From: Actinomycetota bacterium | GTDB lineage: Bacteria; Actinomycetota; Thermoleophilia; Solirubrobacterales; 70-9 | DNA: 40,782 bases | NCBI GenBank assembly: GCA_018268675.1 | Contig: JAFDWB010000063.1 | Span: forward strand, 1-40,782 | Reading direction: 5' to 3' | In this document: positions 1-40,782 of the stretch, piece by piece | Numbering within the stretch: the stretch's first letter is position 1 | How the letters are laid out: every line of letters starts with the position of its first letter | Made by a program: the position numbers and the translations under genes | Notes under the pieces: model-generated | What the model was told of the DNA's origin: nothing | The model's input: only the letters and a program-made list of their open reading frames with translations | Database searches by the model: none

Positions 1-6
1 GATACG

Positions 7-52
7 CGCTGCAGCGACAGGTGTCGCCGGGACGACACCTGTCGCTGCAGCG
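7..52. repeat. Perfect 20-bp inverted repeat (hairpin)
   Basis: Arms 7-26 and 33-52 are perfect reverse complements separated by a 6-nt loop (27-32). The outer ten bases of each arm, CGCTGCAGCG, are themselves palindromic. No T-run follows on either strand, so if it is a transcription terminator it is of the tract-less kind common in GC-rich actinobacteria. The gene it would serve lies upstream of the window. Confidence 0.8.
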
Positions 53-85
53 AGCTCCGGGGCCTCGATCTCGGCCTTCAAATGG

Positions 86-245
86 CACGGAAGTGTGACG
101 TCCCCGACGTCTTTCGTCACGAACCCGTGCCCTCTTCCCCACGCACCCCTCACGTCCCGGGCGCCTCATGGGGGTCACAGCCTGCCAGGAGCCCCATGAG
201 GCGCCCGGGACGTGACTCGGACGGCCGCCCCGGCCAGAACCCTGC
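86..245. repeat. Dispersed intergenic repeat, copy A, carrying a 23-bp hairpin
   Basis: Bases 127-157 match 24980-25010 at 27 of 31 positions, and bases 215-230 match 25019-25034 exactly (16 of 16). Between these two blocks copy A has 57 nt where copy B has only 8. The extra sequence is mostly a perfect hairpin with arms 151-173 and 192-214 and an 18-nt loop. No gene is supported in 1-268; the small reading frames there look like chance. The hairpin lies 54 bp beyond the stop codon of the ErpA-type gene (minus strand), so it could end that transcript. Confidence 0.7.
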
Positions 246-268
246 CCGTCCCTTGGAAGGACTTCGAA

Positions 269-637
269 TCAGACGCCGGCGGCAGCCGCGTCCTCTTTCA
301 CCTGGAAAGAGGAGCCGCAGCCGCAGGCGGCCACGACGTTCGGGTTGTTGACCTGGAAGCCGGCGCCCTGGAGGCCTTCGACGTAGTCGACCTCGGAGCC
401 GAAGACGAACTGCATCGAGACCTTGTCGACGACGACGGAGACGCCGTCGACGGTGAAGACGTGGTCGTCGTCCTTCGCCTTGTCGAAGGCGAGCGCGTAC
501 TGGAAGCCGGAGCAGCCGCCGCCGCGCACGGCGACGCGCAGGGCCTGGTCGGTGCCCTCCTGGCCGGCCAGCAGCTCGCCGATCTTGGCGGCGGCTTTGT
601 CAGACAGGGTGATCGCTGCGTTGGTCGTGTCGGTCAC
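269..637 (-). CDS. erpA: A-type iron-sulfur carrier protein (ErpA/HesB-IscA family)
   Basis: The 122-residue product has the three conserved cysteines of A-type carriers: C42 in GGGCSGFQY and C105/C107 in ACGCGSSF near the C-terminus. These proteins bind a [2Fe-2S] or [4Fe-4S] cluster in the cytosol and pass it to apo-proteins; likely local clients are not obvious, although BioB lies in the same window. The start is a GTG at 637 with no Shine-Dalgarno. A TACACT -10-like hexamer (645-650) sits about 8 nt upstream, which would suit a leaderless transcript. Divergent from the DegV gene. ErpA rather than IscA or SufA is the usual actinobacterial name, but subfamily is not proved here. Confidence 0.9.
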   Translation of the reverse strand: MTDTTNAAITLSDKAAAKIGELLAGQEGTDQALRVAVRGGGCSGFQYALAFDKAKDDDHVFTVDGVSVVVDKVSMQFVFGSEVDYVEGLQGAGFQVNNPNVVAACGCGSSFQVKEDAAAAGV

Positions 638-644
638 TTCACAA

Positions 645-650
645 AGTGTA
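645..650 (-). promoter_or_regulatory. Candidate -10 box of the erpA-type gene (leaderless)
   Basis: On the minus strand TACACT ends 8 nt before the GTG start codon at 637. Transcription would then begin at or next to the start codon. No convincing -35 is visible. Weak evidence by itself; it explains the lack of a ribosome binding site. Confidence 0.3.
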
Positions 651-719
651 GCGAGGTCGCGGCGGCAACCGTGGCGGCCCGGCCGGGCTGACGACGGCGC
701 GTTTGGCAGAATCGACGCT

Positions 720-1601
720 GTGAGCGCCGGGGCCGAGACCGCGATCGTCTGCGACAGCAGCCAGTACCTGCCCCCCGAGGTGATCGGCGCGAAAGGGATC
801 GGGGTGGTCAGCCTCTACGTCTCGATCGACGGGCAGCAGGAACGCGAGCTGCAGATCACCGACTACGACGACTTCTACGGCCGGCTGCGCCAATCCAGCA
901 GCGGGGCGACGACCTCCCAGCCCTCGCTCGGCGACTTCCTCGACGTCTGGCAGCCGCTACTCGACGCGGGCAAGGAGGTCGTCTCGATCCACATCTCCTC
1001 GGCCATCTCCGGCACCTTCGAGGCCGCCAACCAGGCCCGCCAAAGGCTGGTCGAGGAGGGCAAGGGCGGCGATCGCGTCCATGTCTACGACTCCGAAATG
1101 GCCTGCGGGGCGACCGGCCTTTGCGTGCTTGCCGCGGCCGCGGCGATCGAAGCAGGCGGCGGACCGGCGGAGGCGCTCGCTCGCGCCCAGGACGTACGCG
1201 ACACGCTGAAGATGTGGTTCGCCGTCGACACGCTCGAGTACCTGCGCAAGGGAGGCCGCATCGGCGGCGCCAGCGCCTGGATCGGCGGCGCCCTCAAGAT
1301 CAAGCCGATCCTCACCATCGACCGCGAAATCGTCCCGATCGAACGGGTCCGCACCCGCGCCCGCTCGCTCGAGCGCCTGCGTGGCTACGCCCGCCAGCTG
1401 CACGAATCGGGCGCCGACGCCTGGGTCGTCCAGCACATCCAGGATCCCGAGACGGCGGCGACGCTGGCCGCCGACTGCCGCGAGATCTTCGGCGGCGAGC
1501 CCGCCTTCATCTCCGAGATCGGCCCGGTGATCGGCGCCCACGTCGGGCCCGGCCTGATCGGCCTCGGGGCCGTGTCCTGGTCCCTTCTCAAAGCAGGCTG
1601 A
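720..1601 (+). CDS. DegV family fatty-acid-binding protein
   Basis: 293 residues from the GTG at 720, the usual DegV length. Visible family marks are VCDSSQYLPP near the N-terminus, TSQPSLGDF around residue 60, HISSAISGTFEAA, the YDSEMACGATG strand, EYLRKGGRIGGASAWIG, and a C-terminal GPVIGAHVGPGLIG loop that closes over the ligand. DegV/FakB proteins bind a single fatty acid and in Firmicutes present it to a FakA kinase; no FakA is in this window, so the partner is unknown. The reading frame stays open far upstream, but GTG 720 gives the family-typical N-terminus. It lies 16 nt before the FMN reductase and may be co-transcribed with it. Confidence 0.88.
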   Translation: MSAGAETAIVCDSSQYLPPEVIGAKGIGVVSLYVSIDGQQERELQITDYDDFYGRLRQSSSGATTSQPSLGDFLDVWQPLLDAGKEVVSIHISSAISGTFEAANQARQRLVEEGKGGDRVHVYDSEMACGATGLCVLAAAAAIEAGGGPAEALARAQDVRDTLKMWFAVDTLEYLRKGGRIGGASAWIGGALKIKPILTIDREIVPIERVRTRARSLERLRGYARQLHESGADAWVVQHIQDPETAATLAADCREIFGGEPAFISEIGPVIGAHVGPGLIGLGAVSWSLLKAG

Positions 1602-1617
1602 CCGCCGCCGCGCCCCG

Positions 1618-2163
1618 ATGGCGAAGCTGCTGCTGATCTCCGGCAGCCTGCGCGGCGCCTCGACCAACTCGGCGACCACGCGGACGGCGGCGGCGCTGGC
1701 GCCGGACGGGGTCGAGGCGAGGATCTACGACGGCATGGGCCGCCTCCCCCACTTCAACCCCGACGACGACCCGGCCGACGGGGTCGGGCTCGACCCCGAG
1801 GTGGCGGCGCTGCGAGCGGCACTCGGCAAGAGCGACGCGCTCCTCCTCTCGACCCCGGAGTACGCGGGCGCCCTGCCGGGCTCGTTCAAGAACCTGCTCG
1901 ACTGGACCGTCGGCGGCGGCCAGACCTACGGGATGCCGGTCGCCTGGATCAACGTCTCCGGCGCCGCCGCGCCGACCGGTGGCGCCGATGCCCACGAGAG
2001 CCTCCGCAAAGTCCTCGGCTATACCGGCGCGCGGATCGTCGAGGACGCCGTCCTGCGCCTGCCGCTGTCGCGCGACGACATCGGCGCGGACGGGCTGATC
2101 GCCCCGAGCGGGGCACGCGCTGCGATCGTCGCGGCCGTCACCGCGCTCTTCACGGCGAGCTAG
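1618..2163 (+). CDS. NADPH-dependent FMN reductase family protein
   Basis: 181 residues with a flavodoxin-like fold. The N-terminal phosphate-binding loop is ISGSLRGASTNSA (about residues 7-19). The TPEYAGALPGSFKNLLDW block near residue 80-97 is diagnostic of the FMN_red family (PF03358), which includes azoreductases and chromate/quinone reductases. The electron acceptor cannot be told from sequence. No clear Shine-Dalgarno precedes the ATG, which lies 16 nt after the DegV stop. The stop codon overlaps the stop of the convergent DUF3618 gene by a few bases. Confidence 0.85.
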   Translation: MAKLLLISGSLRGASTNSATTRTAAALAPDGVEARIYDGMGRLPHFNPDDDPADGVGLDPEVAALRAALGKSDALLLSTPEYAGALPGSFKNLLDWTVGGGQTYGMPVAWINVSGAAAPTGGADAHESLRKVLGYTGARIVEDAVLRLPLSRDDIGADGLIAPSGARAAIVAAVTALFTAS

Positions 2164-2426
2164 TAGCCGCGCTTCCTCCGCCGTCGGCCGCGCATCAATC
2201 TGATCCCGACGAGGAACCCGACCGCGGCCGCGGCCATGACCAACTGCGGTTTGTGCTCCTCGAGCTGGCGGCGCCAGTCGGTGACTTCGGTGACCTTGCC
2301 GCGCAGGGCTTCGACGTTCGACCCCAACTGCACGCGCTGGACGTCGATGTCACGGCGGATCTCCGCCGCCGAGCGCCCCGGTTTGCCCGCCGTGGAGGGC
2401 CGCGCCGGTTTCGGGTCGACGCTCAT
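2160..2426 (-). CDS. DUF3618 small membrane protein
   Basis: 88 residues. The central AEIRRDIDVQRVQLGSNVEAL segment followed by a predicted amphipathic helix is the DUF3618 signature. A hydrophobic stretch, LVMAAAAVGFLVGIRL, near residues 63-78 ends in a very basic tail (RGRRRRKRGY) that should stay cytosolic. Function is unknown; the family almost always sits next to a holin-superfamily III protein, as here. Its ATG overlaps the TGA of the upstream gene (ATGA, 2423-2426), so translation is probably coupled. Confidence 0.8.
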   Translation of the reverse strand: MSVDPKPARPSTAGKPGRSAAEIRRDIDVQRVQLGSNVEALRGKVTEVTDWRRQLEEHKPQLVMAAAAVGFLVGIRLMRGRRRRKRGY

Positions 2427-2884
2427 TTGTCCTCCTTCGACAGCATTTCCTTGGTCAGCTTGGCCTCTTCGATCGCCTGTTCCGGCACCGGCGGGGAGCC
2501 GGCCTTCACCGCTTTGTAGGCGACGAGCGCGGCCAGCGCGGCGATCAGCAGGAAGACGGCGGCCTCGATGAAGAAGCCGGGCCACGTCTTGCCGTTGAAG
2601 ACCTCTTCGTTCAGCAGCCAGGCGATCCCCTCCATCACCAGGATCAGGGCGAGGAAGGCGAACGTCCCGGCGGCGATCCCGACCGCGGCGCCGCTCGCGA
2701 TCTTGCCCGCCTTCTCGGAGACCTCGGCCTTGGCGAGCTCGATCTCCTCGCGGACGAGGCCGGAGAGCCCTTCGGTGACGTCGAAGACGAGCTCGCCGAG
2801 CTTGCGCTCGTCCTTCGGCGCGTCCGGCGGCGGCACCGGGGGCGGCGTCTGTGGGTTGACTGGTGGCGTCTGGCTGTCGGGCAT
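2423..2884 (-). CDS. Phage holin superfamily III / DUF1469-type membrane protein
   Basis: 153 residues. A proline-rich N-terminus (residues 1-25) is followed by an amphipathic segment (LVREEIELAKAEVSEKA) and two membrane helices (about 65-90 and 105-130). This matches the Phage_holin_3_6 (PF07332) architecture of chromosomal actinobacterial proteins; despite the name they are not shown to be lytic. The start ATG at 2884 is preceded by GAGGGAG 5 nt upstream and was preferred over an earlier start. It is translationally coupled to the DUF3618 gene and follows a 44-residue membrane protein gene by 13 nt. Confidence 0.8.
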   Translation of the reverse strand: MPDSQTPPVNPQTPPPVPPPDAPKDERKLGELVFDVTEGLSGLVREEIELAKAEVSEKAGKIASGAAVGIAAGTFAFLALILVMEGIAWLLNEEVFNGKTWPGFFIEAAVFLLIAALAALVAYKAVKAGSPPVPEQAIEEAKLTKEMLSKEDK

Positions 2885-2897
2885 CGGGCTCCCTCTC

Positions 2898-3032
2898 TCA
2901 GTCCGGCGGATCTTCACCGTAGATGCGGCGGAAGACGGTGGCGGCGACGCGCGCCGCGGCGATGCTGGCCAGCGCCCCGAAGCCCGCCAGCAAGCCGCTC
3001 CAGACCAGCCTCTTTACCAACTCGTTGTCCAC
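2898..3032 (-). CDS. Small single-span membrane protein (DUF4235-like?)
   Basis: A 44-residue reading frame starts at GTG 3032 (VDNELVKRLVWSGLLAGFGA...) and ends in RRIYGEDPPD. One hydrophobic helix spans about residues 9-31. It lies in the same orientation 13 nt before the holin-family gene. In other actinobacteria that pair is often accompanied by a DUF4235 protein, and the GLLAG start and xxGEDPP end recall a shortened DUF4235, but this is inference. AGGA abuts the start codon and GAGGGG lies about 13 nt upstream, so the ribosome site is not ideal. Confidence 0.55.
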   Translation of the reverse strand: MDNELVKRLVWSGLLAGFGALASIAAARVAATVFRRIYGEDPPD

Positions 3033-3072
3033 TCCTACGACCTTTCCCCTCGCGGTGACGCCGAAACCTTAG

Positions 3073-3687
3073 TCAGCGCGGCTCGAGGCCGTCGCAAATC
3101 GTCGTCACCAAAAGGTTCCTTGCTTCGTCGAAGCGGGCGTCGGCGGGGGCGACGTCGTCGAAGATCCACTCGGTGAGGAGCTGCTCGACGGCGCCGTAGA
3201 AGGCCTGCGAGGCGAAGCGCGGGGCGACGTCGGAGCGGAACTCGCCCGCCGCCTGACCGTCGGCGACGATCTTCGCGATCCCTTCGTAGGCGCGGCGGAT
3301 CTCCTCCAGGTGGGTGCGGCCGAACGAGTTCGCGGCGCGCGTGACCTCGACGATGATCACCTTCATCAGCTCCGGGTCGTGGCGGTAGGAGTCGAAGATG
3401 AAGGCGGCGACCGCGCCGAGCTTCTCGCGGTGGCTCCCCGGCGTCTGTTCGGCCCCCTCGATCGCCGCCAGCAGCAGCGACCAGCGCTCGAGGAAGAGTT
3501 CGTTCAGCACCTGGTCCTTGGAGTTGAAGTAGTGGTAGACGAGGCCGTAGGCGACCCCCGCCTCGTCGGCGATGTCGGAGACGCGGGTGGCGTGGAAGCC
3601 CTGGCGGGCGAAGACCGTGACCGCGGCGTCGAGGATCTGCCGGCGTTTGTCGACGGCGCCGGAGCGCTGTTGGACCGAGCGCTCCAT
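3073..3687 (-). CDS. TetR family transcriptional regulator
   Basis: 204 residues. The N-terminal TetR helix-turn-helix is clear: RRQILDAAVTVFARQGFHAT, then VSDIADEAGVAYGLVYHYF (about residues 15-55). The C-terminal ligand domain resembles that of lipid-responsive TetRs, but the ligand is not inferable. The ATG at 3687 shares its A with the TGA of the upstream nitrilase gene (TGATG), so the two are one operon. A 7-2-7 inverted repeat at 4561-4576 upstream of the operon is the likely autoregulatory operator. Confidence 0.9.
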   Translation of the reverse strand: MERSVQQRSGAVDKRRQILDAAVTVFARQGFHATRVSDIADEAGVAYGLVYHYFNSKDQVLNELFLERWSLLLAAIEGAEQTPGSHREKLGAVAAFIFDSYRHDPELMKVIIVEVTRAANSFGRTHLEEIRRAYEGIAKIVADGQAAGEFRSDVAPRFASQAFYGAVEQLLTEWIFDDVAPADARFDEARNLLVTTICDGLEPR

Positions 3688-4520
3688 CAGGATCCCGCCG
3701 GGGCGCGGTCGGGCCACGCGTAGGCGGCCGGGCGGCGGTTGGCGAGCGCGGGCAGGGCCTCGCGGACGCGCTCCTGGGCGGCGAGGTCGAGGTCGGCGCG
3801 GACGAAGCACTCCTCGTCGGGCGCCGTCGCCAGCACCACCCCCCAGGGGTCGACGATCATCGAGCGCCCGTAGCTGTCGAAGTGTGGCGGCGCCTTGCCG
3901 ACCTGGCCGGGGGCGAGGACGAAGACCGCGTTCTCGATCGCCCGGGCGCGCAGCAGCACCTCCCAGTGGTCGCGGCCGGTGGTGCTGGTGAAGGCGGCCG
4001 GGACGGCGACCAGGCGGGCGCCGCGCACGGCGAGGATCCGGTGCAACTCGGGAAAGCGCAGGTCGTAACAGATCGTCAGCCCGGCGAGGAGGTCCCCGAC
4101 CGGCGCGGTGACGATCTCGGTGCCCGGCTGCTCGTGGGCCGACTCACGGTAGGAGACACCGCCCGCGTCGACGTCGAACATGTGGATCTTGCGGTAGACG
4201 GCGAGGTCCTCGCCGTCGGGCCCGATCAGCACCGAGGCGTTGAAGGGCTTCTCCCCCTCCCCGGCGCGCTCGGAGATCGAGCCCGCCAGCAGGTGGATGC
4301 CGAGCGCCCGAGCCCAGTCGCGGGCAGCCGTGAGGCTCGGGCCGTCGAGCGGCTCCGCCCCGGCGACCATCTCCTCGCCGGCCGCGAGCAGGTTCCACTT
4401 CTCCGGCAGGGCGACGAGCTCGGCGCCGTCGGCGGCCGCGGCGCGGACCAGCGCCTCGGCGGCGGCCAAGTTGCGGGCCTTCTCGGCGGTAGAGTTGAGT
4501 TGTACGGCGGCGACGCGCAT
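3687..4520 (-). CDS. Carbon-nitrogen hydrolase (nitrilase superfamily, Nit1/Nit2-like amidase)
   Basis: 277 residues with the complete catalytic triad E40 (LPEKWN), K111 (YRKIHMFD) and C151 (TICYDLRFPEL). The ICYDLRFPEL motif and length fit the Nit branch, which acts as deaminated-glutathione amidase or omega-amidase on 2-oxo acid amides. The exact substrate is an inference from family. The start ATG at 4520 is chosen because the protein then begins MRVAAVQLNS, the standard N-terminal strand. Co-transcribed with the TetR gene. Confidence 0.88.
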   Translation of the reverse strand: MRVAAVQLNSTAEKARNLAAAEALVRAAAADGAELVALPEKWNLLAAGEEMVAGAEPLDGPSLTAARDWARALGIHLLAGSISERAGEGEKPFNASVLIGPDGEDLAVYRKIHMFDVDAGGVSYRESAHEQPGTEIVTAPVGDLLAGLTICYDLRFPELHRILAVRGARLVAVPAAFTSTTGRDHWEVLLRARAIENAVFVLAPGQVGKAPPHFDSYGRSMIVDPWGVVLATAPDEECFVRADLDLAAQERVREALPALANRRPAAYAWPDRAPAGS

Positions 4521-4560
4521 TTCGGGCGTTTTACGGGGCTTTCTCGGCAAGGAAAAACCC

Positions 4561-4576
4561 GATTGACTCGTCAATC
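4561..4576. promoter_or_regulatory. Inverted repeat GATTGAC-TC-GTCAATC, likely TetR operator
   Basis: Perfect 7-bp arms with a 2-bp spacer, 41 bp upstream of the nitrilase-TetR operon start. Size and symmetry are typical of TetR-family operators. It is the only such element I found in the window. Assignment to the adjacent TetR is inference. Confidence 0.6.
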
Positions 4577-4617
4577 AGGAGCCAGTATAGGCCGCCGACG
4601 CCCGGCGACCGCGCCGA

Positions 4618-5310
4618 TCAGCCGCGACGGGCTTCCAGCTCGGCGACCAGCAGCTTGGTGTGGAGGGAGGCGATCAGGTCCTTGAGCGGCTGAGCGCCCG
4701 TTTCGAGCATCTCGACGACCCGCTCGGGGGGAATCTCCCCCGCCAGCCGGTTCATCACCATGTCGACCTCCTCGCGGACCAGCGATTCGAGCGCGTTCTT
4801 GTAGCGGAGGGTGTCGTACACGGTGAAGCCGATCTGCTCGTCGTAGCCGCCGGCGCGGAAGCGGCTGATCGCCTCGATGATCGTCACGTCGGAGGGCGAG
4901 TAGCCGCGCTTCGTCGGGGTGAGGACGCCGATCTCGGCGAGCCGGTCGAGCACCTCCTTGGGCACGCCGTAGCGCCGGCGGACGTCGGCGGCGCTGGTCC
5001 GGGTGCGCTCGCCGGCGAGCGCCCGGTCGAGGATCTGGTCCTCCAGCGCGAGCAGCGCCTCGGCCCGGTCGGTCCCCTCGTCGAGCACCCCCTTGATCGC
5101 CTTCAGCGGCATGAAGCGCTCCTCCTGCAGACGCTTGATCAGGCGGATGCGGTCGACGAACTCGGGCGGGTAGTAGGCCATGTTGCGGCTCGTCTTCACC
5201 CCTTCCGGGAGCAGCCCCTCGCGCAGGTAGTGCTTGATCGTCGGCGCCGGGACGCCGCTGGCCTCGGCCAGCTCGCCCATCCGCAGCAGCTCGGTCGCCT
5301 CGGCGGCCAT
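4618..5310 (-). CDS. MerR family transcriptional regulator
   Basis: 230 residues. N-terminal MerR winged helix: LLRMGELAEASGVPAPTIKHY at about residues 8-28, then LREGLLPEG and the AYYPPEFVDRIRLIKRLQEE wing/dimerisation start. The remaining 150 residues form an unassigned effector or coiled-coil region. It is the last gene of the crotonase-carboxyltransferase-BKACE operon, 3 nt after the BKACE stop. A MerR-family regulator (LiuR) controls branched-chain acyl-CoA genes in proteobacteria, so control of its own operon is a reasonable inference. Confidence 0.88.
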   Translation of the reverse strand: MAAEATELLRMGELAEASGVPAPTIKHYLREGLLPEGVKTSRNMAYYPPEFVDRIRLIKRLQEERFMPLKAIKGVLDEGTDRAEALLALEDQILDRALAGERTRTSAADVRRRYGVPKEVLDRLAEIGVLTPTKRGYSPSDVTIIEAISRFRAGGYDEQIGFTVYDTLRYKNALESLVREEVDMVMNRLAGEIPPERVVEMLETGAQPLKDLIASLHTKLLVAELEARRG

Positions 5311-5313
5311 CGC

Positions 5314-6207
5314 CTACGCCATGGCCGCGTCGCGGGCGGCGATCCCGAGCAGCTCCCGCGCCTCGGCGACGGTGGCCGGGCGACGGCCGACGTCTTCGGC
5401 CATCTGCCGCGCCTTGCCGACCAGGTCGCCGTTGGAGCGCGCCATCGTCCCGTCGGGCAGGTAGAGGTTGTCCTCGACCCCGGCGCGCACGTTGCCGCCG
5501 AGCACCAAGGCCGCGGCGAGCAGTTTCCACTGGTCGCGGGAGATGCCGATCAGCTGCCACTGGTTGGGGCCCTCCGGCCCGCCCGGGATCTGGTCGGACA
5601 TCGCGGTGACGTTGCGCGGGGTCGGGCGGATGCCGCCGGTCACCCCCATCACCAGCGAGATCTGGAGGGGCGGCTCGAGCAGGCCCATGTCGAGCAGCGG
5701 GTCAAGGTTGGCGACGTGGCCCGCGTCGAAGCACTCGTGCTCGGGCTTGATCCCGAGGTCGCGCATCGCGGTGAGGAACTCGGTGATCGTGTCGAAGCTG
5801 TTCTCGAACACCGCCTTGAAGACGAAGTCTTTACGCCGCCGCGAGTACTTCGCGTAGTTCATCGAGCTCATGTTGAGCGCCGCCACTTCCGGTCGACACT
5901 CGCGCAGGTAGTCGATGCGCTTCTCGATCGGGACCCCGATCGCGCCGGTCGAGTAGTTGACGATCACGTCGTCGACCGCGCCGCGGATCGCCTCGGTGAT
6001 CGCGCGGAAGTCCTCGACCTCGTAGGAGGGATTGCCGTCGGGCTTGCGCGCGTGGATGTGGATCTGGGACGCCCCCTCCTCGACCGCCCGCCGGGCCTCG
6101 GCGGCGTACTCCTCCGGCGTGTAGGGGATCGCCGGGCACTGGTCCCGATTCGCGATCACGCCGCTGATCGAGCAACTGATGATCACCGGGTCCTCGTAGC
6201 GGCTCAT
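5314..6207 (-). CDS. BKACE family enzyme (3-keto-5-aminohexanoate cleavage enzyme-like)
   Basis: 297 residues, TIM-barrel BKACE/DUF849 family. These Zn-dependent enzymes condense a beta-keto acid with acetyl-CoA, releasing acetoacetate and a new acyl-CoA. Seen: the zinc-binding HIHAR (H48, H50), NYSTGA, FDAGH, and the C-terminal GGNVRAGVEDNLYLPDG loop. The beta-keto acid substrate varies widely within the family and cannot be assigned here. AGGAGG overlaps the stop codon of the upstream carboxyltransferase gene and is well placed for this ATG. Linkage to a carboxyltransferase and crotonase rather than to lysine-fermentation genes is notable. Confidence 0.88.
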   Translation of the reverse strand: MSRYEDPVIISCSISGVIANRDQCPAIPYTPEEYAAEARRAVEEGASQIHIHARKPDGNPSYEVEDFRAITEAIRGAVDDVIVNYSTGAIGVPIEKRIDYLRECRPEVAALNMSSMNYAKYSRRRKDFVFKAVFENSFDTITEFLTAMRDLGIKPEHECFDAGHVANLDPLLDMGLLEPPLQISLVMGVTGGIRPTPRNVTAMSDQIPGGPEGPNQWQLIGISRDQWKLLAAALVLGGNVRAGVEDNLYLPDGTMARSNGDLVGKARQMAEDVGRRPATVAEARELLGIAARDAAMA

Positions 6208-6216
6208 CGCGTCCTC

Positions 6217-7814
<1,598 letters not shown>

Positions 7815-7815
<1 letters not shown>

Positions 7816-8606
7816 CAGCGTCCCCGCCAGCGCGGCTCGCGCTTCTCGAAGAAGGCGGCGACGCCCTCGCGCAGGTCCTCGGTGGTGAGGGTGAGGCTGA
7901 GCTGGGAGCGCAGGTACTCGAGCGCGTCGTCGACCGGCATGTCGGCCTGCCGATACATCGCGTCGTGGCCGAGCTTCATCAGCAGTGGAGACTTCGCCGC
8001 GAGCCGGGTCGCCCAGTCGGCGACGGCGGCGTCGAACTCGGCGGCCGGGACGGCCTTGTTGGCGAGGCCGAAGCTCACCGCCTCGGCGGCGCTCATCCGG
8101 TCGCCGAGCAGCATCATCTCGTTGACCTTCTTGCGCGGCACGTCGCGGAAGATCAGCGCCATGATCATGTAGGGGAAGGCGCCGACGTTGATCTCGGGAG
8201 TGGCGAAGAGGGCGCCCTCCTTGGCGATCACCAGGTCGCAGGAGAGGGCGAGGCCGAGGCCGCCCGCCAGCACGTGGCCGTTGACGGCGCAGAGCGAGGG
8301 CTTGCCGAGCCGCGGCATCAGGCGGAAGAACTCGAGGAAGAGGTCGGAGGCATAGTGCTTCTGGATCAGGGAGGCATCGGCGGCGAAGCCGCCGAGATCG
8401 GCGCCGGCGCAGAAGACCTTCTCCCCCGCGCCGGTCAGGACGACGGCGCGCACCGCCTCGGAGTCGCGCGCCGTCTCCATCGCGGCGACCAGGTCGGCGA
8501 GCATCTGCCCGGAGAGCATGTTGCGCTTCTCGGGGTCGTTCAGGGTCACCGTCGCGACGCCGCCCGCGACCTCGTAGAGGACCTTCTCGAAGCTCCCGTC
8601 ACCCAT
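7815..8606 (-). CDS. Enoyl-CoA hydratase/isomerase (crotonase) family protein
   Basis: 263 residues. Oxyanion-hole segments are VFCAGADLGG (about 65-74) and NGHVLAGGLGLALSCD (about 109-124). Compared with classic crotonase, the first catalytic Glu (E144 in rat, in GGGCELAMMCD) is Gly here, while the second (in ATPEINVG) is kept. This suggests a hydratase variant, isomerase or other crotonase chemistry. First gene of the operon; start ATG at 8606. A conserved 21-nt site (8631-8651) and a CGATA-N6-TATCG dyad lie just upstream. Confidence 0.88.
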
Positions 8607-8617
8607 CGCGGTGGGAA

Positions 8618-8633
8618 CGATAGCGCGTTATCG
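8618..8633. promoter_or_regulatory. Dyad CGATA-N6-TATCG before the crotonase operon
   Basis: A 5-6-5 inverted repeat 12 bp upstream of the crotonase start. On the minus strand it contains GATAAC, a possible -10 element. It overlaps the edge of the 21-nt conserved site. Short, so chance is possible. Confidence 0.3.
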
Positions 8634-8651
8634 AAAGTAGGAAGTTCTACT
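8631..8651. promoter_or_regulatory. Conserved 21-nt regulatory site, copy 1
   Basis: Reads TCGAAAGTAGGAAGTTCTACT on the plus strand across 21 nt and matches 9485-9505 at 19 of 21 positions. The core AAGTAG-N6-CTACTT (8635-8652) is an inverted repeat. It sits 25 bp upstream of the crotonase operon and overlaps the stop codon of the RTX-repeat gene. A shared operator or promoter element is the simplest reading; the MerR in this operon is the nearest candidate regulator. Confidence 0.6.
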
Positions 8652-9468
8652 TACCGCGACGGAGCGTGTCCTGGCCGCCGCCGCCGATCAGGCGGTCGCC
8701 GCCGCCCATCCCGATCAGCACGTTGTTTCCCGCATCGCCGATCAGGAGGTCGGCGAAGCGGGTGCCGGTGATGTTCTCGATCGAGATCAGCTTGTCGCGG
8801 CCGGCCGAGACCTGGCTCGAGTGGCGGGCGAGGTTCACCTTCACCCCCGCCGGTTCGCCCCAGTAGTCGACCGTGTCGGAACCCGGGCCGCCGTCGAGGC
8901 GATCGTGCCCGCGCTGGGGCGAGAGCGTGTCGTTCCCGGCGCCGCCGTAGAGGTTGTCGAAGCCACGCCCGCCGCGGAGGACGTCGTTGCCCGCGCCGCC
9001 GATCAGCGTGTCGTTGCCGATGTAGCCGTGGAGCACGTCGTTGCCGGGCCCACCGATCACGGTGCCGTCGCCGAGGTTCTCTTCGAGTTCGTCGTTCCCG
9101 GCGCCGCCGGAGATGTGGTCGTTCCCCCGTTCGCCGTCGATCCGGTCGTTGCCACCCTGGCCGAAGATCGTGTCGTTCCCGCGGCCGCCGAAGGCGCGGT
9201 CCGCCCCCGCCCCGGCACAGACGATGTCGTTGCCGCCGAGCGAGTGGATCACGTCGTTGCCGGCGCCGGCCCAGATCACGTCGGGGCCCTTGGTGCCGAC
9301 GATGTTGTCGTCGCCTTCGGTCCCGACGATCGTCGCGTTGCGGCCATCGCAAGTATGCGCCGCTCGAGAGTGGGCGGCGACGGGGAACGCGAGCAGGGCG
9401 AGAAAGGCGGCGGCGATGGGAAGGAGACGGCGCGCGATGCGGCCCAGGATAGAGGGCGGCGGGACCAT
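8647..9468 (-). CDS. Exported calcium-binding RTX-repeat protein
   Basis: 273 residues. A signal peptide (basic start, hydrophobic LLPIAAAFLALLAFPVAA) is followed by about a dozen GGxGNDxL-type nonapeptide repeats from residue 45 to the C-terminus, with one non-repeat insertion (GVKVNLARHSSQVSAGRDKL). Such repeats fold into a Ca2+-filled beta-roll outside the cell. No catalytic domain is present, so the role is unknown. ATG 9468 is preferred to GTG 9471 because AAGGAG is spaced properly for it. It lies between the two copies of the 21-nt site, suggesting membership in the same regulon. Confidence 0.85.
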   Translation of the reverse strand: MVPPPSILGRIARRLLPIAAAFLALLAFPVAAHSRAAHTCDGRNATIVGTEGDDNIVGTKGPDVIWAGAGNDVIHSLGGNDIVCAGAGADRAFGGRGNDTIFGQGGNDRIDGERGNDHISGGAGNDELEENLGDGTVIGGPGNDVLHGYIGNDTLIGGAGNDVLRGGRGFDNLYGGAGNDTLSPQRGHDRLDGGPGSDTVDYWGEPAGVKVNLARHSSQVSAGRDKLISIENITGTRFADLLIGDAGNNVLIGMGGGDRLIGGGGQDTLRRGK

Positions 9469-9484
9469 CACGCTCCTTCCGGAG

Positions 9485-9505
9485 TCGAAAGTAGAAAGTG
9501 CTACT
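9485..9505. promoter_or_regulatory. Conserved 21-nt regulatory site, copy 2
   Basis: Matches the copy at 8631-8651 in the same strand orientation at 19 of 21 positions, keeping the AGTAG-N6-CTACT dyad. It lies 17 bp upstream of the RTX gene (minus) and 60 bp upstream of the first acyl-CoA dehydrogenase (plus), so it could control both. Confidence 0.6.
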
Positions 9506-9565
9506 GTCTACTCGCATTCGGGGCGGGCACGGGAGCGCCCCGGTCAACGACTAGAGGAGAGAACC

Positions 9566-10783
9566 GTGGCGAGCGCGACCTCAGACGGCTCCAGCGTCAT
9601 CAAGCCGGACCACGCGGCGGGGCGCAAGCACTTCATCTTCGGCCAGGAGCACGAAGACCTGCGCGAGTCGATGCAGGCATGGGTGAAGAACGAGCTCTAC
9701 CCCCACCGCAACGAGTGGGAGGAGACCTACTGGCCGACCGCGGCGATGAGGCGGGCGGGCGAGCTCGGCTTCCTCGGCCTCTGCTTCCCGGAGGAGTACG
9801 GCGGCCAGGGCGGCGACTACTACTACTCGTTGGTGCGGGCCGAGTGCATGAGCTACTCCGGCTCGGGCGGCACCAACATGGCCTTCGCGGTCCAGTCCGA
9901 CATGGTGCTGCCGCCGATCCACCTGCTCGGCACCGAGGCGCAGAAACGGCGCTACCTCGAACCGGGGCTGAAGGGCGAGAAGGTCGGCGCGCTGGGGATC
10001 ACCGAGCCGGGCGCGGGCTCCGACGTCGCCGGGATCCGCACGACCGCGATCCGCGACGGTGACGAATTCGTCATCAACGGCTCGAAGACGTTCATCACCA
10101 ACGGCCCGCGCGCCGACTTCATCGTGCTCGTCTGCAAGACGAACCCGGAGGAGCGCCACGCCGGGATCACCCTGTTCGTGATCGACCTGAAGGACGACGA
10201 GGGCAACCACGTGCCCGGCTTCAGCGTCTCCGCCGAGCTGGAGAAGATGGGGATGCACGCCTCCGACACCGGCGAACTGGCCTTCGAAGACGTCCGCGTC
10301 CCCGCCGACTCGATCCTCGGCGAGGAGGGCAAAGGCTTCTACCACATCGCCTGGGAGCTGCAGGGCGAGCGCCTCGTCGCCGCCGCGGGCTGCCACGCGG
10401 GGGCGGAACGGATGATCGAGCGGGCGATCGAGTACGCGGGCGAGCGCGAAGCCTTCGGCCGCCCGATCGGCAAATTCCAGGCGCTCCGTCACAAGATCGC
10501 CGAGATGGCGACGAAGACGGAGGCTGCCAAGGCGCTCACCTACGCGACCGCCTGGCGGTTCGCCAACGGCGAGTACCCGGTGCGCGAGATCACGATGGCG
10601 AAGCTGAACGCCTCGCGGGTCGCCTGCGAGGTCGCCGACGACACGATCCAGATCTTCGGCGGCTACGGCTACATGAAGGAGTACGAGGTCGAGCGCGCCT
10701 ACCGCGACGTCCGCCTCAACCGCATCGGCGCCGGAACCGACGAGGTGATGCTCGACGTGATCGGGCGGAGCTACGGGCTGTAG
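9566..10783 (+). CDS. Acyl-CoA dehydrogenase (isovaleryl-CoA dehydrogenase type)
   Basis: 405 residues from the GTG at 9566, which has AGGAG upstream. FAD and substrate motifs: LGITEPGAGSDVAGIRT, KTFITNGPRADF, REAFGRPIGKFQALRH, and FGGYGYMKEYEVERAYRDVR. The usual C-terminal catalytic Glu (xYEGT) is replaced by IGAGT, and a Glu occurs instead in WELQGERLV. That swap is characteristic of isovaleryl-CoA and related long or branched acyl-CoA dehydrogenases. Electrons would pass to ETF. Probably part of the same catabolic unit as the crotonase-carboxylase operon. Confidence 0.92.
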   Translation: MASATSDGSSVIKPDHAAGRKHFIFGQEHEDLRESMQAWVKNELYPHRNEWEETYWPTAAMRRAGELGFLGLCFPEEYGGQGGDYYYSLVRAECMSYSGSGGTNMAFAVQSDMVLPPIHLLGTEAQKRRYLEPGLKGEKVGALGITEPGAGSDVAGIRTTAIRDGDEFVINGSKTFITNGPRADFIVLVCKTNPEERHAGITLFVIDLKDDEGNHVPGFSVSAELEKMGMHASDTGELAFEDVRVPADSILGEEGKGFYHIAWELQGERLVAAAGCHAGAERMIERAIEYAGEREAFGRPIGKFQALRHKIAEMATKTEAAKALTYATAWRFANGEYPVREITMAKLNASRVACEVADDTIQIFGGYGYMKEYEVERAYRDVRLNRIGAGTDEVMLDVIGRSYGL

Positions 10784-10793
10784 GCCCGGCGCG

Positions 10794-10970
10794 TCAGGTT
10801 CGGAGCAGGACCGTCACGAGGACACCGAGGACGGCGAGCATCGTGGTCGCCCACAGCCACCAGTTGAGGGAGCGCAGTTCGCGGATGTCCGTTTCGACGC
10901 GATCGAATCTTCCGTCGATTCGGCCCATCGCTTCGTCGATGCGCTCGTCGGTCCACCTCGTGCGTTCCAT
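10794..10970 (-). CDS. Small coiled-coil, single-span membrane protein
   Basis: 58 residues from ATG 10970 (a GTG at 10988 would add six). The N-terminal half is a charged helix with heptad character (DERIDEAMGRIDGRFDRVE), followed by one transmembrane segment (WWLWATTMLAVLGVLVTVLL). Similar small proteins occur widely in actinobacteria with no known function. It lies on the opposite strand between two acyl-CoA dehydrogenase genes. Confidence 0.55.
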   Translation of the reverse strand: MERTRWTDERIDEAMGRIDGRFDRVETDIRELRSLNWWLWATTMLAVLGVLVTVLLRT

Positions 10971-11039
10971 GCCGGCAACGTACTCCACCGCGCTCTGGAA
11001 ATCTCGGTCCGTTACACAAAATTTGCACTTGGCCGCGCC

Positions 11040-12224
11040 ATGAGCGCCCAGGTCGTCAAAGACAGCGGGGCACGGGCGGTGCTACCGCCGTTCGGGGCCG
11101 AGCACGAGGAGCTGCGACAGACGGTGGCCCGGTTCGTCGGCGCCGAGATCGCGCCGCACGTGGACGAGTGGGAGCGCGCCGAAGAGTTCCCGCGGGAGCT
11201 GTACCGGCGCTGCGCCGAGCTCGGCTTCCTCGGGCTGAAGTTCCCGGAGCGCTACGGCGGCCAGGGCGGCGACCACCTGCACGACGCGGTGTGGGTGGAG
11301 GAGCTGGCGCGCTCGGGCGGGTCGGGCGGCGTCGCCGCGGGGCTGAACGCGCACGCCTCGATCGCCCTGCCGCCGATCTTCAACTTCGGCACCGAGGAGC
11401 AGCGGCAACGATGGCTGGTGCCGGGGATCGCGGGCGAGAAGATCGGGGCGCTGGGGATCACCGAGCCGGGCGCGGGCTCCGACGTCGCCGGGATCACGAC
11501 CACGGCGCGGCGGATCGACGGCGGCTACCTCGTCGACGGCGCCAAGACCTTCATCACCAACGGCGTCCGCGCCGACTTTCTCGTCTGCGCCTGCAAGACC
11601 ACCGAGGCGGGCGGCCACGACGGCATCTCCTTCCTCGTGCTCGAGCGCGAGATGCCCGGCTACGAGGTGTCGCGGAAGCTGGAGAAGCTCGGCTGGCACT
11701 CCTCCGACACCGGCGAGCTCTCCTTCACCGAGGTCGAGGTGCCGGCGGCGAACCTGCTCGGCGAGGAGAACGGCGGCTTCCGCCTGATCATGGCCAACTT
11801 CGCCTGGGAGCGGCTGCTCATGGCGGTCGGCGCCGTCGGGGCGATGCAGCGCCTGCTCGACACGGCGGTCGCCTATGCCCTCGACCGCGAAGCCTTCGGC
11901 CGCCCGATCGCCAAGTTCCAGACGATCCGCCACCAGATCGCCGAGATGGCGACCAAGGCCGAGGTCTCCCGCGCCCTCACCTACGACGCCCTGCGCCTGT
12001 TCCACGCCGGCCGGCCGTGCATCCGCGAGGTCTCGATGGCGAAGCTCCTCACCCAGCGCGCCGTCCTCGAGATCGCCGACCAGACGCTGCAGATCCACGG
12101 CGGCTACGGCTACACGCGCGAGTACGGGATCGAGCGCGCGGTGCGCGACGCCCGGCTCGGTCCGATCGGCGGCGGCACCGACGAGGTGATGAAGGAGATC
12201 ATCGGCAAGACGATCGGCCTGTGA
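11040..12224 (+). CDS. Acyl-CoA dehydrogenase (isovaleryl-CoA dehydrogenase type)
   Basis: 394 residues and clearly a paralogue of the enzyme encoded at 9566. Same landmarks: LGITEPGAGSDVAGITT, KTFITNGVRADF, REAFGRPIAKFQTIRH and IHGGYGYTREYGIERAVRDAR. C-terminal IGGGT replaces the canonical Glu motif and the base is likely the Glu in FAWERLLMA. Substrate unknown; branched or long acyl-CoA by family. No Shine-Dalgarno is visible before ATG 11040. The stop overlaps the GTG start of the SixA-like gene. Confidence 0.92.
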   Translation: MSAQVVKDSGARAVLPPFGAEHEELRQTVARFVGAEIAPHVDEWERAEEFPRELYRRCAELGFLGLKFPERYGGQGGDHLHDAVWVEELARSGGSGGVAAGLNAHASIALPPIFNFGTEEQRQRWLVPGIAGEKIGALGITEPGAGSDVAGITTTARRIDGGYLVDGAKTFITNGVRADFLVCACKTTEAGGHDGISFLVLEREMPGYEVSRKLEKLGWHSSDTGELSFTEVEVPAANLLGEENGGFRLIMANFAWERLLMAVGAVGAMQRLLDTAVAYALDREAFGRPIAKFQTIRHQIAEMATKAEVSRALTYDALRLFHAGRPCIREVSMAKLLTQRAVLEIADQTLQIHGGYGYTREYGIERAVRDARLGPIGGGTDEVMKEIIGKTIGL

Positions 12225-12688
12225 CCGGCGCGCCGGCGTGGGACGATGGGCGCGTGATCTACCTGCTGCGACACGGCGACGCCGAGCACGGCGAGATGGA
12301 CGACGCCGCGCGCAGGCTGACCGCGAAGGGGGAGCGGCAGGCGCGCGACGCCGGGTTGGCGCTGCGCGAGCTCGGCGCCGGGATCGACGCCTGCCTCGCC
12401 AGCCCGAAGGTACGGGCGCTCGACACCGCGCGGCTCGCCGGCGAGGCGCTGGGCGTCGAGGTCGAGGTGACCGAGGCGCTCCGCGGCGGTCCGTTCGACG
12501 CGCTCGAACTCGCCGCCGGCCGCGGTGAGGTGCTGCTGGTCGGCCACGAGCCGGACTTCTCGCGCGAGGTCGGCCGCCTCACCGGCGCCAACGCGAAGCT
12601 GAAGAAGGGCGGGATCGCGGTGGTCGACGGCTCGTCGCTGGTCGCCCTCTGGCGCCCGGCCGAGCTGCACCGGATCGCGGCTCGCTAG
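12221..12688 (+). CDS. Histidine phosphatase family protein (SixA-like)
   Basis: 155 residues from GTG 12221, which overlaps the preceding TGA (GTGA). GTG 12254 would give the more typical VIYLLRHG start (144 residues), so the start is uncertain. The RHG catalytic signature (LLRHGDAEHG) contains the phospho-accepting His, and a second His occurs in VGHEPDFS. SixA proteins dephosphorylate phosphohistidine on HPt or PTS proteins. Its stop overlaps the convergent GAP-family stop in a shared CTAG. Confidence 0.85.
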   Translation: MTGAPAWDDGRVIYLLRHGDAEHGEMDDAARRLTAKGERQARDAGLALRELGAGIDACLASPKVRALDTARLAGEALGVEVEVTEALRGGPFDALELAAGRGEVLLVGHEPDFSREVGRLTGANAKLKKGGIAVVDGSSLVALWRPAELHRIAAR

Positions 12689-13389
12689 CCGAAGATCAGG
12701 AAGGCCGCGCCGCGGACGATGAGCAGGGAGCCGAGGACCAGGGCGACGGTGCCCGCGGTGCGGGCGGCGTTGCGGGAGATCCAGTCGCGGAAGCGGACCA
12801 CGGCGCCCTCCGTCCATTTCGGCGCCACGTAGAAGCCGATCAGCGGCAGCTCCAGGAGCAGCTGTTGGATCAGGCAGAAGACGATGACCGCAAGGGCCGT
12901 CGAGGTGGTCGGCCAGCCGAGCTGCGCGATCTTGCCCAGGGCGACCAGATAGGAAGCGCCGGGCAGCGAGAGCACGGCGCCGACCGCGAAGGTGAGGCGC
13001 ATCGAGCCGCGGCCCAACATCCGTTCCGGCAGCGATTCCTTTTCCTCCTTCGGCCCGTGCTTTTCCTCCTGGCGCCGGCGACGGCGCTCTTTGGCCTCGC
13101 TGACCCGGCCGGTGCGGAGGGCCCAGCCGACGGCCACCAGGATCGCGCCGAAGACGAGGTCCTCGACCGGGCTCAGGGTCGTCTTCCCCGATTCCACCGC
13201 ACCGCTGCTGTCGAGCGAGAAGACGATCGCCATGCCGAGCCCGATGCTCGTCATGTAGGCGCCGAGCAGGTAGCCGGTGATCAGGCGCCGCGGGTCCGGC
13301 AGCAGCATCATGATCGTCACCGCCGCCAGCAACGTCGGGTTGAACATCGCCAGGAGCGAGAGCAGAAAGATGTCGAAGACGTTGCCCAC
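12685..13389 (-). CDS. GAP family (Sap, sulfolipid-addressing-like) membrane protein
   Basis: 234 residues with about six membrane helices in two blocks (about 1-95 and 130-234), separated by a very charged cytosolic loop (ERRRRRQEEKHGPKEEKE). The MFNPTLLAAVTIMMLLPDPRR start and the SLPGASYLVALGKI segment match the GAP/Sap family (PF11139), related in fold to LysE exporters; mycobacterial Sap helps move sulfolipid-1. Its cargo is unknown here, but lipid export would suit the neighbourhood. Confidence 0.8.
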   Translation of the reverse strand: MGNVFDIFLLSLLAMFNPTLLAAVTIMMLLPDPRRLITGYLLGAYMTSIGLGMAIVFSLDSSGAVESGKTTLSPVEDLVFGAILVAVGWALRTGRVSEAKERRRRRQEEKHGPKEEKESLPERMLGRGSMRLTFAVGAVLSLPGASYLVALGKIAQLGWPTTSTALAVIVFCLIQQLLLELPLIGFYVAPKWTEGAVVRFRDWISRNAARTAGTVALVLGSLLIVRGAAFLIFG

Positions 13390-13498
13390 GCGCGGGATTC
13401 ACTCATGTCCGGGCCGTCGAGGCAAACTGGCCGGCGAGCCAGGAGCGCGCGGTCCGTGTAGCCTCCGCGACCGACTTCACGAGCTAGAGAGGGGAACC

Positions 13499-14329
13499 AT
13501 GGGACTTCTGGACGGCAAGGCGGCGATCGTGACCGGCTCGGCGCGGGGGATCGGGCGGGCGACCGCCGAGCTCTTCGCGGCCGAGGGCGCGCGGGTGCTG
13601 ATCAACGACCTCGACGCCGAGGCGGCCGAGCAGACGGCGGCCGAGATCGAGGGCGAGACCGCGGTCTTCGCCGGCGACCTGACCGCCGCGGGCGCCTGCG
13701 ACGAGCTGGTCGCCGCCGCGGTCGAGGCCTTCGGCCAGGTCGACGTCGTCGTCAACAACGCCGGCTACACCTGGGACGGGGTCGCCCACAAGGTCACCGA
13801 CGAGCAGTTCCAGGCGATGCTCGACATCCACACGATCGTCCCCTTCCGGGTCGCCCGGGCCCTCGCCCCGCACTGGCGCGAGGCGGCGAAGAAGGAGCTC
13901 TCCGAAGGGGTCGAGGTCTTCCGCAAGCTGATCAACACCTCCTCGACCACGGGGATGATGGGCAACGCGGGCCAGGTCAACTACGCCGCCGGCAAGGCGG
14001 GCGTGGTCGGGATCACGAAGACCCTGGCCAAGGAGTGGGGCCGGTTCAGGATCAACGTCAACGCGGTCGCCTTCGGCTTCGTCGAGACCCGCCTCACCGC
14101 CGCCAAGGAGGAGGGCGGGGAGATCACCGCCCCGGGCGGGGAGAGGATCGGGCTCGGGATCCCCGAGCAGATGCGGGCGATGGCCGCCGCGGTGATCCCG
14201 CTGGGGCGCCCCGCCACCCCGACCGAGGCGGCCGGCCCGGTCCTCTTCCTCGCCTCGCCGCTGGCCGACTACGTGCACGGCCAGGTGCTGAACGTCACCG
14301 GCGGGATGTTCGGGGGGATGTACACCTGA
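13499..14329 (+). CDS. Short-chain dehydrogenase/reductase (FabG-like)
   Basis: 276 residues, classical SDR. TGSARGIG cofactor loop (about 13-20), NNAG at about 90, catalytic Ser in NTSSTTG, and YAAGK (YxxxK). IND after the second strand (acidic residue) suggests NAD(H) preference. An extended insert (APHWREAAKKELSEGVEVF) before the catalytic Ser is typical of SDRs linked to beta-oxidation. Probably a 3-hydroxyacyl-CoA or 3-oxoacyl reductase. GAGAGGGG gives a good ribosome site before ATG 13499. Confidence 0.9.
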   Translation: MGLLDGKAAIVTGSARGIGRATAELFAAEGARVLINDLDAEAAEQTAAEIEGETAVFAGDLTAAGACDELVAAAVEAFGQVDVVVNNAGYTWDGVAHKVTDEQFQAMLDIHTIVPFRVARALAPHWREAAKKELSEGVEVFRKLINTSSTTGMMGNAGQVNYAAGKAGVVGITKTLAKEWGRFRINVNAVAFGFVETRLTAAKEEGGEITAPGGERIGLGIPEQMRAMAAAVIPLGRPATPTEAAGPVLFLASPLADYVHGQVLNVTGGMFGGMYT

Positions 14330-14811
14330 GCGGGGCCGCCGCCACCGGCGGGCGGCCCGAGCCGCTCTACCTCCGCTACGCCGACCAGCTCTGGCCGCTC
14401 ACCAACCGCCTGGCGGGCGCCCATGCCTTCCTCTATCGCAGGACGGGTGGGCGCCTCGGCGAGCGGGTCCCCGGCGGCCGGGGACGGATGCTGCTTCTCG
14501 ACCACGTCGGCGCCAGGAGCGGCGCCCTGCGCACCACCCCCCTTCTCTACGTCCCTGACGGCGAGAACATCGTCATCGTCGCCTCGAAGGGCGGCTTCCC
14601 GAGGCACCCGGCCTGGTTCCACAACCTGCGCGCCAACCCGGTCACCTACGTCCGAGTCGGCCCACAGCGGCGCAAGGTGCGGGCCCGCGTCGCGACGCCC
14701 GAGGAGCGCCCGGCACTCTGGGACCGCGCCGTCGCGGTCTGGCCCGGCTACGCGGACTACCGGGCGCGGACCGACCGCGAGATCCCGCTCGTGGCGCTCG
14801 AGCCGGCGTAG
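14326..14811 (+). CDS. Deazaflavin (F420)-dependent nitroreductase family protein
   Basis: About 161 residues, Ddn/PF04075-type split-barrel. Marks: VGARSGALRTTPLLYV, ASKGGFPRHPAWFHNLRANP, and C-terminal YADYRARTDREIPLVAL. F420-binding homologues reduce quinones and nitro-compounds; F420 use points to Actinomycetota. No ATG, GTG or TTG is available near the expected N-terminus. The in-frame CTG at 14326, overlapping the SDR stop and 8 nt after a GGGGGG run, is the best start I can see. The next upstream start in frame (GTG 14035) would bury it deep in the SDR gene. Confidence 0.8.
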   Translation: MSGAAATGGRPEPLYLRYADQLWPLTNRLAGAHAFLYRRTGGRLGERVPGGRGRMLLLDHVGARSGALRTTPLLYVPDGENIVIVASKGGFPRHPAWFHNLRANPVTYVRVGPQRRKVRARVATPEERPALWDRAVAVWPGYADYRARTDREIPLVALEPA

Positions 14812-14866
14812 GGCGAGGGGTCCGGGGCGCGGCCGAGCTGGCGCCCTGTGCCGGCTGACGCCCGAC

Positions 14867-14918
14867 GGCGCGGCCATCCCCCTCATGCTTCGGCTGTTAT
14901 GAGGGGGATGGCCGCGCC
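14867..14918. terminator. Perfect 20-bp hairpin after the SDR-nitroreductase pair
   Basis: Arms 14867-14886 and 14899-14918 are exact reverse complements with a 12-nt loop. It starts 56 nt beyond the nitroreductase-like stop in a 285-bp space between convergent genes, so a bidirectional terminator is likely. No T-tract is seen. The rest of 14812-15096 holds one more hairpin and no gene. Confidence 0.6.
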
Positions 14919-15008
14919 TTGGTCTGCCGCCGGCCCGGGGCGCGCGCCGAGGGAGCGGTCGCGAGCGTCGGGTTGGCCTCCGGCCGGCCTGCCATCAGGT
15001 CCCCGGCT

Positions 15009-15057
15009 GGTGCGTTCGCAGTTATCCACGCTATGTGTGGGTAACTGCGAACTCACC
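15009..15057. repeat. Hairpin repeat element, copy 1
   Basis: Arms 15014-15029 and 15037-15052 form a 16-bp stem with one wobble and a 7-nt loop; flanking GGTG/CACC extends it. Bases 15011-15054 match 39522-39565 at 35 of 44 positions without gaps. Being in the space between convergent genes, it may serve as a terminator, but recurrence at a distant site marks it as a dispersed element. Confidence 0.65.
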
Positions 15058-15096
15058 GGGAGGTTCCTCGGGAGGCCGGCGCCCGGGGCCGGCTTC

Positions 15097-15945
15097 CTAG
15101 CGTCTCTCCTCCGCGGGCAGATCACCAGATGCGGTGGCGACCTCTGCGGGGGGCCAGGGGCCGGTCCAGTTGTCGCGGCCGCCGTCGAGGGTGATCGTGG
15201 TGCCGGAGAAGAAGTCGCCGGCGGGGGAGGCGAGGTAGGCGAGGAGCCAGGCGATCTCCTCGGGGCGGCCGGCACGGCCGAGGGGGATCGAGTGGGCGAC
15301 TCGGTCGACGATCTGGGGCGGGTACTTGGTGAGGAGGGTCTCGGTGGCGAACTGGCCGGCGGCGACGGCGCAGGTGGTGATGCCGAAGCGGGCCCATTCG
15401 GTCGCCAGGGTCCGCATCATGTTCTCGACCGCCGCCCGGGCGGCGCCGGAGTGGACCATGCCCGGCATCCCGTTGTGGGGCGAGAGGGTGACGCTGAGGA
15501 TCTTGCCGCCGCCGCCCGGGATGAACGCCTTCGTCGCCGCGGCGTGGGACATCAGCCAGGTGCCCGTGACATTCAGCTCCACCACGGTGCGAAAGCCTTT
15601 CGGAGAGATCGCCTCGGCGGGCGAGAGGAACTGGCCGCCAGCGTTGTTGACGAGGACGTCGAGGCGCTCGTGGCGCTCCAGCAGTCGATCGAAGAACCCG
15701 TCGACCGGCTCCTCCTCGCGGATGTCGAGGACCTCGTGCTCGAAGGCTCCCGGCAGCCCGGCGGCGAGCGCCGCCGTCTCGGCAAGCGGCTCCGGGCGCC
15801 GCCCACAACCGACCACGACCGCGCCCAGCCGCATCAGCTCCAGGGCCGTCTCCCGCCCGAGGCCGCTGCCGGCCCCCGAGACCACCACCACCCGGCCGTC
15901 GAGCAGACCGTCCCTGAATACCTGCGAACGCGAGCTTTCAGCCAT
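15097..15945 (-). CDS. SDR family trans-2-enoyl-CoA reductase-like protein (PECR/DECR type)
   Basis: 282 residues from ATG 15945. SGAGSGLGRE cofactor loop and VNNAGGQF are standard. The usual YxxxK region reads HSGAARAAVENMMRTLATEWA, so Tyr and Lys of the classical motif are absent. This HSGAARA signature is shared with peroxisomal trans-2-enoyl-CoA reductase and 2,4-dienoyl-CoA reductase, as is the C-terminal GRDNW. It likely reduces unsaturated acyl-CoAs. Divergent from the MBL hydrolase, with a 47-bp promoter space between them. Confidence 0.85.
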   Translation of the reverse strand: MAESSRSQVFRDGLLDGRVVVVSGAGSGLGRETALELMRLGAVVVGCGRRPEPLAETAALAAGLPGAFEHEVLDIREEEPVDGFFDRLLERHERLDVLVNNAGGQFLSPAEAISPKGFRTVVELNVTGTWLMSHAAATKAFIPGGGGKILSVTLSPHNGMPGMVHSGAARAAVENMMRTLATEWARFGITTCAVAAGQFATETLLTKYPPQIVDRVAHSIPLGRAGRPEEIAWLLAYLASPAGDFFSGTTITLDGGRDNWTGPWPPAEVATASGDLPAEERR

Positions 15946-15992
15946 CGCCGGCCAGCCTACAAGCGCGCCGCGCACGCGTATTTTGGACAGAG

Positions 15993-16904
15993 ATGGCAGT
16001 CCACGTCGAACCCCAGCCGCTGAACGGACCGCTCCCCGGCGGCCGCGCCGGCGCCACCGTCGCGGTCGAACCGCTGGTCGCCGGCCACGTCGACTTCCCC
16101 CGCGCGGCGATGGTCGACCCGGGCGGCAGCTTCAAGACCCTGCGCCTGGCGCGGGCCATGTCGAGCACCAAGCAGGCCGAGGCGGTCCCCGTCCCCACCT
16201 TCCTGATCCGCCACCCGACCGTCGGCCCGGTGCTGGTCGACACCGGCCTGCACCCCTCGATCGCCAGTGGCGGGGCGGAGAACTTCGGCGGCCTCGCCAA
16301 CCGCTTCGGGCGCCCGGCGCTCGAGCCCGGCGAAGACGTCCCCTCGCAGCTGCGTGCCAAGGGGATCGAGCCGCGCCAGGTCCCGGTCGTCGTGATGACC
16401 CACCTCCACCTCGACCACTCCTCGGCGATCTCCGAGTTCCCCGACTCCACGTTCGTCTTCAGCGCCGCCGAGTGGCAGGAGGCGGCACACGGCTCGAAAC
16501 CGTCCCTGAACGGCTACCGCCGCGCCCATTTCGACCTCGCCTTCGAGTACCGCACGGTCGATTTCGACGGCGATGCGGTGGAGTCCTACGCGACCTTCGG
16601 GCGCACTTTCGACCTCTTCGGTGACGGAAGCGTACGCCTCGCGTTCACCCCCGGGCACACTGCCGGGCACTGCTCGGTGGTCTGCCGCCTCGCCGACAGC
16701 GACTTCGTCGTCGGCGGCGATGCCGTCTACATGCTGGGCCAGCTGGAGGGACGCGAACCGCTGCCGCCGCGCCCCTTCGACGCCCACAACATGCGCCGCT
16801 CACTGCAGGAGCTGCGCCTCTTCCACGCCCAGTTCCCCGGCGCCGTGATCACGCCCGGCCACGATCCGGACTTCTACGCCCGGATCGCGCCGCGCTTCGA
16901 GTAG
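15993..16904 (+). CDS. MBL-fold metallohydrolase (N-acyl homoserine lactonase-like)
   Basis: 303 residues. The zinc-binding motif THLHLDHSS (HxHxDH) is complete, with further ligands in TPGHTAGH, GGDAVY and ITPGHDPDF. Layout matches the AHL-lactonase branch of metallo-beta-lactamases, but many members cleave other lactones or esters. No signal peptide. The 3' end overlaps the convergent acyltransferase gene by 56 bp. Confidence 0.85.
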   Translation: MAVHVEPQPLNGPLPGGRAGATVAVEPLVAGHVDFPRAAMVDPGGSFKTLRLARAMSSTKQAEAVPVPTFLIRHPTVGPVLVDTGLHPSIASGGAENFGGLANRFGRPALEPGEDVPSQLRAKGIEPRQVPVVVMTHLHLDHSSAISEFPDSTFVFSAAEWQEAAHGSKPSLNGYRRAHFDLAFEYRTVDFDGDAVESYATFGRTFDLFGDGSVRLAFTPGHTAGHCSVVCRLADSDFVVGGDAVYMLGQLEGREPLPPRPFDAHNMRRSLQELRLFHAQFPGAVITPGHDPDFYARIAPRFE

Positions 16905-17592
16905 CGAGCCCGTCGTAGAGCTCGCGGACGCGGGCAAAGATCTGGTCGGCGACCTCCTGCTGGCGCTCGCGGCTCGGCGCGCGCTCGACCGGGAAGGTCA
17001 TCGGTGCCCCGTACTCGACCGTCACCCGCGGGAAGCGCAGCCGCTTCCAGCCCCGCACCCCGGCGGAACCGTGGATCGCAGTGGGGATGATCGCCACGCC
17101 GGTCTCCAGCGCGATCCTCCCGATCCCCGGTTTCGCCGTCCCCAGCTGCCCCGAGCGGGAGCGGCCGCCCTCGGCGTAGACCAGCAACAGCTCCCCCTGG
17201 TCGATCAGCTCGTAGGCGGTCTCGAAGGCCTTGTCGTCGCGGTGCCCGCGACGGACCGGGAAGACGCCGGCGACCTTGAGCACGTAGGTGAGGCCGGGCG
17301 GGCCGAAGAGCTGCGACTTGGCCATGAAGCGGATCTTCCGCCGCAGGTAGACGGCGACGAAGAAGTGGTCGGCCTGGCTGAAGTGGTTGCAGGCGATGAC
17401 CGCGGCGCCGCGCCGGGGCACGTTGCGGCGGCCGCGCGCGGTGACGCGGTAGAGGAGGACGGTCGGCAGGCTGACGACGAGGCGGGCCGCGGTGTAGGTC
17501 CAACCGGCGCCGCGGCGCGCCGATTCGTGGAACTGGTCGAAGTACTCCGCGGGGCGGTCGTCGAGGTAGACCTGTGGCTTGATGTCAGGCAT
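16849..17592 (-). CDS. 1-acyl-sn-glycerol-3-phosphate acyltransferase family protein (PlsC-like)
   Basis: 247 residues from ATG 17592. Acyltransferase block I is NHFSQADHF (NHx4D), block III is YAEGGRSRSG, and a later GSAGVRGWKRLRFP segment follows. A hydrophobic stretch near residues 40-55 may associate with the membrane. It would transfer acyl groups to lysophosphatidate or a related acceptor in lipid synthesis. No clear Shine-Dalgarno; a TTG two codons upstream is the alternative. Confidence 0.88.
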   Translation of the reverse strand: MPDIKPQVYLDDRPAEYFDQFHESARRGAGWTYTAARLVVSLPTVLLYRVTARGRRNVPRRGAAVIACNHFSQADHFFVAVYLRRKIRFMAKSQLFGPPGLTYVLKVAGVFPVRRGHRDDKAFETAYELIDQGELLLVYAEGGRSRSGQLGTAKPGIGRIALETGVAIIPTAIHGSAGVRGWKRLRFPRVTVEYGAPMTFPVERAPSRERQQEVADQIFARVRELYDGLATRSAARSGRRSPDRGRA

Positions 17593-17689
17593 CGGCAAGG
17601 TAGGCGCGCGGCGCCGGTCCCTGATCGTCGCGACTCGGGGCGCGCGGCGCGGTCACGAGCGGGCGAGGACCCGACGAACGGCGGGGCGC

Positions 17690-18400
17690 TCAGCGGTGGC
17701 GAAAGAGCCGCGAGGCGAACACGAGCGCGAAGTCGCGCAGCTGGACCGCGCGGTGGAGGAAGCCGGCGGCGTCGCGGCCGGTGGCGCGGTGCTCGAGGTC
17801 GATCTCGTACTCCCCCACCCGGTAGCCGGCGCGCACCGCGTCGACGGTCATCCCGATCTCCATGCCGAAACCGCGCGCGAACGGGAGCAGGGCGCGGAGC
17901 GTCTCGGCGCGGAGCGCGCGCTGGCCGGAGATCGGGGCGCGCGCCTCGAAGCCGCAGAGCCGCCGCTCCGCCCACCGCGCGAAGCCGAGCGCCACGCCGA
18001 AGCCGCCGCCGACCCGCCGCGCGAAGGCCGCCACCGCGAGGTCGCACTCCGCCGCCTCGACCGCATCGACCAGGCGCCCGAGCCGCGCTGCGCTCTCCCC
18101 CAGGTCGCCGTCGCAGAGGAGCACCAGCCGTGGCGGGGGCACCGCGCTCAGCGCCGCCTCGCAGGCCGCGGTCACGTTGCCGCCCTTGCCGTGGGACCGT
18201 CCCCGCCGCACCACCTGCGCCCCCGCCGTCATCGCCCGCTCCGCGGTGCCGTCGCGCGAGGCGTCGTCGCCGACCCACACCGCCGCCGCCGGGAAGGCCG
18301 TCCGCAGCGCCCCCACCGTCGCCGCGATCCGCGCCGCCTCCTCGTGCGCGGCCACGACCACCGCCAGCCCCTCCCCAGCGCTTTGCGGCGTCGACCCCAT
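17690..18400 (-). CDS. Family 2 glycosyltransferase
   Basis: 236 residues, GT-A fold. VVVAAHEEAARIAATV begins the nucleotide-sugar domain, followed by GDDASRDGT, GKGGNVTAACEAAL and the metal-binding DGD (CDGDLGES). ISGQRALRAETL and a final LRDFALVFASRLF resemble the dolichyl-phosphate sugar and glucosyl-3-phosphoglycerate synthase groups. Donor and acceptor are unknown. No transmembrane tail. Divergent from the biotin carrier gene. Confidence 0.8.
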   Translation of the reverse strand: MGSTPQSAGEGLAVVVAAHEEAARIAATVGALRTAFPAAAVWVGDDASRDGTAERAMTAGAQVVRRGRSHGKGGNVTAACEAALSAVPPPRLVLLCDGDLGESAARLGRLVDAVEAAECDLAVAAFARRVGGGFGVALGFARWAERRLCGFEARAPISGQRALRAETLRALLPFARGFGMEIGMTVDAVRAGYRVGEYEIDLEHRATGRDAAGFLHRAVQLRDFALVFASRLFRHR

Positions 18401-18442
18401 CCGCGCCCATTCTCGCCTCCGCGGCGGCTATTGTCCCCGCCG

Positions 18443-18655
18443 ATGCCGAACGTCGAGGCGCACATCACCGGCAACGTCTGGAAAATCGAGGTCGCGGTCG
18501 GCGACTCGATCAGCGAGGGCGACACGGTCGTCATCCTCGAGTCGATGAAGATGGAGATCCCGGTCGAGGCCGAGGACGACGGCACGGTGAGCGAGATCCG
18601 CTGCGAGGAGGGCCAGAGCGTGAGCGAAGGCGACGTCCTCGTCGTCCTCGAGTAG
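18443..18655 (+). CDS. Single-domain biotin/lipoyl carrier protein (TB7.3-like)
   Basis: 70 residues, one biotinyl domain. The modified lysine is K36 in ILESMKMEIPVEA, and two GDxxxxGD-type turns flank it. Size and ESMKMEIPV match mycobacterial biotinylated TB7.3 (Rv3221A) rather than a full BCCP. It could carry carboxy-biotin for a multi-subunit acyl-CoA carboxylase such as the carboxyltransferase at 6217. Five nt separate it from the downstream crotonase gene, so the two are an operon. Confidence 0.9.
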   Translation: MPNVEAHITGNVWKIEVAVGDSISEGDTVVILESMKMEIPVEAEDDGTVSEIRCEEGQSVSEGDVLVVLE

Positions 18656-18660
18656 GCCCG

Positions 18661-19488
18661 ATGCCGGCGGGCTCGGCCGGAGGGACCGAGAGCCTCGCCG
18701 GGGGCAAGCTGGTGCTCGACCGGCCCGCCGACGCCGTGGCGCGGCTGCGGATCGCCAACCCCGAGCGCCGCAACGCGCTCGACCACGAGATCCTCGCGGC
18801 GATCGCGGCGACCCTGCCGCGCCTCGACGACGGGATCGCCACCCGCTGCGTCCTGATCACCGGCACAGCGCCGGTCTTCTCGGCCGGCTACAACATCGCC
18901 GAATTCAGCGATGAGGCCTTCGAGCGCGAGGCCGAGGCGCTCGTCGCCCATCCCTTCCAGGCGGCGATGGAGGCGCTCGTCGCCCACCCCTGGCCGACCG
19001 TGGCGGCGATCAACGGCCTCTGCCTCGGCGGCGGCCTCGAGCTGGCTGTCAGCTGCGACCTGCGGATCGCCGCGGCCGGCGCCGAGCTCGGCATGCCGCC
19101 CGCCAAGCTCGGCCTCGTCTATGGCCACACCGGCCTGCGCCGCTTCCTCGAGACGATCGGCCTCCCCCGCACCCGCGAGATGTTCTTCACCGGCCGCAAC
19201 ACAGATGCGGCGCGGGCCGAGCGGATCGGCCTCGTCGACGAGGTGGTCGCGGAGGAGCGGATCGAGGCGGCGAGCGTCGCCCTGGCGGCAGAGATCGCCG
19301 CCGCGGCGCCGCTCTCGGTGCGCGGCAACAAGCGGGTGATCGACATGCTCGCCGCCAACCCGGTCCTCGACGCCGCCCAGGAACGGGAGCTGGTCGAGCT
19401 GCGCCGCGCCTGCTTCGGCTCCGCCGACTTCCGCGAGGGCGTCCGCGCCTTCGCCGAGAAACGGCGCCCGGTCTGGAAAGGGCGCTAG
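18661..19488 (+). CDS. Enoyl-CoA hydratase/isomerase (crotonase) family protein
   Basis: 275 residues. Oxyanion motifs FSAGYNIAEF (about 77-86) and NGLCLGGGLELAVSCD (about 118-133) are present. The first catalytic Glu (GGGLELA) is kept. The second, normally in PEI/PETxLG, is lost: the segment reads GMPPAKLGLVYGHTGL. Crotonases with PPAKLGL/TPANLGV at this place include decarboxylases such as methylmalonyl-CoA decarboxylase, so simple hydratase activity is doubtful. Its Glu loss is the mirror image of that in the crotonase at 7815. Confidence 0.85.
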   Translation: MPAGSAGGTESLAGGKLVLDRPADAVARLRIANPERRNALDHEILAAIAATLPRLDDGIATRCVLITGTAPVFSAGYNIAEFSDEAFEREAEALVAHPFQAAMEALVAHPWPTVAAINGLCLGGGLELAVSCDLRIAAAGAELGMPPAKLGLVYGHTGLRRFLETIGLPRTREMFFTGRNTDAARAERIGLVDEVVAEERIEAASVALAAEIAAAAPLSVRGNKRVIDMLAANPVLDAAQERELVELRRACFGSADFREGVRAFAEKRRPVWKGR

Positions 19489-19490
19489 CG

Positions 19491-20132
19491 GTGGCCCGGC
19501 CGAGCGCCAAGGCGCGCCGCGAGGAGCTCGCCGCCTCCGACCCGGTGATGGCCGACCTGATCGACCGGCTCGGACCGCTCGACCTCGCCAAGCGCCTGCG
19601 CCGCCGCAAGGAGGAGCGCCCCGCCGACGCCTTCGGCGCGCTCCTGCGCTCGATCGTCGGCCAGCAGCTCTCGACCAAGGCGGCACGCGCGATCCACCTG
19701 CGCATGCTTGGCCTCTTCGACGGCCCGCCGACCCCGGAGGCCGTGCTCGCCCTCACCGAGGCGGAGCTCCGCGGGGTCGGCTTCTCGCGGCGCAAGGTCG
19801 AGTACGTCCACGACCTCGCCGCCCACGTCCTCGACGGCGAGCTCCAGCTCGACCGTCTCGCCGACCTCGGCGACCAGGAGGTGATCGCCGAGATCTCGGC
19901 GGTGCGCGGGCTGGGGCGCTGGACGGCGGAGGTGTTCCTGCTGATGCACCTGGGACGGCCGGACGTGATCGTCGGCGGCGACCTCGGGATCCGCAGGGCG
20001 ATCAAGATCGAGGACCACCTCGGCGCGATGCCGACGCCAAGGCAGGTCGAGGCGCGCGCCGAGCCGTGGCGCCCGAACCGCAGCCTCGCCTGCCTCTACC
20101 TCTGGGAGTCGCTCCAAGCTGTACCGGATTAG
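19491..20132 (+). CDS. DNA-3-methyladenine glycosylase II (AlkA-type HhH-GPD)
   Basis: 213 residues from GTG 19491, 2 nt after the crotonase stop. The helix-hairpin-helix reads AVRGLGRWTAEVFLL, and the catalytic Asp is in VIVGGDLGIRRA. RSIVGQQLSTKAARAIH is the standard HhH-GPD N-terminal block. There is no C-terminal Fe-S cysteine loop, so it is AlkA/MagIII-like rather than endonuclease III. It removes alkylated bases in base-excision repair. Confidence 0.88.
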   Translation: MARPSAKARREELAASDPVMADLIDRLGPLDLAKRLRRRKEERPADAFGALLRSIVGQQLSTKAARAIHLRMLGLFDGPPTPEAVLALTEAELRGVGFSRRKVEYVHDLAAHVLDGELQLDRLADLGDQEVIAEISAVRGLGRWTAEVFLLMHLGRPDVIVGGDLGIRRAIKIEDHLGAMPTPRQVEARAEPWRPNRSLACLYLWESLQAVPD

Positions 20133-20252
20133 CACCGCGGTGAGACCAAAGCTCTACTAGTGGTGGCGCACCGTACCGATTCGTCACCAGCCGAACCGCG
20201 CAAGTCGCCACCCGGGGCGAATATTCCCGCCCACATCGCCGAAGATAGAGCC

Positions 20253-21737
20253 ATGCGCCTGCGTATCTGGATCGGATTGCTCGCCGCGCTCGTCGTCGGC
20301 GCCGGCGCGGTGATCGGCTCGATCCTCACCTACGAACACGACGAAGCGGAATTCCACACCCGCCAACGGGAAGAGGTCGTGAAAGCAGCGCGGGCGGCGG
20401 AGTCGGTGGGGGCCCTCTCGGTCGGCGAGCTGGCGGCCGCGGGCGCCTTCATCAAGGCCGACGGCAACGTGTCGAGGCAGGAGTTCGCGGTCATCGGCCA
20501 TTCGCTCATCAACGGCAACATCCTCCACGCCGCCGCCTTCATCGACGTCGTCCCGAGCGCCGAGCGGGCGAGGTACGAACGGGAACAGGGCTTCCCGATC
20601 GTCGAACGCGGGCCGACCGGCGCGATGGTCAAAGCCGGGCGGCGGCCGGTCTACTACCCGCTCACCTACGTCACCTCGAACGCCGAGCCCCTCGCCCGGT
20701 CGGCCGCCGGCTTCGACATCGGCACCGACCCGGCCCGCTCCCCCTACCTGATGAAGGCGGCCACCGAGGGCCGCGCGGTGGCGACCGGGGTGATCCCGCT
20801 GCTGCTCGGCGGCTCCGGCATCAACGTCTACAAAGCGATCTACCGCGATGGCGCCCCGATCGCCACGCCGGCGGAGCGCCGCCGCGCGCTGATCGGCTTC
20901 GCCGCGGGCAGCTTCCTGCTGCGGGACCTTGCCTCGACGGCGATCACGACCCTCCCCGAGGACGTCGCCGCCCAGATCGATGTCGCCCACCACACCGTGG
21001 TCGGGCCGCCGGGGGCGCTCGAAGACCCGGCGCGCGCGCAGATCCAGATCGCCGACCGTACCTGGCTGCTGGTCATCCGCGACCCGGCCCGGCCCGATGT
21101 CGGCGTGCCGATCCTGTTCGGCGCGGCCGGGCTGGCGCTGGCCGCCGTGCTCGGCTCGCTGATCTGGGTCTGGAGCCGCGAGGAGCGACTGCGCAGGCTG
21201 CAGCGCGAAGCCGACGAAGACGCGCTGAGCGGGCTGCGCACGCGGCGCCGCTTCGAGCAGGAGGTGCGGGCCGCGATGGCCCGGTCGCGCCGCGACGGCA
21301 CCACCGGGGCGCTGCTGATGCTGGACCTCGACGACTTCAAGTCCGTCAACGACTCCCACGGGCACCCGGCCGGCGACAAGGTGATCGGCGAGGTGGCCGA
21401 GGTGCTCCGCCGGCGCACCCGCGAAGGCGACATCCTCGGACGGCTGGGCGGCGACGAGTTCGCGATCGCGCTGGCGAGCTGCCGGCCCGACGAGGCGAGC
21501 GTCGTCGCCGAAGCGATCGTCAGCGCGATCCGCGCCCGCAAGGCCGACGACCCGGCGACCGAATCGGTGACGGTCAGCGTCGGGGTCGCGATCTTCGGCG
21601 TCGACCCGCTGATGAGCTACGCGACCCTCGTCTCCGAGGCCGACACGGCGATGTACGCGGCGAAGGACGCGGGCGGCGACGGGTTCCGCCTCTTCGACCC
21701 GAACGCGATCCGGGCCACGGCCCCGGAACGAAGGTAG
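20253..21737 (+). CDS. Membrane diguanylate cyclase with CHASE sensor domain
   Basis: 494 residues from ATG 20253. TM1 is at about 4-26 (LRIWIGLLAALVVGAGAVIG). An extracytoplasmic CHASE-like domain with AAAFIDVVPSAERARYE and FDIGTDPARSPYL spans about 40-280, and TM2 lies at about 285-307. The C-terminal GGDEF domain (about 325-480) has an intact active site, LGGDEF at 398-403, and an I-site REGD spaced correctly before it. It should therefore make c-di-GMP and be product-inhibited. No EAL domain. Not obviously linked to its neighbours. Confidence 0.9.
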   Translation: MRLRIWIGLLAALVVGAGAVIGSILTYEHDEAEFHTRQREEVVKAARAAESVGALSVGELAAAGAFIKADGNVSRQEFAVIGHSLINGNILHAAAFIDVVPSAERARYEREQGFPIVERGPTGAMVKAGRRPVYYPLTYVTSNAEPLARSAAGFDIGTDPARSPYLMKAATEGRAVATGVIPLLLGGSGINVYKAIYRDGAPIATPAERRRALIGFAAGSFLLRDLASTAITTLPEDVAAQIDVAHHTVVGPPGALEDPARAQIQIADRTWLLVIRDPARPDVGVPILFGAAGLALAAVLGSLIWVWSREERLRRLQREADEDALSGLRTRRRFEQEVRAAMARSRRDGTTGALLMLDLDDFKSVNDSHGHPAGDKVIGEVAEVLRRRTREGDILGRLGGDEFAIALASCRPDEASVVAEAIVSAIRARKADDPATESVTVSVGVAIFGVDPLMSYATLVSEADTAMYAAKDAGGDGFRLFDPNAIRATAPERR

Positions 21738-21809
21738 CGACCGCCCCGGAGCGCACGTATCCGCGTTCCGTCATAGCCTTGACGCGGTCGGACCCCGGGA
21801 AAGGAAGCC

Positions 21810-22934
21810 ATGCCCCCTCTGATCACCCCCACGGAAGCACTCGAGCTCGGCCGCCTCACCGAGCCTGCCGAGATCGAGGCGCTGGTCGAGCGCGCCTGGG
21901 CGCTGCGCCAGGAGAACTTCGGCGACTCGACCGACATGTGCTCGCTGGTCAACGCCAAGTCGGGCGGCTGCGCCGAGGACTGCGGCTTCTGCGCCCAGAG
22001 CCGCTACGCCGACGCCGACACGGTGATGCACGCGATGATGGAGCCGGAGCAGATCCTCGAACACGCGAAGGCCGCCGAGGCGGCGGGTGCCCACCGCTTC
22101 TGCATGGTGACCCAGGGGCAGGGCCTCTCCAGACGCGACTTCCAGAAGATCCTCGAAGGCGCCGAGCTGGTCGCCTCCGAGACCAACCTGAAGCGCTGCA
22201 TCTCGATCGGCCACATGTCGACCGAGCGGGCCAGGGCGCTGAAGGAGGCCGGGGTCCAGCGCGTCCACCACAACGTCGAGTCGGCCCGCTCCTACTACCC
22301 CGAGGTCTCGAGCACGGTCCGCTACGAGGGCCGGCTGCGGACGATCCAGGCGGTCAAGGAGGCGGGCCTCGAGACCTGCGTCGGCGGCATCCTGAACCTC
22401 GGCGAGACCGAGGAGCAGCGGGTCGAGATGGCCTTCGAGCTGTCCGAGATAAACCCCACCTCGGTGCCGATCAACCTGCTGATCCCGAAGGCGGGGACGA
22501 AGTTCGGCGAGCGCGAGGTGATGGAGCCGCTCGAGGTCGTCAAGTGGATCGCGATCTTCCGGCTGATCATCCCCGGGGCGCTCTTCCGGCTCTGCGGCGG
22601 CCGGGTCGAGAACCTCGGCGACCTCCACCGGATGGCGGTCAAGGCGGGCCTCAACGGGGTGATGATGGGGAACTTCCTGACCACGCTGGGGGCCGAGCCC
22701 GCCGAGGACCGGGCGATGTTCGAGGAGCTCGGGCTGAACGTCGCCCGCCAGCCCGACAACGGCTCCAACCCGCGCCCCGACAACCGCTCCGGCCACCTCG
22801 AGGGCGACACCCCGAGGACGCCGATGGAGGCGCTGATCGACCACCAGGACGAGGCGCCCATGTGGGACCCCTCGACGCAGCTGCGGGTGGTGAAGAAGGG
22901 CGAGCGCCACCCGTCCTACCCCACCGCGGCCTAG
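21810..22934 (+). CDS. bioB: Biotin synthase
   Basis: 374 residues, radical-SAM enzyme inserting sulfur into dethiobiotin. The SAM-cluster cysteines are C54, C58 and C61 (GGCAEDCGFCAQS). NVESARSYYPEV and the GGRVENLGDLH block match BioB. The C-terminus is about 30 residues longer than in E. coli. AAGGAAG lies just before ATG 21810. First gene of bioB-bioF-bioD; no BirA box could be recognised upstream. Confidence 0.96.
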   Translation: MPPLITPTEALELGRLTEPAEIEALVERAWALRQENFGDSTDMCSLVNAKSGGCAEDCGFCAQSRYADADTVMHAMMEPEQILEHAKAAEAAGAHRFCMVTQGQGLSRRDFQKILEGAELVASETNLKRCISIGHMSTERARALKEAGVQRVHHNVESARSYYPEVSSTVRYEGRLRTIQAVKEAGLETCVGGILNLGETEEQRVEMAFELSEINPTSVPINLLIPKAGTKFGEREVMEPLEVVKWIAIFRLIIPGALFRLCGGRVENLGDLHRMAVKAGLNGVMMGNFLTTLGAEPAEDRAMFEELGLNVARQPDNGSNPRPDNRSGHLEGDTPRTPMEALIDHQDEAPMWDPSTQLRVVKKGERHPSYPTAA

Positions 22935-22943
22935 GGGCAAGGG

Positions 22944-24128
22944 GTGACCGACGTCGCGGCCCACCTCGAGGAGCTGCGCGAGCGCGGCCTCCACCGGCGG
23001 CTGCGGCTGATCGAAGGACCGCAGGGGCCGCGCGTCCTCCTCGACGGGCACGAGGTGCTCCTGCTCTGCTCCAACGATTACCTCGGACTGTCGGGCGACC
23101 CGCGGGTGCGCGAGGCGGCGGCGGAGACGGCGCTCCGCTGGGGCGCCGGGGCGGGCGCGTCGCGGCTGATCAGCGGCAACATGGCGCCGCACCGGGAGCT
23201 GGAGGAGGCGCTGGCGGCGTTCAAGGGGTACGAGCGGGCGCTCCTCTTCGGCTCCGGCTACCTGGCGAACTCGGGGACGATCGCGGCGCTGGCGGGGCCC
23301 GGCGAGGTCGTCTTCTCCGACGAGCTGAACCATGCCTCGATCATCGACGGCTGCCGGTTGGCGCGGGCGCAGACCGCGATCTACCGCCACAACGACGTCG
23401 ACCACCTGGAGTCGCTGCTGCGCGGCGCGGCGGGGGCGCCGGCGCTGATCGTCACCGACGGGGTCTTCTCGATGGACGGCGACGTCGCGCCGCTGGCCGA
23501 GCTGCTGGAGCTGGCGCGGCGCCACGGAGCGCGGCTGATGGTCGACGAGGCGCACGCGACCGGGGTCCTCGGGCCGGGCGGGCGTGGCACCGTCGCCGCG
23601 GCGGGGCTCTCCGGCGACGTCGACGTGGTGATGGGGACGATGGGCAAGGCGCTCGGGTCCTACGGCGCCTACATCTGCGCGAGCGCCGAGACCGTCGACT
23701 ACCTGGTCAACCGGGCGCGCCAGTTCGTCTTCTCGACCGCGCCGCCGCCGCCCGTGGTGGGCGCCGCGCGGGCGGCGCTCGGGGTGCTCGAAGCCGAGCC
23801 GGAGCGGGTCGACGCGCTGCTGGCGAACGCGCTGGCGCTGCGCGACGGCCTGGTCGCCGAGGGCCTCGACGCGGGTGCCTCCATCACCCAGATCGTGCCG
23901 ATCGAGGTCGGCGAGGCCGAGCCGACGATGGCGCTCTGCGAGCGGGTGCTGGAGCGCGGCGTCTTCGCCCAGGGCATCCGTCCGCCGACCGTGCCGGAGG
24001 GGTCCTCGCGCCTGCGCTTCACGGTGATGGCGACGCACGACCCGGCCGAGCTCCGCCGCGCGGCGCACGAGGTCGGCGAGGCGGCGCGCGAGATCGGCCT
24101 GCTGAAGGCCCCGACGATCGCCGCCTGA
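22944..24128 (+). CDS. bioF: 8-amino-7-oxononanoate synthase
   Basis: 394 residues, PLP-dependent alpha-oxoamine synthase joining pimeloyl thioester and alanine. The PLP lysine is K235 in GTMGKALGSYG, with DEAHATG (D201, H204) and CSNDYLGL also conserved. GTG 22944 start, 9 nt after bioB. Related KBL or serine palmitoyltransferase functions are ruled out mainly by the bio neighbours. Confidence 0.94.
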   Translation: MTDVAAHLEELRERGLHRRLRLIEGPQGPRVLLDGHEVLLLCSNDYLGLSGDPRVREAAAETALRWGAGAGASRLISGNMAPHRELEEALAAFKGYERALLFGSGYLANSGTIAALAGPGEVVFSDELNHASIIDGCRLARAQTAIYRHNDVDHLESLLRGAAGAPALIVTDGVFSMDGDVAPLAELLELARRHGARLMVDEAHATGVLGPGGRGTVAAAGLSGDVDVVMGTMGKALGSYGAYICASAETVDYLVNRARQFVFSTAPPPPVVGAARAALGVLEAEPERVDALLANALALRDGLVAEGLDAGASITQIVPIEVGEAEPTMALCERVLERGVFAQGIRPPTVPEGSSRLRFTVMATHDPAELRRAAHEVGEAAREIGLLKAPTIAA

Positions 24129-24892
24129 TGCCGGGGCTCTCGCGCGAGCAGTGGCAGGTCTCGACGCGGCGCGACGAGACGGGCCAGGCGGCGCGGGCGA
24201 GCGGCATCTTCGTCACCGGGACCGGCACCGGGGTCGGCAAGACCGTCGTCGCCGCGGCGATCGCCCGCACCCTGGCGGCGGACGGCCGGAGCGTCGCCGT
24301 CTTCAAGCCGGCCGTGACCGGCATGGACGAGTTCCCGGGCTACGAGGAATCGGCCGCGCGGGATCTGGGCTCGGCGGCGAACCTCCCCGACCAGGCCCTG
24401 CTCCGCCTCGCCGCGGGCTGCCCGCAGACCGACGACGAGATCGCTCCCTACCGCTACGGCCCGCCGATGTCCCCCCACCTGGCCGCCGGGCTGGCGGGCG
24501 AGGAGATCGACCCGGAGCGGGTGATGGCCGCCGCGCGCGCGGCGGCGACCGGCGTCGAGGCGATCGTCTGCGAGGGCGTCGGCGGCCTCCTCGTCCCCCT
24601 CTCCCCCAGCTGGAGCGTGCGCTCCTTCGCGGTCGAGCTCGGCTACCCGGTCGTGATCGTCGCCCCGCCGGGCCTCGGCACGATCAACCACACCCTGCTC
24701 ACGGTCGAATCGGTCCGCCAGGTGGGCCTCAAGATCGCCGCCATCGTCCTCGACCCCTGGCCCGCCGAGCCGACCCCGATCGAGGCCGACAACCGCGAGA
24801 CGATCGCCGCCCTCTCCGGCGCCCCGGTCCTGACCTTCCCCCGCGTCGACCTGGCGGAGCTCGGGAGCTGGCCGGAGCTGCGGGTTCCCTAG
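24128..24892 (+). CDS. bioD: ATP-dependent dethiobiotin synthetase
   Basis: 254 residues. The P-loop GTGTGVGKT is at 31-39, preceded by about 25 extra residues compared with most BioD proteins. Also seen: FKPAVTGMDE, YGPPMSPHLAA, VCEGVGGLLVPL. It closes the ureido ring of dethiobiotin using CO2 and ATP. The ATG shares its A with the bioF TGA (TGATG), supporting the long N-terminus. Confidence 0.93.
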   Translation: MPGLSREQWQVSTRRDETGQAARASGIFVTGTGTGVGKTVVAAAIARTLAADGRSVAVFKPAVTGMDEFPGYEESAARDLGSAANLPDQALLRLAAGCPQTDDEIAPYRYGPPMSPHLAAGLAGEEIDPERVMAAARAAATGVEAIVCEGVGGLLVPLSPSWSVRSFAVELGYPVVIVAPPGLGTINHTLLTVESVRQVGLKIAAIVLDPWPAEPTPIEADNRETIAALSGAPVLTFPRVDLAELGSWPELRVP

Positions 24893-24951
24893 CTCGCGCC
24901 CGAGGTAAGGGACGGGCCGCGAGGGTCTGGCGGAAGCGTCGCCGGAACGGT

Positions 24952-25045
24952 CACGGAAGTCCGACTTCGTGTCGTCCCTGTGCCCGCTTCCCCACGAACC
25001 CGTCACGCCCAGGATGCAACTCGGACGGCCGCCCTCGTCCGTCCC
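24952..25045. repeat. Dispersed intergenic repeat, copy B
   Basis: Shares CACGGAAGT (24952-24960), a 27/31 block (24980-25010) and an exact 16-mer (25019-25034) with copy A at 86-245, in the same order. It lacks the 49-bp hairpin insertion present in copy A. Located between the convergent bioD and yaaA-like genes. Confidence 0.65.
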
Positions 25046-25065
25046 TCCCCCACCCGAACCACCCG

Positions 25066-25806
25066 TCAGCCCGAAACGATCACATCCAAATACCCCGGCG
25101 CGAGCTCAACCCTGAACCCCGCCGCCTCCGCGACCCCCGCGGCCCCCTCCGCATCCTCCGGCACCGCCTTCGCCTCCAGCAGCGCCCGCGCCACGTCGCC
25201 GCGGACCGCCTTCGCCATATGGCTCACCGGCTTGCGCTTGCCCCTCGACTCGGTGAAGGCGCGCACCACGAGCTGGGTCGCGCGCTGCGGCTTCCAGGCC
25301 GCCGCGTAGGCGCCGGAGCGCATGTCGACCACCAGGGTGCCCGGCTTGTCGGGGAGCGCCTCGGCGAGGGCCGGGCGCCAGAAGGCGGCGAGGCCGCCGA
25401 TCCCGTCCAGCTTCGCTTTCGCCGAGAGGCGGTAATAGGGGATGCGGTCGGCGGGCCGGACGACGCCCCAGAGAGCCGAGGCGATCAGCACCCGGCCCTG
25501 GGCGCGCGTGGGGAGCTCCGGGAGCCTCAGGCGGTCGTAGAGGACGCCGGTGTAGACCTCGGCGGCCGGGCCCGCCGGGGCGGAGGTCAGCTGCGCGTCG
25601 ACGGCGACCTCGCCGGCCTGGCCCTTCGAGACCGCGAGCATCGAGACCGCCCGCGCGAGCGGCAGCTCCGCGAGCGCGCCGAGCGCCCCGAGCAGCTTCC
25701 GCCTCGACTCCGTCAGCGAGTCGGCGTAGGCGAGCTCGTCGAGCGCCACGGGTGCGCCCGTCGCGGGCGCGGTCTTCCCCTCCGACGGGGGCAGCAGGAT
25801 CAGCAT
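25066..25806 (-). CDS. yaaA: Peroxide stress protein YaaA family (DUF328)
   Basis: 246 residues beginning MLILLPPSEGKT, the YaaA signature. Other family blocks: YTGVLYDRLRL, RPADRIPYYRLSAK, FWRPALAEAL and MRSGAYAAAW. In E. coli YaaA lowers free iron during H2O2 stress and binds DNA. It is encoded on the minus strand between bioD and bioA, so it interrupts the biotin cluster. Confidence 0.85.
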   Translation of the reverse strand: MLILLPPSEGKTAPATGAPVALDELAYADSLTESRRKLLGALGALAELPLARAVSMLAVSKGQAGEVAVDAQLTSAPAGPAAEVYTGVLYDRLRLPELPTRAQGRVLIASALWGVVRPADRIPYYRLSAKAKLDGIGGLAAFWRPALAEALPDKPGTLVVDMRSGAYAAAWKPQRATQLVVRAFTESRGKRKPVSHMAKAVRGDVARALLEAKAVPEDAEGAAGVAEAAGFRVELAPGYLDVIVSG

Positions 25807-25906
25807 CGGGGCAGGACATTAAGAGACCTGCCGGCGCGAAGACCCGCGCGGCCGTGTCACGGCCCCCGCATCGATCTCCGCACTCCCGTGCAATTGTTCC
25901 CGGGCG

Positions 25907-27211
25907 ATGAGCGACGCCGCCCGGCTCAACCAGCTCGACCAGAAGTTCGTCTGGCACCCGTTCACCCAGCAGCTGGGGTGGAGCGAGGAAGAGCCGCTGA
26001 TGATCGAGCGCGGCGAGGGCGTCCACCTTTTCGACGTCGAGGGCAACCGCTACATCGACGGCACCTCCTCGCTCTGGTGCAACGTCCACGGCCATCACCA
26101 TCCCGACCTCGACCGGGCGGCCCGCGAGCAGCTCGACAAGTTCGCGCACTCGACCATGCTCGGCCTCTCCCACCCCGGCGCGACGGAGCTGGCGGCGCGC
26201 CTGATCGAGATCGCGCCGGCCGGCCTGCGGCGCGTCTTCTACTCCGACTCCGGCTCGACCGCCGCCGAGATCGCCCTGAAGATGGCCTTCCAGTACCACC
26301 AGCAACGCGGCGACACCGCCCGCACCCGCTTCGTCCGCCTGCGCGAGGCCTACCACGGCGACACGCTCGGCTCGGTCTCGGTCGGCGGCATCGACCTCTT
26401 CCACGCGACCTACCGGCCGCTCCTCTTCGACACCCTGGCGGCGGAGCCCGGCGACGCCGAGCACATGGAGCGACTGCTGAGCGCCCACGAGGGCGAGATC
26501 GCGGCGGTGATCATGGAGCCGCTGGTGCAGGGCGCCGGAGGAATGATCGTCCACCCCGAGGGCTACCTGCGCGCGGTCCGCGAGCTCTGCGACCGCCACG
26601 GGGTGCTGCTGATCTGTGACGAGGTGGCGACGGGATTCGGCCGGACCGGGACGATGTTCGCGGTCGAACGCGAAGCGGTCGCGCCGGACTTCCTCTGCCT
26701 CGCCAAGGGGATCACCGGCGGCTACCTGCCGCTCGCGGCGACCCTCACGACCGAGGCGGTCTACGACGGTTTCCTCGGCGCGCCGGCGGAGGCGAAAACC
26801 TTCTTCCACGGCCACACCTACACCGGCAATGCGGTCGCCTGCGCGGTCGCGCTCGCCAACCTCGAAGTCTTCGAGCGCGAGCGCACGATCGAGCGCCTGC
26901 AGCCGAAGATCGCCCTCCTGGACCGCCGCCTCGCCGAGATCGCCGAGCTGCCGGGCGTCACCGAGGTCCGCTCGCGGGGCGTCATGGTCGGCATCGATCT
27001 CGGCGCCCACGACCCCGAACTGCGTCTCGGCCACCGGGTGACGCTCGAGGCCCGCCGGCGCGGCGCCCTGATCCGCCCCCTCGGCGACGTCGTCGTCCTC
27101 ATGCCGCCCCTGGCGATCAGCGAGGAAAAGCTCGAAACCCTCCTCGACGTCACCGCCGACTCGATCGCCGCCGCCCTCGCCGCTGTTGATGGGCCGAAAA
27201 CCCGCCTATAG
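25907..27211 (+). CDS. bioA: Adenosylmethionine-8-amino-7-oxononanoate aminotransferase
   Basis: 434 residues, class III PLP aminotransferase making DAPA from KAPA with SAM as amino donor. VWHPFTQ at the N-terminus is specific for BioA, and the PLP lysine is K267 in CLAKGITGGYLPLA with D238 (CDEVATGFGRTG). It has its own promoter space of about 100 bp shared with divergent yaaA. That space contains a small dyad GGCAGG-N11-CCTGCC (25810-25832). The last codons lie in the stem of the terminator-like hairpin at 27185-27233. Confidence 0.94.
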   Translation: MSDAARLNQLDQKFVWHPFTQQLGWSEEEPLMIERGEGVHLFDVEGNRYIDGTSSLWCNVHGHHHPDLDRAAREQLDKFAHSTMLGLSHPGATELAARLIEIAPAGLRRVFYSDSGSTAAEIALKMAFQYHQQRGDTARTRFVRLREAYHGDTLGSVSVGGIDLFHATYRPLLFDTLAAEPGDAEHMERLLSAHEGEIAAVIMEPLVQGAGGMIVHPEGYLRAVRELCDRHGVLLICDEVATGFGRTGTMFAVEREAVAPDFLCLAKGITGGYLPLAATLTTEAVYDGFLGAPAEAKTFFHGHTYTGNAVACAVALANLEVFERERTIERLQPKIALLDRRLAEIAELPGVTEVRSRGVMVGIDLGAHDPELRLGHRVTLEARRRGALIRPLGDVVVLMPPLAISEEKLETLLDVTADSIAAALAAVDGPKTRL

Positions 27212-27233
27212 GTCCGGTTTTCGGCCCATCAAC
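27185..27233. terminator. 18-bp perfect hairpin with the bioA stop codon in its loop
   Basis: Arms 27185-27202 and 27216-27233 are exact reverse complements with a 13-nt loop. The bioA TAG (27209-27211) lies in the loop, so the left arm encodes the last residues of BioA. The stem is unusually A/T-containing at its inner end (GAAAACC/GGTTTTC). Most likely a terminator for bioA; the sigma gene begins 31 nt later. Confidence 0.65.
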
Positions 27234-27264
27234 CTGGCGGCCCGGGCGGGAGGAAGATTCACCT

Positions 27265-27834
27265 GTGATCTTTCGGGGAGACCGCCGTAGTACGGGCGTG
27301 GGTGAGACCGCGGTCGCAGAGGCGAGGGAGGCTCCGGGGAAGGCCGAGGTGGCGTTCGACCGGCTCTACCGGACGAGCCGGGACGACGTCTATGCCTATG
27401 TGGCCGGAATGCTCCGCGACGGGCCGGCGGCGGAGGAAGTGACCGCGACCGCGTTCGAGCGCGCCTACCGGAAGCGGCACCGCTTCGACCCGGGCCGGGG
27501 GGAGCCGCGTGCCTGGCTCTTCGGCATCGCCCGCAACGCGGCGCTCGACGAGCTGCGGCGCCGCGGCCGCCAGACCGAGCTGGCCACCGAGCCCGCCGAT
27601 CTCGACGGCGTCGCGGTCGAGGCGGGGGCCGAGCAAGCGGAGCGGCGGCTCGCCCTGCGCGCCGCGCTCGCCCACCTCGCGCCGCGCGACCGCGAGCTGA
27701 TCGCGCTCAAGTTCTTCGCCGGGCTCGACAACGCCGAGATCGCCGCCGTCCTCGGGATCAGCGAGTCGAACGCCGGCACCCGGCTGCACCGCGCCGTGAC
27801 CAAGTTGAGGGAGGCCCTCGATGGATCGATTTGA
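27265..27834 (+). CDS. ECF-type RNA polymerase sigma factor
   Basis: 189 residues from GTG 27265, with GGAGG about 11 nt upstream. Sigma region 2: LYRTSRDDVYAYVAGMLRD...AEEVTATAFERAY (about 33-70), then WLFGIARNAALDELRRR. Region 4: LAPRDRELIALKFFAGLDNAEIAAVLGISESNAGTRLHRA (about 137-176). No extra C-terminal domain. Overlaps the DUF4349 gene by 14 nt, so that membrane protein is its probable anti-sigma factor. Confidence 0.9.
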   Translation: MIFRGDRRSTGVGETAVAEAREAPGKAEVAFDRLYRTSRDDVYAYVAGMLRDGPAAEEVTATAFERAYRKRHRFDPGRGEPRAWLFGIARNAALDELRRRGRQTELATEPADLDGVAVEAGAEQAERRLALRAALAHLAPRDRELIALKFFAGLDNAEIAAVLGISESNAGTRLHRAVTKLREALDGSI

Positions 27835-29047
27835 CGACGAGACCATGTTCGCCGAGCTGCGGGCGCTGCGCCCGGCGCCGCGGCCGGAGTTCGCGGCCAA
27901 GCTCGACGAACGCGCCGCCGCGGGCTTCCCGCGCGGCGCGTCGCCGTCCGCCGGCCCCTTCGCCCGGCTCGCCGACCGCCGGCGGGCGCTGAGCCCGCGC
28001 CACCGGCTCGTGCCGGTGCTCGCCACCGCCCTCGCCACGCTGGTCGTGGCGACCGCGGCCGTCTCGATCTCGCAGTCCGGGGGCGGATCGAACGCCACCG
28101 AAGACGCCTCGCTGGGCATGGTGGCCGGCCAACGGTCCCACGGTCCCGCCGAACCGGCTGGACCTGCCACGCAGGCAGCACCGGCGCCGACCCACCCGCC
28201 GCAAACCCACCACGGCGGCCACGCCGCGCGCAAGTCGGGCGGCGGGACGTCCAGCGGCGAAACGGTCCACGAAGCGGAACTCCCGGCCATCGCCAACGCG
28301 CCGGCGGCGGGAGTCGAAAGTGCCGCGGGAGCCGCGGAAGGCGCCCCCCAGACCACCCACCGCGACATCGAACGCTCCGCCTCCGTCGTCCTCGGCACCA
28401 AACCGGGCGAAGTCTCGGCCGCGGCGGCGAAGGTCTTCGAAGCGGTCCACGCGGCCAACGGGGTCGTCCTGCACTCCAAGGTGCAGAGCGGCAGCAGCGG
28501 GGCGACCGGGGCCTACTTCGACCTCCTGATCCCGAGCGCCAAGCTCGGCGAAGCGCTGGCGGCCTTCTCCTCGATCGCCGAAGTGCGCGAACGCCACGAC
28601 TCGACCAACGACATCACCGCACCGACGGTGAGCGCGGCCGAAGAACTGCGCGATTCCAACGCGGCGATCGAAGGCCTGTTGAAGGAGCTCGGCGCCTCCG
28701 AAACGGAAGCCGAACGGGAAGCGGTCGAAGCCCAGCTCCGCGAAGAGCGCCGCCGGCACGCCGCGATCCGCGCCCGCCTCGACCACCTCGACCAACGCGC
28801 GTCGATGTCGGAAGTCACGGTCCGGATCGTCACCGGGCGCGGCGCCGGCGTCACGCCCCCGCCGCCGGGCCCCGGCAGCTGGGGGATCGGCAACGCGCTC
28901 CGCGACGCCGGCCACATCCTCACGATCGCCGCCGCGATCTCCCTGATCGCGCTCGCGCTCCTCACCCCGATCGCCCTCCTCGCCCTCGCCCTCTGGCTCG
29001 CCAACCGCTTCCGCGTCCGCCGCCTCCGCGAGCGCACCCTCGGCTGA
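27821..29047 (+). CDS. DUF4349 membrane protein, probable anti-sigma factor
   Basis: 408 residues. A cytosolic N-terminus (1-62) contains MFAELRALRPAPRPEFAAKLDERAA, a pattern common in anti-sigma proteins without a zinc motif. TM1 lies at about 64-84. A low-complexity Pro/Ala/Gly/His linker follows. The extracytoplasmic DUF4349 domain (about 180-340) includes a coiled coil with many Glu and Arg residues, and a second membrane span lies near 365-395. Overlap with the ECF sigma gene supports a signalling pair that senses an envelope condition. The anti-sigma role is inference. Confidence 0.82.
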   Translation: MDRFDDETMFAELRALRPAPRPEFAAKLDERAAAGFPRGASPSAGPFARLADRRRALSPRHRLVPVLATALATLVVATAAVSISQSGGGSNATEDASLGMVAGQRSHGPAEPAGPATQAAPAPTHPPQTHHGGHAARKSGGGTSSGETVHEAELPAIANAPAAGVESAAGAAEGAPQTTHRDIERSASVVLGTKPGEVSAAAAKVFEAVHAANGVVLHSKVQSGSSGATGAYFDLLIPSAKLGEALAAFSSIAEVRERHDSTNDITAPTVSAAEELRDSNAAIEGLLKELGASETEAEREAVEAQLREERRRHAAIRARLDHLDQRASMSEVTVRIVTGRGAGVTPPPPGPGSWGIGNALRDAGHILTIAAAISLIALALLTPIALLALALWLANRFRVRRLRERTLG

Positions 29048-29053
29048 CCCCCC

Positions 29054-29109
29054 CGGGGTGCTTCCGAGCTTTTCCGCCACATATGGCGGGAAAGATCGGA
29101 AGCACCCCG
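29054..29109. terminator. Long hairpin after the sigma/DUF4349 operon
   Basis: The outer stem 29054-29067/29096-29109 is perfect (14 bp). Pairing continues inward to 29079/29084 with one mismatch and one wobble. The hairpin starts 6 nt after the DUF4349 stop and ends 12 nt before the Nudix gene start, so it probably ends the sigma operon transcript. Confidence 0.65.
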
Positions 29110-29121
29110 TAGGGTTGGGCG

Positions 29122-29769
29122 ATGGCGGAGAGCCTCGAAAAGCCCGTCACGCCGCGGCCCGCCGCGTCGATCGTCCTCATGCGGCGCGGGGGCAGGCACT
29201 CCCAGCGCGCGCTCGAGGTGCTGATGCTGCGGCGCTCCCCCGCCGCCGCGTTCTTCCCCGGTGCCTGGGTCTTCCCCGGCGGCGCGGTCGAGACCGAGGA
29301 CGGCGAGGGCCCGGACGGCTTCCGCGCCTGCGCGGTCCGCGAGCTCCGCGAGGAGGCCGGGATCGACCTCGCCCCCGACGAGGAGCTCGTCCCCTTCTGC
29401 CGCTGGATCACCCCGGAGGCGATCCCGAAGCGCTTCGACGCCTGGTTCTTCATGGCCCTCGCCCCCGCCCACACGCCGCCGCGGATCGATGGCGGCGAGA
29501 TCGTCGACGCGCGCTGGTTCGAGCCCGCCGCGGCGCTCGCCGGCGCCGACGACGGCGAGATCGGCCTCGCCTTCCCCACCCGCGTGCAGCTCGGCTGGCT
29601 CGCCGAGCACCCGACCTCGGCCGCCGCCCTCGACGCCTACCGCGGCCGCGCGCTCGAGCCGCTCGTGCCGGAGATCGTCGGCGAGGGCGCGGAGGCCCGC
29701 GTCGTCCTCCCGGGCTTCGGCGACTCCTTCGACCTCAAGAACCTGGCCGAGGACCTTCGCCCTGACTGA
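29122..29769 (+). CDS. NUDIX hydrolase (NUDT19-like)
   Basis: 215 residues. The Nudix box is GGAVETED followed by an insertion and then RELREEAGI (about 53-84), a spacing seen in the NUDT19 group. EVLMLRRSPAAAFFPGAWVFPGG precedes it. NUDT19 homologues hydrolyse CoA and acyl-CoA diphosphates, which would suit the acyl-CoA-rich neighbourhood, but the substrate is not determined. The end overlaps the convergent DUF3137-like gene by 35 bp. Confidence 0.85.
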   Translation: MAESLEKPVTPRPAASIVLMRRGGRHSQRALEVLMLRRSPAAAFFPGAWVFPGGAVETEDGEGPDGFRACAVRELREEAGIDLAPDEELVPFCRWITPEAIPKRFDAWFFMALAPAHTPPRIDGGEIVDARWFEPAAALAGADDGEIGLAFPTRVQLGWLAEHPTSAAALDAYRGRALEPLVPEIVGEGAEARVVLPGFGDSFDLKNLAEDLRPD

Positions 29770-30439
29770 CCGCGTCGGGGAACGGCGCCAGCCCCGCGTG
29801 CCAGGGGCCGGGCGGGTAGGTGTGGATGCCGCTCTCGTCCATCTCCGACTGGATCCGCGCGAACAACTGCCCGGCGTTCTTGAGCGCCGCTTTCAGCTCT
29901 TCCTCGGAGCGCTCGCGCAGCCGCCAGAGGAACCACAGCTGGCGGTCGTTGACGCCGAAGTCGATCTCTCCGGTCATCGTCGTCACCCAGGCGAGGAAGC
30001 CCGGCCCGAAGAGCTCGCGGAGCGCGACCGGGTCGAAGTCCTTCGGCACGGTCGTCCAGAAGCGTTTGTTGAAGTCGAGCGACTCGAATTCGACCTTGCG
30101 AGAGAAGCGCTGCGCGACGTGCTCGGCCCCCTCGATCGACTCGACGTTGAAGGCGGGGACGACCTGGGCCAGGTCGGGCATGTGGGACTTCGCGAGGATC
30201 GCCGTCGGCAGCACCGCCTTGTTCAGGAAGCCGCCCATCTCGCGTTCGTCGGCGTCGCAGGAGGAGCCCCAGAAGCCTTCGACGAGTTGGCCCGTGAGCC
30301 GGTTCGAGCCGCCGACGCAGAGCGCCACCGGCCCGTCTTTCGGGTTGATGCCGCCGATCGGCTCGTAGGTGACCCCGTGCCGCTCGCCGTAGCGGCGCAC
30401 CAGGTCGGCCCAGTCCTGCGCTTCCTGCTTGGCGCCCAT
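29735..30439 (-). CDS. DUF3137-like protein next to lemA
   Basis: 234 residues with no signal peptide or clear membrane span. The central part, FSRKVEFESLDFNKRFW, then LRELFGPGFLAWVTTM and IDFGVNDRQLWFLW, resembles DUF3137 (FES-x-x-FN-x-x-F pattern). DUF3137 proteins are often encoded beside lemA. Here it is divergent from lemA, with a 100-bp promoter space. Function unknown; family assignment is from memory of the motif and needs a profile search. Confidence 0.6.
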   Translation of the reverse strand: MGAKQEAQDWADLVRRYGERHGVTYEPIGGINPKDGPVALCVGGSNRLTGQLVEGFWGSSCDADEREMGGFLNKAVLPTAILAKSHMPDLAQVVPAFNVESIEGAEHVAQRFSRKVEFESLDFNKRFWTTVPKDFDPVALRELFGPGFLAWVTTMTGEIDFGVNDRQLWFLWRLRERSEEELKAALKNAGQLFARIQSEMDESGIHTYPPGPWHAGLAPFPDAVSQGEGPRPGS

Positions 30440-30539
30440 CGCCTGATCCTACGTCGGCGACTCGTCCGTCGCGTCCGTCACGCCCTCGATCGGCGCTAAG
30501 GTTCCCCGCAAGTCGATCGAACCCTCACAGGGAGCCTCA

Positions 30540-31103
30540 ATGGTCATCGTCATCATCGTCGTCGTAGTCCTGATCCTGCTCGCGGCCTTCTATTACGTCG
30601 CGAAGCGCAACGGCATCATCGCCTCTCGCAACCGCGTCGACGAGTCCTGGAGCGGCATCGACGTCCAGCTCAAACGGCGCCACGATCTCGTCCCCAACCT
30701 GGTCGAGACGGTCAAAGGCTACGCCTCGCACGAGAGCCAGGTGTTCGAAAAAGTGACCCAGGCGCGGGCCGAATCGATGTCGGCGAAAAGCGTCCAGGAC
30801 ACCGCGACGGCCGAGACCAAACTGACCGGCGCGCTGACCGACCTGCGCGCGGTCGCCGAGCAGTACCCGAACCTCAAAGCGACCGAAAACTTCCAGCAGC
30901 TCAGCCGTCAGCTGTCGGAGCTGGAGGACGAAATCCAGGCATCGCGGCGGATCTACAACTCCAACGTGCAGGCCTACAACACCGACATCCAGCAGTTCCC
31001 GGGCTCGATCATCGCCAACCAGGGCGGCTTCACGGCGCGCCAGTACTTCGAAATCGAAGACAAATCGGACCGCGAACCGGTCGCTGTCAGCTTCGACAAA
31101 TAG
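30540..31103 (+). CDS. lemA: LemA family protein
   Basis: 187 residues. An N-terminal membrane anchor ([20 protein letters not shown]) is followed by a long helical domain containing the signature [23 protein letters not shown] (about 41-64). C-terminal [15 protein letters not shown] is also conserved. Function is poorly known; members anchor a four-helix bundle at the membrane. GGGAG lies 5 nt before the ATG. Rubredoxin follows 8 nt downstream. Confidence 0.92.
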
Positions 31104-31111
31104 GAGCGTCG

Positions 31112-31306
31112 ATGCCTACCGAGACCAAGGAAGCCACCCTCTGGATCTGCGAGAGCTGCGGGTTCATCTACGACCCGGCGATCGGCGACCCCGACGGTGG
31201 CATCCCCCCCGGCACCGCCTTCGAGGACATCCCCGACAGCTGGTTCTGCCCCGTCTGCGGCGCTCGCACCAGCGATTTCCGCCCCCTGGAGCCCGGCGAA
31301 GCCTGA
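31112..31306 (+). CDS. Rubredoxin
   Basis: 64 residues. The Fe(S-Cys)4 site is C13/C16 (CESCG) and C46/C49 (CPVCG), with the usual [24 protein letters not shown] between. Small cytosolic electron carrier, often used with alkane hydroxylases or peroxide/superoxide-reducing enzymes. TAGGAG precedes the ATG. Its partner is not evident; LemA is upstream in the same operon. Confidence 0.95.
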
Positions 31307-31657
31307 GGGTCGGCGCCGCGGACGGGCCGTTTCAGGATGGGGACGGCGTTCGGGGCGCCTTGCGTGGGAGCTCGTGACGAATTGCGCAGCCTCGGTGCGC
31401 CTTCCGTCAGCTTCGGAGCTCGCCAGGCCCGCACCGGACACCGTCCCCGACGCGTGTCGCCCATCCGACGCTTGTCCTCCATACGAGTACAAGCGTCGGG
31501 GAGGACGGCATGGGCTCATACTTCAGCGGGCGCGGATGTAATCGTGGGCAGCCGGGGTGCGAGCCCACCCCTCGGTCGTTTGGTGAGTTGAGGGCTTCCT
31601 GCCGCCGAGGCCACAGGCAATTCCCCCCGCCTCCGCCGAACCTCTAGGGTTTGGCCG
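31307..31657. other. 351-bp intergenic region with one hairpin, no gene seen
   Basis: I see no supported gene. An 11-bp inverted repeat (arms 31465-31475 and 31489-31499) encloses a 13-nt loop. Longer-range complementarity exists between GGGGACGG near 31337 and CCGTCCCC near 31441, so the first half could fold as one large structure. The last 40 bp before the GMC gene should hold its promoter. Confidence 0.5.
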
Positions 31658-33255
31658 GTGAGCCAGTTTGACTACGACTGGGTGGTGGTGGGGAGCGGGT
31701 TCGGCGGGTCCGTCTCGGCGCTGCGGCTGGCCGAGAAGGGGTACTCGGTGGGCGTGCTCGAGTGTGGGCGGCGCTTCGAGGACGGGGACTTCCCGAAGTC
31801 GACCTGGGACCTGCGGCGGTACTTCTGGGCGCCGCGGATCGGGCTCAAGGGCATCTTCCGGCTGACCCAGTTCCGCGACGTCGCCGTGGTCAGCGGCTGC
31901 GGGGTCGGCGGCGGCAGCCTCGGCTACGCGAACACGCTCTACGTCCCGCCCGGCGATTTCTTCCGCGACCCGCAGTGGGCCGACCTCGAGGACTGGGAGC
32001 GTACGCTGGCGCCGCACTACGAGGAGGCGCAGCGGATGCTCGGCGTCGTCCAGGTGCAGCAGGACGACCCGGCCGACCAGCTGCTGCGGGAGCTCGGCGA
32101 GCACCTCGGCGTCGGCGACACCTACCGCAAGACCCCGGTCGGCGTATACCAAGAGAACCCCGGGGCGACCGTGCCCGACCCCTTTTTCGGCGGCGAGGGC
32201 CCCGACCGCACCGGCTGCCTCCAGTGCGGCCGCTGCATGGTCGGCTGCCCCCACGGCGCCAAGAACACGCTGGTCAAGAACTACCTCTGGCTGGCCGAGC
32301 GGCGCGGGGTGCGGATCGAGCCCGAACGGACCGTGACCGAGGTGCGCCCGCTCGGCGCGCCCGACGGCTCCGACGGCTACGCGATCACCAGCGAGCGTTC
32401 CGGCCTCCTCCCCGGCCGCGGCCGCCGCACGATCACGGCCCGCGGCGTCGTCCTCGCCGCCGGCCCGCTCGGCACCAACAAGCTGATGCAGCGCTGCCGG
32501 CTCGGCGGCGCCCTCCCCCGCATCTCCGCCCGCCTCGGCGAGTTGGTCCGCACCAACAGCGAGATGATCCTCGCGGTCACCGTCCCCGAGGACTACCCCG
32601 ACGACCTGACCAGGCGGGTCGCGATCACCTCCTCGATCTACCCCGACGCGCACACCCACATCGAGACCGTCACCTACGGCCACGACGGCGACTCGATGTC
32701 GACGCTCTACACGCTGCTGGTCGGCGACGGGACGAAAGTGACGCGGCCGCTGAAGCTGCTCGGCCAGATCGTCCGCCACCCGGCCGACTTCGCCAAGATC
32801 ATGTGGCCGAAGGGGTGGTCGAGCCGCACGATCATCATCCTGGTGATGCAGACGCTGGACAACGCGATCGCCCTGCGGCCGAAGCTGAAGCGCAACGGCG
32901 ACGTGCGGCTGCGCACCGAACAGGACCCCGCGCGCCCCAACCCGACCTTCATCCCGGTCGCCAACGAGGCCGCCGAATGGCTCGCCGAGCGCACTGGCGG
33001 GATCGCCCAGTCGAGCATGTCGGAGGCGCTCTTCAACGTGCCGAACACCGCCCACATCCTCGGCGGCGCGGTGATCGGCCACTCACCCGAGGACGGCGTC
33101 GTCGACTTCCGCCAGCGCGTCTTCGGCTACGAGAACCTGCTGGTCTGCGACGGCTCGGCGGTGCCCGCGAACGTCGGCGTCAACCCGTCATTGACGATCA
33201 CCGCCCTGGCCGAGCACGCGATGAGTCACGTGCCCGCCCAGGGCGAAGGCGACGC

Positions 33256-33858
<603 letters not shown>

Positions 33859-33947
33859 CAGGGGTTCTCCTCTCGTGCGGAATATGGAGTCCCCCAGAGC
33901 CTATCCACCGGCGGCTCTCGCCCCCCGCCAGGGTCGGCGACCGGCCT

Positions 33948-35039
33948 TCATTCGGCGTTGGTCGCCGGCGGCACCGCGGCCGGGTTGCCGCCCGTCCATT
34001 CGTTGAAGCGGTACCAGGAAGGCTTCGCTTCGTAATCGGAGGTGAGCAGCCCGGCGGAGGCGCAGAAGACGCAGGTGCCGCCTTCGTCGGTCCAGGTGAA
34101 CCACCAGACGCCTTCGGCCTTCCAACGGATCCGGTTGCGGGAGAGCAGTTCCAGCGCTTCGGTGAGCTGGTTGGCCTGGCCCTGCGGCCCGCGCTGCCAG
34201 CGGGTGGGGCCGCTCTGGGAGCCCCAGCCGAGCTCGGTGATGTACATCGGCGTGCGGGAGTCGCCGAACCGGCGCATGATGCGGCGGAGGTTGTTCAGCT
34301 CCGTGCCCATCGCCCGCGCCTCGGCGACGTAGGGGTGGAGCGCAACGCCGTCGAAGTAGGGCTTCACGTTCCCGGCCTCGTAGACGCGTTTGAGGAAATC
34401 GCCGGAGGCGACGTTGGGCGGGATCTGGAGCGGCCGGCCGAAGAGCCCGCCGATCAGCACCTTCGAGCCCGGCTGCGCCGCGTGCAGGGTGCGGCCGGAG
34501 ATGCGGATCAGCTTCGCGTATTCGCCCGGTTCGGGGTTCTTGGCCTGGGTGACGATGTTCTCCTCGTTCCAGATCTCCCAGTGGGTGATCGGCAGGTAGG
34601 GGAGCTTCCGGTGGGCTTCCCAGAATTCGCCTTCGGGCCCGTAGCGGAGCGCCGCTTCGCGGAGGAACTTCTGCCACGCCCACCGCTGCCAGGAGGTCCG
34701 GACCGGGAGCTGGAGCGCTTCCGTCGCGACCCATTCCGGCGAGCCCCAGACGAACGGCATGATCCTGATCCGCTCTTCGGCCGCCAGTTCGACCTCCTTG
34801 TCGAAGCTCGACCAGTCGGGCCTCACCACCAGCGGGCTCTTCCCCTCGATCCCCGACCAGAACAGCGGCAGCCGCACGCTGTCGACCCCGGCTTCCCGCA
34901 TCAGTGCGAAGTCCTTGTGCCCGAGCGGGTTCTGCGGCGACACCCCGACGAACCCCGGCGGCAGATACGCCCCCGCCCCCGCGGGCACCCCGAGCACCGC
35001 CGCCACCACGGCCACCACCACCCAAATTTTCCGCACCAT
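33948..35039 (-). CDS. Secreted clan-A glycoside hydrolase (GH5/GH39-like)
   Basis: 363 residues. The signal peptide (residues 1-24) is KIWVVVAVVAAVLGVPAGAGA. A TIM-barrel follows with acid/base E159 in HWEIWNEEN and nucleophile E269 in MYITELGWG, the clan-A spacing. Two cysteines in GGTCVFCAS near the end may pair. The substrate is unknown. The frame remains open upstream through the tRNA, so ATG 35039 was chosen because it directly precedes the signal peptide. Confidence 0.85.
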   Translation of the reverse strand: MVRKIWVVVAVVAAVLGVPAGAGAYLPPGFVGVSPQNPLGHKDFALMREAGVDSVRLPLFWSGIEGKSPLVVRPDWSSFDKEVELAAEERIRIMPFVWGSPEWVATEALQLPVRTSWQRWAWQKFLREAALRYGPEGEFWEAHRKLPYLPITHWEIWNEENIVTQAKNPEPGEYAKLIRISGRTLHAAQPGSKVLIGGLFGRPLQIPPNVASGDFLKRVYEAGNVKPYFDGVALHPYVAEARAMGTELNNLRRIMRRFGDSRTPMYITELGWGSQSGPTRWQRGPQGQANQLTEALELLSRNRIRWKAEGVWWFTWTDEGGTCVFCASAGLLTSDYEAKPSWYRFNEWTGGNPAAVPPATNAE

Positions 35040-35133
35040 CAATGCCTTCAAACCCCCGGCCCGGCAAAGTAGCGCGCACCCGCGGCGGCCAGACCGCCCC
35101 ACGCCTCCCCCCTCTGCCACAATCCTCCTCTCT

Positions 35134-35207
35134 CGGGGCGTGGCGCAGCCTGGTAGCGCGCACCGTTCGGGTCGGTGAGGTCCCCGGTTCAAATCCGGGC
35201 GCCCCGA
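35134..35207 (+). tRNA. tRNA-Pro (anticodon CGG)
   Basis: 74 nt cloverleaf. The acceptor stem CGGGGCG (35134-35140) pairs with CGCCCCG (35200-35206), with A discriminator. The anticodon stem CACCG/CGGTG encloses TTCGGGT, giving anticodon CGG at 35168-35170. T-arm CCCGG-TTCAAAT-CCGGG. No CCA is encoded. No integrase or repeated 3' end is present nearby. Confidence 0.97.
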
Positions 35208-35300
35208 TTGGCTAGAGGGCCGCGAAGGGACGCGAACAAGGGCAAGAAGCCCGCGGTTTGCGGCTCTTCGCCGGTCTTGGCCCGATGGCGCTCGGACCCG

Positions 35301-35322
35301 GGGCAGGGATTGGACCCTGCCC
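35301..35322. terminator. 8-bp hairpin downstream of tRNA-Pro
   Basis: GGGCAGGG and CCCTGCCC pair perfectly around a 6-nt loop. It lies about 95 nt after the tRNA and 74 nt from the convergent TIG/PASTA gene end, so it could stop either transcript. The rest of 35208-35395 shows no gene. Confidence 0.4.
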
Positions 35323-35395
35323 AGGAACCCCCGGGTAGAGGAACCCCTGCCGGGAACTCGACTGGGCTGCGGGGAGGGTTGCCCTTTCCTACCCC

Positions 35396-36394
35396 TCAGC
35401 CGCCGAGCACAATCTTGATCTTCGTCCCGGCGGCGTGCACGGTTCCGGCCTTCGGAGTCTGCCTGACGACCTTGCCTGATCGCGCGGTGATGCCTTTCCT
35501 CTTGGTGACCTCGCCGAGCCTGCAGCCGGCGGCAAGGGAACTCTTCCTGGCTGCCCCGAGCTTCTTGCCCTTCAGGCTCGGCACGATGCAGCTCTTGGCC
35601 GGCGCGGCCGGGGGGACGACCGGCGCGACATAGGTGAAGAGCTGGGCCGAGGTCGCGGTGCCGGCGACAGTCGTCACCGTGACCGGGACCGAGCCGGCAG
35701 CGGCTGCCGGCGCGAGCGCGGTTATCTGGGATTCGGAGTTCACGGTGAAGCTCGACGCTGGGGCGGTCCCGAACTTGACCGCGCTCGTGCCCTCGAAGTC
35801 GGTGCCATTGATCGTGATCGAGGTCCCCCCCGCCGTCGATCCTGAGGTCGTGCCGAGCGAGACGATGGTCGGCGCAGGCTGCACTTCGGCGTTGTAACCG
35901 AGTTCGCCGGCTATCGGCCCGATCGGGGCCTGGGTCTGACCTTCGGCGAGAAGAGGAACCCAGCCTCCGTATTCGCCACCTGCATGATTGATCGGGAGGG
36001 CACCTCCGGCGGGGGTGTCGATGCCGACGAGATCGCCGGCCTTGATCGGGAGGTTCGTGGCAAAAGACTGCTGCGCCGGACCGCTCGGGGTCTGGGGTGC
36101 GCTCGTCCCGACAGCGGTGTATTCACCGAACCCGCTCGGGCGCAGGACCCGGATCTCGTACCCCGGCACGGCCGAGGCACCGGTCACTCGCCAGCGGATG
36201 ACTGCACCGTTCACCGGCGAGGCGACCGGATTTGAGCCCGAGACCTTCTGGTTGACGAGCGTGCAGGCGGGGCCGCAGCTCGATTCCAGGAAGGTGCCGG
36301 CGAGCGGGCTGCCGAGGGTTATCGGCGCCGCGTTCGCCGAGGCGCACGAGAGGAGCACGGCGACTGCGGTCAGGACGGGTAGCGAACGGCGCAC
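35396..36394 (-). CDS. Exported protein with IPT/TIG and PASTA domains
   Basis: 332 residues from GTG 36394, chosen over ATG 36439 because CGGAGG lies 5 nt upstream and a clean signal peptide (RRSLPVLTAVAVLLSCASANA) then starts the protein. The N-terminal domain (25-170) is unassigned and has Cys in SSCGPACT. A TIG immunoglobulin-like domain spans about 175-256 and one PASTA domain about 270-332, ending IKIVLGG. PASTA domains usually bind cell-wall muropeptides or act as spacers. Probably a wall-associated surface protein; function unknown. Confidence 0.8.
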   Translation of the reverse strand: MRRSLPVLTAVAVLLSCASANAAPITLGSPLAGTFLESSCGPACTLVNQKVSGSNPVASPVNGAVIRWRVTGASAVPGYEIRVLRPSGFGEYTAVGTSAPQTPSGPAQQSFATNLPIKAGDLVGIDTPAGGALPINHAGGEYGGWVPLLAEGQTQAPIGPIAGELGYNAEVQPAPTIVSLGTTSGSTAGGTSITINGTDFEGTSAVKFGTAPASSFTVNSESQITALAPAAAAGSVPVTVTTVAGTATSAQLFTYVAPVVPPAAPAKSCIVPSLKGKKLGAARKSSLAAGCRLGEVTKRKGITARSGKVVRQTPKAGTVHAAGTKIKIVLGG

Positions 36395-36520
36395 GGTTGC
36401 CTCCGGGTTCGAAGAAAAAGGACCGGAGAAGACTCTCATCGTGCGCGAACCCCGTCAAACCCCACGCGCCATGAACGGGTCACATCACAACTCGCGACTT
36501 GCTTGCGACGACACCGAGCC

Positions 36521-37330
36521 TTATTCGACCTTTGCGATCGCCGCTTCGACTGCGGCGAGGCTTGGGTTTTCCTGCAGCGTGACGTTGCCGTTCGGGCCCT
36601 CGATCACCATCGCGAGGCCGTAGCGGATGCCGAGCTTCGAGCCGAGTTCCTCCTGGGCTTCGAGGCTTTTCGACATCGCGCTCCCCGGTTCGGTCCCCTC
36701 CTTGAACGCCTTTTCCCATTCGGCCATTTCGAGTTCTTCCACCCCGCTCGCGAGCGAGTTGAGGAAGTTTTCGCGCAGGCCGGAGCGTTTGTTTTCGGCT
36801 TCCGACACGCCGAAGCGGTCGGCTTCCTTCTGGTTGGCGTAGAAGAGGTAGGCGTACTGCCAGCCATCGCCCTGTTCGGCCGCCGCTTCGGTGCCGTAGA
36901 AGCCGTACTCGATCGGATTTTCGCTGTTCGAGTAGTGGCGGTAGAGGAACTTGGCCTTGCCCGGGCGCGCGTATTTTTCGGTCAGCGCGGGGATCGTCGA
37001 GAGGAAGCCTTCGCGGCACAACGAGCTCTGCTCGTCGCAGAAGACCTGGACCGTCACCGGCGCGTTTTCGGAGCCCAGACGCGCGCCTTCCTGCGGCACG
37101 CCGCCAAAGAGTTGCTGCGCTTCGCTGATCGCGGCGATGTGGACGGTGTTCTTGTTCGCCTTCTGGGTGGCGATCTGGACGATCGCGTAGCCGAGCGCGA
37201 TCGCCGCCAGGAGCATGATCAGCAGCACCCAGCCACGGCCGCGGCGCGGCATCGGCCGCCGTAGGACCTCGGGCTCGGACTCGGTCGTCACGTTGCTCAC
37301 CTGCCCATTATCGCGAGCGGCGCATCTCAT
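36521..37330 (-). CDS. Membrane-anchored DsbA/thioredoxin-fold protein with altered active site
   Basis: 269 residues from ATG 37330 with GGAGG about 9 nt upstream. Cytosolic N-terminus, one membrane span (about 33-54), then an extracytoplasmic DsbA-like domain starting GSENAPVTVQVFCDEQSSLC. Where DsbA relatives have QCPxC, this protein has QSSLC: the nucleophilic Cys is S102 and only C105 remains, with another Cys at 98. So ordinary disulfide oxidase activity is doubtful. C-terminal helix-strand YGLAMVIEGPNGNVTL fits the fold. Confidence 0.78.
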   Translation of the reverse strand: MRCAARDNGQVSNVTTESEPEVLRRPMPRRGRGWVLLIMLLAAIALGYAIVQIATQKANKNTVHIAAISEAQQLFGGVPQEGARLGSENAPVTVQVFCDEQSSLCREGFLSTIPALTEKYARPGKAKFLYRHYSNSENPIEYGFYGTEAAAEQGDGWQYAYLFYANQKEADRFGVSEAENKRSGLRENFLNSLASGVEELEMAEWEKAFKEGTEPGSAMSKSLEAQEELGSKLGIRYGLAMVIEGPNGNVTLQENPSLAAVEAAIAKVE

Positions 37331-37355
37331 AGCCCCCAACCTCCGCAATCAACCG

Positions 37356-37384
37356 TTGACACGGACCGACGACCGGGATAGGAA
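37356..37384 (+). promoter_or_regulatory. Possible promoter before the IF2_N-like and acyl-CoA synthetase genes
   Basis: A perfect -35 hexamer TTGACA at 37356-37361 is followed 17 bp later by TAGGAA, a poor -10. It lies 37 bp upstream of the ATG at 37421. Confidence 0.3.
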
Positions 37385-37420
37385 GGAGTTCCCAGTTTCC
37401 TCAACTTCGGGAGGGTCTTG

Positions 37421-37618
37421 ATGGCCAACCACCTGACGCCGGGCGAGCTCGCCGACCAGCTGCGAATGGATCAGCAGGAGGTGATCGGGAGGTGCGTCCA
37501 GATGGGCATCCCGATCTTCCACGGGCGGATCGACCGGACCCTCTTCGAAACGTCGCTGCGTCAACTCTCCGGCGGCGGGAAAGCGAGGAGTTTGCGCGCC
37601 GGCTCGCCGCGCCAATAG
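37421..37618 (+). CDS. Small protein resembling an isolated IF2_N domain
   Basis: 65 residues from ATG 37421, with GGGAGG 6 nt upstream. LTPGELADQLRMDQQEVIGRCVQMGIPIFHGRIDRTLFE has the pattern of the N-terminal translation-initiation-factor-2 domain (short three-helix unit ending at a GIP turn), also near to a MerR-like helix-turn-helix. The C-terminal 20 residues are basic and disordered. It lies 11 nt before the acyl-CoA synthetase gene. A small nucleic-acid-binding regulator is possible. Confidence 0.6.
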   Translation: MANHLTPGELADQLRMDQQEVIGRCVQMGIPIFHGRIDRTLFETSLRQLSGGGKARSLRAGSPRQ

Positions 37619-37629
37619 ACTCCCCCGCG

Positions 37630-39414
37630 ATGCAGGGGAGGGGGACCGATTCGAAGACGCTGGCGGACCTTTTGGTCCGTGCGGCGGAGATGTACGGGGC
37701 GCACCCGGCGGTCCGCTACCGCGACGGCGACGCCTGGGTCGACCGCAGCTTCCAGGAGGTGCTGGACGTCGTCCGGCCGCTGGCGCTGGGCCTGGCCGCG
37801 CTTGGGATCGAGAAGGGGGACCGGGTCTCGATCCTCGGCAACACGCGCCCTGAGTGGACCTACTTCGACTTCGCCGCGCTCTCGATCGGCGCCACGGTGG
37901 TGCCGATCTATCAGACCAACTCGCCGGAGGAGTGCGCCTACGTGCTCGAGAACTCCGACGCCAAGGTGGTCGTGGTCGAGAACGACGAGCAGCTGGCAAA
38001 GATCCGCGAGGTCCGCGCCGGGCTGCCCCAGCTCGAGCAGATCGTGATGATGGTCGGCGAGGCCGACGACGTCCTCTCGATGGACCAGCTGGCGGCGAAG
38101 GGCGGCGAGGTCGACGCGGGACTCTTCGAGCAGCGGATCGCCGCGGTCACGTCCGCCGACATCTGCACCTTCATCTACACCTCCGGCACCACCGGGCCGC
38201 CGAAGGGCTGCATCATCAGCCACGGCAACTACCGCTCGATGCTCGACATGGTCGACCAGACCAGCGTGATCGAGGAGGACGACCTCACCTACCTCTACCT
38301 CCCCCTCGCCCACTCCTTCGCGCTGCTGATCCAACTCGGCAGCTTCGACCTCGGCGCGACCCTCGCCTACTGGCAGGGGGACCCGAACAAGATCGTCCCC
38401 GATCTCGGTGAACTCAAACCGACCTACTTCCCCTCGGTGCCGCGCATCTTCGAGAAGATCTACACCGCCGCCAACAGCGGCATGGAGAAACAGGGCGGCC
38501 TCAAGAAAGCGATCTTCGACTGGTCGATCAGGACCGGCAAGCGGATGCGCGAGACCGAACGGGCCGGGGGCAAGCCGGGGTGGCTGCTGCAGCGCCAGTA
38601 CGCCTTCGCCGACAAGCAGGTGCTCGGGAAGATCCGCGGCCTGTTCGGCGGCAACCTGCGCCTGGCGGTCTCCGGGGCGGCGCCGATCAACCCCGACATC
38701 CTGCGCTTCTTCGACGCCGCGGGCGTCCTCGTGGTCGAGGGCTGGGGGATGACCGAGACCTCCACCGCGGCGACCGTCGCCACCCCCGACGACTTCAAGT
38801 TCGGCACGATCGGCAAGCCCTTCCCCGGTTGCGAGGTGAAGATCGCCGACGACGGCGAGATCCTGGTCAAGGGCCCCAACGTCTTCCAGGGCTACCACAA
38901 GAACCCCGAGGCGACCGCCGAGACGATCGTCGACGGCTGGCTCCACACCGGCGACATCGGCGAGATCGACGCCGAGGGCTTCATCAAGATCACCGGCCGC
39001 AAAAAGGACATCATCATCACCGCGGGCGGCAAGAACATCACCCCTGCGAACCTCGAGGCCGAGATCCGCCAGCACCAGTTGGTGTCCCAGTGCGTGGTGG
39101 TCGGCGACCGCCGTCCCTACCTGGTCGCCCTCGTCACCCTGGACCCCGAAGAAGCCCTCGCCTACGCCAAAGACCACGGCCTCCCCGAGGACCTCACCCA
39201 GCTCGCCTCCAACCCCGAGATCCGCAAGACCATCGAAGCCCACGTCGAGGAGATCAACCAGAAATTCGCCCGGGTCGAGCAGGTGAAGAAGATCGCGATC
39301 CTCCCCCGCGACCTGACCCAGGAAGACGGCGAGCTGACCCCGACGCTGAAGGTGAAGCGGGCGGTCGTCACCCAGAAGCACGAGCGCGAGATCGAAGAGC
39401 TGTACGCGGCTTGA
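37630..39414 (+). CDS. Long-chain acyl-CoA synthetase (AMP-forming, FadD15-like)
   Basis: 594 residues from ATG 37630. AMP-binding P-loop FIYTSGTTGPPKGCIISHGN at about 177-196, GWGMTETS, the hinge TGDIGEID...FIKITGRKKDIIITAGGKNI at about 443-475, and the C-terminal catalytic Lys in TPTLKVKRA. It activates fatty acids to acyl-CoA via acyl-AMP. Length and TYLPLAHSF region match the actinobacterial FadD15 group. It could feed the dehydrogenases and crotonases elsewhere in the window. Confidence 0.92.
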   Translation: MQGRGTDSKTLADLLVRAAEMYGAHPAVRYRDGDAWVDRSFQEVLDVVRPLALGLAALGIEKGDRVSILGNTRPEWTYFDFAALSIGATVVPIYQTNSPEECAYVLENSDAKVVVVENDEQLAKIREVRAGLPQLEQIVMMVGEADDVLSMDQLAAKGGEVDAGLFEQRIAAVTSADICTFIYTSGTTGPPKGCIISHGNYRSMLDMVDQTSVIEEDDLTYLYLPLAHSFALLIQLGSFDLGATLAYWQGDPNKIVPDLGELKPTYFPSVPRIFEKIYTAANSGMEKQGGLKKAIFDWSIRTGKRMRETERAGGKPGWLLQRQYAFADKQVLGKIRGLFGGNLRLAVSGAAPINPDILRFFDAAGVLVVEGWGMTETSTAATVATPDDFKFGTIGKPFPGCEVKIADDGEILVKGPNVFQGYHKNPEATAETIVDGWLHTGDIGEIDAEGFIKITGRKKDIIITAGGKNITPANLEAEIRQHQLVSQCVVVGDRRPYLVALVTLDPEEALAYAKDHGLPEDLTQLASNPEIRKTIEAHVEEINQKFARVEQVKKIAILPRDLTQEDGELTPTLKVKRAVVTQKHEREIEELYAA

Positions 39415-39521
39415 CCCGGCGCCCGAGGCGGATGGGACGGGAGCGCCACTGATGGCCTGAGTGTGCTGTGACGTTCCCGGCATCTTCATACCGACCCGTG
39501 CTCTCTTCCGCGCAATCCGAG

Positions 39522-39565
39522 TGCGTTCGCACTTATCCACAACTGTTGTGGCCAACTGCGAACTC
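39522..39565. repeat. Hairpin repeat element, copy 2
   Basis: 35 of 44 positions match 15011-15054. Arms 39525-39540 and 39548-39563 still pair, with three mismatches. It contains TTATCCACA, a DnaA-box consensus, but this is one strand of the hairpin and no other origin features are present. Confidence 0.65.
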
Positions 39566-39610
39566 GTCGGCGCGGCGCACGATGGGGCGCGGCCAGCCGG
39601 CCGTCACGGC

Positions 39611-39642
39611 GCGGGCCGGCGGGGCTTGCCCCGCCGGCCCGC
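39611..39642. terminator. 15-bp GC hairpin
   Basis: GCGGGCCGGCGGGGC (39611-39625) pairs exactly with 39628-39642. It begins 14 nt downstream of the candidate minus-strand small gene at 39656-39718 and is about 200 nt after the acyl-CoA synthetase stop, so it could end either transcript. Confidence 0.5.
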
Positions 39643-39655
39643 CCGCCGCTGGCCC

Positions 39656-39718
39656 TCAGCCTGCCTTCGAGATTTGAACCGACGGCAGAGCCGGCATCGC
39701 GGTCACGGCGATCTCCAT
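39656..39718 (-). CDS. Candidate 20-residue peptide gene
   Basis: ATG at 39718 follows a strong GGGAGGGGGTGA Shine-Dalgarno with good spacing and encodes MEIAVTAMPALPSVQISKAG before TGA. A perfect hairpin lies just downstream. Ribosome site, short frame and terminator together look like a real small gene, perhaps a leader or precursor peptide, but there is no homologue I recognise and chance cannot be excluded. Confidence 0.3.
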   Translation of the reverse strand: MEIAVTAMPALPSVQISKAG

Positions 39719-39878
39719 GCTGTCACCCCCTCCCTGGCCTCTTTTCCGCGAGACCCGTGTCATTTCTCTGGGGGATTTGTTTGCTCTGACGCGTTACAGC
39801 AGATTGCAGACAAAACATTTCGTTATATGAGCTAGTCTCACTGCTCAGGGTCAGTCAAGTGATCCAGGGGAACTCAGG

Positions 39879-40514
39879 TTGGGGCTCAAGGTCAAACGGC
39901 GATACGCGGCGCACGAGCGGGTCGATCCGCGACTCGTCAAGGCGATCAGCAGCCCGCTGCGGGTCGAGATCCTCATCGAGTGCGGCATCTCCCCCATCTC
40001 CCAGTCGGAATTCAGGGCGCGCCAGGGAGGTCGCCACAGCCTGCAGCTGATCTCCCACCATTTCGACGTGCTCGTCGAATGTGAGGCGATCGAAGTCGCC
40101 TTCACCCGCCGTGTGAACGGGGCCAACGTCAACTACTACGAGGCGACGGCCCGGGCGCTGTTCAGCGAAGAGGACTTCAACCACCTCCCCGAGGCGCTGA
40201 AGGGAAGCTTCAGCGCCCTGATCTGCTCGACCTTCCAGGAGACCGCCCACGAATCGCTGCTGGCGAACCTCTTCGACTCCCACCCCGAGCGCCATGCCAG
40301 CTGGACGCCGCTCCAACTCGACCTGGCCGGGTTTCTCAGGATCTGCAGGAGGCTGGACGAGATCTTCTACTCGCTGATGGCAGAGCAGGAGGCGGCAGCG
40401 GAGCGGATGAGGCGATCTGGCGAGCGGCCGATGCACGCGACCGTCGGCATGTTCGGGTTCCAAACGCCGTCACCGGTACGGGAACACGACCGACATCGGA
40501 CGCCGATGGCCTGA
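39879..40514 (+). CDS. ArsR-like winged-helix transcriptional regulator
   Basis: 211 residues, start TTG 39879 after AGGGGA/CAGG. The N-terminal helix-turn-helix is LVKAISSPLRVEILIECGIS, then ISQSEFRAR and LISHHFDVLVECEAIEVA (about residues 19-75), typical ArsR/HTH_20 geometry, ending in a wing with NYYEAT. The C-terminal 130 residues are an unassigned effector region with no ArsR metal-binding CxC motif. A second regulator of similar N-terminus lies downstream. Confidence 0.75.
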   Translation: MGLKVKRRYAAHERVDPRLVKAISSPLRVEILIECGISPISQSEFRARQGGRHSLQLISHHFDVLVECEAIEVAFTRRVNGANVNYYEATARALFSEEDFNHLPEALKGSFSALICSTFQETAHESLLANLFDSHPERHASWTPLQLDLAGFLRICRRLDEIFYSLMAEQEAAAERMRRSGERPMHATVGMFGFQTPSPVREHDRHRTPMA

Positions 40515-40516
40515 CC

Positions 40517-40540
40517 CCGCTCAAATGCGCATTTGAGCGG
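40517..40540. promoter_or_regulatory. 24-bp perfect palindrome between two regulator genes
   Basis: The core GCTCAAATGCGCATTTGAGC (40519-40538) with CC/GG flanks is fully symmetric. It starts 2 nt after the stop of the first regulator and lies 88 bp before the second. TCAAAT-N4-ATTTGA resembles ArsR-family operators. A terminator role is possible but the A/T-containing arms favour an operator. Confidence 0.55.
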
Positions 40541-40628
40541 TTCTCGTCTACCTTGCCCCGCCGCAGGGAGGACGACAAGGCACCGACAGACAAAAGGTCG
40601 TCCGCACTAGAGAGGGAGGGGATTTCAG

Positions 40629-40782
40629 ATGGACGACCGAAGCCGGGGCAGAGGACCGATCGACCAGGATCTCGTGCGGGCGCTGGCGCACCCGACGCGG
40701 GTGATGATCCTCGAGGCGCTGCAGGGGAGGACGGCGAGCCCGACCGAACTGGCGCGCCGGTTCGGGGAAAGCCTCGGCGTGA
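40629..40782 (+). CDS. ArsR-like winged-helix regulator (cut by window end)
   Basis: The first 51 codons only. ATG 40629 follows GGGAGGGG with 7-nt spacing. DLVRALAHPTRVMILEALQGRTASPTELARRFGESLG is the start of an ArsR/HTH_20 domain and resembles the same region of the upstream regulator, so the two are likely paralogues. The 3' end is outside the window. Confidence 0.78.
   Translation, partial: MDDRSRGRGPIDQDLVRALAHPTRVMILEALQGRTASPTELARRFGESLGV

What the first reader, a model, noticed from the sequence alone, without database searches (positions are those of the whole stretch)
27265..29047. ECF sigma factor paired with a DUF4349 two-span membrane protein
The genes overlap by 14 nt. The membrane protein has a cytosolic anti-sigma-like tail, a low-complexity linker and an extracytoplasmic DUF4349 coiled-coil domain, a sensor type not among the classical zinc anti-sigma factors. 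It could define a distinct envelope-stress pair.
Basis: partly seen in the sequence, partly recalled or inferred. Interest (0 to 1): 0.5.

Follow-up and report, generated by a model that had tools for sequence, protein, structure and literature searches.

The report
Sigma factor with membrane sensor partner
A gene pair in a soil-type bacterium that very likely works as an on-switch for cell-surface genes: a sigma factor held by a membrane protein whose outer part is an unstudied domain, DUF4349, kept together in sampled relatives across a bacterial class.

Summary
The pair is real. The ECF sigma gene and a two-span DUF4349 protein overlap by exactly 14 nt. In the window's order the sigma precedes DUF4349 in 86 of 91 fetched loci (three of five misses are contig edges); searching with the sigma alone, 79 of 80 loci (best 80 of 138 relatives) carry DUF4349 directly downstream. 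Sampled sigmas of these pairs form one clade, apart from 21 other sigma-type proteins of the window's genome.

One correction: the GTG at 27265 lies in a conserved promoter, consensus [C/T]GTGA[C/T]-N16-CGTAGT; the likely start is GTG 27298. A loose form (NGTGAY-N15-19-CGTA) stands at 80 of 85 order loci, 32 of 33 of a second lineage and 4 of 4 of a third. With a start codon required 6 nt on, the strict form hits mostly once per genome that has it; all 11 extra sites head ORFs with an exported or membrane-anchored N-terminus.

Best reading: an autoregulated envelope-stress ECF/anti-sigma pair, non-zinc tail, DUF4349 sensor. Binding, signal and release are inferred. Most sampled DUF4349 genes outside the class lack a sigma (65 of 69), but two or three other ECF lineages have recruited the domain.

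The parts
27264..27269 (+). predicted -35 element TGTGAT of the autoregulatory promoter
   Evidence: loose form NGTGAY-N15-19-CGTA at 80 of 85 order loci, 32 of 33 second-lineage and 4 of 4 third-lineage loci; seven permuted-motif controls: 0 in the order, at most 2 of 33 in the second lineage
27286..27291 (+). predicted -10 element CGTAGT, spacer 16 nt
   Evidence: with a start codon at +6 and up to 3 mismatches the own genome has only this site
27298..27834 (+).
   Evidence: in-frame start codon 6 nt after the -10 in 71 of 79 order loci with the motif; Pfam r2/r4
27821..29047 (+). putative membrane anti-sigma factor with DUF4349 sensor, 408 aa, overlaps the sigma gene by 14 nt
27821..27955 (+). 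cytosolic N-terminal tail (residues 1-45): helices 6-16 and 22-33, motif LRxxRPxPxPxFxxxLDxRxxxGF; presumed sigma-binding part
   Evidence: no zinc motif
28007..28072 (+). membrane span 1 (residues 63-84)
28079..28348 (+). low-complexity, mostly disordered linker (residues 87-176)
28361..28843 (+). extracytoplasmic DUF4349 core (residues 181-341)
   Evidence: Pfam; AlphaFold blocks mostly about 98 pLDDT in the full model, mean 93.6 alone
28616..28804 (+). helical hairpin inserted in DUF4349 (residues 266-328)
28886..29002 (+). membrane span 2 and start of the cytosolic Arg-rich end (residues 356-394)
27185..27233 (.). 18-nt perfect inverted repeat over the end of bioA, ahead of the promoter; possible terminator without T-run (inference)
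29049..29114 (.). 31-nt inverted repeat (87%) just after the DUF4349 gene; possible end of the two-gene unit (inference)
   Evidence: one place in the own genome by exact pattern

Best explanation
An autoregulated ECF sigma factor and its membrane anti-sigma factor form a two-gene unit. At rest, the short cytosolic tail of the DUF4349 protein (two helices, no zinc motif) holds the sigma at the membrane. The DUF4349 domain outside the membrane, set on a flexible linker and anchored by a second span, senses a cell-envelope change. The signal passes through span 1, by cleavage or by a shape change, and frees the sigma. Freed sigma with RNA polymerase recognises [C/T]GTGA[C/T]-N16-CGTAGT, fires its own promoter (near-leaderless mRNA from about GTG 27298) and, in relatives, genes for secreted proteins, lipoproteins and membrane-anchored proteins. 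Shown by sequence: gene pair, overlap, predicted topology, promoter motif, common descent, nature of the extra sites. Inferred: that this sigma reads this motif, binding, release, signal and sense of regulation.
For: Pairing: 86 of 91 order loci; 79 of 80 loci found through the sigma alone, the miss having 120 nt of contig left. One sigma clade for sampled pairs of the class (97/87; 94/88). Overlap of 14 nt in 56 of 86 order loci. Two spans in 114 of 116 partners and at least 38 residues before span 1 in all 116 (116 of 124 paired loci, 8 broken or startless ones left out); 61 of 92 unpaired DUF4349 proteins have no room for such a tail. Promoter: 80 of 85, 32 of 33 and 4 of 4 loci, permuted controls 0 to 2 (which removes one spurious hit). 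With a start codon required at +6 the strict pattern gives 74 hits in 69 of 151 genomes against 1 for the reversed pattern; 67 lie at this sigma gene (placed). They make eight families.
Against: No binding or expression data. The tail profile matches no solved anti-sigma factor and no shared Pfam anti-sigma family. Sigma/tail covariation is inconclusive: 10 of the top 50 pairs against a permutation mean of 4.8, reached in 2 of 200 permutations, with span 2 enriched as well. Without the start-codon requirement a relaxed motif in the genus gives 27 hits: 10 sigma genes, 1 SIMPL gene and 16 others, no more than the 16 hits of the reversed control. No second strict site in the window's own genome, so its regulon is unknown. 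5 of 85 order loci lack the motif. L016 and L045 carry DUF4349 with room upstream and no sigma ORF.
Confidence: 0.78

Rival explanations
1. The DUF4349 protein is not an anti-sigma factor but an exported member of the sigma's regulon (an effector, or a positive co-factor), co-transcribed with it; the sigma is controlled otherwise.
For: The regulon candidates are themselves exported proteins; most sampled DUF4349 proteins outside the branch have no sigma partner; the tail matches no known anti-sigma domain.
Against: All 116 paired forms have a long tail before span 1, with a motif LRxxRPxPxPxF in the order, while 61 of 92 unpaired ones have no room for it; sigma/DUF4349 pairs of other ECF lineages again show a tail before span 1 (read from the translations); stop-start overlap is a usual layout of sigma/anti-sigma genes (general knowledge), and membrane-anchored anti-sigma factors are the commonest known ECF control (PMC8103513 section 7 part 1).
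Confidence: 0.14
2. The sigma protein really starts at GTG 27265 and the conserved stretch is a conserved N-terminal peptide, not a promoter.
For: The frame from the -35 onward is open in the window and in 63 of 79 order loci with the motif.
Against: 16 of 79 have an in-frame stop between the -35 and the sigma while the DNA motif stays; spacers of 17 or 18 nt in the second lineage shift the frame; third-lineage sites lie near 100 nt upstream. The same motif before 11 other genes fits a promoter too, but there the start codon at +6 was part of the search pattern.
Confidence: 0.05
3. A classical zinc-binding (ZAS) redox anti-sigma factor.
For: General layout only.
Against: Hx3Cx2C within the first 120 residues in 0 of 116 partners; the window protein has no cysteine there.
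Confidence: 0.01
4. Chance neighbours.
For: None found.
Confidence: 0.005

Closest known systems
Membrane-anchored ECF/anti-sigma pairs (RpoE-RseA, SigW-RsiW type)
   Same: ECF sigma followed by a membrane protein with a cytosolic tail; predicted autoregulated promoter; exported proteins behind other copies of the promoter
   Different: no zinc signature found; sensor is DUF4349 between two spans; release mechanism untested
BldN-RsbN of Streptomyces (class III anti-sigma domain)
   Same: the sigma's best equivalog-type model is the BldN family TIGR02952 (95.8 bits, under its cut-off of 206.45); a fast-evolving membrane partner next to a conserved sigma, as said of RsbN (PMC4255298, passages): here 54-87% identity to the window for the sigma, 22-72% for the partner (different samples)
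   Different: below the family cut-off; the tail profile hits no anti-sigma chain in the PDB; different outer domain
Canonical DUF4349 proteins (signal-peptide or lipoprotein type)
   Same: same Pfam domain and C-terminal span; one Methylobacterium member has a signal peptide with a predicted lipobox (PMC10924467, passages)
   Different: no sigma neighbour in most sampled loci and no room for a tail in 61 of 92; the domains of the order and the second lineage lie apart from them on the tree (92/96)

Membership tests
ECF sigma factor (group 4 sigma-70) | sigma-2 and sigma-4 domains and little else | tested here: met
   178-189 aa; TIGR02937 104.2 bits over cut-off 42.9
BldN family (TIGR02952) | score over the curated cut-off | tested here: not met
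   95.8 bits against 206.45
Membrane anti-sigma factor | encoded beside its sigma; predicted N-terminal tail, span, outer domain | tested here: met
Membrane anti-sigma factor | binds and inhibits its sigma | not testable with these tools
   covariation inconclusive
Zinc-binding anti-sigma (ZAS) | Hx3Cx2C motif (definition from PMC7406223 section 6 part 1) | tested here: not met
   0 of 116
Class I / II / III anti-sigma domain | helix arrangement around the sigma | tested here: inconclusive
   two short helices predicted; no anti-sigma match in the PDB by sequence profile; complex not modelled
DUF4349 (PF14257) | score over gathering cut-off | tested here: met
   87.6 bits against 27.7
A named ECF group of the published classification | group HMM and gene context | not tested
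   classification paper not held

The most novel reading that the evidence does not exclude
DUF4349 is a portable extracytoplasmic sensor module that ECF sigma systems have recruited repeatedly: the Thermoleophilia clade, a canonical-type sensor in family f9 of the same class, and two to three further ECF lineages of Actinomycetota (L148, L386/L405, L406). The widespread unpaired DUF4349 lipoproteins would then report on the same envelope state through other partners.
Probability: 0.4. Interest if true: 0.62.

Novelty: new variant of a known kind. Interest (0 to 1): 0.47.

Why it matters
It gives DUF4349 a first likely role: only 2 papers of the held library name the domain, neither together with 'sigma factor'. 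It offers a class-wide stress switch in Thermoleophilia with a ready promoter motif, so that regulon, signal and sensor can be tested in cultured Solirubrobacter or Conexibacter.

Tried and rejected
Sigma/tail covariation: the first run put 17 of the top 50 pairs in the tail, but part came from residues coded in the overlap; without these it was 10 of 50 and span 2 was enriched too. Inconclusive. A larger version exceeded the memory limit and was replaced by a reduced-alphabet one.

Fold look-up of DUF4349: no Foldseek match at E 0.001 or better; the VIA-align rows, best Z 10.7 and 10.5, are mainly matches of the helical hairpin, within what its note calls common for helices; no relative named. 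Weak ferredoxin-like hits (ribosomal S6, AdoMet decarboxylase) are not claimed.

Tail against the PDB by profile: seven weak hits, none an anti-sigma factor. Regulon in the window's own genome by motif: only the own site. Relaxed motif without start codon in the genus: non-sigma hits at control level. Synteny: bioA near 18 of 91 order loci and 0 of 35 second-lineage loci, so the biotin genes are not part of the system.

Protein query against genome contigs found no relative; the second scan used a sigma alignment. Recount: one search's 58 of 86 and one search's 81 of 86 each held one spurious hit (L042, too little upstream DNA); one search gives the corrected numbers. The background (22 of 199) held 38 partner genes; without them it is 22 of 161.

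Full report
Observation. Searches confirm an ECF sigma ORF (27265-27834) overlapping a 408-aa DUF4349 ORF (27821-29047) by 14 nt. The genome has one DUF4349 place and 31 places matching sigma region 2.

Conservation of the pair. Of 151 genomes drawn from the order, 95 match PF14257. I fetched 91 loci, one per genome, leaving out four genomes with fragmentary or weak hits (G015, G047, G076, G122; the first two were read later). A sigma of this type lies directly upstream in 86 of 91, counting broken or cut copies. Three misses have under 100 nt of contig upstream (L024, L085, L090); L016 and L045 have room and no sigma ORF, and L045's DUF4349 has a stop inside. The start codon lies 14 nt inside the sigma gene in 56 of 86. 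The reverse test used a sigma alignment alone: the best 80 of 138 relatives in genome contigs, nearly all titled as Solirubrobacterales or less exactly as Actinomycetota, with named Solirubrobacter, Conexibacter, Paraconexibacter and Svornostia. Of these 80, 79 have DUF4349 directly downstream and 75 the promoter motif; the one without DUF4349 has 120 nt of contig left. The two samples partly hold the same species: 145 pairs reduce to 95 distinct partners.

Where DUF4349 has no sigma. In the rest of the class, 33 of 35 low-scoring DUF4349 loci are paired (L165 is a contig edge; L186 is a short ORF with room and no sigma), whereas 31 of 35 high-scoring ones are not; the four exceptions are the four fetched loci of family f9. 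Outside the class, 4 of 69 loci are paired (1 of 30 best-scoring, 3 of 39 spread over the list). The 30-locus samples carry only 1.5 kb flanks. So the domain alone does not predict a sigma, but one branch nearly always has it. Only Actinomycetota were sampled; the controls Haloferax and Synechococcus also have DUF4349, their neighbours were not read.

Descent. On a tree with the window genome's other sigma-type proteins, the sampled paired sigmas of the class (20 order, 16 second lineage, 4 f9, the window's) form one group (97/87; seven rows under 110 residues dropped; 94/88). The trees are unrooted. The DUF4349 domains of the order (98/96) and of the second lineage (100/99) stand apart from the rest (92/96), while the f9 domains group with canonical ones (88/81, four short rows dropped). 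The outside pairs L148, L386/L405 and L406 lie in other ECF branches: three changes on the best tree, two forced by well-supported branches. Hence one old pair, two to three other recruitments, and possibly a sensor exchange in f9.

Promoter and start. The conserved N-terminal 'peptide' of the sigma ORF turned out to be DNA: TGTGAT-N16-CGTAGT followed 6 nt later by ATG or GTG. Corrected counts: the form YGTGAY-N15-17-CGTA[GA][TA] is at 79 of 85 order loci with enough DNA, spacer 16 in 74 and 17 in 5; an in-frame start codon stands 6 nt on in 71 of 79; 16 of 79 have an in-frame stop between the motif and the sigma. The looser NGTGAY-N15-19-CGTA is at 80 of 85 (order), 32 of 33 (second lineage, spacer 17 or 18) and 4 of 4 (f9); seven permuted motifs gave 0 in the order and f9 and at most 2 of 33 in the second lineage. 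RNA start at or next to the codon is inferred.

Regulon. The strict promoter with a start codon required at +6 gives 74 hits in 69 of 151 genomes (reversed control 1). 62 lie upstream of the DUF4349 place on the same contig and strand, and five more are this sigma gene at a contig end or break: 67 in all. The other seven, and four more among seven genomes of one genus (14 hits, 7 sigma genes, 3 already counted, 4 new; control 0), all head an ORF of 138 to 422 codons with a hydrophobic N-terminus. Pfam names DUF6174 in two genomes (E 5.4e-26, 8.3e-24) and a SIMPL protein (2.7e-26); the other three scanned had no match, and the five ORFs left were not scanned. Three look like lipoproteins; one of these looks like a subtilisin inhibitor by eye only. 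Three pairs are orthologous by eye, so there are eight families. A background of 161 automatic ORFs has 22 with such an N-terminus. Against this, a relaxed motif without the start codon gave non-sigma hits at control level in the genus (16 and 16), and the window's genome shows no second site.

Anatomy. AlphaFold2 on 65 relatives gives two tail helices (6-16, 22-33; pLDDT about 70-90), span 1 (63-84), a disordered linker, the DUF4349 core in the order strand-helix-strand-strand-helix-strand-hairpin-strand at mostly about 98, and span 2 (mean 75.0, pTM 0.49); the domain alone gives 93.6. No solved structure clearly matches. Of 116 partners (124 paired loci less 8 broken or startless), none has Hx3Cx2C in the first 120 residues and all have at least 38 residues before span 1.

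Mechanism. The best reading is a membrane anti-sigma factor that frees its sigma on an envelope signal, with positive autoregulation. Whether release is by cleavage or shape change, and what DUF4349 senses, are open.

Literature. Two held papers name DUF4349, neither together with 'sigma factor' (passages read). Searches for Thermoleophilia with sigma factor and ECF, and for Solirubrobacter with anti-sigma factor, found none. The main ECF classification paper is not held and no supplementary tables could be read, so I cannot say that the pair is unlisted there. PMC7406223 (section 6 part 1 and passages), PMC8103513 (section 7 part 1 and passages) and PMC4255298 (passages) were read in part; other papers were seen only as listings.

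Noticed in passing
27185-27233 and 29049-29114: Two strong inverted repeats bracket the two-gene unit (18 nt perfect; 31 nt at 87%); neither was listed by the terminator scan, and the second has one place in the genome by exact pattern. Possibly terminators of a T-poor type.
   Followed up: partly
   Followed up: no
29735-30439 (-): 234-aa ORF without a Pfam match, yet with relatives in 19 of 91 order loci.
   Followed up: no
L282: A record titled Bifidobacterium breve carries this pair and a promoter-like motif; the label is probably wrong.
   Followed up: no
21810-27211: Biotin-type genes lie upstream with a yaaA gene on the opposite strand between them; the class-III aminotransferase (bioA by reading, Aminotran_3) has relatives in 18 of 91 order loci. 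The bio names come from reading the translations.
   Followed up: partly
L148, L386, L405, L406: Separate ECF/DUF4349 gene pairs in other Actinomycetota (4-nt overlap possible in three; gap of 16 or 22 nt in L405).
   Followed up: partly
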